From assembly GCF_014174305.1 (NCBI RefSeq), contig NZ_JABEQH010000001.1, positions 186,001-250,000 on the forward strand: a stretch of DNA of 64,000 nucleotides, given 5' to 3'. The position numbers were made by a program, and so were the translations under genes. The DNA is from Gluconacetobacter johannae (GTDB lineage Bacteria > Pseudomonadota > Alphaproteobacteria > Acetobacterales > Acetobacteraceae). The number at the start of each line of letters is the position of its first letter. The stretch's first letter is position 1. The notes under the pieces were generated by a model, which saw only the letters and a program-made list of their open reading frames with translations, made no database searches and had not been told where the DNA came from. Of the stretch, positions 1 through 64,000 are shown one piece after another.

Positions 1-112
1 CTCGCGTCTTCTGGGCCGGACATGCCATCTGTTCCTGAACGTGAAGGAACGCGCGGGCTGGGACGAGGAACGGGCGCGGCTGCGTGCCATCGGCCTGGAC
101 GACGCCCCCTGA
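1..112 (+). CDS. era: GTPase Era, C-terminal end (5' part outside window)
   Basis: Only the last 36 codons are present (first full codon at base 2, stop TGA at 110-112). The peptide contains CHLFLNVKERAGW followed by a short acidic/arginine-rich end, matching the C-terminal KH-domain tail of Era, whose family consensus is HLFLFVKVRENW. Era is a ribosome-associated GTPase that helps 16S rRNA processing and 30S maturation. The G domain lies outside the window, so identity rests on this tail alone. It runs in the same direction as pyrH, with a 132-base gap. Confidence 0.75.
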   Translation, partial: SRLLGRTCHLFLNVKERAGWDEERARLRAIGLDDAP

Positions 113-145
113 CGCAAGGGGGGACCGTTAGGGCGATCAGCGCGC

Positions 146-172
146 TTGTGACCTGCCCCAAGCGGATATAAG
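146..172 (+). promoter_or_regulatory. Candidate sigma-70-type promoter upstream of pyrH
   Basis: TTGTGA at 146-151 and TATAAG at 167-172 are separated by 15 bases, slightly short of the preferred 16-18. It lies in the 132-base gap between era and pyrH and would give a leader of about 65 bases. The -10 is good and the spacing is poor, so this is a weak call. Confidence 0.28.
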
Positions 173-244
173 AGGGGTCCTTGCGGGTGAGGTCCCAGAG
201 CGGATGTCCCTTGTGTGCATTTATCTTCCTGTTCCGGGGGCTCC

Positions 245-985
245 ATGACAGATCCAGCACCAGACTCGGCCTTTGGTTATCGGCGTGTCCTGCTGAAGGT
301 GTCGGGCGAGGCCCTGATGGGCGACGGCGCGTACGGCATCGACCCCAACATGGTCGATACCATCGCCACTGATATCGCCGAGGTCGCGCGCTCGGGCGTC
401 GAGGTCTGCCTGGTGATCGGCGGCGGGAATATCTTCCGCGGCGTCGCCGCTGCGGCCCGTGGCATGGACCGGGCGCAGGGCGATTATGCCGGGATGCTGG
501 CGACCGTCATCAACGCGCTGATGGTGCAGAACGCCCTGGAACGCCACGGGGTGCCGACCCGCGTCATGTCGGCCATCCACATGTCCTCGGTGGCCGAGCC
601 CTATATCCGCCGCCGCGCGGTGCGCCACATGGAAAAGGGCCGGGTCGTCATCTTCGCCGCCGGCACCGGCAATCCGTTCTTCACCACCGACACCGCCGCC
701 GCCCTGCGGGCCGCGGAAATGGAATGCAACGCCCTGTTGAAAGGGACGCAGGTGGACGGCGTCTATTCCGCCGATCCGCGCAAGGACCCGGGTGCTACGC
801 GCTACGACAGGCTGACCTACCTGGATGTCCTGGCCAAGGACCTGCACGTCATGGATGCCGCCGCCATCAGCCTGGCGCGGGAAAATCGCCTGCCGATCGT
901 GGTGTTCAACATCCACGCGCCGGGCGCGTTTCCCCAGGTGATGCGGGGCGAGGGGCTGTTTACCCGCATCGTCGAGGCGAACTGA
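245..985 (+). CDS. pyrH: UMP kinase
   Basis: Phosphorylates UMP to UDP with ATP in the cytoplasm, the first committed step towards UTP and CTP. The 246-residue protein is full length for the bacterial amino-acid-kinase-fold PyrH. Visible motifs are KVSGEALMG near the N terminus (phosphate binding), GGGNIFRG near residue 59, and [17 protein letters not shown] around residues 142-158 (nucleotide and UMP binding). The ATG at 245 is preferred over an in-frame ATG at 215, because GGGGG sits just upstream and the family N terminus begins here. It is followed by frr, the usual bacterial pairing. Confidence 0.95.
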
Positions 986-1063
986 GCGCGCCGGCGCTGC
1001 CGGACGTCGTGATTGGACTGGGTGGCCGCACGCGCGTCGCCCGTTGCGTATGGGAGGGCCATT

Positions 1064-1630
1064 GTGGCTGCTGATCAGAAGACATTGCTGGAGGACCTGA
1101 CGCGCCGCATGGACGGCGCCCTGGAAAGCCTGCGCCGGGATTTCGCCGGCCTGCGCTCGGGCCGGGCCAGCCCCGCGCTGCTGGAGCCGGTGCGTGTCGA
1201 GGCCTATGGCGGTGAGGTGCCGCTGACGCAGGTCGGTTCGATCGCGGTGCCCGAGGCGCGGATGCTGACAGTGCAGGTCTGGGACCGGTCCCTGGTCGGC
1301 GCGGTGGAACGGGCGATCCGCGATGGCGGCCTGGGCCTGAACCCGGCGGCGGACGGGCAGACCGTGCGTGTTCCCATCCCGCAGTTGACGGCGGAACGCC
1401 GCAGCGAGCTGGCCCGTACGGCCGGAAAATATTCCGAAAACGCGAAGATCGCGGTGCGTGGCGTGCGTCGCGACGGCATGGACCAGACCAAGCAGCATGA
1501 AAAGAAGACCGAGATCAGCCAGGACGACGTCAAGATCTGGTCCGAGGCGATCCAGAAGCTGACGGATCAGTATGTGAAGCGGATCGACGAGATGCTCGCG
1601 GACAAGGAACGCGAGATCAAGCAGGTCTGA
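1064..1630 (+). CDS. frr: Ribosome recycling factor
   Basis: With EF-G, RRF splits the post-termination ribosome so that subunits can be reused. The 188-residue product matches the family length of about 185. Typical blocks are visible: the N-terminal helix with [26 protein letters not shown], and the C-terminal three-helix-bundle segment with [13 protein letters not shown] at 1064 is chosen because GGAGG lies about 8 bases upstream and the product then starts where the family does; the open frame extends to 1013. The stop is 6 bases before uppS, suggesting co-transcription. Confidence 0.94.
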
Positions 1631-1636
1631 CGGGCC

Positions 1637-2449
1637 GTGACCGCCAGTTCCGTGCCTGGTCGCCTGACCGGGGGTGACGTCCCGGCGCCGAATTCCGTCA
1701 CGGGTCCGACCGTTGCCGACCTGGATCGGACGCGCGTCGTGCGGGTCGCGCCGGCACATGTGGCGGTGATAATGGACGGGAACGGGCGCTGGGCCGCGGC
1801 GCGCGGCCTGCCGCGCGTGGCGGGGCATCGTGCCGGGGCCGAGGCCGTTCGCCGCTGTATCCGGGCTGCGATCACGCGCGGGGTGGGCTGCCTGACGCTT
1901 TATGCGTTCTCCTCGGAAAACTGGCGGCGCACGCCCGACGAGGTTGCCGACCTGACGGCGCTGCTGCGCTATTACCTGCGGCACAAGGTCAGCGAGCTGT
2001 GCCGCGAGGGCGTGCGGATTCGCGTCATCGGCGACCTGTCCCGTTTTGATCCCGACGTGCGGGACGAGGCGCGCCGGGCCGAGGATCTGACAGCCGCCAA
2101 TACAAAGCTGACCCTGGTGCTGGCGCTGTCCTATGGCGGGCGGGCCGACATCGTGCAGGCGGCCATGCGGGTGGCCCAGGCCGCGCGCAGCGGCGCGATC
2201 GAACCCGGCGAACTGGATGAAGCCCTGTTCAGCCGCTTCCTGCTGACTGCCGACATTCCCGACCCGGACCTCATCATCCGCACCAGCGGCGAATGTCGCC
2301 TGTCGAATTTCCTGCTGTGGCAATCGGCCTATGCCGAACTGATCTTCATCGAAACGCTTTGGCCCGATTTCGACGAACGTCATTTTGACGCGGCGCTGGA
2401 AACCTTCGCACGTCGTGAAAGGCGTTTCGGTGCTCGCCCTGCCGTCTGA
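1637..2449 (+). CDS. uppS: Di-trans,poly-cis-undecaprenyl-diphosphate synthase
   Basis: Condenses isopentenyl diphosphate units onto farnesyl diphosphate to make undecaprenyl diphosphate, the lipid carrier for peptidoglycan and O-antigen. At 270 residues it has an N-terminal extension of about 30 residues relative to E. coli. Signature blocks are MDGNGRW with the catalytic Asp at about residue 47, LTLYAFSSENW, and a C-terminal RTSGECRLSNFLLWQ followed by ETLWPDF. The start is a GTG 6 bases after frr. The last 20 bases overlap the likely start of cdsA in another frame. Confidence 0.95.
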   Translation: MTASSVPGRLTGGDVPAPNSVTGPTVADLDRTRVVRVAPAHVAVIMDGNGRWAAARGLPRVAGHRAGAEAVRRCIRAAITRGVGCLTLYAFSSENWRRTPDEVADLTALLRYYLRHKVSELCREGVRIRVIGDLSRFDPDVRDEARRAEDLTAANTKLTLVLALSYGGRADIVQAAMRVAQAARSGAIEPGELDEALFSRFLLTADIPDPDLIIRTSGECRLSNFLLWQSAYAELIFIETLWPDFDERHFDAALETFARRERRFGARPAV

Positions 2450-3359
2450 TCCCGCCCGGGGGGGCGTTTCGTCCCGGCCGGCGCGGAACTGGAAGGACCT
2501 GCGCGCCCGTCTGGCCTCGGCAGCGGTGCTGGTGCCGGTGGCAGGGCTGTGCGTATGGGCGGGGGGCGTCGCCTATGCGATCCTGATCCTGCTGGCGATG
2601 GCTGGCATGGCGCAGGAATGGGGGCGCCTGTTCGACCTGCGCCCGACGCGCTGGCGCGGTGTGCTGTACCTGCTCTGGCCGCTGGCGGCGGGGGCCGCGG
2701 CGCTGGATGGGCAATGGCGCGGGGCCTTCGCGGTGATGGCGGGCGGTTTCGTGTTCGGCCCGGCCTTGTGGGCCGGGCAGGTGGTCATCGGATGTGCCGG
2801 TGTGTCGTTGCTGTGGCTGCGGAACATGACGGTTCCGGGGGCGGGCGTGGTGCTGTTCCTCGTCACCTGTGTCGTCGTCAGCGACAGCGGCGCCTATCTG
2901 GTCGGGCGGCTTCTGGGCGGTCCCAAGCTGGCCCCCGCCATCTCACCGGCCAAGACCTGGTCGGGGTCGATCGGGGGGATGGTCTTCGCGATGCTGGCCG
3001 GGACGGTCGTGTTCGCGGCGGTGTCGGGCGGGGCCGACGGGTGGCCCGGCGACTGGTGGCGGGGCACGCTGTTCGGCGGCCTGACGGCGATTGCGGCGCA
3101 GATCGGCGACCTGGCGGAAAGCGCGCTGAAGCGCGCGCGGGGCGTGAAGGATTCCGGCGCGCTGATCCCCGGTCACGGCGGGTTGCTCGATCGGTTCGAC
3201 GGGCTGCTGGTCGCGGCGCCGCTGGCTGCCCTACTGTCGCTGGGGGCGGCGGGCGGCGCCGCATTCTGGTATGTGACGCCATCGGGCCTGGTTTCGGCCC
3301 TGCTGGCGATTCCGGGGGGGCATTCCGGCCCGGTCGCCGCAGGGGCGCGGGGGCCTTGA
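2430..3359 (+). CDS. cdsA: Phosphatidate cytidylyltransferase
   Basis: Makes CDP-diacylglycerol from phosphatidic acid and CTP at the inner membrane, the branch point for all phospholipids. The protein has several hydrophobic segments and the complete family signature near residues 231-257: SALKR, then VKDSG, then PGHGGLLDRFDGL, with the conserved Lys-Asp and Asp-Arg-Asp residues. GTG at 2430 (309 residues) is my preferred start because it keeps the overlap with uppS short; the same frame is open from an ATG at 2385. It sits between uppS and dxr in a lipid-precursor run. Confidence 0.88.
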   Translation: MLALPSDPARGGVSSRPARNWKDLRARLASAAVLVPVAGLCVWAGGVAYAILILLAMAGMAQEWGRLFDLRPTRWRGVLYLLWPLAAGAAALDGQWRGAFAVMAGGFVFGPALWAGQVVIGCAGVSLLWLRNMTVPGAGVVLFLVTCVVVSDSGAYLVGRLLGGPKLAPAISPAKTWSGSIGGMVFAMLAGTVVFAAVSGGADGWPGDWWRGTLFGGLTAIAAQIGDLAESALKRARGVKDSGALIPGHGGLLDRFDGLLVAAPLAALLSLGAAGGAAFWYVTPSGLVSALLAIPGGHSGPVAAGARGP

Positions 3360-3396
3360 GACATATCCTCGCTTACCGATCAGGGAACAGGAAAGC

Positions 3397-4554
3397 ATGA
3401 AGACAGTCACCGTTCTAGGCAGTACCGGCAGTATCGGCTGCTCCACGGTCGATCTGCTGGGGCAGGCGCCGGAACGGTTCCAGGTCCAGGCGCTGGTCGG
3501 GGGCACCAATGCGCCCCGCCTTGCCCAGCAGGCGCGTGCCCTGGGGGCGGCGCATGCCGTCATCGCCGATGTGGCGCGGCTGCCGGAATTGAAGGCCCTT
3601 CTGGATGGGACGGATATCGCCGTCTCCGGTGGCCGGCAGGCGGTGATCGACGCGGCGGCGGTGCCGGTCGACTGGACCATGGCGGCGATCACCGGCGCCA
3701 TCGGGCTGGAGCCCACCCTGGCCGCCGTCCGCAATGGCGGATCGGTCGCCCTGGCGAACAAGGAAGCCCTGGTCTGCGCCGGCGACGTCATGCTGCGTGC
3801 GGTGCGCGACGCGGGAGCGACTCTGCTGCCGGTCGATTCGGAGCATAACGCGATCTTCCAGTCGCTGGCCGACCGTCAGGTCGACGGGATCGAGAAGATC
3901 GTCCTGACGGCATCGGGCGGCCCGTTCCGCAACGCCACCCTGGCCGAAATGGAAAAGGCGACGCCCGAGGCCGCCCTGCGCCATCCGACCTGGACCATGG
4001 GCGCCAAGATCACCATCGATTCGGCGACGATGTTCAACAAGGGGCTGGAGGTGATCGAGGCCGCGCGGCTGTTCGACCTGACCGAGGACCGAATCGGCGT
4101 CGTGGTGCATCCGCAATCCGTGGTGCATGGCATGGTGCAGTACACGGATGGCAGCATCGTGGCGCAGCTCGGCTCGGCCGACATGCGTATCCCCATCGCC
4201 CACACGCTGGCCTGGCCGCGTCGCATGGCGACGACCTCGCCCCGGCTGGACCTGGCCGCCCTGGGCCGGATGGATTTCGAAGAACCCGACGAAACCCGCT
4301 TTCCCGCCCTGCGCCTGGCGCGCGAGTCCTTGCGGGCCGGCGGCGCCGTCCCCACTATCCTGTCCGCGGCGAACGAGATCGCGGTCGAGGCCTTCCTGGG
4401 GGGGGCGATCGGTTTCCTGGACATCGCGCGGGTGGTGGAGGATGTGATGCAGGCCATCGGGCATCAGGCCGCCGACACCCTGGAGGCCGTCCTGCGATGG
4501 GACGAGGAAGCACGCCGCGCCGCCCGACTACGCACGGCATCCCGTGCGGCCTGA
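3397..4554 (+). CDS. dxr: 1-deoxy-D-xylulose 5-phosphate reductoisomerase
   Basis: Catalyses the NADPH-dependent rearrangement of DXP to 2-C-methyl-erythritol 4-phosphate, the second step of the non-mevalonate isoprenoid pathway. The 385-residue protein is of family length. The dinucleotide-binding loop GSTGSIG is at residues 8-14, the metal/substrate motif VDSEHNAIFQ starts at about residue 146, and SGGPFR, IDSATMFNKGLE and VHPQSVVHGMV follow. AGGAAA precedes the ATG. The gene feeds the same isoprenoid branch that UppS draws on. Confidence 0.96.
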   Translation: MKTVTVLGSTGSIGCSTVDLLGQAPERFQVQALVGGTNAPRLAQQARALGAAHAVIADVARLPELKALLDGTDIAVSGGRQAVIDAAAVPVDWTMAAITGAIGLEPTLAAVRNGGSVALANKEALVCAGDVMLRAVRDAGATLLPVDSEHNAIFQSLADRQVDGIEKIVLTASGGPFRNATLAEMEKATPEAALRHPTWTMGAKITIDSATMFNKGLEVIEAARLFDLTEDRIGVVVHPQSVVHGMVQYTDGSIVAQLGSADMRIPIAHTLAWPRRMATTSPRLDLAALGRMDFEEPDETRFPALRLARESLRAGGAVPTILSAANEIAVEAFLGGAIGFLDIARVVEDVMQAIGHQAADTLEAVLRWDEEARRAARLRTASRAA

Positions 4555-4603
4555 TCCGCGCCGGGTCGTCCGGACGATCATCATCAGGAGATAGCCTGTC
4601 ATT

Positions 4604-5707
4604 ATGCCCGATCTGATTCGGACCATTCTTGCCTTTGTCCTGGTGCTGGGCGTTCTGGTCTTCATCCATGAACTCGGCCACTATCTCGCCGCCCGGTGGC
4701 GTGGGGTGCATGTCGAGGTCTTTTCGATCGGGTTCGGCCGGCCGCTGCTGCGGTGGCATGACAAGGTCGGCACCGAATGGCGCCTGTGCCCGATTCCGCT
4801 GGGCGGATATGTGAAGCCGCACGGCTTCGAAGGCCCCGAGGAGGCAACGCCGGAACAAAGGGCGGCGTGGCTGTCGGGCCGGACCTTCCACGACAAGCCG
4901 GTGCTGTCCCGCGCCATCGTGATCGTGGCCGGGCCGGTCTTCAACTTCCTGCTGGCCATCGTCCTGTTCGCCGGACTGTTCGCGGTCAGCGGCCGGCCGG
5001 AGGTCCGCAATGTGGTGGGCCAGGTCGTCGCCGGCAGCGCCGCCGCCGATGCGGGAATCCGGCCCGACGACGTCATCGTGCGGCTTGGCGACCACGTGGT
5101 GGGCAGCGTGGCCGACATCCAGTCGCGAATCGCGGCGGAGCCCGGGGCGAAGACCGCGGTCACCGTCCATCGGGCCGGCCGGGATATCGAGTTGCCGGTG
5201 ACGATCGGCACCGTCAAGGATCAGTCCGGCAACCCCAGCGGCCAGTTGGGCGTGATGTTCACCGCCACTGTCGGTCAGCCACAGCCGTTGCCCCGGGCGA
5301 TTGCCTCGGCGGTGGACGAGACGTGGCGCCTGTCGGTCCAGACGCTGGCCGGCCTGTGGCAGATGGTCACCGGCCAGCACAGCGCCAAGGACCTGGGCGG
5401 CCCGCTGCGGATCGCCCAGATGTCGGGACAGGTCGCCCAGTACGGGTTGGCCAGCCTGGTGTCGTTCATGGCGCTGCTGTCGATCAATCTGGGCCTGATT
5501 AACCTGTTCCCGATTCCGATGCTGGATGGCGGGCGGCTGGTTTTCTACGCCCTGGAGGCCATTCTGGGCCGGCCGGTGTCCCGCCGGGTGCGCGATATCA
5601 GTTTCCAGGCCGGCTTCGCGGTGATCGCGGGCCTGTTCCTGTTCTCGACTTTCAATGACCTGTCACATTTCGGTCTGTTTCGCTGGGTCGCTTCCCTGAC
5701 CGGATGA
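4604..5707 (+). CDS. rseP: RIP metalloprotease RseP (site-2 protease family)
   Basis: Inner-membrane zinc protease that cleaves anti-sigma factors and other membrane substrates inside the bilayer. Its 367 residues contain HELGH (residues 22-26, zinc ligands and catalytic Glu) in the first transmembrane helix, a PDZ domain in the middle (around residues 125-200), and the third-ligand motif NLFPIPMLDGG with Asp near residue 308. The C-terminal helices are hydrophobic. AGGAG lies upstream of the ATG. It is directly before bamA, the usual dxr-rseP-bamA order. Confidence 0.94.
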   Translation: MPDLIRTILAFVLVLGVLVFIHELGHYLAARWRGVHVEVFSIGFGRPLLRWHDKVGTEWRLCPIPLGGYVKPHGFEGPEEATPEQRAAWLSGRTFHDKPVLSRAIVIVAGPVFNFLLAIVLFAGLFAVSGRPEVRNVVGQVVAGSAAADAGIRPDDVIVRLGDHVVGSVADIQSRIAAEPGAKTAVTVHRAGRDIELPVTIGTVKDQSGNPSGQLGVMFTATVGQPQPLPRAIASAVDETWRLSVQTLAGLWQMVTGQHSAKDLGGPLRIAQMSGQVAQYGLASLVSFMALLSINLGLINLFPIPMLDGGRLVFYALEAILGRPVSRRVRDISFQAGFAVIAGLFLFSTFNDLSHFGLFRWVASLTG

Positions 5708-5860
5708 TGCCATCATGGCAAGGTCATAGAGGTGCTTGCGTGACGGGGTGGATTTCGGATACGTCCGCCAAGCGGGTATCATCGACAGCAGGCCATGCCG
5801 AATCCATTCGCGCAGGCGTATGTCGGGTCTGCGGACCGTCTGGGTTGGGGGAAGCCGATT

Positions 5861-8293
5861 TTGTCGAGTAAACGTTCAGCGCTGCTTGCGTCGGTTTGTC
5901 TCGTACCCGTTTTTCTTGCCGGAACCGCCCAGGCGCAGGACAGCGCGAAGCCGCGTTCCGGCGCGGCCGCGCATCGCGCGTCGGCGGTCCGTGCACCGTC
6001 GGGCGGTACGATCGAATCCATCGACATCAGCGGCAATGACCGGATCGAGACCAGCACGGTCCTGTCGTACATGGTCGTCCAGCCGGGCGATCCGTTCAAT
6101 CAGGACCAGCTGGACCGGTCGCTCAAGACCCTGTACGCAACCGGCCTGTTCAAGGACGTGACGCTGCATCGCGCGGGCAATGTCCTGCAGGTGCGCCTGG
6201 TCGAGAACCCGATCGTCAATCGCATCGTGTTCGAGGGCAATCACGCGGCCAAGGACGAGGATCTGCGTAAGGTCATCTCGCTGCGTTCCCGCGCGGTGTT
6301 CTCGACGCAGACCACGGCGGCCGACCGCCAGAAGATCCTGGGCGTCTATGCGGAGAAGGCGCGCTATGCGGCCACGGTGACGCCGCAGATCATTCGTCTG
6401 TCCCACAACCGCGTCGATGTGGTCTTCCAGATCAACGAGGCGCAGCAGACGCTTATCAAGAAGATTTCGTTCGTCGGCAACCATGCGTTCAGCGAGGCCC
6501 GGCTGGCGCAGGTCGTGTCCTCGAAGGAAACCGCGTGGTACCGGTTCTTCGCCTCGTCCGACGAATATAATCCCGAGCGCATCCGGTACGACGCCGAGCT
6601 GCTGCGCCGCTTCTACCTCCGCAACGGCTTCGTCGATTTCCAGGTCCGCAACCAGACCGGCGAACTGTCGCCCGACCGCAAGTCGTTCTACGTCACCTTC
6701 ACGATGGAGGAGGGCGCGCGCTATCGTCTGGGCCGGCTGAATATCCGCTCGTCGCTGAAGCATGTCAGCGCGGCGTCCCTGCGTAAGTATATCGAACTGT
6801 TCGCGCATCAATGGTACGACGGTTCCGCCGTTCAGCATAATGCCACGGACATGGAGGAAATCCTCCAGGGGCAGGGTCATCCGTTCGCCATGGTGCGCCC
6901 GGAAATCGCGCGTAATCCGGAAAAGCGGATCGTCGATCTGCTGTTCGACGTCAGCGAAGGTCCGCGCGTCTATGTCGAACGCATCGACATCAACGGCAAC
7001 ACGATCACCCAGGACAAGGTCATCCGGCGGCAGCTGCCGATGGCCGAGGGCGACCCGTACACACCGGCCGACCGGAAATATTCCAAGGCGATCCTGCAGG
7101 ACCTGGGGTACTTCAGCTCGGTCTCCATCGACCAGTCGCCGGGGTCGGGGCCCGATCGCGTGAACGTCGCGGCCAACGTGGTCGAGAAGCCGACCGGCGA
7201 ATTCTCGCTGGGTGGCGGCTATTCGACCGACGTCGGCATTCTGGGCAATATCGGCCTGAAGCAGCATAACCTTCTGGGGTCGGGCGTCGATGCCGGCATT
7301 TCGGGCACGATGGCCTATTACCAGCGCCAGGCGGATATCTCGGTCTCGGACCCGTACTTCCTGAACCGCAACCTGGTGGCGGGCGTCGATATCTTCGCGA
7401 TCGAGAACAACTACCAGACCTACCAGAACTATTCCGAGGGGCGGTACGGTATCAGCCTTCGCATGGGATACGCCTACAACAACCATCTGTCGCAGTCCTG
7501 GAGCTATTCGCTGACCGATCGAAACGTCGGTAATACCTATAGCGACGCGTCGTGGTACATCCTGGACCAGACGGGCTGGTCGCTCCTGTCGCAGCTCAGC
7601 ACCACCCTGACCTACGACACGCGCGATAATCGGGCGCAGCCGCACAGCGGGTATGTCGTGCGTCTCGGTGGCGATTTCGCCGGGTTGGGCGGGAACGAGA
7701 AATATGTCCGCGGCAAGGTGGACGCAGCCTATTACATCCCCCTCGACGACCTGATGGGCAATCACGACTGGACGGTCGCGCTGACCGCCGGCGCCGGTGA
7801 ACTGGCGAACTGGGGCGGCGGACGCAGCGACGTCATCGACAACTTCTATCTTGGCGGCAGTACGCTGCGGGGCTTCCTCGACGGCGGCGCCGGGCCGCGC
7901 ACCATGGGTATTCCGGCCTATACCTTTAACGGCGTGACCTATCCGATGCACTCCCAGGAGGATTTCATCGGTGGCCGGTTCCTCTACACCGCGTCCGCGA
8001 CGGTGAATTTCCCGATGCCGCTGGGTGCGGACATGGGCATTCGCGGACGCTATTTCGTCGATGCGGGCGGTCTGGACGGGCTGCGTGTGAAGAACCGCTA
8101 TACCTCCCTGAACGACATGCCGCGCTACACCCCGGTCTATGGCGATACGCTGACGCCGCGTGTCAGTACCGGTGTCGGCTTCTCGTGGAAAAGCCCGTTC
8201 GGGTTAATCAACATCGACCTTGGTATCCCGGTCCTGAAGCAGAAACATGACCGGACCCAATTGTTCCGCTTTGGCTTCGGCCAGCAATTCTGA
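5861..8293 (+). CDS. bamA: Outer membrane protein assembly factor BamA
   Basis: Core of the BAM complex, which inserts beta-barrel proteins into the outer membrane. From TTG at 5861 the product is 810 residues: a clean signal peptide ending AGTAQA before QD, five POTRA repeats in the N-terminal half, and a C-terminal 16-strand barrel ending in Phe. The L6-loop motif reads LRGF (about residues 669-672), a variant of VRGF. TTG is preferred because GGGGAAG is correctly spaced and the signal peptide then starts at the N terminus. An in-frame ATG at 5795 would add 22 residues before it. Followed at 7 bases by skp. Confidence 0.93.
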   Translation: MSSKRSALLASVCLVPVFLAGTAQAQDSAKPRSGAAAHRASAVRAPSGGTIESIDISGNDRIETSTVLSYMVVQPGDPFNQDQLDRSLKTLYATGLFKDVTLHRAGNVLQVRLVENPIVNRIVFEGNHAAKDEDLRKVISLRSRAVFSTQTTAADRQKILGVYAEKARYAATVTPQIIRLSHNRVDVVFQINEAQQTLIKKISFVGNHAFSEARLAQVVSSKETAWYRFFASSDEYNPERIRYDAELLRRFYLRNGFVDFQVRNQTGELSPDRKSFYVTFTMEEGARYRLGRLNIRSSLKHVSAASLRKYIELFAHQWYDGSAVQHNATDMEEILQGQGHPFAMVRPEIARNPEKRIVDLLFDVSEGPRVYVERIDINGNTITQDKVIRRQLPMAEGDPYTPADRKYSKAILQDLGYFSSVSIDQSPGSGPDRVNVAANVVEKPTGEFSLGGGYSTDVGILGNIGLKQHNLLGSGVDAGISGTMAYYQRQADISVSDPYFLNRNLVAGVDIFAIENNYQTYQNYSEGRYGISLRMGYAYNNHLSQSWSYSLTDRNVGNTYSDASWYILDQTGWSLLSQLSTTLTYDTRDNRAQPHSGYVVRLGGDFAGLGGNEKYVRGKVDAAYYIPLDDLMGNHDWTVALTAGAGELANWGGGRSDVIDNFYLGGSTLRGFLDGGAGPRTMGIPAYTFNGVTYPMHSQEDFIGGRFLYTASATVNFPMPLGADMGIRGRYFVDAGGLDGLRVKNRYTSLNDMPRYTPVYGDTLTPRVSTGVGFSWKSPFGLINIDLGIPVLKQKHDRTQLFRFGFGQQF

Positions 8294-8300
8294 GGTGACA

Positions 8301-9191
8301 ATGCTTCGTTCCCGTGGCGTATCCGCGCTACTCGCTGTCGTTGTGATGTCCTGCGCCGATCTTGCATCGACCGGCGCTTTCGCGCAGGCGGCTGGATCGT
8401 CGGGTGGAAATGCCGGCTGGTTCGTGCCCAAGACCGCGCAGCCGGCCGCCGGCGGCGCGGCCCCGCACGCGGCCCCGCGTGCCACGCCCGCGCCTGTCCC
8501 GCTGCCCCCGGCGCCCGCCGACAGTGATGAGGCCCAGTCCCAGACCCCGCCGGTCCTGCCGCTGCCGCCGGTGCCGGCCTCGCCCGATATTCCGCGTGGC
8601 GTGGCCCCCCCCACGCCGGTGATCGGGGTCATCAGCGTGCCCGATGTCATGCGCCTGTCCACGGCGGCGCAGCAGGCCGAGCGCGTGCTGGGCACCCGAC
8701 GCGACGAACTGGCCCGCGATGCCCAGAAGGAGCAGGGCAGCTGGCGTGACGAACAGCAGAAGCTGCAGGCCCAGGCCAAGAACATGGCGTCGGACCAGAT
8801 CCAGTTGCGCGAACGCCATCTGCAGGAGCGTGTGATCGCCGCGCAACGCGATTTCCGCAACCGCAACCGGATCATCCAGGAAGCGGCACAGGTCTCGCTC
8901 GGCCAGATCGAGCGGGAACTGGTGCAGATCATCCGTCAGGTCGCGGCCAGCCGGGGTATGAACCTGGTCCTGCACCGCGAACAGGTGGCCTTGAGCCAGG
9001 ATGGACTGGACATCACTCAGCAGGTCGCGAACCAGTTGAACACGGTGCTGCCGACGGTGTTCATCCCGGCGGCGAACGTCGATCCGGAAGAACTGGCGAA
9101 ATCCGGCACCATGCCGACGACGGCCGATGCCGAACGCCAGCAGGCTGCCCCGGCTGCGGCTGCGGCGCCCGCCGCCGTGCCGCACCGGTAA
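8301..9191 (+). CDS. skp: Skp/OmpH-family periplasmic chaperone with long proline-rich N terminus
   Basis: Skp holds unfolded outer-membrane proteins in the periplasm on their way to BamA. The 296-residue product has a signal peptide, a stretch of about 80 residues rich in Pro and Ala (residues 35-105), then the OmpH domain from about residue 108 (IGVISV, long charged helices, and a C-terminal block ending NTVLPTVFIP). The C terminus is Ala-rich. E. coli Skp is about 160 residues, so the linker roughly doubles the length. The ATG at 8301 has GAGGTG upstream; the frame is open to 8247 inside bamA. The position between bamA and lpxD is canonical. Confidence 0.87.
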   Translation: MLRSRGVSALLAVVVMSCADLASTGAFAQAAGSSGGNAGWFVPKTAQPAAGGAAPHAAPRATPAPVPLPPAPADSDEAQSQTPPVLPLPPVPASPDIPRGVAPPTPVIGVISVPDVMRLSTAAQQAERVLGTRRDELARDAQKEQGSWRDEQQKLQAQAKNMASDQIQLRERHLQERVIAAQRDFRNRNRIIQEAAQVSLGQIERELVQIIRQVAASRGMNLVLHREQVALSQDGLDITQQVANQLNTVLPTVFIPAANVDPEELAKSGTMPTTADAERQQAAPAAAAAPAAVPHR

Positions 9192-9205
9192 CGGCACGCC
9201 TTCCG

Positions 9206-10276
9206 ATGGACAGGCAGGTGTCCGCCCTGCCGGGCGACCGGCGATTTTTCGAGCGGAACGGCCCGTTTCCGATCCAGGTCCTGGCCGATTGCGCCGGGGC
9301 CAGGATCGAGGCGGGCGGCGTCGAGGGCGCGGACACCCCGTATGTCGGCATCGCGCCGCTTCAGTCCGCCGGCCCGCAGGAGGTCAGCTTCCTGGACAAC
9401 CGGCGCTATGCGCCCTTGCTGGAGCAGACGAAGGCGGGGGTGGTGATCCTGTCGCCGGCTTTTGTCGACAAATTGCCCAAGGGTACGATCGGGCTGGTGT
9501 CGCAGACGCCCTATCTGGCCTGGGCCAGGGTCGCCAGTCTGTTCCATCCGCTGCCGGCGGTCGAGCCGGGGATTCACCCGACGGCGGTCATCGGCGCGGG
9601 GACGGTGATCGACCCGACGGCGCAGATCGGACCCTTCGTCGTGCTGGGCGCGAATGTCGAGATCGGGGCAGGAACCCGCATCGACGCCCATGCCGCGATC
9701 GGCGACGGGGTGAGGATCGGCGCGCGGTGCCGGCTGGGAAGCCACACCTGCGTGTCGCATGCCCTGCTCGGCGACCGTGTCACCCTTCTGACCGGGGCGC
9801 GCATCGGGCAGGAGGGCTTCGGCTTCGCCGTGGGGCCCGACGGGTTCGAGACGGTTCCCCAATTGGGGCGCGTGGTGCTGGAGGACGGGGTGGAGGTCGG
9901 CGCCAATTCGACCATCGACCGGGGGTCATCTCAGGATACGGTGATCGGCGCGGGCTCGCGCCTCGACAATCTGGTGCAGATTGGCCATAATACGCGCCTT
10001 GGGCGATGCTGCATTGTGGTGTCTCAGGCAGGGATCTCCGGTTCCACGGAACTGGGTGATTTCGTCACGGTTGCGGCCCAGGCCGGTCTGATCGGGCACA
10101 TCCGCATTGGCGCCAAGGCCCGGATCGGCGCGCAATGCGGGGTGATGTCGGACGTTGACGCGGGGGCTGACGTGATCGGCAGCCCGGCGATGCCGTTTCG
10201 GGAGTTCTTCCGGAACGTGGCGGTGTTGCGGCGCCTGGCGAAGAAGGCGACGCAAAATGGGGGGGGAGAGGCCTGA
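9206..10276 (+). CDS. lpxD: UDP-3-O-(3-hydroxyacyl)glucosamine N-acyltransferase
   Basis: Adds the N-linked 3-hydroxyacyl chain in lipid A synthesis (third step). The 356-residue protein has an N-terminal uridine-binding domain (to about residue 105) and then a left-handed parallel beta-helix of repeated hexapeptides. The catalytic His is in LVQIGHNTRLG (about residue 261). A C-terminal helix closes the trimer. No strong ribosome-binding site is visible before the ATG, which lies 14 bases after skp, so translational coupling is possible. Confidence 0.95.
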   Translation: MDRQVSALPGDRRFFERNGPFPIQVLADCAGARIEAGGVEGADTPYVGIAPLQSAGPQEVSFLDNRRYAPLLEQTKAGVVILSPAFVDKLPKGTIGLVSQTPYLAWARVASLFHPLPAVEPGIHPTAVIGAGTVIDPTAQIGPFVVLGANVEIGAGTRIDAHAAIGDGVRIGARCRLGSHTCVSHALLGDRVTLLTGARIGQEGFGFAVGPDGFETVPQLGRVVLEDGVEVGANSTIDRGSSQDTVIGAGSRLDNLVQIGHNTRLGRCCIVVSQAGISGSTELGDFVTVAAQAGLIGHIRIGAKARIGAQCGVMSDVDAGADVIGSPAMPFREFFRNVAVLRRLAKKATQNGGGEA

Positions 10277-10359
10277 GGCTCCAGGCCCCCGGAATTCAAC
10301 CGGGACAGACGGGCAGACGGTCGCAAGGATGACGTGTCCCGCTATCCCGAGCAAGATGG

Positions 10360-10854
10360 TTGGACGACGTGGATAAAGAAGTAGAGGTTCCTCCGGCGGG
10401 CGACGGCCCCATCTGCATCGAGGCGATCGATGTCATGCGGATCATGGAGGCGATCCCCCATCGCTATCCGTTCCTGATGATCGACCGGATGGTCGACATC
10501 GTGCTGGGTACGTCCGCCGTCGGGATCAAGAACGTCACGGCGACCGAGCCGCACTTCCAGGGTCATTTTCCCGCGCGTCCGGTCATGCCGGGCGTGCTTA
10601 TCATCGAAGCGATGGCCCAGACGGCGGCGACGCTGGTGGTGCTGACCCTGGGAAAGGCGTTCGAGGGCAAGCTGGTCTATTTCATGACCGTCGACGGGGC
10701 GAAGTTCCGGCGTCCGGTCGGGCCGGGCGACCAGTTGAAGATCCATGTCGAAAAAGAGCGCAGCCGGGGTAATGTCTGGAAATTCAAGGGCGTCGCGCGG
10801 GTCGAAGGCGTATCGGTGGCCGAGGCCACGTTCAGCGCGATGATTATGGGGTAG
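10360..10854 (+). CDS. fabZ: 3-hydroxyacyl-[acyl-carrier-protein] dehydratase FabZ
   Basis: Dehydrates 3-hydroxyacyl-ACP in fatty-acid elongation and competes with LpxA for 3-hydroxymyristoyl-ACP. The 164-residue hot-dog-fold protein shows [11 protein letters not shown], then [20 protein letters not shown], with catalytic His near residue 69 and Glu near residue 83. The start is read as TTG at 10360; a GTG at 10369 is an alternative. It lies between lpxD and lpxA, as in most Gram-negative genomes. Confidence 0.94.
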
Positions 10855-10949
10855 GCCGGCGCGCGGGCTGACGGGACGCTGGGTCCCGGAGCCTGCGTCG
10901 CCCCATTCCCGGCCCTGGCGGGGCCGAGGCGGTTCTGGGAGAGATCGTA

Positions 10950-11822
10950 TTGACCGACGTGGCAGGATTGGATGCCGGGCTGAGGGCCGCCGAAATTCAT
11001 CCCTCGTCCATTGTGGCGGACGGGGCGCGGATCGGTCGGGGGGTCAGGATCGGTCCGTGGTGTTCGATCGGACCGGAGGTGGTGATCGAGGACGGGGTCC
11101 ATCTGATCGCCAGCGTCATCGTCGACGGGGCGACGCGGATCGGGCCGGGGGTTGTGTGCTACCCCTTCACCACCATAGGCATGGCGCCGCAGGACCTGAA
11201 ATATCGGGGCGAGCCCACGCGCTGCGTCGTGGGCGCGCGAACCGTCATCCGGGAAAACGTGACCATCCATCGGGGCACGGCCACCGGCAGCGGCCTGACC
11301 CAGATCGGCGACGATTGCCTTATCATGGCCAATGCCCATGTGGCGCACGACTGCACCCTGGGGAACGGGGTGATTATCGTGAACAACGTCGTCATGGGCG
11401 GGCATGTCAGCATTGGCGATCATGCCCGGATCATGGGGGCCGCGGCGCTGCATCAGTTCGTGCGGATCGGCCGCGCGGCGCTGGTGGGCGGTGTCTGCGG
11501 CGTCGAGGCCGACGTCATTCCCTATGGCAGCGTGCTGGGCAATCGCGCCCGGCTGGTGGGGCTGCATTGGATCTGGCTGAAGCGCAACGGCGTGCAGTCC
11601 GATGAGATGCATCGCCTGCGGCGGGCGTTCCGCGCCCTGTATCCCCGCAACATGGACGACGAATCCACGGCATTCAGCCTGCGGCTTGCGGCGGTGCGGG
11701 CCGAATATGGCGGGGACGCCAAGGTGGATGAAATCCTGGATTTCATCGAGGCTCCCAGCCGGCGCGGCCTGGTGCGCGTCGCGGGTGGCGGAGCGGGGCT
11801 GGTCGAAACCGACGGCGTCTAG
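10950..11822 (+). CDS. lpxA: Acyl-[ACP]-UDP-N-acetylglucosamine O-acyltransferase
   Basis: First enzyme of lipid A synthesis; it transfers a 3-hydroxyacyl chain to the 3-OH of UDP-GlcNAc. The 290-residue product carries many left-handed beta-helix hexapeptides. The catalytic His is in AHVAHDCTLGN (about residue 133), followed by GGHVSIGDHARIMG and HQFVRIG, and it ends in an alpha-helical domain. The start is TTG at 10950 behind GGGAGAG. The 95-base gap after fabZ contains no recognisable element. Confidence 0.94.
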   Translation: MTDVAGLDAGLRAAEIHPSSIVADGARIGRGVRIGPWCSIGPEVVIEDGVHLIASVIVDGATRIGPGVVCYPFTTIGMAPQDLKYRGEPTRCVVGARTVIRENVTIHRGTATGSGLTQIGDDCLIMANAHVAHDCTLGNGVIIVNNVVMGGHVSIGDHARIMGAAALHQFVRIGRAALVGGVCGVEADVIPYGSVLGNRARLVGLHWIWLKRNGVQSDEMHRLRRAFRALYPRNMDDESTAFSLRLAAVRAEYGGDAKVDEILDFIEAPSRRGLVRVAGGGAGLVETDGV

Positions 11823-11831
11823 GCTGCGGGG

Positions 11832-12731
11832 ATGGCGGGGAACCAGGACGACGACGGGCGGAGCCGCGACGCGGGCAGGCCGGCCCTGTCGGGTGATTGC
11901 GTCGGGATTCTGGCCGGTGGCGGCCCGCTGCCCGGTCAGGTCGCGCGCGCGATCCAGGCGCTGGGCCTGCGTCCCTTCATCGTGGGATTTCTCGATTTCG
12001 CCGACCCGGCGGTGATCGGCCCGTGGCCGCATCGCTATATCCGGCTGGCCGCCGCCGGGGATATCCTGTCCTGCCTGCGGGCCGAGGGGTGCCGCGACCT
12101 GGTGCTGATCGGCCCGGTCCGTCGGCCGTCCTTTTCCGACCTGCGGCCTGACGCCACGGGTGCGCGGATCATGGCGCGGATCGGCCGGGCGCTGTTTTCG
12201 GGCGATGACGGCCTGCTGGCCGCGATCGTGCGGGTGTTGGGCGAGGAAGGGTTCGCGGTCCACGGCGCCCATGAATTTCTTGCCGGGTCGGTCGGCCGGC
12301 GGGGGGTACTGGGGATGGCGCGCCCCGACGCGGGGGCGGAATCCGATATCCGGCGCGGCCGCGCGGTGGTCGAGGCCATCGGGCGCCTGGATATCGGACA
12401 GGGATGCGTGGTGCAGGACGGTCTGGTCCTGGCGGTGGAGGCCATGGAGGGCACGGACCGCATGTTGCTGCGCGCGGGCGACTGTCGCCAGCCCGGCCGC
12501 CCCGGTGGCGTGCTGGTCAAGATGCTCAAGCCCGGGCAGGATCGCCGGGCGGATCTTCCGACGATCGGACCGGATACTGTGCATCGCGCGGCGGCGGTCG
12601 GGTTGCGGGGAATCGCCTTTCAGGCTGGCGCGACGTTGTTGACCGATCCGCAGGCCTGCGTCGCGGCGGCGGATGCCGCCGGCCTGTTCCTGGTCGGCAT
12701 TTCCGCCGAGGACGGCAAGAAACTGTTTTGA
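11832..12731 (+). CDS. lpxI: UDP-2,3-diacylglucosamine pyrophosphatase LpxI
   Basis: LpxI (DUF1009 family) hydrolyses UDP-2,3-diacylglucosamine to lipid X and UMP; many alphaproteobacteria use it in place of the unrelated LpxH. The 299-residue sequence begins with the Rossmann-like VGILAGGGPLPGQVARA and contains the conserved VLIGPVRRPSF, LRAEGCRD and GRLDIGQGCVVQDG-like blocks. It starts 9 bases after lpxA. The usual downstream partner lpxB is not present; glyoxalase I follows. Confidence 0.9.
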   Translation: MAGNQDDDGRSRDAGRPALSGDCVGILAGGGPLPGQVARAIQALGLRPFIVGFLDFADPAVIGPWPHRYIRLAAAGDILSCLRAEGCRDLVLIGPVRRPSFSDLRPDATGARIMARIGRALFSGDDGLLAAIVRVLGEEGFAVHGAHEFLAGSVGRRGVLGMARPDAGAESDIRRGRAVVEAIGRLDIGQGCVVQDGLVLAVEAMEGTDRMLLRAGDCRQPGRPGGVLVKMLKPGQDRRADLPTIGPDTVHRAAAVGLRGIAFQAGATLLTDPQACVAAADAAGLFLVGISAEDGKKLF

Positions 12732-12785
12732 CGGCGGATTCGCCGCGATCCGTCGTCCTGTGTCCTTCTGAACGGGAGAAACGAG

Positions 12786-13175
12786 ATGGGTTCATATCTG
12801 CATACGATGGTCCGGGTCCGGAATCTCGAGGCCAGCATCGCCTTCTATGCGCTGCTGGGCATGCGCGAATTGCGGCGCAGGGAGGTCCCCGAGGGCAAAT
12901 ATACCCTGGTTTTCATCGGTTACGGCGACAACGCGGCCGGGCAGGCGGAAATCGAGCTGACCTATAATTGGGGCCAGGACGACGGGTATGAGGTCGGCAC
13001 CGGATTCGGACATTTCGCCGTCGGCGCGCCCGATGTGGCGGCCATGGTCGAGGCCGTGCGCGCCGGTGGCGGCAAGGTGACGCGCGAGGCCGGTCCGGTG
13101 AAGTTCGGCACGACGGTGATCGCCTTCGTCGAGGACCCGGACGGCTACAAGATCGAACTGATCCAGCGCGGCTGA
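12786..13175 (+). CDS. gloA: Lactoylglutathione lyase (glyoxalase I)
   Basis: Isomerises the methylglyoxal-glutathione hemithioacetal to S-lactoylglutathione, detoxifying methylglyoxal. The 129-residue protein has the two beta-alpha-beta-beta-beta modules of the family. The metal ligands can be seen: His in YLHTMVRV, Glu in EIELTYNWG, His in GFGHFAVG and Glu in YKIELIQ. It has its own GGGAGAAACGAG-type ribosome-binding region 54 bases after lpxI. It converges with the small minus-strand gene at 13187. The glutathione synthase gene gshB is about 32 kb away. Confidence 0.92.
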
Positions 13176-13186
13176 TCGCAGCCCGG

Positions 13187-13399
13187 TCAGCCGGGTTTGG
13201 GGGGGGACAGGTCCTTCAGCCGTTGGACGGCCTGCTCCACCGCGTTCAGGATGCACTCTGCCGCGTCACGGACCTGCGGGTCGGGATGGGTGGTCAGCTT
13301 GTCGGCCTGTAGCACCGCCGGAGACAGCAGCCCGCGCACGTCGTGCAGCACGCGCGCGGTCTGGTGCGGCCCGATGGTCGATTCGGTATCGTCCGTCAT
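13187..13399 (-). CDS. Small protein resembling a stand-alone histidine-kinase dimerisation helix pair
   Basis: Seventy residues, acidic N terminus. The core reads VLHDVRGLLSPAVLQADKL, then a short loop, then a second amphipathic helix with ILNAVEQAVQRLKDL. This is the shape of a HisKA/DHp helical hairpin with an H-box (His-Asp/Glu-x-Arg). There is no ATPase domain, receiver or membrane segment, so it could be a phosphotransfer or pseudo-kinase module, or an unrelated helical hairpin. It is transcribed away from rpmH, and codon use matches its neighbours. No close family is known to me and function is inference only. Confidence 0.6.
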   Translation of the reverse strand: MTDDTESTIGPHQTARVLHDVRGLLSPAVLQADKLTTHPDPQVRDAAECILNAVEQAVQRLKDLSPPKPG

Positions 13400-13479
13400 G
13401 CGTCATATCCCATGCGGTGCGCGGAAAAGGCGGAATGCGGTGGCGTATCATGGCCGGCCATGGCTGGGGTTCTTCCACA

Positions 13480-13508
13480 TTGACGCCTTGGAAAACGGGC
13501 AGTATAAG
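13480..13508 (+). promoter_or_regulatory. Sigma-70-type promoter of rpmH-rnpA
   Basis: TTGACG (13480-13485) and TATAAG (13503-13508) are separated by exactly 17 bases, the best-matching promoter in the window. Transcription would start near 13515, giving a leader of about 85 bases before rpmH. This fits the strong expression expected for a ribosomal protein gene. Confidence 0.75.
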
Positions 13509-13600
13509 GCGCGCCTCAGGTCGGGTGCCGTCAGGTCGCCCGGACATGTCGTGGATTTAATCCGCGATGAAATTATTGCTGTCAATCGGGGAGTGCCGTC

Positions 13601-13735
13601 GTGAAGCGCACGTATCAACCGTCTAAGCTGGTCCGCAAGCGCCGTCACGGCTTTCGCGCACGTATGGAAACCGTCGGTGGCCGCAAGGTGATCGCCAATC
13701 GTCGCGCCAAGGGCCGCAAGCGCCTGTCCGCCTGA
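13601..13735 (+). CDS. rpmH: 50S ribosomal protein L34
   Basis: A 44-residue basic protein of the large ribosomal subunit. The sequence is the textbook L34: [20 protein letters not shown], then [19 protein letters not shown]. It starts with GTG, with GGGGAG a few bases upstream. rpmH-rnpA-yidD-yidC is the conserved order found near many replication origins, but no oriC, dnaA or gidA is visible here. Confidence 0.97.
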
Positions 13736-13753
13736 TTGTCAGGCCTGTCATGC

Positions 13754-13773
13754 TCCCGGATCGCGATCCGGGA
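13754..13773 (+). repeat. 20-bp perfect palindrome between rpmH and rnpA
   Basis: The sequence from 13754 to 13773 (half-site TCCCGGATCG) equals its own reverse complement. In RNA it would form a GC-rich hairpin, 18 bases after the rpmH stop and 28 bases before rnpA. No U-run follows, so it is more likely a read-through attenuator or an RNA processing site that lowers rnpA output relative to L34 than a full terminator. Confidence 0.55.
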
Positions 13774-13800
13774 CATTGATGTTGCAGGGGGCTGCTGACA

Positions 13801-14151
13801 GTGGCCGACCGGTCCGTCCGTCTCAAGAAGCGGTCTGAATTCCTGCGGGTTGCCGCCCGGGGACGGAAGGTGCCCTCTCCCGGGCTTGTGCTCCAGGCCC
13901 TGGGCCGGGAGGATTCCGATCCGGCGCGGATCGGCTTTACCGTGACAAAAAAGGTCGGGAACGCCGTCGTACGCAATCGCGCGCGCCGGCGCCTGCGCGA
14001 GGCCGTGCGCGTCGTGGAGCGCGAAGAAGCCCTGCGCGGCGTCGATCTTGTGCTGATCGGGCGTGGCGCCACGGGCGGCCGCGCGTTTGCCGCGCTGGTC
14101 GGCGACCTGCGGCGGGCCTTGCGTAAGGCCGGCGTACGGGAGGGGGAGTGA
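13801..14151 (+). CDS. rnpA: Ribonuclease P protein component
   Basis: Protein cofactor of RNase P, which removes 5' leaders from tRNA precursors. The 116-residue product has [16 protein letters not shown] at the N terminus, [22 protein letters not shown] in the centre (split here by the RNR signature), and a basic C terminus. It starts with GTG. The stop overlaps the GTG start of yidD (GTGA, 14148-14151), indicating coupled translation. Confidence 0.94.
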
Positions 14152-14420
14152 CGATGCCCCGGACCGTCCTGGCCTGGCCGCTGATCGGGACGATTCGCCT
14201 CTATCAATGGGTCTTCCGGCCGGTTCTCGGCCCCAATTGCCGATTCGTCCCGTCATGTAGCGATTATGCGCTGGAGGCCCTGCGTCGCCACGGCGCCGTG
14301 CGCGGCGCCATTCTTGCCGGGTGGCGGATCTTGCGTTGCAATCCGTGGAATATCGGCGGATACGATCCCGTGCCGTCAGAGGAGCGCCCGCGTGCCCCCT
14401 GCTGTTCTTCCCATAGATAA
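14148..14420 (+). CDS. yidD: Membrane protein insertion efficiency factor YidD
   Basis: Small membrane-associated protein that assists YidC-dependent insertion. The 90-residue sequence has the family core: LIRLYQ-like N-terminal amphipathic helix, [19 protein letters not shown] with conserved cysteines, and [15 protein letters not shown]. The GTG at 14148 overlaps rnpA; an ATG at 14154 is also possible. It is immediately upstream of yidC. Confidence 0.93.
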
Positions 14421-14441
14421 CGAGAGTCTGGCTGGTCGCTG

Positions 14442-16208
14442 ATGGATACCAAGCGTTTTATCGTGGCGACGCTGCTGTCCGCCCTGGTTCTGGTTGGCTT
14501 CGAATATTTCATGCCGAAGCAGAGCCATCAGGAGGTCGCGCAGCAGGCAGGCCAGACCGATCGGCAGACCCCGCCGGCGAATGGCGCCCGTGCGGGCGCG
14601 CCGCTTGCCGGCCTCAGCTCGCAGCCCGTCGCGGTGCCGCCGCCGCAGGCCGAGACCCGGCTGCCGATCGACGCGCCGAAGGTCAGCGGGTCGATCGACC
14701 TGCTGGGTGCCCGCCTGGATGACATGGTCCTTCGCGACTATCACGAGACCGTCCAGAAGGGCAGCCCGCAGGTCCGCATCCTGGAGACCGCGCACGACCC
14801 GCAGCCCAATTACGTCGAAATCGGCTGGATGAACCTGCCGGGCGGCCAGGTGCGGGTGCCGGACGCCCAGACGGTTTGGAGCAGCGATGCCCCGAAACTG
14901 ACCGCCGACCATCCGGTGACGCTGTCGTGGGACAACGGTCAGGGCGTGATCTTCCGGATCGTGGTCTCGATCGACGCCCACTACATGTTCGCGATCGACC
15001 AGCAGGTCACCAACCAGTCCGGCCAGCCGCTGTCGCTGTACCCCTACGCCCGTGTCGACCGGGCCTATACGCCGACCGAAACCGGCGGCTATCTGGTGCA
15101 TGAGGGGCCGATTTCGGTCATCGACGGGCGGCTTGACGAAAGTTCGTACAAGACGCTGCGTACCGGGGCGACGCCGCCCGCCAACACGGCGTGGAGCAAG
15201 GCCGGGCAGGGCGGCTGGGCCGGCATCACCGACAAATACTGGCTGACGGCCGTGATCCCGCAGCAGGACATGGCGGTGACGGGCAGCTACGGCTACCAGG
15301 CCAACAGCGGGGCCGGCATCTATCAGGTGGGCTTCATCGCGCAGGCGGCGACGGTGGTTGCGTCCGGGGCCACGGCCACGACCAGCAGCCATGTCTTTGC
15401 CGGCGCGAAGGAAGTCGATCTGCTGGAGCGCTACGAAGCCAGCCTGCACATCCCCGATTTTTGGAAGGCCGTCGATTTCGGGTGGTTCGCCTTCCTGACC
15501 CGCCCCATCTTCTACGTGCTGGACTGGCTGAATACGCTTCTGGGCAATTTCGGCCTGGCGCTGATGGCGTTCACCCTGCTGGTCAAGGCGCTGTTCTTCC
15601 CGCTGGCGACGCGCCAGTTCCGCTCGATGGGCAAGATGCGCCAGCTCCAGCCCAAGGTTAAGGCCTTGCGGGAACGCTACAAAGACGACCAGATGGCCAT
15701 GAACCAGCAGATGATGGCGCTGTACAAGGCCGAAGGGGTGAACCCCGCCAGCGGCTGCCTGCCGATGGTGGTGCAGATCCCGGTCTTCTGGTGCCTCTAC
15801 AAGGACTTGTACATCACCATCGAAATGCGGCATGCGCCGTTCTTCGGCTGGATCCACGATCTGTCCGCGCCGGACCTGACCAACCTGTTCAACCTGTTCG
15901 GCCTGATCCCGTGGGATCCGACGGTGCTGTCGCCGTTCCTGCAACTGGGCATCTGGCCGATCCTGTTCGGCGCCACGATGTATGTGCAGCAGAAGCTGAA
16001 CCCGGCGGCGATGGACCCCGCGCAGCAGCGCATGTTCCAACTCATGCCGGTGCTGTTCACCTTCTTCATGGCCCGTCAGCCCTCGGGACTGGTGATCTAT
16101 TATTGCTGGAACAACCTGCTGACGATGGCGCAGCAACTGCTGATCCAGCACCGCATGAAGGGCGAGATCGAGAAGACCCCCGCCATTCCGGCCACCGGAC
16201 GGAAGTGA
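14442..16208 (+). CDS. yidC: Membrane protein insertase YidC
   Basis: Inserts and folds inner-membrane proteins, alone or with SecYEG. The 588-residue Gram-negative form has an N-terminal membrane helix (about residues 6-24), a large periplasmic domain (about residues 40-345), then the conserved five-helix core beginning around residue 355. The cytoplasmic hairpin contains FRSMGKMRQLQPKVKALRERY, followed by NPASGCLPMVVQIPVF. It ends in a short lysine-containing tail. Co-oriented and closely spaced with yidD and yihA. Confidence 0.96.
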   Translation: MDTKRFIVATLLSALVLVGFEYFMPKQSHQEVAQQAGQTDRQTPPANGARAGAPLAGLSSQPVAVPPPQAETRLPIDAPKVSGSIDLLGARLDDMVLRDYHETVQKGSPQVRILETAHDPQPNYVEIGWMNLPGGQVRVPDAQTVWSSDAPKLTADHPVTLSWDNGQGVIFRIVVSIDAHYMFAIDQQVTNQSGQPLSLYPYARVDRAYTPTETGGYLVHEGPISVIDGRLDESSYKTLRTGATPPANTAWSKAGQGGWAGITDKYWLTAVIPQQDMAVTGSYGYQANSGAGIYQVGFIAQAATVVASGATATTSSHVFAGAKEVDLLERYEASLHIPDFWKAVDFGWFAFLTRPIFYVLDWLNTLLGNFGLALMAFTLLVKALFFPLATRQFRSMGKMRQLQPKVKALRERYKDDQMAMNQQMMALYKAEGVNPASGCLPMVVQIPVFWCLYKDLYITIEMRHAPFFGWIHDLSAPDLTNLFNLFGLIPWDPTVLSPFLQLGIWPILFGATMYVQQKLNPAAMDPAQQRMFQLMPVLFTFFMARQPSGLVIYYCWNNLLTMAQQLLIQHRMKGEIEKTPAIPATGRK

Positions 16209-16220
16209 GCGCCTGACCGC

Positions 16221-16892
16221 ATGTCGGATTTCCAAGCAAGCCCCCGCACGCCCGAGGAACAGGAGAGGCTGGTCGAGGCCGGACGCCTGCTGTTCGCCGG
16301 CGCCTGCGACTTCGTCTTCGGCGCCCAGAAGCTGGAACAGGTGCCCCCGCCCAACCTGCCCGAGATCGCCTTCGCCGGCCGGTCGAACGTCGGCAAGTCC
16401 AGCCTGATTAACGCCCTGACCGGGCGAAAGGCCCTGGCCCGCGCATCGTCCGAGCCCGGCCGGACTAAGCAGTTGAATTTCTTCGATTTCCCTGAGCGGC
16501 TGACCTTGGTGGACATGCCCGGCTATGGGTACGCGAAGGCTGCGAAGGACGTGAAGGAAGACTGGCAGGGCATGATGTTCTCGTTCCTGCGGGGGCGACC
16601 GACCTTGCAGCGCGTCATCCTGCTTCTGGATTCGCGGATCGAGACCAAGCCATCGGACCGCGAGATCATGAAGCTGCTGGACCGCGCGGCGGTGACGTTC
16701 CAGATCGTGCTGACCAAGTGCGACGGGCTGAAGCCCGGCGCGCTGGCGGCCAAATGCGCCCAGGCCACCGACCTTGCCCGCCAGCACGCCGCCGCCTTTC
16801 CCGACATCATCGCCACCAGCAGCGACAACGGAATGGGCATCCCCGAACTGCGCGCCGAACTGGCTGCCCTGGCCCTGCCGCAGGCGGGTTGA
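16221..16892 (+). CDS. yihA: Ribosome biogenesis GTP-binding protein YihA/YsxC (EngB)
   Basis: Essential GTPase for late 50S assembly. The 223-residue protein contains G1 GRSNVGKSS (about residues 53-61), the switch region [12 protein letters not shown]3 DMPGYGYAK and G4 TKCD. The N-terminal extension of about 40 residues is longer than in E. coli. It begins 12 bases after yidC. Confidence 0.94.
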
Positions 16893-16913
16893 ACGGTGCA
16901 GGGCCAGGCAGGC

Positions 16914-16943
16914 CCGATCATGAGGAAGCCGATCATGAGGAAG
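16914..16943 (+). repeat. Tandem duplication of a 15-bp unit before argB
   Basis: Two perfect head-to-tail copies of CCGATCATGAGGAAG (16914-16928 and 16929-16943) lie in the 65-base gap between yihA and argB. Each unit carries a Shine-Dalgarno-like GAGGAAG. The second copy ends 14 bases before the argB ATG, a little too far for ideal spacing. Confidence 0.8.
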
Positions 16944-16957
16944 ACAGGCACGATCCG

Positions 16958-17863
16958 ATGACCGACATCGCACAGACCGTGAAGGACGCGCAGGAACGGG
17001 CCGCCGTACTGGCCCAGGCGCTTCCCTATCTGCGCCGCTATGCCGGCGACACGCTGGTGGTCAAATATGGCGGTCACGCCATGGTCGACGATTCGCTGTC
17101 GAACGCCTTCGGCCACGACATCGCCCTGCTGAAGCTGGTGGGCGTCAATCCGGTGGTGGTCCACGGCGGCGGGCCGCAGATCAACGCCATGCTCAAGCGG
17201 CTGGAGATCCAGTCGACCTTCGTGGACGGGCTGCGCGTCACTGACGCCGCCATGGTCGACGTGATCGAGATGGTCCTGGCGGGCAAGGTGAACAAGCAGG
17301 TCGCCGGCCTCATCAACCGGGCCGGTGCGCTGGCCGTCGGGATTTCCGGCAAGGATGGCGGGCTGATTACCGCCCGGCGTCTGCAACGCACGGTCCGCGA
17401 CGCCGACAGCGGGACCGAGCGGGTGCTGGATCTGGGGTTTGTCGGCGAACCGGTGCGGATCGACCCGCGGGTGCTGTATGCGCTGTCCGGTTCGGGCCTG
17501 ATCCCGGTCATCGCCCCGGTTGGCGGCGGCGAGGACGGCGAGACCTATAATATCAACGCCGACACCGCGGCTGGGGCCATCGCCGGGGCCGTGCATGCGA
17601 CCCGCCTGCTGATGCTGACCGACGTGCCGGGCGTCCTGGACGAAAACGGCGCGCTGATCCCCGAACTGACGGCCGAGGAGGCGCGTCGCGGCATCGCCAG
17701 CGGCATGATTAGCGGCGGCATGATCCCCAAGGTGGAAACCTGCCTGGAGGCTGTGCGCGCGGGCGCCCGGGCGGCGGTGATCCTGGACGGGCGCGTGCCC
17801 CATGCGTGCCTGCTGGAGCTGTTCACCGAGGCCGGCCCCGGAACGCTGATCCGGGGGGAATGA
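16958..17863 (+). CDS. argB: Acetylglutamate kinase
   Basis: Phosphorylates N-acetyl-L-glutamate with ATP, the second step of arginine synthesis. The 301-residue amino-acid-kinase-fold protein shows [24 protein letters not shown], a Lys/Gly-rich [11 protein letters not shown] and [13 protein letters not shown]. The N-terminal helix before the fold is typical of the arginine-inhibited hexameric forms. ATG at 16958 is chosen because the family N terminus begins here, although the frame is open to 16718. It is in the yihA-argB-dapD-dapE run. Confidence 0.95.
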
Positions 17864-17999
17864 CGCCCGGTCGCCGGTGCCTTGCCGGCCTGCCGAGATG
17901 CGTTGACAGGGCGGGCCTTCCTTCGCATGGTCCCGCGACATGATGACACTGCGACGCGGCCGCGTGCCCGTCGCCAACCACCGACAGGATTGCCAGGAT

Positions 18000-18848
18000 A
18001 TGACCGACCAGAGCCTCCAGAGCCGCATCGAGGCCGTGTGGGAGCGGCGCGACACGCTGTCGTCCGCGACGACCGGGGAAGATCGGGAGGTCGTCGAGGT
18101 CGCGCTGGCGGGGCTGGACGCCGGCGAATTGCGTGTCGCGGCGCCGGGCCAGGCCGGCTGGGTGGTGAACGAATGGCTGAAGAAGGCGGTGCTGCTGTCC
18201 TTCCGGCTGAATGACAGCCACCTGATGGCGGGTGGCGGGGCCGGTGCGCCGTCCTTCGACAAGGTGCCGCTGAAGTTCGACGGCTGGGACGAGGCGCGCT
18301 TCGGCCAGGCCGGCTTCCGCGCGGTGCCGGGCGCCATCGTCCGCCGCTCGGCCTATATCGCGCCCGGCGTGGTGCTGATGCCCAGCTTCGTCAATGCCGG
18401 CGCGCGTGTCGAAAGCGGCACGATGGTCGATACCTGGGTGACGATCGGAAGCTGCGCGCAGATCGGCCGCAACTGCCATATCAGCGGCGGCGTCGGCATC
18501 GGCGGCGTGCTGGAGCCGCTGCAGGCCGCCCCGGTGGTCATCGAGGACGATTGCTTCATCGGCGCGCGTTCGGAAGTGGCCGAGGGCGTGATCGTCGAGC
18601 GGGGCAGCGTGCTGTCGATGGGGGTGTTCATCGGCGCCTCGACCAAGATCGTCGACCGTGCGACCGGCGAAGTGTTCGTAGGCCGGGTGCCGGCCTATTC
18701 GGTCGTCGTCCCCGGCACGCTGCCGCCGCGTCAGGCGACGTCGGCCGATGGCGCGCCGCTGCCCGCGCTGGCCTGCGCGGTGATCGTCAAGCGGGTGGAC
18801 GAGCGCACGCGGTCCAAGACCTCGATCAACGAATTGCTGCGGGATTGA
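18000..18848 (+). CDS. dapD: 2,3,4,5-tetrahydropyridine-2,6-dicarboxylate N-succinyltransferase
   Basis: Succinylates tetrahydrodipicolinate in the succinylase branch of lysine/diaminopimelate synthesis. The 282-residue protein has an N-terminal helical domain with FRLND, then a left-handed beta-helix containing [38 protein letters not shown] and [15 protein letters not shown] at 18000 follows CCAGGAT; an in-frame ATG at 17940 would add 20 residues with no similarity. dapE follows 11 bases downstream. Confidence 0.95.
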
Positions 18849-18859
18849 CCGGACCGGCG

Positions 18860-20005
18860 ATGCAGCGGCGCACGTCCGCCACCCTGCCGCTGGCGCGCGA
18901 CCTGATTCGCGCGCCGTCGGTCACGCCGGACGATGGCGGAGCGATCGGGGTCCTGGCCACGGCCCTGCGGGGACTGGGCTTCGACATCGTCGATCTGCCC
19001 TTCGGCGAGGGGGCCGCGCGCACGCCCAATTTGTTTGCCCGGCTGGGCCGGGGCGGCCCGCATCTGTGTTTCGCGGGCCATACCGATGTCGTCCCGGCGG
19101 GCGAGCAGGGCTGGACCACCGGCCCGTTCGATGCGGCGATCCGCGACGGTCGGCTGTACGGCCGGGGGGCCTGCGACATGAAGGGCGGAATCGCCGCCTT
19201 CGTGGGCGCGATCGACCGCTATCTGTCCGGCGGGCGGGCGCTTGCGGGGTCGATCAGCCTTCTGATTACCGGCGACGAGGAAGGCCCCGCCACCAACGGC
19301 ACCGTGCGGGTGCTGGAATGGATGCGCGACAATGGCCAGATTCCCGATTTCTGTCTGGTGGGCGAACCCACCAATCCGGAACATCTGGGCGACGTCATCA
19401 AGATCGGGCGTCGTGGCAGCCTGAATGCCCACATCGTCGTGCCCGGCATTCAGGGGCATGTGGCGTATCCCCATCGTGCGGACAATCCGGTCCATCGCCT
19501 GCTGGCGATCCTGGGGGAACTGACGGCCGCGCCGCTGGACAGCGGCACCGACTGGTTCGAGGCGTCCAGCCTGCAGGTCACCAGCATCGACGTCGGCAAC
19601 CCCGCCACCAACGTGATTCCGGGGCGGGCGGAGGCGCGGCTGAACGTCCGGTTCAACGACCTGCACACCGGGCAGGGGCTGGCGGAGTGGATCGCATCCG
19701 TCTGCCGCACCCATGCCCCGGCGGCCGAGGCGGATGTCCGGATCAGCGGCGAGGCCTTCCTGACGCAGCCCACCGCCGAGGTCGAAAAGCTGGTCGCGGC
19801 GATCCGCGCGGTAACGGGGCGGGAACCGCGGCTGGATACCGGGGGGGGAACCTCCGACGCCCGGTTCATCAGCCGCTATTGCCCGGTTGCGGAATTCGGC
19901 CTGGTGGGCGCCAGCATGCACAAGGTCGACGAACATGCGTCCGTCGCCGACCTTGAGGAACTGACGGACATCTATGCGTCCTTTCTTGAAAGGCTGATGG
20001 GATAA
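18860..20005 (+). CDS. dapE: Succinyl-diaminopimelate desuccinylase
   Basis: Zinc-dependent M20 hydrolase that removes succinate from N-succinyl-LL-diaminopimelate, giving LL-DAP for peptidoglycan and lysine. The 381-residue protein has FAGHTDVVPAG (metal His/Asp), GRGACDMKGGIAAF (bridging Asp), GDEEGPATNGT (catalytic Glu pair), a dimerisation lid in the middle, and the C-terminal metal His in GASMHKVDEHAS. The ATG at 18860 lies 11 bases after dapD. The stop overlaps the next ATG (TAATG). Confidence 0.95.
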   Translation: MQRRTSATLPLARDLIRAPSVTPDDGGAIGVLATALRGLGFDIVDLPFGEGAARTPNLFARLGRGGPHLCFAGHTDVVPAGEQGWTTGPFDAAIRDGRLYGRGACDMKGGIAAFVGAIDRYLSGGRALAGSISLLITGDEEGPATNGTVRVLEWMRDNGQIPDFCLVGEPTNPEHLGDVIKIGRRGSLNAHIVVPGIQGHVAYPHRADNPVHRLLAILGELTAAPLDSGTDWFEASSLQVTSIDVGNPATNVIPGRAEARLNVRFNDLHTGQGLAEWIASVCRTHAPAAEADVRISGEAFLTQPTAEVEKLVAAIRAVTGREPRLDTGGGTSDARFISRYCPVAEFGLVGASMHKVDEHASVADLEELTDIYASFLERLMG

Positions 20006-20640
20006 TGCAGGGACGCAGATTGCCGCAGGGGTCGCTGCCCGGCGGGGCCGGCAACATCTTTCGGGGCATGTTGCTTCTGGGCCGCGGGCGACGCGACGGG
20101 ATGGGCTGCTTCGGCGCGACGCCGGACGCCGTTCTGACGGCCCTGGCGCCACGAATCGCCCTGTGGCTGGTGGGCGGCCTGCTGACCATCGCCCAGGCCC
20201 CTGGCGGGCTGAGCGGCACCAAGGTCGTGTTTTCGCTCTGCCTGGTCCTGGCGCCGGCCGTCGTGACCCATCTTCTGGCGCGGCTGTGGGGGCGCGAAGC
20301 CCTGTGGCCGCGATATATGACGGCGGCGCTGTGGTGCGACTGGCTGGTGCTGTTCGTCATGCTGGGCTCGGTCGCCCTGCTGGCCGTTGTCCTGCCTTCG
20401 GGCACGAATACGCTGAAGGCGGTGCTGCTGCTGAATGGCGTCGTGCTGGGGTACAACCTGTGGCTGACATGGTTCGTGGCGCGGGTCGGGCTGGCGCTGG
20501 GGGTGTGGCGCGCGATTGTCGTCGTGATCGCCGTGGCGTCGGCCGTTCTGGGCCTGGGCGAACTGTCGGCCCTGCTGCCGCCGCATTACGCGCCCTGGCA
20601 GGATTTCCTGGCCCTGCCGACCAGCCATGGGGTGGGATAA
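20005..20640 (+). CDS. Hypothetical integral membrane protein
   Basis: A 211-residue protein whose ATG shares one base with the dapE stop, so it is probably translationally coupled. The first 45 residues are Gly/Arg-rich and cytoplasmic-looking; about five hydrophobic stretches follow (roughly residues 50-65, 75-93, 108-133, 138-160 and 167-190). I recognise no catalytic motif. The stop is 14 bases before the convergent truA end. Its position as the last gene of the dap run is the only functional hint. Confidence 0.72.
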   Translation: MQGRRLPQGSLPGGAGNIFRGMLLLGRGRRDGMGCFGATPDAVLTALAPRIALWLVGGLLTIAQAPGGLSGTKVVFSLCLVLAPAVVTHLLARLWGREALWPRYMTAALWCDWLVLFVMLGSVALLAVVLPSGTNTLKAVLLLNGVVLGYNLWLTWFVARVGLALGVWRAIVVVIAVASAVLGLGELSALLPPHYAPWQDFLALPTSHGVG

Positions 20641-20654
20641 GGGCCGGCCGCCGT

Positions 20655-21440
20655 TCAGGTGACGAACGGATCGGGGTCGTAGCCGACCGCCGTCAGGTAG
20701 AGCCCGTCGGGCGGCGAGGTCGGTCCGGCGGCCCGGCGGTCGCAGGCGGCCAGCGCCTCGCCGACGCGTGCGGGTGGCCAGCGGCCTTCGCCCACCAGCT
20801 TCAGCGTGCCTACCATGTTGCGGACCTGATGGTGCAGGAACGACCGCGCCTCGGCGACGATGATGATGTCCTCGCCCGATCGCGACACGTCCAGGCGGTC
20901 CAGCGTACGTAGGGGGCTCTTGGCCTGGCAGGCGCTGGCGCGGAAGGACGTGAAATCGTGCCGTCCCAGCAGATATCGGGCTGCGTGGCCCATCGCCTCG
21001 GCGTCCAGGGGGCGCTTGACCAGCCACACCCGTCCGTCATCCAGCGCAGGCGGGCTGCGGCGGTTCAGGATCCGGTAGCGATAGGCGCGGCGGATGGCCG
21101 AAAACCGGGCGTTCCATGACAGATCGACCGAACGGGCGTCGAGCACCACCACCGGGTGCGGCTTCATGTGGAAATTCAGCGCGTCGCGCACGACGGAGGC
21201 GTTCAGCCTCACTTCGGCCGGAAAATCCAGATGTGCGACCTGGCCGGTCGCATGCACGCCGGCGTCGGTCCGGCCGGCGGTGATGCTGGCGACCGTGCGG
21301 CCGGACGCCAGGCGGGATGCGGCTTCTTCCAGCACCTGCTGGACCGACAGGCCGGTCGTCTGCCGCTGCCAGCCGACGAAGTCCCGCCCGTCATATTCGA
21401 TGCGTACGGCCCAGCGCTGGAGGGGGGCGGGGTCGGTCAC
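20655..21440 (-). CDS. truA: tRNA pseudouridine(38-40) synthase TruA
   Basis: Converts uridines 38-40 of the tRNA anticodon arm to pseudouridine. The 261-residue product has [15 protein letters not shown] near the N terminus, the catalytic-Asp motif [17 protein letters not shown], and [12 protein letters not shown]-like [11 protein letters not shown] near the C terminus. GTG at 21440 is chosen because it overlaps the fmt stop by four bases (GTGA) and starts at the family N terminus; the open frame extends much further upstream inside fmt. Confidence 0.94.
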
Positions 21441-22360
21441 GTGCCCAGCCGCGTGCCCGGGGGAACGGGCTGGCCGCGCAGGAAGGCGTCCGCGTCCATC
21501 ATGCCGCGACCGGGGCGCTGGAGGCGCGTGATCCGTAGCGCGCCCCGCCCGCAGGCGATCGTCAGTTCGTTGTCGAGCACAGTGCCGGGATGAGTGCCCG
21601 GCGGGACTGTGGCGCCGGCGAGCCCGGCGGCCCCGATTTTCAGAACGATGCCGTCCACCGTCGTGAAGCTGCCGGGCCACGGGGTCATGGCGCGGATCTG
21701 GCGGTCGATCGCGGCGGCGTCATGCCCCCAGTCGATGCGGCCGTCCTCGCGCGTCAGGCGGGCCGCGTAGGTCACGCCGCCCTCGGGTTGGGGGCGGGGG
21801 ACGAGCGACGGATCGGCCAGCGCCGACACGACCAGCCTGGCCCCCATCGCCGCCAGGTCGTCATGCAGGCTGGTCGCCGTCGTGCGTCCGGTCAGGGCGA
21901 TGCGGTCGGACAGCAGCATGGCGCCGGTATCCAGGCCCTCGTCCATCTGCATGATGGTCACGCCGCTTTCGCCGTCGCCGGCCAGGATGGCGGCCTGGAT
22001 CGGCGCCGCGCCCCGCCAGCGCGGCAACAGGCTTGCGTGGATGTTCAGGCATCCGCGACGGGGGGTGTCCAGCATCGCGGCGGGCAGGATCAGCCCATAG
22101 GCCGCGACGATCGCCGCATCGAGTTCCAGCGAGCGGAAGATGTCATGTTCGGCGACATTGGTACGCAGGCGGGCGGGGGTGCGTACCGGCAGGCCCAGCG
22201 CCTCGGCCGCCGTCTGGACCGGCGAGGGCCGCAGCGCCTGGCCGCGCCCGGCCGGCCGGGGCGGCTGGCTGTAGACGGCCACGATCTCGTGCCCCGCCGC
22301 ATGCAGGGCGTGCAGGGCGGGAACGGCGAAATCCGGTGTTCCCATGAAGGCCAGACGCAT
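21437..22360 (-). CDS. fmt: Methionyl-tRNA formyltransferase
   Basis: Formylates initiator Met-tRNA. The 307-residue protein shows [15 protein letters not shown], the folate-site region with AAYGLILP and [17 protein letters not shown] (catalytic Asn/His), and an MDEGLDTG block, plus the C-terminal tRNA-binding domain. The ATG at 22360 has AGGAA at good spacing; an ATG at 22369 is possible but places the same AGGA too close. It is preceded by def and followed by truA with a 4-base overlap. Confidence 0.94.
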
Positions 22361-22376
22361 GCGTACCATTCCTGCC

Positions 22377-22916
22377 TCAGCGTTTCTGCCGCTGTTCCTT
22401 GGCCAGGCGCCGCATAATCATGTTGCGCTTGAGGGTGGAGAGGTGATCGACGAAGAGGATACCGTCCAGATGGTCGATCTCGTGCTGGATGCAGGTGGCC
22501 AGCAACCCGTCCGCCTCGATTTCCTGTTCGGCGCCGTCGGGCGTGCGAAAGCGGACGCGCACCTTTTCCGGCCGGATGACGTCCGCATACTGGTTCGGCA
22601 GCGACAGGCACCCTTCCTCGCGCGACGACAGGCTCTCGGACTCCTCGACGATCTCGGGGTTAATCAGCACCATCGGGTCGCGCTGCTCGTTCTCGCCCAG
22701 GTCGACGATGGCGAAGCGCAGCCCCAGGCCGACCTGCGGCGCGGCCAGGCCGATGCCCGGCGCCTGGTACATGGCGGAGAACATGCGCGGCAGGATGTCG
22801 CGCAGGGTGGCGGTGTCCTCCGGCCGGACCAGGCGCGCCGTCTGGCGCAGGATCGCCTGGGGCGCGACGAGGATGGGCATCGGAACGGCGGCGGCGATGG
22901 CATCACGATCAATCAT
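22377..22916 (-). CDS. def: Peptide deformylase
   Basis: Removes the formyl group from nascent N-terminal fMet. All three family motifs are intact in the 179-residue protein: [17 protein letters not shown] (metal Cys) and QHEIDHLDG (metal His pair and catalytic Glu). It is first in the minus-strand def-fmt-truA operon, so formylation and deformylation genes are co-transcribed. It is transcribed divergently from hsp20. Confidence 0.95.
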
Positions 22917-22990
22917 GCAGGCGATGTAGCGACAGCATCACGCCTGCGCCAGTCCGCAGGTGCGGGAAAATGGCGCGGCGGACGCCATCC

Positions 22991-23018
22991 CTTGCGAAAA
23001 CGACATGGCCTCCCATAT
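22991..23018 (+). promoter_or_regulatory. Sigma-32 (RpoH)-type heat-shock promoter of hsp20
   Basis: CTTGCGA (22991-22997), a 14-base spacer and CCCATAT (23012-23018) match the heat-shock promoter pattern (CTTGAAA, then CCCATnT) closely, including the preceding CC. It lies in the 165-base divergent region between def and the small heat-shock protein gene and points at the latter. The predicted leader is about 55 bases. Confidence 0.65.
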
Positions 23019-23081
23019 CATCGTGCATGCGGGCGCCATGACGGGTCCGCATGATTGTCTCGCTCGGTTGAGGAGGCCTGC

Positions 23082-23570
23082 GTGTCGGGAAGACTTTTTA
23101 CATCCCCCATGTTTCTTGGTTTCGACCATCTGGAACAAATGTTGGAACGTGCATCCAAAGGAACGTCTGACGGCTATCCGCCCTACAATATCGAACAGAT
23201 CAGCCCGACGGCGCTGCGGATCACGCTGGCGGTGGCGGGTTTCGTGATGGACGATCTGCAGATCACCCAGGAAGACAACCAGTTGGTGATCCGGGGACGG
23301 CAGACCGACGATTCCCAGGGTCGGATCTTCCTGCATCGCGGCATCGCCGCCCGCCAGTTCCAGAAGGCTTTCGTGCTGGCCGAGGGAATCGAGGTCGGCG
23401 GCGCGTGGCTTGATAATGGGCTGCTCCATATTGACCTTCTGCGTCCCGAACCCGAAGTGCGGGTCCGGCGGATCGAGATCACGCAGGGACGGGGCGGTGT
23501 GGGCGTCGGCGAAATCGGCGCGCCCAAGCCGCGTGCCCCACGTGTCGTGCGCGTGATCGAGGAAGAATGA
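23082..23570 (+). CDS. Small heat-shock protein, Hsp20/alpha-crystallin family
   Basis: ATP-independent chaperone that holds unfolding proteins. The 162-residue product has an N-terminal segment typical of alphaproteobacterial IbpA/HspA proteins (FLGFDHLEQML), an alpha-crystallin domain from about residue 32 (YPPYNIEQ, ALRITLAVAGF, FLHRGIAARQFQKAFVL) and an Arg/Pro-rich tail. GTG at 23082 is preferred because GAGGAGG lies 5 bases upstream; the frame is open to a TTG at 23055. It is preceded by a sigma-32-like promoter and followed by a DUF1150 gene, a pairing seen in many alphaproteobacteria. Confidence 0.9.
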   Translation: MSGRLFTSPMFLGFDHLEQMLERASKGTSDGYPPYNIEQISPTALRITLAVAGFVMDDLQITQEDNQLVIRGRQTDDSQGRIFLHRGIAARQFQKAFVLAEGIEVGGAWLDNGLLHIDLLRPEPEVRVRRIEITQGRGGVGVGEIGAPKPRAPRVVRVIEEE

Positions 23571-23667
23571 CCGAGCTGAATGACCGACCGGTCGCGCGGC
23601 GTCGCGGCCATAACGGGACGGGGGCATCGCCTCATGGCGGGATGGTCCGGTCCGGAGGTTCCAAATC

Positions 23668-23931
23668 ATGAGAATTACGACCCAGAACGGCCGGGTGGTG
23701 CTTCAGCCGGATCAGGCGCAGCTTCCCGGCGACGTCCGCCACCTGACGGATACCCAGCTTCTGTCACTTGGCGTATCGCGGGTGGCCTATATCAAGGCCG
23801 TGGTGATCGAAGGCCAGGATGTCTTCGCCATCCATGCCGCCGACGGCACGCCGATGGCCCTGACCGACGATCAGGACACGGCGATCGAAGCGATCCTGCA
23901 ACATGAAATGGTGCCGGCCCTGGTGCACTGA
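23668..23931 (+). CDS. DUF1150 family protein
   Basis: An 87-residue protein with the DUF1150 core LGVSRVAYIKAVVIEG followed by VFAIHAADGTPMAL. Its biochemical function is unknown. The family is repeatedly found beside small heat-shock genes in alphaproteobacteria, as here, 97 bases downstream of hsp20. GGAGG lies 9 bases before the ATG. A strong hairpin follows the stop. Confidence 0.85.
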   Translation: MRITTQNGRVVLQPDQAQLPGDVRHLTDTQLLSLGVSRVAYIKAVVIEGQDVFAIHAADGTPMALTDDQDTAIEAILQHEMVPALVH

Positions 23932-23942
23932 CCGGTCTGGTG

Positions 23943-23968
23943 GCCCCGGGGGCTAAATCCCCCGGGGC
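23943..23968 (+). terminator. GC-rich hairpin between convergent genes
   Basis: A perfect 10-bp stem GCCCCGGGGG / CCCCCGGGGC with the 6-base loop CTAAAT, 12 bases after the DUF1150 stop and 26 bases before the end of the converging hpf gene. There is no clear U-run, but the symmetry and position suggest a bidirectional terminator. Confidence 0.55.
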
Positions 23969-23993
23969 GCCGGCCTGACGGGTTCCGTCGGCT

Positions 23994-24581
23994 TCAGGCG
24001 GGGCTGGGGTCCAGCCACCCGATATTGCCGTCCTCGCGCCGGTAGATGACGTTGATCTGGTCGCTGGTGCTGTTGCGGAACATCAGCAGCGTGCAGGCTG
24101 CCAGATCCAGGCGCATGACGGCCTCGCTGACGCTCAGTGTCGCGATTTCGGCGACCCGTTCCGCGACGATGGTCGCGTGGGGGCCGGTTTCCTCGGCCGC
24201 GGCGCCATTCTGCACCGGTCCCGTATCGGCGGGACGCAGGATGTAGTTGCGACCGACTTCGGGCGATTTCCGCCGGGGAAGCGCGCGCAGATGGTCGTTC
24301 ACCCGGCCGCGATAGCGCCGCAGCCGGCGGGCCATGTGCTCGGCGGCGTCATCGAATGCGCCATGGGCGTCGTTGGCCTCGCCTTCGCCGCGCAGGGTCA
24401 GCCCCGGCGCGGCGTGAAGATTGATGTCGCAGGTGAAAAACGATCGGGCGCGGCTGAACGTGACCTGGGCATCCAGCGCCCGGCCGAAATATTTGTCGGC
24501 AAGATGGTCGAGATGGGCAGTGACCCTGTGCTTCAAGGCGTCGGAGAGGTCGATCTGCTTTCCAGCGACACTGATCTGCAT
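23994..24581 (-). CDS. hpf: Ribosome hibernation promoting factor, long form
   Basis: Binds the 30S decoding region and dimerises 70S ribosomes during stationary phase. The 195-residue product has the N-terminal HPF/RaiA domain (MQISVAGKQIDLSDAL, FTCDINLHAAPG, DAAEHMARRLRRYRGR) to about residue 110, then a linker and a C-terminal dimerisation domain (MRLDLAACTLLMFRNS, INVIYRREDGNIGWL). AAGGAG is upstream of the ATG. Its place downstream of lptB and the rpoN remnant is the usual lptB-rpoN-hpf order. ptsN, often next, is absent. Confidence 0.93.
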   Translation of the reverse strand: MQISVAGKQIDLSDALKHRVTAHLDHLADKYFGRALDAQVTFSRARSFFTCDINLHAAPGLTLRGEGEANDAHGAFDDAAEHMARRLRRYRGRVNDHLRALPRRKSPEVGRNYILRPADTGPVQNGAAAEETGPHATIVAERVAEIATLSVSEAVMRLDLAACTLLMFRNSTSDQINVIYRREDGNIGWLDPSPA

Positions 24582-24668
24582 AGTGACGTCACTCCTTGCA
24601 TGGAGGATGCCTTCAGAGCCGGGGAAGCCGGGCCGGAGGCCCGTTCTGCCGAGGCCGTCCGTCGGGCG

Positions 24669-24845
24669 TCAGGCCCTGAAAGCCTTTTCCCGTTTTCTCT
24701 GCACCGAGCTGGGTATCTTCAGTGCATCCCGGTATTTGGCCACGGTTCGCCGGGCGATGTCTATTCCTTCCTCGCGCAGCAGGTTCACGATTGCATCGTC
24801 CGACAGGATGGCCTGCCGCAGCGCCAGCCTGGGGCCGATCGCCAT
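24669..24845 (-). pseudogene. rpoN: RpoN (sigma-54) relic: C-terminal RpoN-box segment only
   Basis: The minus strand encodes 58 residues from an ATG at 24845 to TGA at 24669. LSDDAIVNLLREEGIDIARR, then TVAKYRDALKIPSSVQR, is the C-terminal DNA-binding end of sigma-54, and ARRTVAKYRD is the RpoN box (consensus ARRTVAKYRE). A normal RpoN has about 450-500 residues, so the activator-, core-binding and region I domains are gone. The gene sits exactly between lptB and hpf, its usual place. The frame is open with an ATG 11 bases after lptB, so a mini-protein could still be made, but no good ribosome-binding site is visible. Confidence 0.85.
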
Positions 24846-24856
24846 GGCGCGGGGAA

Positions 24857-25654
24857 TCAGAGGGAGAAATTTTCCCCGAGGTACACCCGCCGGACGTCCT
24901 CGTTGGCGACGATTTCCTCGGGCCGGCCCTCCATCAGGACCTGGCCGCTGTGCATGATATAGGCCCGGTCGATGACTTCCAGCGTTTCGCGCACGTTATG
25001 GTCGGTGATGAGCACGCCGATCCCGCGATCCTTGAGGTGCGACACCAGGTCGCGGATTTCGCCCACCGCGATCGGGTCAATGCCGGCCAGGGGCTCATCG
25101 AGCAGGATGTAGTGCGGCTGGCTGGCCAGGGCGCGGGCGATTTCCAGACGCCGCCGCTCGCCGCCCGACAGGGCCAGCGACGGGGCCCGGCGCAGGTGCG
25201 AGATGCCGAATTCCCCCAGCAGCCCGTCCAGCAGCGCCTCGCGCCGGTCGGGGTCGGATTCCACGACCTCCAGCGCGGCCATGATGTTCTGCTCGACATT
25301 CAGGCCGCGAAAGATGCTGGCTTCCTGCGGCAGGTAGCCGATGCCCAGCCGGGCGCGGCGATACATCGGCAATTGCGTGATGTCGGCGCCGTCCAGCGTG
25401 ATGGTGCCGGTATCCGGCTGCACCAGCCCGACGATCATGTAGAAGCTGGTGGTCTTGCCCGCGCCGTTGGGGCCGAGCAGGCCCACGGCCTCGCCCCGGT
25501 GGACCTGGAGCGACACGTTCCGGACCACCGGACGTTTCTTGTATGTCTTGCCGATTCCGCTGGCGATCAGGCCGGGCAGGGCCGGCGCCGCGCCATCGGC
25601 CTGGGCGGACAGAATGTGCGCGTCGCCGGCCAGGTCGTACGGAATGTCGTTCAT
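24857..25654 (-). CDS. lptB: LPS export ABC transporter ATP-binding protein LptB
   Basis: ATPase of the LptB2FGC transporter that pulls lipopolysaccharide out of the inner membrane. The 265-residue protein has Walker A GPNGAGKTT, Q-loop LPQEASIF, signature LSGGERRRLEIARAL, Walker B YILLDEPLAGIDP and the switch His in ITDHNVRETL. An N-terminal extension of about 28 residues precedes the ABC domain. Its ATG overlaps the lptA stop by 4 bases. It is last of lptC-lptA-lptB. Confidence 0.96.
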   Translation of the reverse strand: MNDIPYDLAGDAHILSAQADGAAPALPGLIASGIGKTYKKRPVVRNVSLQVHRGEAVGLLGPNGAGKTTSFYMIVGLVQPDTGTITLDGADITQLPMYRRARLGIGYLPQEASIFRGLNVEQNIMAALEVVESDPDRREALLDGLLGEFGISHLRRAPSLALSGGERRRLEIARALASQPHYILLDEPLAGIDPIAVGEIRDLVSHLKDRGIGVLITDHNVRETLEVIDRAYIMHSGQVLMEGRPEEIVANEDVRRVYLGENFSL

Positions 25655-26628
25655 CGGCCCGGCCCGCCGGTGCTGCCGGCCTCGTTGGGGACGACCAGGC
25701 CGCTGACACGCCCGCCGGGCCGTTCGGTCATCGTGGCGATTCCGGTATGCATGTTCACGATTGCCGCGGCTCCGTTGATCTGGTTCTGGCCCCGCGTGAT
25801 GTGGACATTGCCGACAATCCGCGCAATCCCGGTGTCGGGCACGTAGACGCCCCGGTCCCCGGTCACCGTCTCGGTCTGGGTGCGGACGAAGACGTGGCCG
25901 AATGCGTTTACTTTTTCCAGCTTCCCCGATCTGGTCAATGGGTCCGATCCGGGTTTCGCAGGGGCGGCGGCCGGCGCCCCCGGCTTCGCCGGCTGGGATG
26001 GCGCGCTGTAGCCGACCAGCACGTCCGCCCTGATCTGCCGTCCGTCATTGGTGGTGACCAGCGCATCCCCGCGCCCGACCGACATGCGGGTCTGGGAATA
26101 ATATTCCATCGAATCCCGCGCGGTCAGCACATCCTGGGGCGTGGTCAGTTTCAGGGCCTTCCCCGTCATGACAAGGACCGCCTGGTCGATGTCGTAGATC
26201 GCCTTGTCGCCCCAGGCCTGGTCGGTGTCGGTGAAGACGTGGACATGGCCGACGGCCATCAGCCGATAGACTTCGTTCGATCCGGAATCGGCGCCGCCCG
26301 CTTCCTGGTTGCCCGGTCCGGGCGTGCCGGCGGCCGGGGCGGGCGGGGGCGTCGTGGCCCCAGGCGCGGGGGCGGCGGCCTTCTTGCGGTAGAAGGCGAT
26401 CAGCCGGTCCCCTGTCACGGTAACGTTACCCCGGACGGCCTGCGCCCGGTCGTAGGCCGTCACGGTCTGGGCCTTCTGGTCCCAGTCGAATCCCCCGGCG
26501 GCGGTCACCGTGATCTGCCCGCCGTGCGACAGGTCGATCGCCTGGGCCCGCGCCGGACCGGCCGGCAGGGCGCAGGCCACGAGGCCGCCGAGCACGAACA
26601 CGGCGGCGACCTTGAGGTGGGCGGTCAT
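25651..26628 (-). CDS. lptA: LPS transport periplasmic protein LptA
   Basis: Periplasmic bridge protein that carries LPS from LptC to LptD. The 325-residue sequence has a signal peptide ending PARAQA, then an OstA-type beta-jellyroll (ITVTAAGGFDWDQKAQTVTAY, ending with GDRGVYVPDTG and GNVHITRGQNQING). The middle carries two Ala/Pro/Gly-rich insertions (about residues 85-110 and 205-225) that make it nearly twice the length of E. coli LptA. It overlaps lptC and lptB by 4 bases each. Confidence 0.88.
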   Translation of the reverse strand: MTAHLKVAAVFVLGGLVACALPAGPARAQAIDLSHGGQITVTAAGGFDWDQKAQTVTAYDRAQAVRGNVTVTGDRLIAFYRKKAAAPAPGATTPPPAPAAGTPGPGNQEAGGADSGSNEVYRLMAVGHVHVFTDTDQAWGDKAIYDIDQAVLVMTGKALKLTTPQDVLTARDSMEYYSQTRMSVGRGDALVTTNDGRQIRADVLVGYSAPSQPAKPGAPAAAPAKPGSDPLTRSGKLEKVNAFGHVFVRTQTETVTGDRGVYVPDTGIARIVGNVHITRGQNQINGAAAIVNMHTGIATMTERPGGRVSGLVVPNEAGSTGGPGR

Positions 26629-27392
26629 CGGGGGGGCTCCGTCGTGGGGGGGTGGGCGTGGGCGTCGTCATTCAGGATCAGCCGTCCGGGACCACGGAAC
26701 TGGCCGATCCCTTCATGCTGGGACAGCAGGAAGCCCTGGGCGTCCAGCACGCCGAAAGGACCTTCGGCATGGACCCATTGGTCGGACGCGACAATGCCCT
26801 GCTTCAGGTCCATGTCGGCAGTGGGGCCGTTCATGATCGCGCCGTCGGCGCGGTAGAGCACCACGTCATGCGTCAGGTCCAGCAATTGTTCGCGCTGCAT
26901 GTATACGCCGTTATCCGCACGGATCATGATCCAGTCGGCGCCCGACATCAGGCTGTCGGCGGTCGGGCTGGTCAGGTTGATCCGATCGGGTGAGACCTGC
27001 TGGGCCTGCCGGGCGGTAATCATGTAGGGCCGCCCGTGGTCGTCCAGGCCCCGATAGGTCGCCCCGAGCATGTTTCCGCTTTCGACACGCAGGCTTTCCA
27101 TTTCCTGGAGCGCGCTGCGCTGGGCGTTCATCAGCCGGTCGATGGCCGGCCACGCGGCGATGGACCCCAGCAGCGCCAGCGCGGTGGCCGGCAACGCCCA
27201 CTTCGCCCATCGCACCAGCTTGCGCCGGCGGGCGAGGGTGGCGGGGTCGGGCAGGCGTCGGGCCTTGGTCGGCTGTCGATGCAGGGCGCTGCGCTGGCGG
27301 GCCATATCGGCGGCCGACCGGGCAAAATCGCTGCGTTGCGGTGCGATGCGCCCGTCGTCCGGGGGCTGGGTGTCGGTGGGGGAGCCGGTCAT
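26625..27392 (-). CDS. lptC: LPS export ABC transporter periplasmic protein LptC
   Basis: Bitopic inner-membrane protein that links LptFG to LptA. The 255-residue product has a cytoplasmic basic N terminus, one membrane helix (WALPATALALLGSIAAW, about residues 67-83), then the periplasmic domain with YRGLDDHGRPYMITA and NLTSPTADSL, typical of the LptC/YrbK fold. It is longer than E. coli LptC (191). It overlaps kdsD and lptA by 4 bases, a tightly coupled operon. Confidence 0.87.
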   Translation of the reverse strand: MTGSPTDTQPPDDGRIAPQRSDFARSAADMARQRSALHRQPTKARRLPDPATLARRRKLVRWAKWALPATALALLGSIAAWPAIDRLMNAQRSALQEMESLRVESGNMLGATYRGLDDHGRPYMITARQAQQVSPDRINLTSPTADSLMSGADWIMIRADNGVYMQREQLLDLTHDVVLYRADGAIMNGPTADMDLKQGIVASDQWVHAEGPFGVLDAQGFLLSQHEGIGQFRGPGRLILNDDAHAHPPTTEPPR

Positions 27393-28444
27393 GCCACGCC
27401 AGCCCGCAGCAGGTCATGGATGTGCAGGATGCCGATCGGCGCGCTGGACTGGTCCAGGACGAACAGGCTGGTGATGGGGCGCGCCCGCGCGTTCATCAGG
27501 CGCAGCGCGTCGGCGGCCAGCGCATCGGGGTCGGTCGTGAGCGGCGACAAATTCATGATGTCGGCCGCACGGGTCCGCTCCAGGTCCCGGTCCAGCGCCC
27601 GGCGCAGGTCGCCGTCGGTGATGAGGCCGCACAGCCGGCCGTCCGGCGCGACCACGCCCATGCAGCCGAACGCCTTGCGCGTCATCTCCATGATGACCTG
27701 TCGCAGCGTGATGTCCGGCGCGCCGATCGGCATGGCCGCGCCCCGGTGCATCAGGTCGCCGACCCGGCGCAACCGCGCGCCCAGGCGGCCGCCGGGGTGG
27801 AAGACGCCGAAATCGGTGGCGGTGAAGCGCCGCCGCTCCAGCAGCACCACCGCCAGCGCGTCACCCAGCGCCATCTGCATCGTCGAACTGGTCGTGGGCG
27901 CCAGGCCCATGGGGCAGGCCTCGGGCGCCTGGGGCATGAGCAGCGTGATATCGGCCGCCAGGGCCAGGGTCGAATCGGCCCGGGCCGTTATCGCCGTCAG
28001 CAGCAGGCCGAAACGGCGGGCGTGGGCCACGATATCGGCCAGTTCCGGCGTCTCGCCCGAATTGGACAGGGCCAGGATGGCGTCGCCCGGCTGGATCATG
28101 CCCAGGTCGCCGTGTGAGGCCTCGGATGGATGGACGAAGATGGACGGGGTGCCCGTCGAGGCCAGGGTGGACTGGATCTTGCGCCCCACGTGGCCGGACT
28201 TGCCGATCCCGGTCACCACGACCCGCCCCGTCAACGCCGAAAACGCCTCGACGACGCGCAGGAAGGCGTTCCCCAGCGCCGGCCCGCTCCCTTCGGCCCC
28301 GATGGCGCGCAGCGCCACGGCCATGCGGGACAGGCCGTCGCCTTCGCTGGCCAGCACCCGGCACGCGGCGTCGATGTCCGACGGACTCCGGTCCCGGTCC
28401 GGGACGGGGCCGGCGATGCCATCAGGGAAGGCGGAATGGGTCAT
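27389..28444 (-). CDS. kdsD: KpsF/GutQ family arabinose-5-phosphate isomerase
   Basis: Interconverts ribulose-5-phosphate and arabinose-5-phosphate, the first step to Kdo of LPS. The 351-residue protein has an SIS domain with VVVTGIGKSGHVGRKIQSTLAS, HPSEASHGDLG and LALSNSGETPEL, followed by two CBS domains (about residues 215-345). Location directly upstream of lptC supports the Kdo role over sugar-alcohol GutQ. It starts 70 bases after the rnd stop. Confidence 0.92.
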   Translation of the reverse strand: MTHSAFPDGIAGPVPDRDRSPSDIDAACRVLASEGDGLSRMAVALRAIGAEGSGPALGNAFLRVVEAFSALTGRVVVTGIGKSGHVGRKIQSTLASTGTPSIFVHPSEASHGDLGMIQPGDAILALSNSGETPELADIVAHARRFGLLLTAITARADSTLALAADITLLMPQAPEACPMGLAPTTSSTMQMALGDALAVVLLERRRFTATDFGVFHPGGRLGARLRRVGDLMHRGAAMPIGAPDITLRQVIMEMTRKAFGCMGVVAPDGRLCGLITDGDLRRALDRDLERTRAADIMNLSPLTTDPDALAADALRLMNARARPITSLFVLDQSSAPIGILHIHDLLRAGVA

Positions 28445-28514
28445 GCCGCGTGTGTATCGCCATGAAGATGCCTACCGTCAAATGGAACCGGACGGCACGG
28501 CCGCGCGCGTCGCG

Positions 28515-29147
28515 TCATGCACGGTGGGCGAAGATATCCGGCTCTTCGTAGCCCAGAAGGTCCAGCCGCGCCCGCGCGGGCAGGAAATCGTAGCAGGCCT
28601 GCGCCAGCTCGCGGCGTCCCTCGCGGTGCAGCAGGGCCTCCAGCTTCGCCCACAGGGCGTGCAGGTGCAGCACGTCGGAGGCGGCATAGGCCTGCTGTTC
28701 CGGCGTCAGCTCGGGCGCGCCCCAGTCGGACGTCTGCTGCTGCTTGCTGAGGTCGACGCCCAGCAATTCGCGGCAGAGCTGGGCCAGCCCATGGCGGTCG
28801 GTGAAGGTGCGTACCAGCTTGGACGCGATCTTGGTGCAGATGACCGGCGCCACGGTGATGCCCAGCGTGTGCTGAAGCAGCGCCACGTCGAAGCGCGCGA
28901 AATGCATCAGCTTGGTGACCGACGGGTCCGACATCAGTCGCGCCAGGTTGGGGCTGGCCGTACCCGGCAGGATCTGCACCAGATGGGCCTGCCCGTCGCC
29001 GGCCGAGATCTGGACCAGGCACAGCCGGTCGCGATGGGGGTTGAGGCCCATGGCCTCGGTATCCACGGCGATCGAGCCGCCGAACGTCACATTGTCCGGC
29101 AGGTCGCCACGGTGGAGCAGGATGGAGGCCGATGTCGCGGCGCTCAT
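28515..29147 (-). CDS. rnd: Ribonuclease D-like 3'-5' exonuclease, short form
   Basis: A DEDDy-type exonuclease that trims tRNA and other RNA 3' ends. The 210-residue protein contains the exonuclease motifs IAVDTEAMGL (Asp/Glu), MHFARFDVALL (Asp) and YAASDVLHLHALW (Tyr/Asp), and ends soon after. The C-terminal HRDC domains of E. coli RNase D (375 residues) are missing, as in other short alphaproteobacterial forms. ATG at 29147 is chosen over an in-frame start at 29315, which would add non-family sequence. It heads the minus-strand kdsD-lpt run. Confidence 0.87.
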   Translation of the reverse strand: MSAATSASILLHRGDLPDNVTFGGSIAVDTEAMGLNPHRDRLCLVQISAGDGQAHLVQILPGTASPNLARLMSDPSVTKLMHFARFDVALLQHTLGITVAPVICTKIASKLVRTFTDRHGLAQLCRELLGVDLSKQQQTSDWGAPELTPEQQAYAASDVLHLHALWAKLEALLHREGRRELAQACYDFLPARARLDLLGYEEPDIFAHRA

Positions 29148-29394
29148 GCCCGTGTCCCCCAGGTGCGGCGGGCAGCCGGGGCATGGGTGGGGCGACAATG
29201 TGAAACGGGGGGGAAGACCATGAACCTCATCCGAACAGGCGACGGCGGTTCCGCGAGAAGGAGGGGCCACGGAACCCTGTCTGTCGCCGTGTACACCAAA
29301 TCGTCCGGGGCGCACATGCTGTTATGCGGCCGCCGACAGCCGCCACCCGGCCGGGGTGGGGCCATGCAGGCCATATCATGCTGTCGGAAAACGA

Positions 29395-29481
29395 TGGTGC
29401 CCAGAAGAAGACTCGAACTTCCACGACCTTTCGGCCACAGGTACCTGAAACCTGCGCGTCTACCAATTCCGCCATCTGGGC
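29395..29481 (-). tRNA. tRNA-Leu (anticodon CAG), copy 1
   Basis: An 87-base class II tRNA on the minus strand, with CCA encoded. Acceptor stem GCCCAGA pairs with TCTGGGC, the D-arm carries GGTAGACGC, the anticodon loop TTCAGGT gives anticodon CAG (decodes CUG), a long variable arm follows, and the T-arm has GTTCGAGTC. CUG is the dominant leucine codon in the genes here. It is identical to the copy at 29687-29773. Confidence 0.97.
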
Positions 29482-29514
29482 TCAGAGGCTCCCCGTTTCC
29501 GGGGTGGTGAGGGG

Positions 29515-29543
29515 CGTTTACTCCGGAACGACAGGGGGGTCAA
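29515..29543 (-). promoter_or_regulatory. Promoter of tRNA-Leu copy 1
   Basis: On the minus strand, TTGACC (29543-29538) and TAAACG (29520-29515) with a 17-base spacer. The same two boxes with the same spacing precede copy 2, while the spacers differ, which supports function. Between the -10 and the tRNA lies a small hairpin, CCCCG-GAAA-CGGGG (29491-29504), also present before copy 2. Confidence 0.65.
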
Positions 29544-29686
29544 CAGGGCCTGTCAGATCGTTCCGCATCCGAACCATGGTCGTCCGGCAGGCATCCTGAT
29601 CGCGCACGCATGGAGTGGACGCGACAACGCCGACGAACCGCCTGGGATGCGGCCGCCGGTCGGCGAGTTATGCTTTTTTTGAAGGA

Positions 29687-29773
29687 TGGTGCCCAGAAGA
29701 AGACTCGAACTTCCACGACCTTTCGGCCACAGGTACCTGAAACCTGCGCGTCTACCAATTCCGCCATCTGGGC
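29687..29773 (-). tRNA. tRNA-Leu (anticodon CAG), copy 2
   Basis: Sequence identical over all 87 bases to the copy at 29395-29481, CCA included, 205 bases upstream in transcription order. Each copy has its own promoter and leader, so the two are separate transcription units rather than one tandem precursor. Confidence 0.97.
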
Positions 29774-29805
29774 TCAGAAAGCCCCCGTTTCCGGGGTGGT
29801 GAGGC

Positions 29806-29834
29806 CGTTTACCCCGCTGCATGGGGGTGGTCAA
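29806..29834 (-). promoter_or_regulatory. Promoter of tRNA-Leu copy 2
   Basis: Minus-strand TTGACC (29834-29829), 17-base spacer, TAAACG (29811-29806), matching the promoter of copy 1 box for box. The leader hairpin is at 29783-29796. The 157 bases from here to the next gene start at 29992 hold no other element I can support. Confidence 0.65.
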
Positions 29835-29991
29835 CATGGCTTCGGCGATTCGTGTCATTTTTGTTGCGCCGGGTGGGTGGGCGCGTCCCACACGCCAGAT
29901 GACCGGCAGGGCTGTGTGGGGGGCGTGTCCGATGACGGGGACAGGCGTTATGCTGTCCTGCCCATCCTGGCGGGCGATTGGGGGACGAGAG

Positions 29992-30915
29992 ATGGCGACG
30001 CGAAAAGTGGCCGCAATTGTCGGCGGAACCGGCTTCCTTGGGCGTCATGTGGTCCGGCGGCTGGCCGAGGACGGATATGTCGTGCGCGTGGCCGCCCGCC
30101 GCGCGGACCGGGCGGCGTCGCTGCGTCCGCTGGGCGATGTCGGGCAGATCGTCCCGCTGCGCGCCTCGATCCTGGAGGAGGAGTCGCTGATCCCGGTGGT
30201 GGAGGGCGCGCATGTGATCGTCAACCTGGTCGGGATCCTGGCGGAACGCGGGCGGGCGACATTCCAGGCGGTGCATGTCGAGGGGGCGGGGCGCATCGCC
30301 CGGCTGGCCGCGTCCGCCGGGGTCGAACGGATGGTGCATGTCTCGGCCATCGGGGCCTCGCCCGACAGTCCATCCGCCTATGGTCGCAGCAAGGCGGCTG
30401 GCGAGGTGGCCGTGCTACGCAACATGCCCGAGGCGACGATCGTTCGCCCGTCCATCCTGTTCGGGGCCGAGGACCGGTTCACCAACCTGTTCGCCACGCT
30501 GGCGCGCTACAGCCCCATCCTGCCGGTCTATGGCGCGGCCACGCGGATCCAGCCCGTCTATGTCTGTGATGTCGCCGAAGGCATCCGCCGGATCCTGGCG
30601 ACCGGCGGACATGCCGGCGAAATCTACGAATTCGGCGGTCCGGCCGTCTGGACGATGGAGGGGATCGCGCGCTGGGTGATGGCGACGATCGGGCGGCGCC
30701 GGCCGGTGTTCCGGGTGCCGGACCTCCTGGCCCGGTGGCAGGCGATGTGGCTGGAGCATCTGCCCGGCCGGCTGCTGACGCGCGACCAGTTGGCCATGCT
30801 GTCGGTGGATAATGTGATCGCCGAGGGCACGCGGGGGCTGAGCCTGCTGGGGATCGAGGCGCTTCCGGTCGAATTGATTGCGCCATCCTACTTGCAGCGA
30901 TACAAAGCCATATAA
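29992..30915 (+). CDS. NDUFA9-like NAD(P)-binding protein (atypical SDR, complex I-associated family)
   Basis: A 307-residue Rossmann-fold protein with VGGTGFLGRHVVRRL at the N terminus (dinucleotide loop GGTGFLG), VHVEGAGRIARLAA, HVSAIGASPDSPSAYGRSKA with the Tyr-x-x-x-Lys pair, and IVRPSILFG. It belongs to the alphaproteobacterial homologues of the mitochondrial complex I accessory subunit NDUFA9 and could also be called a nucleoside-diphosphate-sugar epimerase-like SDR. ATG at 29992 follows GGGGGACGAGAG; the frame is open to 29821. It is monocistronic, and no nuo genes are nearby. Confidence 0.85.
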   Translation: MATRKVAAIVGGTGFLGRHVVRRLAEDGYVVRVAARRADRAASLRPLGDVGQIVPLRASILEEESLIPVVEGAHVIVNLVGILAERGRATFQAVHVEGAGRIARLAASAGVERMVHVSAIGASPDSPSAYGRSKAAGEVAVLRNMPEATIVRPSILFGAEDRFTNLFATLARYSPILPVYGAATRIQPVYVCDVAEGIRRILATGGHAGEIYEFGGPAVWTMEGIARWVMATIGRRRPVFRVPDLLARWQAMWLEHLPGRLLTRDQLAMLSVDNVIAEGTRGLSLLGIEALPVELIAPSYLQRYKAI

Positions 30916-31018
30916 GGGTGCCATAACAGTGCATTAAAATGATATTCGGACCGAACCGGACCTTTTTCAGGGGAATGTCCGGGCTTTGATTTTTTCGGCG
31001 TGGGCTCTTTTTTGTTAA

Positions 31019-31039
31019 AAGGACAGTATTGCTGTCTTT
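31019..31039 (+). promoter_or_regulatory. Inverted repeat in the gltD leader region
   Basis: AAGGACAG, a 5-base spacer, CTGTCTTT: an 8-bp stem with one G-T pair, in the AT-rich 207-base gap between the NDUFA9-like gene and gltD. Several T-runs lie just upstream. It could be an operator for gltDB or a terminator for the preceding gene; the sequence does not decide. Confidence 0.35.
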
Positions 31040-31122
31040 AATGGATCGGTCGCCTGTCGTAGGTGTTCCGCCCAATGGGCGCCGGCCATATCGAGCGCCT
31101 GCCGTTTGCCGGGGGAAAGCCG

Positions 31123-32577
31123 ATGGCCGAGCGCATGCTGAAATTCGTCTCTGTGGCGCAGGGCCAGCCGGACAAACGTCCAGCCGCCGAGCGCAGCACC
31201 GATTTCGACGAGATCTACCGGTCCTTCGCCGTGGCGCAGGCCGAACGGCAGTCCAGCCGCTGTTCGCAGTGCGGGGTGCCGTTCTGCTCGATTCACTGTC
31301 CGCTGGGCAACAATATCCCGGACTGGCTGAAGATGACGGCCGAGGGGCGGCTGGAAGAAGCCTATGCCCTGTCGTCGGCGACCAACAATTTCCCCGAGAT
31401 CTGCGGCCGGATCTGCCCGCAGGACCGCCTGTGCGAAGGCAATTGCGTGATCGAGAAAGGGTTCGAGAGCGTCACCATCGGCGCGGTCGAACGCTTCATC
31501 ACCGACACGGCGTTCGCCAACGGCTGGGTCGAGCCGATCCGCCCGCCGGTGGAGCGCGCGATGTCGATCGGCATCGTCGGCGCGGGGCCCGGCGGCTTGG
31601 CCGCGGCGATGCAGCTGCGCGAACTGGGGTACCAGGTGCACGTCTACGACCGGCATGACCGGGTCGGCGGGCTGATGATCTACGGCATTCCGGGCTTCAA
31701 GCTGGAAAAGGACATCGTGGCCCGCCGCCACCTGTACCTGGAGGAATCCGGGGTGAAGTTCCATCTGGGGCTTGGCGTCGGCGATCGGGACGGCGAGGGG
31801 CAGATCGCCTTCGCCACCCTGCGCGACCGCCATGATGCGGTGCTGATCGCGACGGGCGTCTACAAGTCGCGCGATATCGGCGGCCCCGGCGCCGGGCTGG
31901 GCGGGATCGTCAAGGCGCTGGACTATCTGACCGTGTCGAACCGCCTGTCGCTGGGCGACAGGGTCGAGGCGTTCGAGAGCGGCGCGCTGAATGCGGCGGG
32001 CAAGTCGGTGGTCGTGATCGGCGGTGGCGACACCGCCATGGATTGCGTCCGCACCGCCATCCGCCAGGGCGCGAAATCGGTGAAGTGCCTGTACCGGCGC
32101 GACCGCGCCAACATGCCCGGCTCGATCCGCGAAGTGAAGAACGCCGAGGAGGAAGGGGTGGAGTTCGTGTGGCTGGCGGCCCCCGAGGCCTTCCGGGGCG
32201 AAGGCACGGTCAGCGGCGTGCGCGCGGTGCGGATGAAGCTGGGCCTGCCGGACGCGACGGGACGCCAGTCGGTGGAACCGGTCGAGGACAGTTCGTTCAC
32301 GCTGGAGGCCGACCTGGTCATCAAGGCGCTGGGCTTCGACCCCGAGCCGCTGCCCGCCCTGTGGCGCCAGCCGGACCTGGCGGTGTCGCGCTGGGGGACG
32401 CTGCGCGTCGATCACGAGACTTTCATGACCAGCCTGCCGGGGGTCTTTGCCGCGGGCGATATCGTGCGGGGGGCCAGCCTGGTGGTCTGGGCCATCCGCG
32501 ATGGACGGGATGCCGCGGCGCAGATGCATCGCTGGCTGGAAAACAGGGCGCCGGCGCGCGCCCAGGCGGCGGAGTGA
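31123..32577 (+). CDS. gltD: Glutamate synthase [NADPH] small subunit
   Basis: Passes electrons from NADPH through FAD and 4Fe-4S clusters to GltB for glutamate synthesis from glutamine and 2-oxoglutarate. The 484-residue protein has the N-terminal cysteine clusters (CSQCGVPFC, HCPLGNNIP, CGRICPQDRLCEGNCV), a FAD-binding VGAGPGGLAAA, an NADPH-binding VVIGGGDTAMDC and the C-terminal GVFAAGDIVRGASLVVWA. ATG at 31123 follows GGGGGAAAG. The stop overlaps the gltB ATG (TGATG). Here gltD precedes gltB, the reverse of E. coli. Confidence 0.95.
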   Translation: MAERMLKFVSVAQGQPDKRPAAERSTDFDEIYRSFAVAQAERQSSRCSQCGVPFCSIHCPLGNNIPDWLKMTAEGRLEEAYALSSATNNFPEICGRICPQDRLCEGNCVIEKGFESVTIGAVERFITDTAFANGWVEPIRPPVERAMSIGIVGAGPGGLAAAMQLRELGYQVHVYDRHDRVGGLMIYGIPGFKLEKDIVARRHLYLEESGVKFHLGLGVGDRDGEGQIAFATLRDRHDAVLIATGVYKSRDIGGPGAGLGGIVKALDYLTVSNRLSLGDRVEAFESGALNAAGKSVVVIGGGDTAMDCVRTAIRQGAKSVKCLYRRDRANMPGSIREVKNAEEEGVEFVWLAAPEAFRGEGTVSGVRAVRMKLGLPDATGRQSVEPVEDSSFTLEADLVIKALGFDPEPLPALWRQPDLAVSRWGTLRVDHETFMTSLPGVFAAGDIVRGASLVVWAIRDGRDAAAQMHRWLENRAPARAQAAE

Positions 32578-35500
32578 TGGACATGGATCGATTCAGCGGG
32601 GATCGGGACGACGCATTCGTCGCCGACTGGCACGACAACGCGCGGGCGATCGGCGGCCTGTATGATCCGTCGCAGGAGCACGACGCCTGCGGCGTCGGCC
32701 TGGTCGCGTCCCTGGACGGCACCAAACGGCGCGACGTGGTCGAGGCCGGCATCGCCGCCCTGAAGGCGGTGTGGCATCGCGGCGCGGTCGACGCCGACGG
32801 CAAGACCGGCGACGGCGCGGGCATCCATGTCGAGATCCCGCAGGATTTCTTCGTCGACGCCATCCACAGCGGCGGCGAGGGCTGCGTGGACAGCCAGATC
32901 GCGGTCGGCATGATCTTCCTGCCCAAGACCGACCTGGCGGCGCAGGAGCGGTGCCGCCAGATCATCGAAACCGAGATCCTGGCGTTCGGCTACGGCATCT
33001 ATGGCTGGCGGCAGGTGCCCATCGACACCGCCTGCATCGGCGAGAAGGCGAACGCCACCCGCCCCGAGATCGAGCAGATCATGATCCGCAACCTGCTCGG
33101 CACCGACGAGGAGGCGTTCGAGCGCGACCTGTATGTCATCCGCCGCCGGATCGAAAAGAGCGCGATCGCCCATCAGGTCGATCTGTACATCTGTTCGCTG
33201 TCCTGCCGGTCGATGATCTACAAGGGCATGTTCCTGGCGGAAAACCTGACGGATTTCTATCCGGACCTGCTCGATGAGCGGTTCGTCAGCCGGTTCGCGA
33301 TCTACCACCAGCGCTATTCGACCAACACGTTCCCGACCTGGAAGCTGGCCCAGCCGTTCCGCCGCCTGGCGCATAACGGCGAAATCAACACGATCTCGGG
33401 CAACATCAACTGGATGAAGAGCCACGAGACGCGGCTGGCCGACCCGATGCTGGATCCGTACATGGAGGATCTGAAGCCGGTGGTGCAGGCCAGCGGGTCC
33501 GACACGGCGACGCTGGACAACGTGTTCGAACTGCTGACCTTCGCGGGGCGGGACGCGCCGATGGTCAAGGCGCTGATGGTGCCGGCCAGCGTGGGCGAAA
33601 ACTCGGCCATGCCGCAGAAGCACAAGGACATGTACGCGTACTGCAACGCGGTGATGGAACCGTGGGACGGCCCGGCCGCCCTGTGCGCGACCGACGGCCG
33701 CTGGATCGTCGCCGGGCTGGACCGCAGCGGCCTGCGCCCCCTGCGCTACACCCTGACGTCGAACGGCCTGCTGATCGTGGGTTCGGAAACCGGCATGGTG
33801 AAGGTGCCCGAGGCGGATATCGTCCGGCGCGGGCGCCTGGGGCCGGGGCAGATGATCGGCCTGGACATGAAGGAGGCGCGCCTTTACGGCCACGAGGCGC
33901 TGCTGGACAAGATCTGCGGACGGCAGGATTTCGGCGCCTGGGTCAAGCATATCCAGAAGATCGGGTCGGTGGTGCGCGCCGACGTGCAGGAACCCGTGCT
34001 GTACGGCCGCGACGAGCTGCGCCGCCGCCAGCTTGCGGTGGGCACCACGCTGGAGGAGCTGGAAACCATCCTGCACCCGATGGTCGAGACCGCGGCCGAG
34101 GCGATCGGGTCGATGGGCGACGACGCGCCGCTGGCGGTGCTGTCCTCGCGCTACCGGGGGCTGGCGCATTATTTCCGCCAGGCCTTCAGCCAGGTCACCA
34201 ATCCGCCGATCGACAGCTTGCGCGAAACCCGGGTCATGAGCCTGGTCACGCGGCTGGGGAACCTGGGCAACATCCTCGACGAATCCGAGAGCCAGTGCGA
34301 CCTGCTGCAACTGCCCAGCCCGGTCCTGACGACGGGCGAGTTCGAGGCCCTGCGGGCCTTCTGCGGCGACAGCGCCTGCGTCATCGACTGCACCTTCCCC
34401 GCGGCCGACGGCGAGGCCGGGCTGCGTGACGCCATCGCCCGGATCCGGCAGGAGGCCGAGGACCGCGTGCGCGAAGGCTGCACCCACCTGTTCCTGACGG
34501 AAGAGGCGCAGTCGGCCGAGCGGGCATACATCCCGATGATCCTGGCGACGGCGGCGGTGCATACCCACCTGGTGCGCCAGTCGCTGCGGACCTTCACCTC
34601 GCTGAACGTGCGGTCGGCCGAGGCGCTGGACGTGCACGCCATTGCGGTGACGATCGGCGTCGGCGCGACGTCGGTCAACCCGTACCTGGCGCAGGAAAGC
34701 ATCGCGGACCGCCAGCGGCGCGGCCTGTTCGGCGACATCTCGCTGCGCGAGGCGGTGGAACGTTATCGCAAGGCGGTGGACAAGGGCCTGCTGAAGGTCA
34801 TGTCCAAGATGGGCATCTCGATCGTCGCGGCCTATCGCGGCGGCTATAATTTCGAGGCGATCGGCCTGTCGCGCGCCCTGGCGGCGGAGTTCTTCCCCGG
34901 CATGCCGTCGCGCATCTCCGGCATCGGCCTGTCCGGCATCGCCACCAACGTGCTCAGCTTCCACGAAACCGCGTGGAACCGGACGGTCACGGCCCTGCCG
35001 GTCGGCGGGCAGTACAAGCTGCGGCGCAGCGGCGAGGTGCATGCCTTCGACGGCAACCTGATCCACATGCTGCAGACGGCGGTGGCGACCGACAGTTTCT
35101 CGATCTATCGGCGCTATGCCGACGCGGTGCGGCGCATGCCGCCGGTGGCGTTGCGCGACCTGCTGGATTTCCGGGGCGGCCGGACGCCGATCCCCGTCGA
35201 GGCGGTCGAAAGCATCACGCAGCTTCGCAAGCGGCTGATCGCACCGGGTATTTCGCTGGGCGCGCTCAGTCCCGAAGCGCATGAGACCCTGTCGATCGCC
35301 ATGAACCGGATCGGCGCCAAGTCCGATTCCGGCGAGGGGGGCGAGGACCCGTCGCGGGCGCGTCCGCGCGCCAACGGCGACAACGCATCCTCGGCCATCA
35401 AGCAGATCGCCTCGGGCCGCTTCGGCGTGACGGCGCAGTATCTGAACGATTGCCGCGAGATCGAGATCAAGATGGCGCAGGGCGCCAAGCCGGGCGAGGG

Positions 35501-37115
35501 CGGGCAGTTGCCCGGCTTCAAGGTCACCGGCCTGATCGCCAGGCTGCGTCACGCGACGCCGGGGGTGACGCTGATTTCGCCGCCGCCGCATCACGACATC
35601 TATTCGATCGAGGATCTGGCCCAGCTCATCTACGACCTGAAGCAGATCAACCCCGAGGCGACGGTGACGGTGAAGCTGGTCGCCCGGTCGGGGATCGGGA
35701 CCATCGCGGCGGGCGTGGCCAAGGCCAAGGCCGATGCGATCCTGATTTCGGGTCATAGCGGCGGGACCGGCGCCAGCCCGCAGAGTTCGGTCAAATATGC
35801 CGGCCTGCCGTGGGAGCTGGGCCTGGCGGAGGCGCATCAGGTGCTGATGCTGAACCGCCTGCGCCACCGGGTGAAGCTGCGTACCGACGGCGGGCTGAAG
35901 ACCGGCCGCGACGTGGTGATCGCGGCGATGCTGGGGGCCGAGGAATTCGGCATCGGCACCGCCAGCCTGGTCGCCATGGGCTGCATCATGGTCCGGCAGT
36001 GCCATTCCAACACCTGTCCGGTGGGGGTCTGCACCCAGGACGACGATCTGCGCGCCAAGTTCGAGGGCACGCCGGAAAAGGTCATCAACCTGTTCTCGTT
36101 CATCGCCGAGGACGTACGCAACATCCTGGCGTCGCTGGGTTTCTCCAGCCTGAACGAGATCATCGGCCGCACCGACCTGCTGCGGCAGGTCTCGCGCGGC
36201 GCGGACTACCTGGACGACCTGGACCTCAACTCGCTGCTGGCGCAGGCCGATCCGGGGCCGCATGCGCGCTATTGCACGCGCGAAGGCCGCAACGAGGTGC
36301 CCGAGACGCTGGACGCCCAGATGATCGCCGACGCGCGGCCGCTGTTCGACCATGGCGAGAAGATGCAACTGCATTACAACGTGCAGAACACGCATCGGGC
36401 GATCGGCACGCGCATTTCCTCGCTGATCGTGCGGCAGTACGGCATGGACCGGCTGGCGCCGGGGCATCTGACGGTGCGCCTGCGCGGTTCGGCCGGCCAG
36501 TCGCTGGGGGCCTTCGCGGTCCAGGGGCTGAAGCTGGAGGTGCTGGGCGACGCCAACGACTATGTCGGCAAGGGCCTGTCGGGCGCGACCATCGTGGTGC
36601 GGCAGTCTCCGTCCTCGAACCTGGTGTCGAACGAGAACGCGATCATCGGCAACACGGTGCTGTATGGGGCCACGGCGGGGGCGCTGTATGCGGCCGGCCA
36701 GGCGGGCGAGCGGTTCGCGGTCCGCAATTCCGGCGCCGTCGCGGTGGTCGAGGGCTGCGGGTCGAACGGCTGCGAATACATGACCGGCGGCACGGTCGTG
36801 ATCCTGGGCGAGGCCGGCGACAATTTCGGCGCGGGCTTCACCGGCGGCATGGCCTTCGTCTATGACGAGCACGATACGTTCGAGCAGCGGATCAACCCCG
36901 ACACCCTGCTGTGGAGCCGCGTCACCGACCCGAAATGGGAGGCGACGCTGCGCGAACTGGTGGAAACCCATGCGCGCGAGACGCACAGCCGCTATGCGGC
37001 GCTGCTGCTGCACAAATGGGACAAGATCCTGCCGCGCTTCTGGCATGTCGTGCCCCGGGAATATGCCGGAATCATCGGCTACAGCCCGGCGGCCGAAGCC
37101 GCCCGCAGCGCCTGA
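32577..37115 (+). CDS. gltB: Glutamate synthase [NADPH] large subunit
   Basis: Catalyses glutaminase, ammonia-tunnelling and glutamate-forming steps. From ATG at 32577 it has 1512 residues. Cys38 in DACGVGLVAS becomes the N-terminal nucleophile after removal of a 37-residue propeptide. The class II amidotransferase domain extends to about residue 420, followed by the central domain, the FMN-binding synthase domain (SGHSGGTGASPQSSVK, about residues 1060-1075), the 3Fe-4S cysteines CIMVRQCHSNTCPVGVC, and the beta-helix C-terminal domain (GGTVVILGEAGDNFGAG). A near-perfect terminator follows. Confidence 0.96.
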   Translation: MDMDRFSGDRDDAFVADWHDNARAIGGLYDPSQEHDACGVGLVASLDGTKRRDVVEAGIAALKAVWHRGAVDADGKTGDGAGIHVEIPQDFFVDAIHSGGEGCVDSQIAVGMIFLPKTDLAAQERCRQIIETEILAFGYGIYGWRQVPIDTACIGEKANATRPEIEQIMIRNLLGTDEEAFERDLYVIRRRIEKSAIAHQVDLYICSLSCRSMIYKGMFLAENLTDFYPDLLDERFVSRFAIYHQRYSTNTFPTWKLAQPFRRLAHNGEINTISGNINWMKSHETRLADPMLDPYMEDLKPVVQASGSDTATLDNVFELLTFAGRDAPMVKALMVPASVGENSAMPQKHKDMYAYCNAVMEPWDGPAALCATDGRWIVAGLDRSGLRPLRYTLTSNGLLIVGSETGMVKVPEADIVRRGRLGPGQMIGLDMKEARLYGHEALLDKICGRQDFGAWVKHIQKIGSVVRADVQEPVLYGRDELRRRQLAVGTTLEELETILHPMVETAAEAIGSMGDDAPLAVLSSRYRGLAHYFRQAFSQVTNPPIDSLRETRVMSLVTRLGNLGNILDESESQCDLLQLPSPVLTTGEFEALRAFCGDSACVIDCTFPAADGEAGLRDAIARIRQEAEDRVREGCTHLFLTEEAQSAERAYIPMILATAAVHTHLVRQSLRTFTSLNVRSAEALDVHAIAVTIGVGATSVNPYLAQESIADRQRRGLFGDISLREAVERYRKAVDKGLLKVMSKMGISIVAAYRGGYNFEAIGLSRALAAEFFPGMPSRISGIGLSGIATNVLSFHETAWNRTVTALPVGGQYKLRRSGEVHAFDGNLIHMLQTAVATDSFSIYRRYADAVRRMPPVALRDLLDFRGGRTPIPVEAVESITQLRKRLIAPGISLGALSPEAHETLSIAMNRIGAKSDSGEGGEDPSRARPRANGDNASSAIKQIASGRFGVTAQYLNDCREIEIKMAQGAKPGEGGQLPGFKVTGLIARLRHATPGVTLISPPPHHDIYSIEDLAQLIYDLKQINPEATVTVKLVARSGIGTIAAGVAKAKADAILISGHSGGTGASPQSSVKYAGLPWELGLAEAHQVLMLNRLRHRVKLRTDGGLKTGRDVVIAAMLGAEEFGIGTASLVAMGCIMVRQCHSNTCPVGVCTQDDDLRAKFEGTPEKVINLFSFIAEDVRNILASLGFSSLNEIIGRTDLLRQVSRGADYLDDLDLNSLLAQADPGPHARYCTREGRNEVPETLDAQMIADARPLFDHGEKMQLHYNVQNTHRAIGTRISSLIVRQYGMDRLAPGHLTVRLRGSAGQSLGAFAVQGLKLEVLGDANDYVGKGLSGATIVVRQSPSSNLVSNENAIIGNTVLYGATAGALYAAGQAGERFAVRNSGAVAVVEGCGSNGCEYMTGGTVVILGEAGDNFGAGFTGGMAFVYDEHDTFEQRINPDTLLWSRVTDPKWEATLRELVETHARETHSRYAALLLHKWDKILPRFWHVVPREYAGIIGYSPAAEAARSA

Positions 37116-37119
37116 TCGG

Positions 37120-37152
37120 ACGGCCGGGGAAGGGATCTTCCCCGGCCGTTTT
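37120..37152 (+). terminator. Rho-independent terminator of gltDB
   Basis: A perfect 13-bp GC-rich stem (ACGGCCGGGGAAG, then its complement) with loop GGAT, followed by TTTT, 5 bases after the gltB stop. This is the clearest intrinsic terminator in the window. Confidence 0.9.
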
Positions 37153-37262
37153 CATGTAGCCCGCGCGGCGGGGTCGCGCCGGACGGGATTACGCACTAGA
37201 TTCCCCCCATCATGATGGTCGCCGCATGCCGATGCGCGACGCTTGCAAGGTTGGGGGCTCCG

Positions 37263-39131
37263 ATGCCTGAACAGACGCTTCTTTCCCCGTGGGTCGAGGG
37301 GTTCCCGGTCCGCGCGGCCCCGGTTCGCATGGCCCTGGTGCGTGACGGCGGGGAGGGGGCTGCGCCGGCCCCGGTGGGCGACCTGCCGCGCTGGGACCTG
37401 TCGGACCTGTACGACGGACGCGACTCGGACAGGCTGCGTACCGACCTGGCCCAGGCCGCGTCGGATGCCGAGGCGTTTTCCTCCGCCTGGCGGGGTCGCC
37501 TGGCCGGGGCGTCGCCGGCCGCGCTGGCCGAGGCGATCGCCGAATACCAGCGAATCGACGAAATCCTGGGGCGGGCGGCCTCCTATGCCCAGTTGCTGTT
37601 CGCGGGCGATTCGTCCGATCCGGCAATCGGCCGGTTCTCGCAGTCGATCAACGAGCGGCTGACCGAGATCTCGACCCACCTGCTGTTCTTCACGCTGGAG
37701 CTGAACCGGATCGGGGATGACGATCTGGCGGCGCGGCTGGCCGATCCGCAGCTTGCGGTGTGGGCGCCGTTCCTGCGCGACCTGCGCGTCTTCCGCCCGC
37801 ATCAATTGTCCGACGAGGTCGAACAGGTCCTGCACGAGAAATCGGTGACCGGGGCCACGGCCTGGTGCCGCCTGTTCGACGAGACGATGGCCGCGCTGCG
37901 TATTCCGCTGGACGGGCGCGACCTGACGGTGGGTGAGGCGCTGAACCGCCTGTCCGACCCCGACCGCGCGGTGCGCGAGCGCGCGGCGAAGGCCATCGGC
38001 ACGGTCTTCGGCGACAATATCCGCCTGTTTTCGCTGATTACCAACACGCTGGCCAAGGACAAGGCGATTTCCGACTCGCTGCGCCACTATCCGCGCCCCG
38101 GGTCCTACCGCAACCGCAGCAACATGGTGGAGGACGAGGTCGTCGACGCGCTGGTGCAGGCGGTCACCACCGATTATCCGCGCCTGTCGCATCGCTATTA
38201 CCTGATGAAGGCGAAATGGCTGGGGCTGGAGAAGTTGGAGCATTGGGACCGCAACGCCCCGCTGCCGGCGGCCGACGACCGCATGATTCCCTGGGACGAG
38301 GCCACGCGCCAGGTCCTGTCGGCGTACGAGGGCTTCGACCCGCGCATGGGCGAGATCGCGCGCCGGTTCTTCGACCGTCCCTGGATCGACGCGGTGCCGT
38401 CGCCGGGCAAGGCGTCCGGGGCCTTCGCCCATCCGACCGTGCCGTCGGCCCATCCGTACCTGCTGCTGAACTATCACGGGCGGACGCGCGACGTGATGAC
38501 GCTGGCGCATGAACTGGGTCACGGCGTGCATCAGGTCCTGGCCGCGCCGCAGGGGTATCTGATGTCGGGCACCCCGCTGACCCTGGCCGAAACCGCCAGC
38601 GTATTCGGCGAGATGCTGACCTTCCGCGCCCTGCTGGACGCCGAAACCGACCCGACCCGCCGCCGCCTGATGCTGGCGGGCAAGGTCGAGGACATGCTCA
38701 ACACCGTCGTGCGGCAGATCGCCTTCTACCGGTTCGAGACCCTGGTGCATGACGAACGGCGGTCGGGCGAGCTGCTGCCCGAGCGTCTCGGCGCCCTGTG
38801 GCGGCAGGTTCAGGCCGAAAGCCTGGGGCCGGCGTTCACCTTTGCGCCGGAATATGACGTGTACTGGACCTATGTCCCGCATTTCGTCCATTCTCCGTTC
38901 TACGTCTACGCGTATGCGTTCGGAGATTGCCTGGTGAATGCGCTGTACGGTGTGTTCCGGTCCGGACATCCGGACTTCCAGGACAAGTACATGGACATGC
39001 TGCGCGCGGGCGGGACGAAGCGGCATCGCGACCTGCTGGCTCCCTTCGGACTGGATGCCGCCGACCCCGGCTTCTGGCGCAAGGGGCTGGACGTGATTGC
39101 CGGATTTATCGATGAGCTGGAGCGTGCCTGA
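37263..39131 (+). CDS. pepF: M3 family oligoendopeptidase (PepF-like)
   Basis: Cytosolic zinc peptidase that degrades short peptides. The 622-residue protein has the PepF N-terminal domain (WDLSDLYDGRDS near residue 43) and the catalytic region with HELGH at residues 416-420 and the third-ligand Glu in LTLAETASVFGEM. ATG at 37263 follows GGTTGGGGGCTCC; the frame is open to 37212. The AarF gene begins two bases after the stop, suggesting an operon. Confidence 0.92.
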   Translation: MPEQTLLSPWVEGFPVRAAPVRMALVRDGGEGAAPAPVGDLPRWDLSDLYDGRDSDRLRTDLAQAASDAEAFSSAWRGRLAGASPAALAEAIAEYQRIDEILGRAASYAQLLFAGDSSDPAIGRFSQSINERLTEISTHLLFFTLELNRIGDDDLAARLADPQLAVWAPFLRDLRVFRPHQLSDEVEQVLHEKSVTGATAWCRLFDETMAALRIPLDGRDLTVGEALNRLSDPDRAVRERAAKAIGTVFGDNIRLFSLITNTLAKDKAISDSLRHYPRPGSYRNRSNMVEDEVVDALVQAVTTDYPRLSHRYYLMKAKWLGLEKLEHWDRNAPLPAADDRMIPWDEATRQVLSAYEGFDPRMGEIARRFFDRPWIDAVPSPGKASGAFAHPTVPSAHPYLLLNYHGRTRDVMTLAHELGHGVHQVLAAPQGYLMSGTPLTLAETASVFGEMLTFRALLDAETDPTRRRLMLAGKVEDMLNTVVRQIAFYRFETLVHDERRSGELLPERLGALWRQVQAESLGPAFTFAPEYDVYWTYVPHFVHSPFYVYAYAFGDCLVNALYGVFRSGHPDFQDKYMDMLRAGGTKRHRDLLAPFGLDAADPGFWRKGLDVIAGFIDELERA

Positions 39132-39132
39132 C

Positions 39133-40497
39133 GTGGCGGAAGAACGGGATCTCGACAACACCGGCCTGTTCGGGGAAATCCGCCGGATGGTGCGTACCTC
39201 CGGCGCGGTGGGCGGCATCGCGGCGCGGATCGCCGGGCACAAGATGGGGATCCGCTCGGACCACAGCGCGTATGCGGGCGACCTGAAATCCATTCTCGGC
39301 GGCCTGAAAGGCCCGCTGATGAAGGGCGCGCAGCTGCTGTCCACCATCCCCGGCGCGCTGCCCGAGGAATACGCCATCGAACTGGCGCAGCTTCAGGCCA
39401 ATGCCCCCCCGATGGGGTGGAGCTTCGTGCGCCGCCGCATGGCCACCGAACTGGGCCCCGACTGGGAACGCCGGTTCCGCTCGTTCGAGCGTGACGCGGC
39501 GGCGGCGGCCAGCCTGGGGCAGGTGCATCGCGCCGTCCTGCCCGACGGGCGACGGGTAGCGTGCAAGCTGCAATATCCGGACATGCAGGCCACGGTCGAT
39601 TCCGACCTGCGGCAGTTCCGCATGGCCGTGGGCCTCTATTACCGGATCGACAGCACCATCCAGCAGGACGACGTGCTGGTGGAACTGACGGCCCGTCTGC
39701 GCGAGGAACTGGACTACACGCGCGAGGCCGCGAATTTGCGCCTGTACCGTACCATGCTGGCCGGCCGGCCGGATGTCAGCGTGCCCGCGCCGGTCGAGGG
39801 CCTGTCGACGCGGCGCCTGCTGACGATGGACTGGCTGGACGGGCGGGGCGTGCAGTCGGTCCTGGACAGCGACCCGTCGCAGGATCAGCGCAATGCGATG
39901 GCGCGCGCCCTGTTCCATGCGTGGTACGTGCCGCTTTACCGCTACGGGGTCATTCACGGCGACCCGCATATGGGCAATTTCACCGTGCGGGACGATTACG
40001 GGCTGAATTTGCTGGACCTGGGCGCGATCCGCATCTTCCAGCCGCATTTCGTGCAGGGGATCATCGACCTCTATCGCGCGCTGGAGCGGAATGACGAGGA
40101 TCTGGCCTATCAGGCCTACCAGGCCTGGGGCTTCGTCAACATGTCGCGCGAGACGATGCGTGTGCTGAACGAATGGGCGCGCTTCATCTACGAACCGCTG
40201 ATGCAGGATCGTGTCCGCCCGATCCAGGAAGACGACGATCCGCAATTCGGCCGCGCCGTGGCCGAACGGGTCTATGCGGGGCTGAAGCGCACGGGCGGCG
40301 TGCGTCCGCCGCGCGAGTTCGTTCTGGTCGACCGGTCCGCGATCGGGCTGGGCAGCGTCTTCCTGCGATTGGGCGCGCGGCTGAACTGGTACCGCATGTT
40401 CCAGGAACTGATCGCCGATTTCGATGCGGCGCAGCTTGCCGCCCGCCAGCAGGACGCCATGCGCGAGGCCCGGGTGCCGCCCCCCATCGAATCCTGA
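39133..40497 (+). CDS. AarF/ABC1/UbiB-family atypical kinase
   Basis: ABC1-family proteins are atypical kinases/ATPases linked to ubiquinone biosynthesis and lipid homeostasis. The 454-residue product has the family N-terminal extension, where the usual KxGQ motif reads KGAQ (in LMKGAQLLSTIPGALPEEYA), then AAAASLGQVHRA (Ala-rich loop), the lysine in VACKLQYPDM, HGDPHMGNF as the catalytic loop and LLDLGAIR as the DFG-like metal site. The start is GTG at 39133 (GGAG 10 bases upstream); GTG at 39124 is possible. No C-terminal membrane helix is obvious. Confidence 0.88.
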   Translation: MAEERDLDNTGLFGEIRRMVRTSGAVGGIAARIAGHKMGIRSDHSAYAGDLKSILGGLKGPLMKGAQLLSTIPGALPEEYAIELAQLQANAPPMGWSFVRRRMATELGPDWERRFRSFERDAAAAASLGQVHRAVLPDGRRVACKLQYPDMQATVDSDLRQFRMAVGLYYRIDSTIQQDDVLVELTARLREELDYTREAANLRLYRTMLAGRPDVSVPAPVEGLSTRRLLTMDWLDGRGVQSVLDSDPSQDQRNAMARALFHAWYVPLYRYGVIHGDPHMGNFTVRDDYGLNLLDLGAIRIFQPHFVQGIIDLYRALERNDEDLAYQAYQAWGFVNMSRETMRVLNEWARFIYEPLMQDRVRPIQEDDDPQFGRAVAERVYAGLKRTGGVRPPREFVLVDRSAIGLGSVFLRLGARLNWYRMFQELIADFDAAQLAARQQDAMREARVPPPIES

Positions 40498-40513
40498 ACG
40501 TCCGAATCGGCTG

Positions 40514-41326
40514 TCACAGCGGCAGGCAAGGCTGGACCGGTCGATCCGCTGTCCCGGCGTCCGCCGCGCCGCGCCGGCGGGCCTGTTCGGTCCGGATTGT
40601 GAAGGCCAGGTCGGGGCTGCGTCCCCGGTCGTCGCGCAGGATGCGGTCCAGTTCCTGCGGGTCCAGTTGCCGGATCCGCCGTCCGCGCAACGGGCCGTGC
40701 GGCACCTTCACCAGCAGGGCGGGTTCCCGCGACCAGCGCAGCAACGTCTCGACCGGCGCGAGGGCGAGCATGTCGCGCAGATGGTGGGCGGTGACATAGG
40801 CATCCGGTCCGGCACGGTGGGCCGGATGGCCCAGCGCGCGGTCCAGTCCGGCGGGGCGGCGGGAATAGCGCAGGCCCTGGTTCGAATGACCCGGCTCGTC
40901 CGGCCACAGCCGCAACGCGCATTTATAGGTGCAGATCCAGCGTGGCCCCGTGCCTCGCGGGGCGGGCAGGCTGCCGTGGATCCAACGTTGCTCGAACGCC
41001 GCGCGATGGGCGGCGAAGGCGACGAGCGGGGCCTGCGGACGCAGGATCGCGGGTGCGACAGTGGTGAACGGCGGGGCGTCGCGCACATCGTCGTCGGTGA
41101 TGTGATGGATCGCCGAGGTCGCCGGCGTGATGGGGCCGCCCGGATGGGTCAGGCGGGCCAAAGGCGGGCCTGACAGCGCCCATGCCCCGTCGGCCGCGCG
41201 CCGCAGGTCCTGCCAGCCGATTTCCACGATGCCGCCGTCGGACGCATCGCGGCCGCTGGTTTCCAGGTCGATGACGCGGATGATGGACCCCCCTGGCCCG
41301 TCGGCATCTGGGGAAGAGGCGCTCAT
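40514..41326 (-). CDS. DnaQ-like 3'-5' exonuclease domain protein
   Basis: A DEDDh-type exonuclease. The 270-residue protein shows [20 protein letters not shown] (Asp/Glu of motif I), [13 protein letters not shown], where the usual motif II Asp is a Glu, and a C-terminal [16 protein letters not shown] with the His and Asp of motif III. A C-terminal extension of about 70 residues contains [20 protein letters not shown], resembling the extra domain found in exonuclease X-like proteins. ATG at 41326 is preferred over 41374. It stands alone on the minus strand between aarF and uvrB. Confidence 0.82.
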
Positions 41327-41445
41327 CCTTTCAGTGTAGGAGGACCTGCCGGGAAGCCAAGGCCGAATCGGCATGTGGTGGCGGGGAGGGGCATGCGTGC
41401 GATGGCCCTTGCGCCGGATCGCGGCAGTCGCCAGATTTTACAGCC

Positions 41446-43701
<2,256 letters not shown>

Positions 43702-43743
43702 GGTCACGGCGCGGCCGCCAACGGAAAAGAAGGTAGGGATGGA

Positions 43744-44631
43744 ATGATCGAACTGGCTGCCGGCAATGCCCGGCTGGGATTGCTGCCCGACCTGGGCGGG
43801 GCGATCGCCCACTGGACCAGCGGCGCGACCCAGTTGCTGCATCCCGTCCGCGACCTGAACCTGCTGGCCCAGAAGGGGCGGCGTGTCGCGGGCTATCCCC
43901 TGCTGCCGTTTTCGAATCGCGTGGCCGACGGCCGGTTTCATTTCGAAGGGGAGGACTACCGGCTCTCGCCCAATTTCGGTGGCGAGACCCACGCCATCCA
44001 CGGCAACGGGTGGGAACACGCCTGGGAGCTGGAACTGCTGTCCGATGCCAGCGCGACCCTGGTGCTGTCCTGGCACCCGCCGCATGGCGCGGAGGTGGTG
44101 GAATGGCCGTTCGCCTATTGCGCGCAACTGCGCTTCGACCTGCGGGAAGACAGCCTGTCGATCGGCATGCTGATCGAAAATACCGACAGCCGGCCGCAAC
44201 CCGTGGGGATGGGATTCCACCCCTATTTTCCCCGCCGCAGCGGGCTGCGCCTGGGGTTTTCCGCCGACACCGTCTGGACCAGCGACGAGCGGAACCTGCC
44301 GTCGCTGCGCGTGCCGGCCACGGGCGCGTGGTCGTTCGAGCATATGCGCGCGATCGACGGGCAGGCGATCGACAACTGCTATGCCGAATGGCCGGGCGCC
44401 GCCTTCCTGCGCTGGCCGAACGAGGGGCTGGCCCTGACGGTCGAGGCCGACGAGCCCTTCCGCCATCTGGTCCTGTTCACCCCGCCGGATAAACCCTACA
44501 TCGCGGTCGAACCGGTCTCGAACATGAACGACGGGCTGAACCATCCGGGCATCGTCGATCGCGGCGTGCGCGTGCTGGCCCCCGGCGCGAAGCTGGAAGG
44601 ACATATCCGCTTTGTGCTGACGGCGTGCTGA
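43744..44631 (+). CDS. Aldose 1-epimerase family protein
   Basis: Mutarotase-fold enzyme that interconverts alpha and beta anomers of sugars. The 295-residue protein shows PLLPFSNRVADGRF (Arg/Asn near residue 58), ETHAIHGNGW with a catalytic-type His, GFHPYFPR with the second His, and YIAVEPVSNMNDG with the catalytic-type Glu. It belongs to the broad GalM/YeaD-like superfamily; the exact substrate cannot be read. It starts 42 bases after uvrB. Confidence 0.85.
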   Translation: MIELAAGNARLGLLPDLGGAIAHWTSGATQLLHPVRDLNLLAQKGRRVAGYPLLPFSNRVADGRFHFEGEDYRLSPNFGGETHAIHGNGWEHAWELELLSDASATLVLSWHPPHGAEVVEWPFAYCAQLRFDLREDSLSIGMLIENTDSRPQPVGMGFHPYFPRRSGLRLGFSADTVWTSDERNLPSLRVPATGAWSFEHMRAIDGQAIDNCYAEWPGAAFLRWPNEGLALTVEADEPFRHLVLFTPPDKPYIAVEPVSNMNDGLNHPGIVDRGVRVLAPGAKLEGHIRFVLTAC

Positions 44632-44647
44632 GGCAGAATGCCGCCCC

Positions 44648-45226
44648 ATGACGCACGACGAGACGCCTGACGATGCGAATGACGAGGACGATGTCCCGCG
44701 CCGGCTGGACGGCGTGTCGCGCTACGTCACCCCGGCGGGCATGACGGCGATGCGCGCGGAACTGGCCGCGCTGCTGCGCGAGGAACGGCCCAGGATCGTC
44801 GATATCGTGTCGTGGGCGGCCGGCAATGGCGACCGTTCGGAAAACGGGGATTATCTCTACGGCAAGAAGCGCCTGCGCGAGATTGATCGCCGGGTGCGCT
44901 TCCTGACCCGACGGGTCGAGAACGCCATCGTGGTCGATCCCGCTGCCCAGACGCAGCGCGACCGGGTGTTCTTCGGCGCGACCGTATCCTACGTGACCGA
45001 AGCGGACGAGGAGCGGACTGTCTCCATCGTCGGCGTGGACGAGGCCGATCTGGCCGCCGGCCAGGTCAGCCTGGCGTCGCCGGTGGCCCGCGCGCTGCTG
45101 GGCGGACGGGTGGGCGACGAGGTCCGGCTGCTGACCCCGTCCGGCCCGGAAATGATCGAAATCCTGCGGATTGCCTACCCTGCGTGCGATGTGCCGGACC
45201 GGCGTGCGGCGGTGGCGGCGGTATGA
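44648..45226 (+). CDS. greB: Transcription elongation factor GreB
   Basis: Stimulates RNA polymerase to cleave backtracked transcripts. The 192-residue protein has an acidic N-terminal extension, the coiled-coil tip with GDRSENGDYLYGKKRLREID (conserved acidic residues and GreB-specific tyrosine), RRVRFLTRRVE, and the FKBP-like C-terminal domain (FGATVSYVTE, ARALLGGRVGDEV). GreA-type SPIGRALLGK is replaced by SPVARALLGG. It lies 16 bases after the epimerase gene. Confidence 0.9.
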   Translation: MTHDETPDDANDEDDVPRRLDGVSRYVTPAGMTAMRAELAALLREERPRIVDIVSWAAGNGDRSENGDYLYGKKRLREIDRRVRFLTRRVENAIVVDPAAQTQRDRVFFGATVSYVTEADEERTVSIVGVDEADLAAGQVSLASPVARALLGGRVGDEVRLLTPSGPEMIEILRIAYPACDVPDRRAAVAAV

Positions 45227-45318
45227 GGTTTCTCAGTGTCCCGAAACTCGACTAAAAGGCAGGGGCGGATGACGGGCGCCGTCATCCCATGCCCGAATCG
45301 CGTCCGGAGGTTTCGTCC

Positions 45319-46317
45319 ATGTCCCGCCCGTTGAAGGTTGCCGTTCAGATGGACCCGCTTGGCGGGATCGACATCAACGGCGATTCGACCTTCGCCCTGA
45401 TGCTGGAGGCACAGGCGCGGGGCTATGACCTGTTCGTCTACCAGGTCCAGGGCCTGAGCCTGCGCGAGGGACAGACGCGTGTGGGCGGCGCGCGCGCCGA
45501 ACGCCTGACGGCCCGGGCGCGTCCGGCGCGCGTGCAGCGCGTGGCCGGCGACCATGCCATCCTGGGCGAGGAGCAGATCCTGGACCTGTCGGACATGGAC
45601 GTGATCCTGATGCGGCAGGACCCGCCGTTCGACATGGCCTACATCACCGCGACGCATATGCTCGAACATGTGCATGGCACGGGCCCCGGCCGCGCGCTGG
45701 TGGTGAATGACCCGGAATCGGTCCGCAACGCGCCGGAAAAGCTGCTGGTCACGCATTATCCCGACCTGATGCCGCCCACCCTGGTGACATGGGACGTCCA
45801 GGCGATCCGCGATTTCAGGGCCGAATGGCGCGACATCATCGTCAAGCCGCTGTTCGGCAACGGCGGGGCCGGCGTGTTCCGCCTGCGCGAGGATGACGAA
45901 AACCTGAATTCCCTGCTGGAGATGCATTTCGCCCGCTCGCGCGAGCCGTTGATGATCCAGCGGTACGAACCTGCCGTCCGGCGCGGCGACAAGCGGATCA
46001 TCCTGGCCGACGGCGAGCCGATCGGCGCGATCAATCGGGTGCCGGCCGAGGGCGAAGCCCGGTCGAACATGCATGTGGGCGGCCGCGCGGTGAAGGTCGA
46101 ACTGACCGCCCGCGATCGCGAGATCTGCGCCGCCATTGGCCCCATGCTGCGCGAACGCGGCCTGATCTTCGTGGGAATCGACGTCATCGGCGACTGGTTG
46201 ACGGAAATCAATGTGACCTCGCCGACCGGCCTGCAGGAAATCGACCGGTTCGACGGGATCAGTTCCGCCGGCCTGATCTGGGATTGCATCCTGCGTCGCC
46301 TGGCGGGTCAGGTCTGA
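45319..46317 (+). CDS. gshB: Glutathione synthase
   Basis: Joins gamma-glutamylcysteine and glycine with ATP. The 332-residue ATP-grasp protein shows [57 protein letters not shown] (glycine-rich loop), [20 protein letters not shown] and [15 protein letters not shown] at 45319 has GGAGG 8 bases upstream; an in-frame ATG at 45289 lacks this. The 3' end overlaps a small minus-strand gene by 10 bases. Confidence 0.95.
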
Positions 46318-46472
46318 TCCTGTGAGGGCGGGCGCGTTTTTTCCGGCATGGGATCTTCGCGGATGAAGCGGTTGTCGACCCATTCCCATAGCGCCCTGCG
46401 CCAATGGAAAATGACGAGTCCGCACCAGAGGATGCTGCTCAGGACGATCAGGAACGATCTTAGCGACGGCAT
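46308..46472 (-). CDS. Small single-pass membrane protein, hypothetical
   Basis: Encodes 54 residues: a basic start, one hydrophobic helix ([16 protein letters not shown], about residues 7-22), then a Trp/Arg-rich amphipathic segment ([13 protein letters not shown]) and a charged tail. ATG at 46472 has GGGGAA 7 bases upstream; ATG at 46481 would add three residues. It converges on gshB, overlapping its last 10 bases. It is too short for a family call, but it fills an otherwise empty gap and has a plausible start and topology. Confidence 0.5.
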
Positions 46473-46595
46473 GCGCGACATTCCCCGTGGTCTTCACCGT
46501 GACAGGCGGGAGGACAGGTCATTTCCGTGCGCAAGCGTACATTGGATCGACTGCCACTTGAAGACAGCCGCCCGGCAGGGCAGAGAGGAAGCCTG

Positions 46596-47327
46596 ATGAG
46601 CGAAGTTCTTCAAGAAGCACCCGCCGAGACGGGTACCGGGGTGGCGGGCGGTTGCGTGCCGACCCCACGTACCGCACTGGACGCCGAGGCGGTCAAGGCC
46701 GCCTATCGCCGCTGGGCGGGCGTCTACGACACCTTGTTCGGCGGTGTTTCCGCCTTCGGACGCAAGCGCGCGGTGGCGGCGGTCAATGCCCTGCCGGGGA
46801 CGGCGGTGCTGGAAGTCGGGGTGGGCACCGGCCTGGCCCTGCCGCACTACCGGTCCGACAAGCGCATCACCGGCATCGACCTGTCGGGCGACATGCTGGA
46901 TCGCGCGCGCCAGCGCGTCGCCCGGATGAACCTGCGTAATGTCGATGCCCTGCTGGAAATGGACGCCGAGGAAACGCGCTTCGCCGATGCGTCGTTCGAC
47001 ATTGCCGTGGCGATGTTCGTGGCATCGGTGGTGCCCCATCCCCGCCGCCTGCTGTGCGAGCTGAAGCGGGTGGTCCGTCCGGGTGGCCATATCCTGTTCG
47101 TGAACCATTTCCTGGCGACCGGCGGCGTGCGCCTGGCGGTGGAACGCGGCATGGCGCGGGCGTCGCGCTCGCTGGGCTGGCACCCCGATTTCGCCATCGA
47201 ATCGCTGTTGCCGCCGGCCGACCTGGCGCAGGCCACCATCCGGCCGGTCCCGCCCGCCGGCCTGTTCACGCTGGTGTCGCTGCGCCGCGACGGCGAGTTG
47301 CAGCCGGTCGAGGCGCTGGTCGCCTGA
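46596..47327 (+). CDS. pmtA: PmtA-type phosphatidylethanolamine N-methyltransferase
   Basis: SAM-dependent class I methyltransferase that methylates phosphatidylethanolamine, stepwise, towards phosphatidylcholine. The 243-residue protein has YRRWAGVYDTLFG near the start, the SAM motif VLEVGVGTGLALPHY, GIDLSGDMLDRARQRV, and KRVVRPGGHILFVNHF. This pattern is that of Rhodobacter/Sinorhizobium-type PmtA; a UbiE-like methyltransferase is the alternative. ATG at 46596 has AGAGGAAG upstream; the frame is open to 46527. Confidence 0.8.
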   Translation: MSEVLQEAPAETGTGVAGGCVPTPRTALDAEAVKAAYRRWAGVYDTLFGGVSAFGRKRAVAAVNALPGTAVLEVGVGTGLALPHYRSDKRITGIDLSGDMLDRARQRVARMNLRNVDALLEMDAEETRFADASFDIAVAMFVASVVPHPRRLLCELKRVVRPGGHILFVNHFLATGGVRLAVERGMARASRSLGWHPDFAIESLLPPADLAQATIRPVPPAGLFTLVSLRRDGELQPVEALVA

Positions 47328-47478
47328 CCGCCGCGCCCGCCGCCCGGCGGGACCCGAATAACGGTCATGCCTGATGCGACGGCGGTCGGGGGTCGTCATT
47401 CCCTGATCGTGGGAGTAAAGTATCCGCGATTTCAGGAAGACCGCCCCGGGCGGTCCGTTACCGCAGGAGAACAGGCGA

Positions 47479-48864
47479 ATGCCGACAGAAGGGCAGGTTC
47501 GGATGGACATCGGAACCGGCGGCTTTCTGGCGCGATGTGTCCGCGCATCCGGCCATAAGGACATCGGGACCCTGTATCTGGCGCTTGCTGTCCTTGCCGG
47601 GCTTGTGGGCGGGGGGCTGGCCCTGCTGCTGCAACTGGGCCAGGCGGACCTGCCCCGGCCGGTGTCGGGCCCGTGGGATCGCGTCGCCATCGACCATGGC
47701 GCGATGATGGTCATGTTCTGCGCCCTGCCGGCGCTGGTCGGCGGTTTCGGAAGCTGGTTCGTGCCGCTGCTGCTGGGGGCGCCCTCCATGGCGTTTCCGC
47801 GGTTGAACCTGCTGTGCTGGGCCGGCGTCACCGCCAGTTTCCTGATGCTGCTGTCCGGCGTGCCGTCGGGGGCGGGGTCGTCGCTGCCGCAATGGGCGAC
47901 CCTGCTGTGGTGCGCCGCGATGCTGGGCCTGTCGATCAACATGGTGGCCACGGTGCTGAACATGCGTCGCGCCGGGCTGTCGCTGGGCGACATGCCGCTG
48001 TTCGTCTGGGCGCAGGCGCTGACGGCCATGATGATGGTCATCGTGCTGCCCGTCCTGGCTGCCGCCCTGACGAAGGGGGTGCTGGCGGGGACCGGCCTGC
48101 GGGATGTCGATCTGGCGCTGCGGGCCTTTTCGGGCCCCGAGATCGCGCTGCTGCTGCTGCCGGCGTCGGGGATCGTCTGCCAGGTCATCGAGACGTTTTC
48201 GGGCGTTCCCATGCGCCTGCGCCGGGTTGCCCTGGGCGCGATGGCGGTCATGTCCGTGGGGGGCGCCACCGTCTGGACGCATGATATGTTCGCGGCCGGT
48301 CTGGCGGCGGCGGCCGGAACGCGCCCGATGATCGAACAGATGGCCGTCATGGCGCCGATGCTGGCCCTGCTGGTGGCCTGGGGCAGCACCATCGCCGGTG
48401 GGCGGCCGGTGTTGCGCGTGCCGATGCTGTGGGCCTGCGCCTTTGTCGGGCTGCTTGTGGTGGGGCCGGTGCTGTCGGCCCTGTCGGGCGCGGCCGACGG
48501 GCACGCGGTGGCGCTGCCGGCGGCGCTGTTCGCCACCTTCGCGGGTTTCTATTACTGGGTCGGCAAGATGTCGGGCCATGCCTGCCCCGAGGCGGGCGGG
48601 CGGCTGCACGTCGCCCTGGCGGCGGCGGGCACGCTGCTGTGCCTCGTGCCCCATCAGCTGGCCTGCGCGCTGCTGGGGGCGGCATTGCTGGGCCTGTCCA
48701 TGCTGACCTTCATTGCCGTGATCGCCGTGACCCTGCGGCGGGGCACCCAGGCGATCGGGGGCAATTACTGGGGGGCCGGCGCACGGACCCTGGAATGGTC
48801 CCTGCCGTCGCCCGCGCCGCACCATTCCTTCACCGATTTCCCCGCCTATGGGGCGCGGGCATGA
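47479..48864 (+). CDS. ctaD: Degenerate cytochrome c oxidase subunit I (CtaD-like)
   Basis: A 461-residue multi-helix protein recognisable as subunit I by GHKDIGTLYL, GGFGSWFVPLLLGAP, AFPRLN, MPLFVWAQALTA and FATFAGFYYWVGKMSG. By eye alignment the low-spin heme ligands remain (His73; His342), but the binuclear centre is damaged. The HPEVY motif reads GPEIA (His to Gly219, Tyr to Ala223), the His-His pair reads HD (268-269), and the heme a3 ligand of HFH is Asp340. Normal CtaD is about 530-550 residues. The frame is uninterrupted, and AGGAGA precedes the ATG. Its stop overlaps ctaB. It is unlikely to reduce oxygen. Confidence 0.85.
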   Translation: MPTEGQVRMDIGTGGFLARCVRASGHKDIGTLYLALAVLAGLVGGGLALLLQLGQADLPRPVSGPWDRVAIDHGAMMVMFCALPALVGGFGSWFVPLLLGAPSMAFPRLNLLCWAGVTASFLMLLSGVPSGAGSSLPQWATLLWCAAMLGLSINMVATVLNMRRAGLSLGDMPLFVWAQALTAMMMVIVLPVLAAALTKGVLAGTGLRDVDLALRAFSGPEIALLLLPASGIVCQVIETFSGVPMRLRRVALGAMAVMSVGGATVWTHDMFAAGLAAAAGTRPMIEQMAVMAPMLALLVAWGSTIAGGRPVLRVPMLWACAFVGLLVVGPVLSALSGAADGHAVALPAALFATFAGFYYWVGKMSGHACPEAGGRLHVALAAAGTLLCLVPHQLACALLGAALLGLSMLTFIAVIAVTLRRGTQAIGGNYWGAGARTLEWSLPSPAPHHSFTDFPAYGARA

Positions 48865-49805
48865 GCGCCGGACTATCCGTGGCCGACCCCGACGCGCGGT
48901 TCAGCGCGGCGGTGGTGGGGACCGAGGCAAGGGACTGGTTCGCCCTGCTCAAGCCACGCGTCATCTCGCTGGTGGTGTTCACCGGCGCGGCGGGGCTGGC
49001 CATGGCGCCGGGCGGGATGAACCCGCTGGTCGCGGCCGTCAGCATCCTGTGCATCTGCATGGCCTCGGGCGCCGCCGGTGCGATCAACATGTGGTACGAC
49101 CGCGATATCGACGCGGTGATGACGCGTACCGCGACCCGGCCGATCCCGGACGGTCGCATCAGGGCGGACGAGGCGCTGGGTTTTGGCATCGGCCTGTCGG
49201 TGGCCTCGGTGCTGCTGATGTGGCTGGCGACCAATGCGCTGGCCGCGTTCGTGCTGGCGTTCTCGATCTTCTTCTACGCCGTGATCTATACGATGTGGCT
49301 CAAGCGCTCGACGCCGCAGAACATCGTGATCGGCGGCGCTGCCGGGGCGTTTCCGCCGATGATCGGCTGGGCGGCCGCAACCGGGTCGATCGACGTGCTG
49401 CCGGTGGTGATGTTCGCCATCGTCTTCCTCTGGACGCCGCCCCATTTCTGGTCGCTGTCGCTGTATGCCTGCAAGGATTACGGCCGCGCGGGCATTCCCA
49501 TGCTGCCGGTCGTCCGGGGCGCGCGGCATACGCGCTGGCAGATCCTGTGGTATACGCTGATCCTGTCGGCGGTCTCGCTGGTTCCGTCGGTCATGCATCT
49601 GTCGGGCTGGCTTTATACCGCCACGGCGTCTCTGCTGGATGCCGGGTTCGTCTACAGCGCCGTCCGGGTTCTGCTGGACCGCCAGGACGACAACGGGGTG
49701 AGCCTGACCGGGGACGGTCCCGCGCGTCGCGCGTTCCGCTACTCGCTGGCCTATCTGTTCCTGCTGTTCTGCGGCCTTCTGGCCGATCATTTCCTGATAG
49801 GCTGA
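48861..49805 (+). CDS. ctaB: Protoheme IX farnesyltransferase (heme O synthase)
   Basis: UbiA-family membrane prenyltransferase that farnesylates heme B to heme O, needed for heme-copper oxidases. The 314-residue protein has NMWYDRDIDAVMTRTATRPIP (first Asp-rich motif, split after the DxxxD core) and the second conserved loop around LWTPPHFWSLSLYACKDYGR, with about eight hydrophobic segments. ATG at 48861 overlaps the ctaD stop (ATGA). Unlike its neighbour it looks fully intact. It may serve a quinol oxidase encoded elsewhere. Confidence 0.94.
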   Translation: MSAGLSVADPDARFSAAVVGTEARDWFALLKPRVISLVVFTGAAGLAMAPGGMNPLVAAVSILCICMASGAAGAINMWYDRDIDAVMTRTATRPIPDGRIRADEALGFGIGLSVASVLLMWLATNALAAFVLAFSIFFYAVIYTMWLKRSTPQNIVIGGAAGAFPPMIGWAAATGSIDVLPVVMFAIVFLWTPPHFWSLSLYACKDYGRAGIPMLPVVRGARHTRWQILWYTLILSAVSLVPSVMHLSGWLYTATASLLDAGFVYSAVRVLLDRQDDNGVSLTGDGPARRAFRYSLAYLFLLFCGLLADHFLIG

Positions 49806-49812
49806 TTAAGTC

Positions 49813-49848
49813 GGGGTTGCCCGAACCCACCAGGGCCTGAGGCCCTGG
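49813..49848 (+). repeat. Double-hairpin palindromic element after ctaB
   Basis: Two adjacent inverted repeats: GGGTT-GCCCG-AACCC (49814-49828) and CCAGGGCC-TGA-GGCCCTGG (49830-49848). The following bases (around 49878-49895) contain a third related motif, CCAAGGGCCGAGAGCCCT. This looks like a REP-type intergenic element or a terminator without U-run. Copy number elsewhere in the genome cannot be seen. Confidence 0.45.
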
Positions 49849-49920
49849 ACCCCGATCATGGATCGACAGACTGGTTTCCAAGGGCCGAGAGCCCTGATCC
49901 GGAAGACGGAGACGAAGACG

Positions 49921-50061
49921 ATGACGCGCCAGCCCGCCATCCTGTCGCCCGGCGAGGCGACGGAATACGCCCGCCGCCACAAGGGACGCATCTATGGCGT
50001 CGCGGTCACGCTGATCGCCCTGGCCGCCGTGTTTTACGGGTTGGCCCTGGTCCGGATGTAA
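49921..50061 (+). CDS. CoxF-like small membrane protein
   Basis: Forty-six residues with a polar N terminus, a basic RRHKGRIYG patch and one membrane helix (VAVTLIALAAVFYGLALV). In alphaproteobacterial oxidase clusters a peptide of this size and layout (CoxF) sits between ctaB and ctaG, exactly as here after ctaB. GGAG lies upstream of the ATG. ctaG and ctaE do not follow, so it is probably a cluster remnant. An ATG at 49858 in the same frame is less likely. Confidence 0.6.
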   Translation: MTRQPAILSPGEATEYARRHKGRIYGVAVTLIALAAVFYGLALVRM

Positions 50062-50093
50062 GGGCCGGTTTCACACCGGCCCCCGGCTTCCGG

Positions 50094-51089
50094 TCAGCGG
50101 GTCTGCTGGATGGCCGACAGCAGCCATGCGCCGCCGCGCGACGGCCGCACGAAGGTCCACAGTTCCGTCGCCGTGACCCGTTCGGTGGAACTGCCGTCGA
50201 TGACATGTCCGGTCATGTTGGTGGTGATGTCCACCATCGAATAGCGGATGGCGACGGTGGCGTAGTCGGCCCCGTTCTCGCTCCAGGCTTCGGACAGGTC
50301 GCCCTGTTCGAACCGCACGTCCGAAACGACGTTGCGTGCCCCCCGGCTGGCCAGGTCCGAAAGCTGGGCGTTGAAATACCCAACCATTTCCGGCGTGGCC
50401 ATGTGTTGCAGGGCCGGCAGGTTCTGCTGGCTCCAGGCGGCCTGGATGTCCAGCAGCAGCCTCTGGAACGCACGATAATCGTCGGGCGTGATCGTGACCT
50501 GCGCCGAGGCCGGGCCGGGCATGCCCTGGCCGTACGCCCCCTGGCCATATGCACCCGCCGGCATCGGCGCGGCGGTGCGCCTGCCGCCGCCGAACCGGCG
50601 GACCAGCCACCCGATCAGCAGGCCCAGCAGCAGGATCTGGATCAGGAAGCCCAGGAAGCTGCCGCCCCCGTGCAGGCCGCCCGCGATCCCGTGGCCGAAC
50701 AGCACGCCGAACAGGCCGGCACCCAGCAGGCCGCCCAGGAAGCCGTTGGCGAACGGATGCGGCCGGCTCATCGCGGCATAGGGGGTGCCGTAGGGCGAAC
50801 GCGGAAAGGCCGAGGGCGCGGCCGCGCCGTACCCGCCATAGCCCGGTCCGGGCGACTGTGGCGTAATGGAACGCTGCATCGGCGTGCCGCCATAAGGCGA
50901 GGTTGCTGTCGGCGGCGGTGCGCTGTAGGTACGCGACCCCCGGCTGCCGAACGACGAACCGCCGCCCGGACGGGCGTCCGCGCGATGCGACATGCCCGTC
51001 AACGGCAGCAGGGCAAGGGCCGCCCCCAGCAGCAGGACGGACGTCCGGCGCGCCGGGCGGGAAACGACGGTCTTGGTCGTTCTGGTCAT
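50094..51089 (-). CDS. Exported Tim44-like domain protein
   Basis: A 331-residue protein with a signal peptide ending SHRADA, a Gly/Ser/Pro/Tyr-rich low-complexity stretch (about residues 40-105), a hydrophobic glycine-rich region (FANGFLGGLLGAGLFGVLFG and a following FLIQILLLGLLIGWLV helix), and a C-terminal Tim44/MRP-L45-type domain (DYRAFQRLLLDIQAAWS, MVGYFNAQLSDLASRG, ELWTFVRPSRGGAWLLSAIQQ). Bacterial members (TimA-like) are membrane-associated with unclear roles. It is last in the thrC-side minus-strand run, 29 bases after the PmbA-type gene. Confidence 0.82.
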   Translation of the reverse strand: MTRTTKTVVSRPARRTSVLLLGAALALLPLTGMSHRADARPGGGSSFGSRGSRTYSAPPPTATSPYGGTPMQRSITPQSPGPGYGGYGAAAPSAFPRSPYGTPYAAMSRPHPFANGFLGGLLGAGLFGVLFGHGIAGGLHGGGSFLGFLIQILLLGLLIGWLVRRFGGGRRTAAPMPAGAYGQGAYGQGMPGPASAQVTITPDDYRAFQRLLLDIQAAWSQQNLPALQHMATPEMVGYFNAQLSDLASRGARNVVSDVRFEQGDLSEAWSENGADYATVAIRYSMVDITTNMTGHVIDGSSTERVTATELWTFVRPSRGGAWLLSAIQQTR

Positions 51090-51118
51090 GGGTGTCAGCT
51101 TATTCCTGTGCTTGCCGA

Positions 51119-52459
51119 TCAGGAACCGGCGATCATCATGTCGTCGATCCGGATGGTGGGGGCATTGATGCCCCGACGGAATTCCAGATCGCTGGCCAGG
51201 ATCAGACGGGCGAACATGTCGTTCAGATTCCCCGCGACGGTCAGTTCGGCGACCGGCTCCGCAAGGACGCCGTTGCGGATCATGAAACCCGCGGCCCCGC
51301 GACTGTAATCGCCTGTCAGGCCGTTGATGGCCGATCCCATCATCTCGATAATATACAGCCCCTCGGCGATGTCCGCCATCAGTTCCTCGGGGGTCGGGGC
51401 GCCGGCGCGGGCGTACAGGCTGCCCAGGGACGGCGAGGGCGGGGCGGAGGCGCCGCGGCTGGCGCGACCGTTGCCGGGCAGCCCGATCTGCCGCGCGCTG
51501 CGGGAATCCAGCGCCCAGTTCCGCAGGATGCCGTCTTCGACGATGACCAGTTCGCCCGTGCGTACGCCCTCGCCGTCGAACGGATGGGCGGTCAGGCCGC
51601 GTGGCCGGGTGGGGTCGTCCAGGATATGGATGCCGGCGGGCATGATCCGCTGGCCCATGCGGTCCTTCAGGAAGGACGTGCCCCGCGCGATGGCGCTGCC
51701 GTTCACCGCGCCCGCCAGATGGCCCAGCAGGCTGGACGACACGCGCGGGTCGAAGACGACCGGCATGCTGCCCGTCCGGGGCCGGGTCGGGTTCAGGCGC
51801 GCCACCGCGCGTTCGCCGGCGCTGCGCCCGATGACGGCCGGGTCGTCCAGGTCCTGCAGGTGCACGGTGGCATGGAAATCGTAATCGCGCTGCATGCCGG
51901 TGCCCTGGCCGGCCAGCACGCTGGCCGACACCGAATGGCTGCTGCGCGCGTAGCGCCCGGAAAACCCGGCCGACGTCATCAGCACGATTTCCGAAAGGCC
52001 GGCCGACGCCGATCCGCCATTGCTGTTGGTGACGCCTCCGACCGCCATCGCCGCGTCCTCGGCCGCGCGGGCGCGATCCAGCAATTCGGCGGTTCCGGGT
52101 TGTGCCGGGTCCAGCAGATCCAGCCCCGCCGCATCGAGGAATCCGGATTCGGCCTGGGGGGACAGGCCCGAATGCGGGTCTTCCGGCACCACGCGGGCCA
52201 TGGCCAGCCCCTGTTCGACCAGCTGGTCGAACCGCTCGGGGTCCAGCCCGGTCGCCGAGACGATCGCCGACTGCCGGCCGACGAAGACCCGCAGGCCCAG
52301 GTCGGTGGTTTCGGACCGTTCCAGGTCCTCGGTCCTGCCGTTGCGGACCTGCACGGCGTGGGACGTGCGGGCCATGTAGACCGCATCCGCCGCGTCCGCT
52401 CCGGCGGACCGGGCCTTGCCGATCAGGGTTCCGATGAGGTCGAGCGGGTCGTGGGTCAT
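51119..52459 (-). CDS. pmbA: TldD/PmbA-family protein, PmbA (TldE) type
   Basis: Subunit of the TldD/TldE metalloprotease that matures microcin-type peptides and degrades small proteins. The 446-residue product resembles the TldE/PmbA half: YMARTSHAVQVRNGRTEDLER near the start (split after the first residues), VFDPRVSSSLLGHLAGAVNG, GELVIVEDGILRNWALDS, and a C-terminal SRGAAGFMIRNG and NLNDMF. The HExxxH metal motif of TldD is absent, as expected for PmbA. No tldD is in the window. ATG at 52459 overlaps the M16 peptidase stop by 4 bases. Confidence 0.88.
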   Translation of the reverse strand: MTHDPLDLIGTLIGKARSAGADAADAVYMARTSHAVQVRNGRTEDLERSETTDLGLRVFVGRQSAIVSATGLDPERFDQLVEQGLAMARVVPEDPHSGLSPQAESGFLDAAGLDLLDPAQPGTAELLDRARAAEDAAMAVGGVTNSNGGSASAGLSEIVLMTSAGFSGRYARSSHSVSASVLAGQGTGMQRDYDFHATVHLQDLDDPAVIGRSAGERAVARLNPTRPRTGSMPVVFDPRVSSSLLGHLAGAVNGSAIARGTSFLKDRMGQRIMPAGIHILDDPTRPRGLTAHPFDGEGVRTGELVIVEDGILRNWALDSRSARQIGLPGNGRASRGASAPPSPSLGSLYARAGAPTPEELMADIAEGLYIIEMMGSAINGLTGDYSRGAAGFMIRNGVLAEPVAELTVAGNLNDMFARLILASDLEFRRGINAPTIRIDDMMIAGS

Positions 52460-53721
52460 GCCGCAAGGATCTCCGCGATCGTGGCGACCGAGGGAATGTT
52501 CCGGATCGGGCCGAGCGAGGCCAGTGTGGGCGTTCCACGGAACAGGCGGGTCGCGACGCGCCGCACGTCGGCGATGGTCACGGCGTTGATCTTCGCCACG
52601 GTCTCGGCCGTGGGGATCAGGCGGCCGAAGACCTGAAGCTGGCGGGCCAGTTGCTCGCACCGGCTGCCGGTGCTTTCCAGGGACATCAGCAGCGACGATT
52701 TCAGCTGCGCGCGCGCCCGGTCCAGTTCCTCCTGCCCCACCTGAAGCTGCACCTTACGCAGTTCCTCCAGCGTCACGGGGATCAGTTCCTCGACCTGGTC
52801 TTCGCCGGTGCCGGCATAGATGCCGAACAGCCCGCCGTCGCGGAACGGCGCGTTGAACGAATAGACCGAATAGACCAGCCCCCGCTTCTCGCGGATTTCC
52901 TGGAACAGGCGCGAGGACATGCCCCCGCCCAGCAGGGTCGAGAGCAGCAGCACGGGGTAGTAATCCGCGTCGCCATACCCGACCGAGGGGAAGCCCAGCA
53001 CGACGTGGGCCTGGTCCAGTTCCTTTTCCTTGCGAAACTCGCCGCCCAGGTAGCGGGATTCGAACCGGGCGGCGGTCTCGGGCGCCGGCAAGTCGCGGAA
53101 ATGCCGTTCGACCAGCGCCACCACGTCGGCATGATGCAGATTGCCCGCCGCCGCGATGACCGTGTTCGCCGTGGTGTAGTGGGTACGCATGTAGCGCATC
53201 AGCGTGTCGCGGCTCATGTCGCGGATCAGCGCTTCGGTGCCCAGGGTGGGGCGGCCCATGGCCTGGCCGGGGAATGCCGTCTCCTGGAAATGGTCGAAGA
53301 TGATGTCGTCGGGCGTGTCGTTCGCCTGGCCGATTTCCTGCAGGATGACGCCGCGCTCGCGCTCGACCTCGTCGGGGGCAAAGCTACTGTGCGTCAGGAT
53401 GTCGCCGATGATGTCGACGCCCAGCGCCAGGTCTTCCTTCAGCAGCTTGACGTAGTAGGCGGTGTGCTCGCGCGCGGTGTAGGCGTTGATATGGCCGCCG
53501 ACATTCTCGATTTCCTCGGCGATTCCGGCGGCGGTGCGGCTGTCCGTCCCCTTGAAGGCCATGTGTTCGAGAAAGTGCGAAACCCCGTTTTCCTCGGCGT
53601 GCTCGTTGCATGTGCCCGCGGCGACATAGGCCCCGAAGGATATCGTTTCCACGCGGTCCATGCGTTCGGTAACGACCGTGAGGCCGGAGGGAAGGCGGGT
53701 GACGTTGATCTGCTCGGTCAT
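52456..53721 (-). CDS. M16 family zinc peptidase (mitochondrial processing peptidase-like)
   Basis: Pitrilysin-family metallopeptidase homologous to the beta subunit of mitochondrial processing peptidase. The 421-residue protein has the inverted zinc motif HFLEH (His49, Glu52, His53) in SHFLEHMAFKGT, the distal Glu in ERGVILQEIGQ, and the C-terminal substrate-binding LGGGMSSRLFQEIREKRGLVYSV. It lies 61 bases after thrC; the thrC-M16 peptidase order is common in alphaproteobacteria. Confidence 0.93.
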   Translation of the reverse strand: MTEQINVTRLPSGLTVVTERMDRVETISFGAYVAAGTCNEHAEENGVSHFLEHMAFKGTDSRTAAGIAEEIENVGGHINAYTAREHTAYYVKLLKEDLALGVDIIGDILTHSSFAPDEVERERGVILQEIGQANDTPDDIIFDHFQETAFPGQAMGRPTLGTEALIRDMSRDTLMRYMRTHYTTANTVIAAAGNLHHADVVALVERHFRDLPAPETAARFESRYLGGEFRKEKELDQAHVVLGFPSVGYGDADYYPVLLLSTLLGGGMSSRLFQEIREKRGLVYSVYSFNAPFRDGGLFGIYAGTGEDQVEELIPVTLEELRKVQLQVGQEELDRARAQLKSSLLMSLESTGSRCEQLARQLQVFGRLIPTAETVAKINAVTIADVRRVATRLFRGTPTLASLGPIRNIPSVATIAEILAA

Positions 53722-53782
53722 TACGATCCTGCGTGACGGTCCGGCCGGCGGCGGCCGGGCGTCGGGAGAGTGAGAGTCGGGG

Positions 53783-55183
53783 TCAGGCGAAGTTCTTCAG
53801 CACGGCCGCGCGGACTTTGTCCTCGACGGCCTCGAGGCGCGCGGGGACAACCTCGTAACGCTCCGGACGGTCGAACAGATCCCCCAGCCGCTTCGGCAGG
53901 GCCGGGCGAGTGCCGGTGGCCTGTTCCATCGCGTCGGGGAACTTGGCCGGATGCGCGGTCGCCATCGCCACCATCGGGATGCCGGGTTCGCGGAACATCC
54001 GGCCGGCCGCGATGCCGATGGCGCTGTGCGGGTCGGCCAGATAGAGGCTGGCATCGTTCAGATGCCGGATTTCGGTCTTCGTCGCCTCGTCGTCAAGGGC
54101 CAGGCCGTGGAACAGGCCGGCGGCCTGGCGCCAGACGGCGTCGGGCACATCCATCCGCCCGGTCTGGCGGAATCCGGTCATGATCCGCGCGCAGGCGGCC
54201 GCGTCACGGTTCAGCAGTTCGAACAGCAGGCGCTCGAAATTCGACGACACCTGGATGTCCATCGACGGCGACAGGCTGGGCACCACGCCGTGGACGCTCA
54301 TGTCATTGTCGTGCAGGAAACGCGTCAGGATGTCGTTGCGGTTCGACCCCACGCACAGCGCGCGGATCGGCAGGCCCATGCGCCGGGCCGCCCAGGCGGC
54401 CAGGACATTGCCGAAATTGCCGGTCGGCACCGCGAACGACACCTCGCGGTCGGGCGCGCCCAGCGCCAGGGCCGCATAGACGTAATAGGGGATCTGGGCC
54501 GCGATCCTGGCCCAGTTGATGGAATTGACCGCCGACAGGCGCATGTCCTGGCGGAAGGGTGCGTCGGCGAACATCGCCTTCACCAAATCCTGGCAATCGT
54601 CGAAGGTGCCCTGGACCGCCAGATTGGTCACGTTGGGTTCCAGCACGGTCGTCATCTGCCGCCGCTGCACGTCCGACGTCCGGCCTTCGGGGTGCAGGAT
54701 CACGACCTTCAGCCGGGCGCGGCCGCGACAGGCCTCGATCGCCGCCGACCCGGTATCGCCCGACGTCGCGCCGACGATGGTCACATGTTCGTCACGCTGC
54801 TCCAGCACATGGTCGAACAGGCGGCCCAGAAGCTGCATCGCCATGTCCTTGAACGCCAGCGTCGGACCATGGAACAGTTCCTGGACGAACAATCCGTCCT
54901 CGAGCTGCGTCAGGGGGACGATGGCGGCGTGGTCGAACGACGCATAGGCCTCGCGGCACAAGCGCAGCAGGACATCGAACGAAATGGAGCCTTCGGCGTA
55001 GGGCGCGATGATGCGCGCGGCCAGCTCGGGGTAGGGCAGGCCGCGCAGGGCGCGCCAGTCCTCGGCGGTCAGGACCGGCCAGGTTTCCGGCAGGTACAGG
55101 CCGCCATCCTCGGCAAGCCCGGCCAGCAGGACGGAGGAAAAATCACGGACGGGGGCCTGTCCCCGGGTAGAAACGTAGCGCAT
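53783..55183 (-). CDS. thrC: Threonine synthase
   Basis: PLP enzyme that converts O-phosphohomoserine to threonine. The 466-residue protein is of the long (E. coli/yeast) type: MRYVSTRGQAPVRDFSS at the start, the PLP-lysine K112 in PTLAFKDMAMQ, GATSGDTGSAAIEA (phosphate loop), NSINWARIAAQ and VPTGNFGNVLAA. ATG at 55183 matches the family N terminus; the frame is open to 55285. It heads the thrC-M16-pmbA-Tim44 run. Confidence 0.95.
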   Translation of the reverse strand: MRYVSTRGQAPVRDFSSVLLAGLAEDGGLYLPETWPVLTAEDWRALRGLPYPELAARIIAPYAEGSISFDVLLRLCREAYASFDHAAIVPLTQLEDGLFVQELFHGPTLAFKDMAMQLLGRLFDHVLEQRDEHVTIVGATSGDTGSAAIEACRGRARLKVVILHPEGRTSDVQRRQMTTVLEPNVTNLAVQGTFDDCQDLVKAMFADAPFRQDMRLSAVNSINWARIAAQIPYYVYAALALGAPDREVSFAVPTGNFGNVLAAWAARRMGLPIRALCVGSNRNDILTRFLHDNDMSVHGVVPSLSPSMDIQVSSNFERLLFELLNRDAAACARIMTGFRQTGRMDVPDAVWRQAAGLFHGLALDDEATKTEIRHLNDASLYLADPHSAIGIAAGRMFREPGIPMVAMATAHPAKFPDAMEQATGTRPALPKRLGDLFDRPERYEVVPARLEAVEDKVRAAVLKNFA

Positions 55184-55227
55184 GGCGCCAACTATAGTCC
55201 CAAGCGGCCCCCGCGCGAAGGGGGCTA

Positions 55228-56391
55228 CTAGCGCACGGGCGGGGGCAGGGCGCCGACATCGACCCGGTACAGCGACAGGGGCCACGCGACGCCCAGCCGC
55301 CCCTGGTTGAAGGGGGGCGTGCGGTCCAGTTGGGCGACAGGGACGTACAGCTTGCCGTCGGCCGTCACATACGGGTTGGCGGGCCAGCGCAGGCGCGGAT
55401 CGACGATGATGCGCTGGTACACCCGCCCGGCGGTGAAGCGGAAGATGCTGCCGGTCGACACGTCGTCGAAATAGAGCGTGCCGTCGCGCGCCACCGCCAT
55501 GCCGCCCAGCGGCGGTGTGTTGTACCAGAGGGTCGTTCCGTCATCGAGCTCGACGTCGGTGATGCTGGTATCGGTCAGCAGTTCGGTTCCGATCCGGTAC
55601 AGCGGGCCGCTGGCCGTCTGATAGTACAGCCATTGGCCGTCCGGGCTGATTTCGATCTGGTTGACGTTGATGACGGCGGTGTGCCCGGCCCGGTCATGCA
55701 GCACCTGGCCGCCGACCGTGATGGGGTGCTGCGCGGTCAGCGACGGTTGCCGGTCCAGCAGCCGCCGCTGGGTGACCGGACCGGCGCCATCGTGGCCCAG
55801 ATCCATGACGATCAGGCCCGGCACGCCGGAATCGCCGATGAAGGCATGGTCGCGGCCGACCCGCACGCCCGACAGGTGGCTGCCCGGATGCAGCACGGCG
55901 GGGTCGATCGGATAGGTCCTGACGACGGCGCCGGTCCGCGTGTCGATCCGCACCAGCTTCGTCCCCCCCGGCGCGGCCGGCCGGCCGTCGGTGGCGATGC
56001 CGCTGTCCAGAACCCACAGGGTGCCGTCGTCGGTCAGGTGCATCCCCTCGACCGCCGTGAGGCGATGGGCGGCGTCCGCCGTGGCGTCATCGTTCCAGCC
56101 CGCGTCGGGATAGGGGTGTTCGGTGCCGTCCGCGTCGCGCAGCGTCAGCGCGGGGCCGGGCGTGCCCGCCCAGGCGGGGTATTGCAGGATCATCCGCCCG
56201 TCCGGCAGCACCACGACACCGTTCCAGACGCGGGAGGTCGAGCGCGCGACTTCGGTCAGGGGCGCCGAAGGGTCCAGCGGCGGCGCCGGCTTGGCGGCCA
56301 GCGCCGACCCGGCGAACAGGAGGAGCGAGGCGGCCAGCGCGCCGGGCGCGAGGCGGGTCGGGATCGAGCGAACGTGAGACATCGGCGTCAT
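55228..56391 (-). CDS. Secreted major-royal-jelly/Yellow-type beta-propeller protein
   Basis: A 387-residue protein with a signal peptide (LAASLLLFAGSALAA) and a six-bladed propeller pattern. The block QIEISPDGQWLYYQT, then SGPLYRI, is typical of bacterial MRJP/Yellow (L-dopachrome tautomerase-related) proteins, and HAFIGDSGVPGLIVMDLG and GGMAVARDGTLYFDD are further blade motifs. Substrate and reaction are unknown; an SMP-30/gluconolactonase-like lactonase is the alternative. The ATG is at 56391 or, three codons later, at 56382. It stands between thrC and the M32 peptidase gene. Confidence 0.72.
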   Translation of the reverse strand: MTPMSHVRSIPTRLAPGALAASLLLFAGSALAAKPAPPLDPSAPLTEVARSTSRVWNGVVVLPDGRMILQYPAWAGTPGPALTLRDADGTEHPYPDAGWNDDATADAAHRLTAVEGMHLTDDGTLWVLDSGIATDGRPAAPGGTKLVRIDTRTGAVVRTYPIDPAVLHPGSHLSGVRVGRDHAFIGDSGVPGLIVMDLGHDGAGPVTQRRLLDRQPSLTAQHPITVGGQVLHDRAGHTAVINVNQIEISPDGQWLYYQTASGPLYRIGTELLTDTSITDVELDDGTTLWYNTPPLGGMAVARDGTLYFDDVSTGSIFRFTAGRVYQRIIVDPRLRWPANPYVTADGKLYVPVAQLDRTPPFNQGRLGVAWPLSLYRVDVGALPPPVR

Positions 56392-56446
56392 GTCGCCATG
56401 TTCCGTCGCCGAAGGCAACATCCGCCCGGCGAATGGCCGCCATCCC

Positions 56447-57946
56447 CTAACCCTGGCCGCAATAGCGGTCGCGCAGATGCGCGCGGTAGGCGTCGGTCGA
56501 AGGCGGGGCGCCCGTCGCGGCGCGGATGATGTCGGGGGTGGACAGGCGGCTGCCCTGCGCGTGGACGCGCGGGCGCAGCCAGGCCAGAAGCGGCGCGAAA
56601 TCTCCCCGGCCGATCGCCTCCGGGATCGTGGGATCATCGCGGAACGCCGCCGCGCGCAGTTGCGCGGCCAGGATCGCGCCCATGGTGTAGGTGGGAAAAT
56701 ACCCCCACGACCCCGATGGCCAGTGGATATCCTGCAGGCAGCCCAGCCGGTCGCTGGGCACCGTCAGGCCCAGCAGCGCCTCGATGCCGGCGTTGAAGGC
56801 GTCCGGCAGGTCGCGCAGCGCCAGGCGTCCGTCGATCAGCGCCGTTTCCAGATCGTACCGGACCAGGACATGGGCGGGGTATGTGACCTCGTCCGCGTCG
56901 ACGCGGATGAAGCCGGGGCGGACGCGGGTGACGGTGCGATAGAAATTTTCGGCGCTCCAGGCCGGATCGTCGTCCGCGATATCGAATGTCCGGCGCAGCA
57001 GCGGCGCTGCCCAGTCCATGAAGGGGCGCGAGCGGGCGACCTGCATTTCCATCAGCAGCGACTGGCTTTCGTGCAGGCTCATGCCCCGGGCCTGGCCGAC
57101 CGGCTGCGCCCGCCATTCCGGCGGCAGGCCCTGCTCGTACAGCGCATGGCCGGTTTCGTGCACCACCCCCATGACGGCGTTGAGAAAATCGTCCTGCTCA
57201 TACCGGGTGGTGATGCGGACGTCGTCCTCGGCCCCGCCGCAGAAGGGATGGATGCTGACATCCAGCCGCCCGCGCGACATGTCGAATCCCAGCGCCGTCA
57301 TCATCGTCCGGCCCAGGCCCTCCTGCCGGGCCACGGGGAACGACCCCGCCAGCGGCAGAGGGGCGGGCTGGCGGGCCTGATGCGCCAGCGCCGCCTCGAT
57401 CAGGCCCGGCAGGTCGCGCCGCAGTTCGGCGAAGACCGGGTCGATGTCGGTGCGGCGCGTGCCCGGATCGAACTGGTCCAGCAGCGCGTCATAGGGCGAC
57501 AGGCCGAGCGCGGCGCCCTTCGCCGCCGCGATGTCGCGGGTGCGCGCCAGCACCTCGGCCAGCAGGGGCAGCAGGCTTGCGAAATCGCTGTCCCGCCGCG
57601 CGGTCCGCCACGCCATCTCGCAGCGCGAGGTGGCGCGGGACGTGGCCTCGACCAGGTCGGACGGCACGGCGGTGGCGTGGATGAAGGCCCGGCGCATTTC
57701 CCGCAGGTTGGCCTCCTGCCACGATCCGGCCGGGGCTTCGGCACGGGCCAGCAGGTCGCCCATGACCGGTGCGGTCGTCAGTTCGTGGCACAGGACGCTG
57801 AGGGTTGCGATGCTTTCGGCCCGGCCCTCGGCGGCCCCCGACGGCATCATGACGTCCTTGTCCCAGCAGAGGATGCCCAGTGCGTTGCGGATTCGTCCGA
57901 TGCGCGCAAAATGGGTTTCGAGGTCCGCATAAGCCTGCTGGGGCAT
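56447..57946 (-). CDS. M32 family carboxypeptidase (Taq-type)
   Basis: Cytosolic metallocarboxypeptidase that trims C-terminal residues from peptides. The 499-residue, mainly helical protein has the zinc motif HETGH at residues 263-267 in VVHETGHALYEQGL, the third-ligand segment SLHESQSLLMEMQ, DVRITTRYEQDDF, and the C-terminal IHWPSGSWGYFPTYTMGA. ATG at 57946 is the family N terminus; the frame continues far upstream through antisense of the TPR gene. It is divergent from the TPR/glycosyltransferase gene across 78 bases. Confidence 0.93.
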   Translation of the reverse strand: MPQQAYADLETHFARIGRIRNALGILCWDKDVMMPSGAAEGRAESIATLSVLCHELTTAPVMGDLLARAEAPAGSWQEANLREMRRAFIHATAVPSDLVEATSRATSRCEMAWRTARRDSDFASLLPLLAEVLARTRDIAAAKGAALGLSPYDALLDQFDPGTRRTDIDPVFAELRRDLPGLIEAALAHQARQPAPLPLAGSFPVARQEGLGRTMMTALGFDMSRGRLDVSIHPFCGGAEDDVRITTRYEQDDFLNAVMGVVHETGHALYEQGLPPEWRAQPVGQARGMSLHESQSLLMEMQVARSRPFMDWAAPLLRRTFDIADDDPAWSAENFYRTVTRVRPGFIRVDADEVTYPAHVLVRYDLETALIDGRLALRDLPDAFNAGIEALLGLTVPSDRLGCLQDIHWPSGSWGYFPTYTMGAILAAQLRAAAFRDDPTIPEAIGRGDFAPLLAWLRPRVHAQGSRLSTPDIIRAATGAPPSTDAYRAHLRDRYCGQG

Positions 57947-58024
57947 GTTCTGGTCTCCGGCGTGGTCGTCACGACGGACAGTCTGTGCGATGGCGCGGCG
58001 GGCGTGCAACCGGGGGAAGGCGTC

Positions 58025-59938
58025 ATGCCGGCAGATGAGCGTCATCATGGGGGCGATCCGGTGGCCCTGGGGCTGGCCCGCCTGGAAGCGGGCGACCGGG
58101 ACGGGGCGCTGGGGCATTTCCGGGATGCCCTGGCGCGCACGCCCGGCGACCCCGAGGCCCTGCACGGAATGGCCTGCGTGGCCCGCGCCGCCGGCCGGCC
58201 CGACCTGGCCATCGGGCTGGCCGGCAAGGCGGTCGCCGTGCTGCCGGCGGCGCATTTTCACATCACTCTGGGCCGCGCGCTGCACGAACAGGGCCATCTG
58301 GAGGAAGCGCGCGCGGCCCTGAGCGTGGCGACCCTGCGCGAGCCCCGCGATCCGCGCGCCCATGCCGCGCTGGCCGGCGTGCTGGAGGCCCAGGGGGCGC
58401 GGGCCGAAGCCGAGGCCAGCCTGCGCCGCGCCATCGCCCTGCGCCCGCGCGACCCCACCCTGATGCTGGAGCTGGCGCAGTTGCGGACCCGGAGCGGGGA
58501 CAGGATGGGCGGCATCGCCCTGGCCCGCCAGGCCGCCGCCCTGGCGCCCGACCGGGTCGAGAGCCTGGACGCCCTGGCCACCCTGCTGGCCGGCGCGGGG
58601 AAGGCGGAGGAGGCCGAGCCGGTCTATCGCGACATCCTGCGCCTTCGGCCGACCGACCCGGCGGCCTGGGCCAATCACGGCGCGGCCCTGTTCGGGCTGA
58701 ACCGGCATGAGGCCGCCCGTGCGGCGCTGGACCATGCCGCGCGCCTGGCGCCCGAGGTGGCGGAGACACAGAACAATCTGGGCCTGGTGCTGATGGCGCT
58801 GGGCCATCTGCCCGAGGCCCATGCGGCCCTGGCGGCGGCGCGCGCCCTGCGCCCGGAGGATTCGCGGATTGCCGTCAACGCGGCGACCGTCCTGGCCGAC
58901 CTGTCGCGGACCGGGGAGGCCGAGGATCTATGCCGCGCCGTGCTGGCCCGCGCGGACGCGGGGGCCGACCTGGATGCCGCACGGGCCCAATTCAATCTTG
59001 GCACGCTGCTGCTGGCCCGAGGGGCCATGGCCGAGGGATGGCGGTGCCTGGAGGCCCGGTCGCGGTTGATTCCCGTTGCGGACGATCGTGGCGGGGACAC
59101 CCGCGACTGGGACGGGGCGGCCGTCGAATCGGGCGCGGTCCTGCTGCGCGCCGAACAGGGGCTGGGCGACACGATCCAGTTCCTGCGCTATCTGCCGCAG
59201 GCCGCGCGGCGGGCGCGCCTGGAGCTCGATATCCCGGCGTCCCTGCATCGTCTGGTGCGGACCATGCCGGACCCGGACGGCACGTTCTGGCCGCGCTGCC
59301 GCCTGTTGCCGCCCGGTGCGGCGCCGCCGCCCGACATCGTGGCGCGATGCGGGCTGATGAGCCTGCCGGACCGGCTGGGGATAGGCGATGCGCCGGCCTT
59401 CTCGCCCTATCTGCTGCCGACGGCGGCGCGCACGGGGCAGGCGCGCGGTGCGTTGCGGGTCGGCCTGTGCTGGGCGGGCAACCCGTCCTACCGGTTCGAC
59501 CGCCGGCGCTCGGTCCCGCCGGGCATGCTGGCCCCGCTGGGCGAGGTGGCAGGCGTGTCCTTCGTGTCGTTGCAGCATGAGGGGGCCGGGGAGGGGCCGC
59601 CGTTTGCCCTGGAACGGCCGGCGCGGGGCGACCTGCTGACCACCGCGCGGACCATCGCGGGGCTGGACCTGGTCATCACGGTCGATACCGCGATCGCCCA
59701 TCTGGCCGGGGCGATGGGGTGGCCGGTCTGGCTGTTGAACCGCTTTGGCGGCGACTGGCGCTGGTCGGCCTGTTTCGACCTGCCCACGCCGTCGCCGTGG
59801 GGAAACCGGGGCAGTCGCTGGTACCCGTCCCTGCATCAGTTCCGGCAGACGCGGCCCGACCCGCCGGAGCACGCGTGGGTCGAACCGGTCGCGCGGATGC
59901 GCGATGCGCTGGCCCGCTGGCGCGACGGCTTCAGATGA
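58025..59938 (+). CDS. Tetratricopeptide repeat protein with C-terminal glycosyltransferase-like domain
   Basis: A 637-residue fusion. Residues 1-310 are about eight TPR units (for example GLARLEAGDRDGALGHFRDA and YRDILRLRPTDPAAWANHGA). From about residue 340 a GT9/GT41-like domain follows, with LRAEQGLGDTIQFLRYLP, GLCWAGNPSYRFDRRRSVPP and the donor-site ITVDTAIAHLAGAMGWPVW, ending in DWRW. Such proteins are often near flagellar or polysaccharide genes, but none lies here. GGGGGAAGG precedes the ATG at 58025. The 3' end overlaps glnD, convergent, by 8 bases. Confidence 0.83.
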   Translation: MPADERHHGGDPVALGLARLEAGDRDGALGHFRDALARTPGDPEALHGMACVARAAGRPDLAIGLAGKAVAVLPAAHFHITLGRALHEQGHLEEARAALSVATLREPRDPRAHAALAGVLEAQGARAEAEASLRRAIALRPRDPTLMLELAQLRTRSGDRMGGIALARQAAALAPDRVESLDALATLLAGAGKAEEAEPVYRDILRLRPTDPAAWANHGAALFGLNRHEAARAALDHAARLAPEVAETQNNLGLVLMALGHLPEAHAALAAARALRPEDSRIAVNAATVLADLSRTGEAEDLCRAVLARADAGADLDAARAQFNLGTLLLARGAMAEGWRCLEARSRLIPVADDRGGDTRDWDGAAVESGAVLLRAEQGLGDTIQFLRYLPQAARRARLELDIPASLHRLVRTMPDPDGTFWPRCRLLPPGAAPPPDIVARCGLMSLPDRLGIGDAPAFSPYLLPTAARTGQARGALRVGLCWAGNPSYRFDRRRSVPPGMLAPLGEVAGVSFVSLQHEGAGEGPPFALERPARGDLLTTARTIAGLDLVITVDTAIAHLAGAMGWPVWLLNRFGGDWRWSACFDLPTPSPWGNRGSRWYPSLHQFRQTRPDPPEHAWVEPVARMRDALARWRDGFR

Positions 59939-62849
59939 TGGTTTCCAGCACCTGGGGCACGTCGCCGAGGGCGGCCTCCTCGGCCTGGCGCAGGCCGGCC
60001 AGCAGGGCCTCGCGGATTTCGTGCAGGCGGCCCTCGTCGGTGATCTTCAGGCCGAACAGATCCTTGACGTAGAACACGTCGACGGCGCGCACGCCGTAGG
60101 TCGTGATGTGGGCCGAGGCGATCTGCAGCTTCTGGTCGCTGATGGCATTGGTCACGTCATGCAGCAGGCCGGGCCGGTCGCGGCCGTTGATCTCGATGAC
60201 CGTGTAGGTGTTCGACGCCCGGTTGTCGATCACGACGCGCGGCGGCACATGGATGGCGCGCATGCGCCGCCCGTAGCGCGACCGCCCGGTGCAGACGATT
60301 TCCTTGCCGATATCGACCCGGCCCGACAATGCCTGCTCGACCAGGGTGGATAGCCGGACAAGCTGGTGCGGCTCCTCGAACGCCTCGCCGCCCGCATCCT
60401 GAATCCAGAACGTGTCCAGCGCCATGCCGTTGATAAGCGTGTGGATCCGCGCATCGACGATGGACGCCCCGGCGATGGCCAGCGCGCCGGCGATGTGGGA
60501 GAACAGGCCCGGATGGTCGGCGGTGTAGATCGTCACCTCGGTCACGCCGCGCGCCGGCAGGGGCTGGGTTTCGACCGTCAGCGGCGCGTTCCGGGATTCG
60601 GACTCGCGGATCAGGCGGGCATGGCGGGCGTGGGTGTCCTGGTCGAAGGACAGCCAGTAGCTGCCGTAGCCCAGGCCGAGGAAATGCTCGGCCTGTTCGC
60701 GGGTGAACCCGCCTTCGTCCAGCATGTCGGCGGCCGCGTCCTTGGCCCGCGCCACGCGCACGTCGCGTTCGGTCGTGGCCAGCCCGCCTTCCAGGACCTC
60801 GGCCACGCGCATGTACAGCTCGTGCAGCAGGGTGGCCTTCCAGGCGTTCCACACGCGCGGGCTGACCGCGCGCATGTCCACGATGGTCAGCAGCAGCAGC
60901 AGGCGCAGCCGCTCGGGCGACTGGATGGTGTCGGCAAGGTCCAGGATGGTCTTGGGGTCGTCGATATCGCGCTGGAAGGCGGTATGGCTCAGCAGCAGGT
61001 GATGCAGCACCAGCCACGATACGGTCTCGGTCTCCTCGCCGCTCAGGCCCAGTTCGGGGCAGACCTCCAGCGCGATCTCCGACCCCAGTTCCGAATGGTC
61101 GCCGCCGCGCCCCTTGGCGACGTCATGCAGCAGCACGGCCATGTACAGGGCGCGGCGCGATTGCAGGTTGCGGGCTAGGTCGTAGGCCTGCGGGATTTCG
61201 TCGGCCATCGCCCCGTGTTCGATCCGGCCCAGGATCCTGATGGCCTCGATGGTATGCTCATCGACGGTGAAGACGTGATAGGTGTCGAACTGCATCTGGC
61301 CCACGATCCGCGACCAGTCGGGCAGCAGCCGGCCCATGATCCCCGTCTCGTTGAGGATATGCAGCCAGTAGGCATTGCCCTGGCGGCGGTCCTGCGCCGT
61401 GGCGTGGAAGCTGGGGGCCTCGTCGGCCGGCGAATGCTCGCCCTCGGGCGCGTGCCCGATGCGGGGCGCGCGTTCGGGTGGGGCGCCGCACAGCAGTTCG
61501 AGGAAGATGCGCGAGGCCTCGGCGTCCCCGCGCAGGCTGGCCGCCCGGCGTTCCCAGCGGATCAGCTGGTGCATCGCCATCGGGTGGATCGGCAGCTTGC
61601 GCGTGCGCGCCCATTCCAGCAGCCGCATCATCTGGATCGGCTCGGCGTCGAAGGACGTCCCGCGTTCGGGCAGGATCTGGCCGTCCTGCACGGTGAATCC
61701 CGCGTCGCGCATCGCGCTGTCGGCCTGCGGCGCGTTGGCCGACGGGCCGAGCGCCTGGCGCAGCACGGCCGGTTCCAGCACATGCGTCAGGCGCATGACC
61801 TCGCGCACCGTCAGGAAATAATGGCGCATGAACCGTTCGACGCCGACCTGCCGCCCATGACGGGTGTAGCCCATGCGGGCGCCGACCACCGGCTGGACGT
61901 CGAAGGTCAGGCGTTCCTCGGCCCGGCCGGAGATGTAGTGAAGATGCAGCCGCACGCTCCACAGGAAATTCCACGAGCGCCGGGCGCGCTTGGCCTCCTG
62001 CTCGGTCAGCAGGCCCAGCTTGCTGAAGCCGGGGGCCAGCAGGTCGGAAACATGGCGGGTGCCGAACGTATAGCGGCACATCCAGTACAGCGTCTGCAAA
62101 TCGCGCAGGCCGCCGCGCCCTTCCTTGACGTTGGGTTCGACCAGGTACGGGCTGTCGCCGAAGCGATGGTGGCGGGCCGTGCGCTCCTGGCGCTTGTCGG
62201 CGATGAAGCGCGCGGCCCCGGCCTCGACGCAGGCGACGATGTAGCGGGCCTCGAACATCGCGAACAGCGACGTGTCGCCCGCCAGCAGGCGGGCATCCAG
62301 CAGGGTGGTGCGGACGGTGGTGTCGGCCTCGGCCTCGGCGATGCATTGCGGGATCGACCGCGTGGCGTGGCCGACCTTCAGCCCCAGGTCCCACAGGAAA
62401 TACAGGATATATTCCACCACGCGGCTGACGTCGGCCGAAGGGTCCTCGGGTGTGAGGAACAGCAGGTCGATATCGCTGAACGGGGCCAGCATGCCGCGCC
62501 CGTATCCGCCGGTCGCGGCGACCGCCAGCGTGCGGCCGGCCGGGCCGACCGAATCGGCCAGGGCGTGGTCCAGCGCGAAATCCACCAGCGTGCGGATCAT
62601 GCCGTCGGTATGCAGCGCCAGTTGCTTGGCGGCGTTGGCGCCACGCAGGCGGTCGGCCTCGAACTCCTCACGCACCGCGCCCTGGAAGCGGGCAAGGTGA
62701 CGGCGGAACAGGCCGATCGCCTCCTCGCGCGACAGGGGGGCCTGTCCATCCGCGGGACGGAGGGCGGTCGCGAGGCTTTGGGTCAGGTCCCTGACGGACA
62801 GGGACGGGGAAGACGGGGTCGACATCGCGGGCTGATCGGTGTCCTGCAC
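59931..62849 (-). CDS. glnD: Bifunctional [protein-PII] uridylyltransferase/uridylyl-removing enzyme
   Basis: Senses glutamine and adds or removes UMP on PII proteins, controlling nitrogen assimilation. The 972-residue protein has the nucleotidyltransferase motif GGYGRGMLAPFSDIDLLFL, a helical linker (KEGRGGLRDLQTL), the HD hydrolase domain with LLHDVAKGRGGDHSELG, and two C-terminal ACT domains (EVTIYTADHPGLFSHIAGAL; IEINGRDRPGLLHDVTNAI). The start is read as GTG at 62849; an ATG at 62825 is possible. It lies 33 bases after mutS and is probably co-transcribed with it. Confidence 0.95.
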   Translation of the reverse strand: MQDTDQPAMSTPSSPSLSVRDLTQSLATALRPADGQAPLSREEAIGLFRRHLARFQGAVREEFEADRLRGANAAKQLALHTDGMIRTLVDFALDHALADSVGPAGRTLAVAATGGYGRGMLAPFSDIDLLFLTPEDPSADVSRVVEYILYFLWDLGLKVGHATRSIPQCIAEAEADTTVRTTLLDARLLAGDTSLFAMFEARYIVACVEAGAARFIADKRQERTARHHRFGDSPYLVEPNVKEGRGGLRDLQTLYWMCRYTFGTRHVSDLLAPGFSKLGLLTEQEAKRARRSWNFLWSVRLHLHYISGRAEERLTFDVQPVVGARMGYTRHGRQVGVERFMRHYFLTVREVMRLTHVLEPAVLRQALGPSANAPQADSAMRDAGFTVQDGQILPERGTSFDAEPIQMMRLLEWARTRKLPIHPMAMHQLIRWERRAASLRGDAEASRIFLELLCGAPPERAPRIGHAPEGEHSPADEAPSFHATAQDRRQGNAYWLHILNETGIMGRLLPDWSRIVGQMQFDTYHVFTVDEHTIEAIRILGRIEHGAMADEIPQAYDLARNLQSRRALYMAVLLHDVAKGRGGDHSELGSEIALEVCPELGLSGEETETVSWLVLHHLLLSHTAFQRDIDDPKTILDLADTIQSPERLRLLLLLTIVDMRAVSPRVWNAWKATLLHELYMRVAEVLEGGLATTERDVRVARAKDAAADMLDEGGFTREQAEHFLGLGYGSYWLSFDQDTHARHARLIRESESRNAPLTVETQPLPARGVTEVTIYTADHPGLFSHIAGALAIAGASIVDARIHTLINGMALDTFWIQDAGGEAFEEPHQLVRLSTLVEQALSGRVDIGKEIVCTGRSRYGRRMRAIHVPPRVVIDNRASNTYTVIEINGRDRPGLLHDVTNAISDQKLQIASAHITTYGVRAVDVFYVKDLFGLKITDEGRLHEIREALLAGLRQAEEAALGDVPQVLETII

Positions 62850-62882
62850 AGGCTTGCGGTCGGACGGATGTCCGACACTCTA

Positions 62883-64000
62883 TTATCCGTGGTCCAGATG
62901 CCCGGATTCTTCAAGCATCAGTTTCTTGAGCGCGTAGACGGCATCCAGCGCGGTGCGGGGGGTCAGCGCGTCGGGGTCCAGGCTGTCCAGCATGTCGCGG
63001 ACCGGCCGGGGCAGGTCCTGCCCCGATCCGGCGGTGGTATTCCGGCCGTCGTCGCCGTCCGTGGGCGCGAACAACGGCAGAGGCCGCGCGCCGGCCGCGC
63101 GCTCCCTTTCCAGCACCGCCAGCAGCCGCGCGGCACGGCGCACCACGGGTTCGGGCACGCCGGCCAGCCGCGCGACATGCACGCCCCAGCTTCGCCGCGC
63201 CGACCCCGGCACGACCTCGTGCTGGAAGACGACCTGCCCCTTCCATTCCCGCACGCTCATCGTATGGGGCGACAGGCGGGGCAGGCTTTCGGCCAGTTCC
63301 GCCAGTTCGTGGAAATGTGTTGCGAAAATGGAACGGCAGCGCAATGTGGAATGCATGGCTTCCAGCACGGACCATGCGATGGCCAGCCCGTCCAGGGTGG
63401 CGGTGCCGCGCCCGATCTCGTCCACCACCACCAGCGATCGCGGGCCGGCCTGGTTCAGGATGGCGGCGGTCTCGGTCATTTCCACCATGAAGGTCGAACG
63501 GCCGCGCGCCAGGTCGTCGGATGCCCCCACGCGTGAAAACAGGCGGTCGACGATGCCGATCCGCGCCGATTTGGCCGGCACCGGCAGACCGGCCTGCGCC
63601 AGGATGACCGCAAGCGCGTTCTGGCGCAGGAAGGTCGATTTGCCGGCCATGTTCGGGCCGGTCAGCAGCATCACCCGTCGCGCCGGGTCCAGCGAGCAGT
63701 CGTTGGGTGTGAAGCGTTCGCTGCGGGGCAGGGCGGCCTCGACCACCGGATGGCGGCAGGACTCCAGCACGAAGGAGGCGTCGTCCCCGACCTCGGGCCG
63801 GCACCACATTCCCCCGGCCGCCAGGTCGGCGCAGGATTGCAGGACATCGAGCAGGGCCAGGGCCTCGGCGATCGGGGGCAGGGCGGCTTCGTCCAGGATG
63901 TCGCGGACCAGGGTGGCGAACACCAGCCGTTCGCGCGCGGCGGCGCGTTCGGCGGCCTCGGCGATCCGGCGGTCCAGGCTGACCAGTTCCTCGGTGGAAA
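62883..64000 (-). CDS. mutS: DNA mismatch repair protein MutS, C-terminal part (5' end outside window)
   Basis: Recognises mismatches and recruits MutL. The window holds the last 371 codons or so; the frame is open to the edge. The ATPase domain is visible: Walker A LTGPNMAGKSTFLRQ, the ARGRSTFMVEM loop, Walker B SLVVVDEIGRGTATLDG, SIFATHFHEL, and the dimerisation helix-turn-helix near SWGVHVARLAGVP. The C-terminal tail ends with LDAVYALKKLM. The mismatch-binding, connector and most of the lever domains lie beyond the right edge. Confidence 0.95.
   Translation of the reverse strand, partial: STEELVSLDRRIAEAAERAAARERLVFATLVRDILDEAALPPIAEALALLDVLQSCADLAAGGMWCRPEVGDDASFVLESCRHPVVEAALPRSERFTPNDCSLDPARRVMLLTGPNMAGKSTFLRQNALAVILAQAGLPVPAKSARIGIVDRLFSRVGASDDLARGRSTFMVEMTETAAILNQAGPRSLVVVDEIGRGTATLDGLAIAWSVLEAMHSTLRCRSIFATHFHELAELAESLPRLSPHTMSVREWKGQVVFQHEVVPGSARRSWGVHVARLAGVPEPVVRRAARLLAVLERERAAGARPLPLFAPTDGDDGRNTTAGSGQDLPRPVRDMLDSLDPDALTPRTALDAVYALKKLMLEESGHLDHG

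Follow-up and report, generated by a model that had tools for sequence, protein, structure and literature searches.

A remnant of the native rpoN gene in Gluconacetobacter johannae retains a candidate hpf promoter within the codons of the RpoN box

The closest described systems concern two different uses of the rpoN gene. In P. aeruginosa, a promoter for hpf has been reported within rpoN, according to an excerpt of an article (PMC7764885) that cites Akiyama 2018. The RpoN* roadblock is a designed protein from the 60-residue C-terminus of A. aeolicus RpoN, for which an excerpt of PMC5626770 reports binding to the -24 element and a roadblock effect in P. aeruginosa. Our literature search found no report treating Acetobacteraceae, rpoN and hpf together, and no further report of an hpf promoter inside rpoN was recognised in the titles and abstracts returned. 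Here we describe a 58-codon stump at the native rpoN site of Gluconacetobacter johannae, located within a 64,000-nucleotide stretch of contig NZ_JABEQH010000001.1 (hereafter the window). The stump is a deletion remnant of the housekeeping rpoN that was probably spared because its DNA holds the likely promoter of hpf.

The stump was identified from the list of open reading frames (ORFs), a match to PF04552 and a comparison with the 10 intact rpoN genes of the genus. It covers positions 24669 to 24845 on the minus strand and reads as a single open frame of 58 residues from ATG to TGA, with the ATG placed 11 bases past the lptB stop, as the earlier note had described. Its upstream neighbour is lptB (24857 to 25654, 265 aa; TIGR04406, 372.3 bits, cut-off 240) and on the other side lies hpf, the gene for the ribosome hibernation-promoting factor (23994 to 24581, 195 aa; TIGR00741, 54.2 bits, cut-off 40.9), both on the minus strand and both above the NCBIfam cut-offs. 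Positions 119 to 160 of the Pfam model Sigma54_DBD (PF04552) match the stump with an E-value of 9.2e-16 and 59.2 bits, which is above the curated cut-off, so the similarity is not due to chance.

Although the earlier note had matched the 58 residues only to the C-terminal end of sigma-54, comparison with native genes showed that residues 1-12 (MAIGPRLALRQA; 24810 to 24845, minus strand) are the N-terminus of native RpoN with its own start codon, identical at 11 of 12 positions to that of the nearest relative, G009. Residues 13-58 (24672 to 24809, minus strand) correspond to the last 46 codons of the native gene, starting with ILSDD and including the RpoN box ARRTVAKYRD but without helix 1, as judged from the native genes and structural models. 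Since G009 has an intact rpoN of 463 codons at the same site, the large deletion proposed in the earlier note is borne out, and as reconstructed from this comparison the stump is an in-frame internal deletion of native rpoN in which codon 12 was joined to the last 46 codons. It has the RpoN box of sigma-54 and is without Region I, the core-binding domain and the full DNA-binding domain, and as in a pseudogene the ancestral locus no longer holds the body of the gene. The rpoN of G009 has two copies of CGGCAGGCC close to its start, the second followed by ATCCTG, and GCCATCCTG occurs again in the tail in the same frame. A deletion through these repeats, in one step or two, may have shrunk the housekeeping gene and left its start and tail joined at the native site.

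To place the stump in context we examined the same interval across the genus. The hpf gene was found in all 14 genomes and is preceded by lptB and a full rpoN in 10 of them, which confirms that the stump sits at the native lptB-rpoN-hpf position. The full gene is gone in four genomes, namely the source genome (G000), G006, G011 and G013, in all of which the last 46 to about 60 codons remain as DNA, with nearly the same starting point for the remnants of G006 and G011/G013. The frame at the native site is open in the source genome and broken in the other three: the tail of G006 has an internal TAA stop, while in the tails of G011 and G013 a frameshift separates the ILSDD part from the box part and the box itself reads GRQTVSKCPD. 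Such stops and frameshifts in relatives are what the earlier note had expected of a decaying relic rather than a retained protein. Because all three of these tails are disrupted, protein function is not, judged from the sequences, the general reason for the retention of the tail. In a tree inferred from lptB and hpf, G006 grouped with G001, G002, G004, G005, G007 and G010 (support 100), G011 and G013 were sisters placed elsewhere, and G000 was placed with G009; by parsimony, the native rpoN appears to have been lost in three lineages of the genus.

Searches with PF04552 gave no rpoN match in G011 and G013 (the G013 genome is 87% complete), and in G006 they found no rpoN besides the remnant at the native site. 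Two of these genomes without a full-length rpoN, G006 and G011, nevertheless encode an NtrC-like protein whose GAFTGA loop, which makes the contact with sigma-54, is intact. G011 and G013 also contain a short inverted repeat just past the lptB stop at the former start of rpoN (CCCCTTC..GAAGGGG in G011), which is perhaps a new terminator for lptB.

The spared DNA contains a conserved 30 bp element, TAGACA-N15-TG-G-CCAAAT (24734 to 24763, minus strand; TAGACA at 24763-24758, TG at 24742-24741 and CCAAAT at 24739-24734), which overlaps the codons of the RpoN box, starts 182 nt before the hpf ATG in the window and is a candidate hpf promoter. All four Gluconacetobacter stumps carry the element in its general strict form, T[AG]GACA-N14/15-TG-N-CCAAAT. 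In the decayed tails of G011 and G013, none of 14 element positions had changed versus 26 and 29 of 124 positions outside it, a sparing that with p values of 0.07 and 0.04 is weak evidence by itself.

The element was also found where rpoN is no longer visible. We examined 49 genomes of g55, which we take to be an Acetobacter-like genus; 46 had an hpf match, with rpoN directly upstream in 14 and not in 32, some of which keep an rpoN elsewhere. The strict element is present in 28 of these 32 genomes, 152-179 nt before the hpf ATG, and at these 28 loci no rpoN coding sequence is recognisable, so that the element stands as bare DNA. In two others (G284 and G303) the second box differs at a single base, and the element is absent from the remaining two (G153 and G315). 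In an alignment of the 30 genomes that carry the element, exactly or with this one change, the two boxes, the TG and an upstream A-rich block were near-invariant while the spacer and the leader varied; the A-rich block is weak in G000. No match to the element was obtained in 8400 letter-shuffled controls (42 upstream regions, 200 shuffles of each). All 14 native rpoN genes of g55 have the same element inside the RpoN box, where it is intact in G282 despite an Ala to Thr change, and a conserved, hpf-linked element lies within rpoN itself, as would be expected of a promoter inside the gene.

To estimate how specific the element is to hpf, we searched the 49 whole g55 genomes for TGGACA-N15-18-CCCAAAT. 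This yielded 27 matches spread over 26 genomes, with 21 matches immediately before hpf and 6 elsewhere, whereas the reversed pattern used as a control gave 9 matches, so that away from hpf the real pattern was no commoner than the control. Since 21 of the 27 matches precede hpf, the element is tied to this gene and not to a large regulon of the kind that the pattern would reveal. At the level of sequence we could show an hpf-linked element that shares DNA with the codons of the RpoN box and can persist once rpoN is gone.

Not all losses of rpoN spared the element. A protein tree of 69 hpf sequences indicated at least 7 losses of native rpoN, although this tree is rough, being based on a single short gene, with the chosen outgroup not grouped and G026 on a long branch. 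The strict element was kept after four of the losses (G000, G006, G011/G013 and the main g55 clade apart from G153 and G026). It is missing after the losses in G077, G315 and g97; no element was detected upstream of hpf in G026 and G077. In the four rpoN-less genomes of g97, a relaxed form was present in two and the strict form in none. We rejected g97 as support, since an rpoN-tail profile matched two of the four g97 gaps, those of G109 and G259, with E-values of only 0.74 and 1.6 and a shuffled control scored better (0.063). In G153, hpf is preceded not by lptB or rpoN but by a gene that by eye resembles a membrane transporter, and its hpf likely has a new promoter. The hpf query was unmatched in 11 of 16 rpoN-less genomes of the family (G035, G066, G069, G082, G090, G097, G102, G106, G137, G152 and G154), which reflects either joint loss of hpf and rpoN or simple sequence divergence.

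We also examined codon choice in native genes of the family, 42 once duplicates are removed (43 loci, with G008 and G014 counted twice, plus G248), a sample from a family in which PF04552 matched 205 of 249 genomes. Within the element, Val was encoded by GTG in 41 genes, Ala by GCC in 37 and Lys by AAA in 41, and the codon preceding Asp was one of the TRG-forming codons ATA, GTG or GTA in 41 of the 42. The corresponding counts for 28 genes from other alphaproteobacteria were 7, 14, 13 and 3, and in 17 rpoN paralogs located away from hpf GTG was used for Val in 4 and GCC for Ala in 0. An Ala codon in the spacer was unbiased (20/35 versus 17/28), and the ACC codon for Thr in the spacer was biased too (36/43 versus 12/28). 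The tests of codon bias used the 43 loci without G248, and relatedness among the sequences makes the p-values of these tests, like those for the decayed tails, overstate the significance. The strict element was present in 15 of 19 distinct native genes (20 loci) and absent from G016, G018, G028 and G248 despite hpf following rpoN there. Among 87 named and other gene entries from outside the family, 28 had the element, with hpf adjacent in every case, and 44 had hpf but no element, so that in these the expression of hpf must depend on something else. Silent-site variation among the 10 native genes of the genus was 0.140 for the last 50 codons versus 0.288, a scan that we rejected as sole proof since windows over alignment columns 221-255 were about as low (0.163 and 0.143).

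We propose that the element is the main promoter of hpf, in which TRGACA would serve as a -35-like and TGnCCAAAT as a -10-like box at a spacing of 17-18. Its removal would reduce hpf expression, and the deletions that survive would be those that stop short of it; the 58-residue peptide, if produced, would be a by-product. A scan with the sigma-70 consensus found no promoter at the element, and CCAAAT is far from TATAAT. For G. oxydans, an excerpt of PMC5756330 gives a lax promoter consensus (-35 ttGnnn, -10 nAtnnn), to which TRGACA fits at -35 and CCAAAT fits at -10 only if read one base later. This departure from TATAAT, together with a partial dyad (TGGACAC...GTGCCCA) in several g55 copies, would suit an element that is a regulator-binding site or another cis signal for hpf and not a promoter core. 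We consider this unlikely, given that the box spacing varies by one base among the 30 aligned g55 copies (17 in 11, 18 in 19), as promoters allow, and that the A-rich block is located directly upstream, where an UP element would be. A search of Rfam with positions 24400-25000 of the window yielded no match up to an E-value of 1. Nor was conserved RNA structure detected in the hpf leaders, with energies of -0.9 for 20 rpoN-less g55 leaders (mean of shuffled columns -0.3, sd 1.0) and -13.7 for 13 native leaders, which is not beyond the shuffled-column controls (-8.1, sd 3.3, lowest -16.2).

If the stump were a pure relic of a recent deletion, it would be under no selection and the spared tail would be a coincidence. 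The few changes on the G000 branch, 2 in 174 nt versus 13 in 248 fourfold sites of lptB and hpf, are compatible with this, but the same tail was spared by three separate losses and the element persists in rpoN-less g55 genomes in which the coding sequence is no longer recognisable, so we regard a pure relic as very unlikely. The dN/dS ratio proposed in the earlier note would rest on the two changes since the split from G009 (Lys6Arg and one silent), which are too few for such an estimate and weigh neither for nor against constraint. The same note argued that a neutrally drifting relic should have lost the RpoN box, an argument that fails because the deletion may be young and because the DNA of the box includes an element, linked to hpf, that stays conserved whether rpoN is present or not.

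Genome-wide searches of the kind suggested in the earlier note recovered both full rpoN genes and NtrC-type activators. PF04552 matched the source genome in three places only, the stump and two complete rpoN genes. One of these, on contig C7, encodes 477 aa and is found with nifB, nifA and modA (all above NCBIfam cut-offs) as well as a modC-like gene (best match, below the cut-off). The other, on contig C16, adjoins hypE and hypD (above cut-offs), a gene for a nickel transporter of the HoxN/HupN type (best match, below the cut-off) and one for an NtrC-type response regulator that matched no family above its cut-off. There were seven matches to PF00158, four of them strong: an adjacent pair of NtrC- and NtrX-like proteins, which we presume to be NtrC and NtrX, NifA, and the C16 regulator. 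GAFTGA is present in the NtrC-like protein, NifA and the C16 regulator and absent from the NtrX-like protein. On contig C14 of G009, a third rpoN of the hydrogenase-linked type is broken; its counterpart on C16 of the source genome is intact.

With two full-length RpoN proteins and four strong activator matches persisting in the genome, the stump could in principle yield a mini-RpoN, translated from the native start, that binds the -24 elements of nif and hydrogenase genes without RNA polymerase and damps both sigma-54 proteins, much as the earlier note had suggested. The frame is open with native start and stop codons, the RpoN box is intact, and the designed 60-residue A. aeolicus C-terminus lowered transcription in P. 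aeruginosa (excerpt of PMC5626770). However, the open fusion occurs in 1 of the 14 genus genomes, the other three stumps being broken, and chance alone gives an in-frame join in about one third of deletions. Helix 1 is also missing. Aligned to PDB 2o8k, the stump matches from residue 25 of 63 onwards, which implies that the designed peptide should contain helix 1, and a model of the native RpoN tail (mean pLDDT 69.9) places helices at residues 5-21, 30-39, 46-56 and 61-69, whereas the stump takes up at residue 26-27 of that tail, past the first helix. Judged by this model, the stump would lack a complete free-standing RpoN DNA-binding domain. We find a retained decoy or repressor highly improbable, and the stump can be explained without such a peptide. 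Similarly improbable is a natural counterpart of RpoN*, in which the 58-residue fusion competes with the nif and hydrogenase sigma-54 proteins at -24 elements while the same codons act as the hpf promoter.

If the promoter reading is true, a single stretch of DNA in this family does double duty, encoding sigma-54's most conserved DNA-reading motif and acting as the likely promoter of hpf. This would account for silent codon positions in rpoN that stay fixed, for the form that several separate losses of rpoN have taken and for the bare element that precedes hpf after rpoN has vanished. A conserved motif within a gene stump would then not have to signify a conserved protein, and in the rpoN-less relatives a promoter relieved of its coding role could be studied as a natural experiment. 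The chief value of the analysis lies in the element and in the fact that it overlaps the RpoN box.

Compared with genomes that contain multiple rpoN genes with separate roles, such as Bradyrhizobium and Ralstonia, which were compared in outline, G. johannae likewise has more than one copy (the nif and hydrogenase copies) but has lost the one at the housekeeping site while keeping these two. The stump resembles an ordinary deletion-remnant pseudogene in that little of the gene is left at its native site, and differs from it in being in frame and in having a 3' part that is conserved as DNA. As described in the excerpt of PMC5626770, RpoN* is a short protein with little beyond the RpoN box, of which the stump ORF would be a natural look-alike; RpoN*, however, should hold the whole three-helix domain, whereas the stump has a 12-residue RpoN N-terminus in place of helix 1. 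Most of the other alphaproteobacteria sampled do not have the element, which was found in this family. In P. aeruginosa, hpf likewise follows rpoN and is reported to have a promoter of its own inside that gene (excerpt of PMC7764885), as is proposed here for the Acetobacteraceae. The comparison is by description, and what would set the family apart is that its element lies in the codons of the RpoN box and can outlive the gene.
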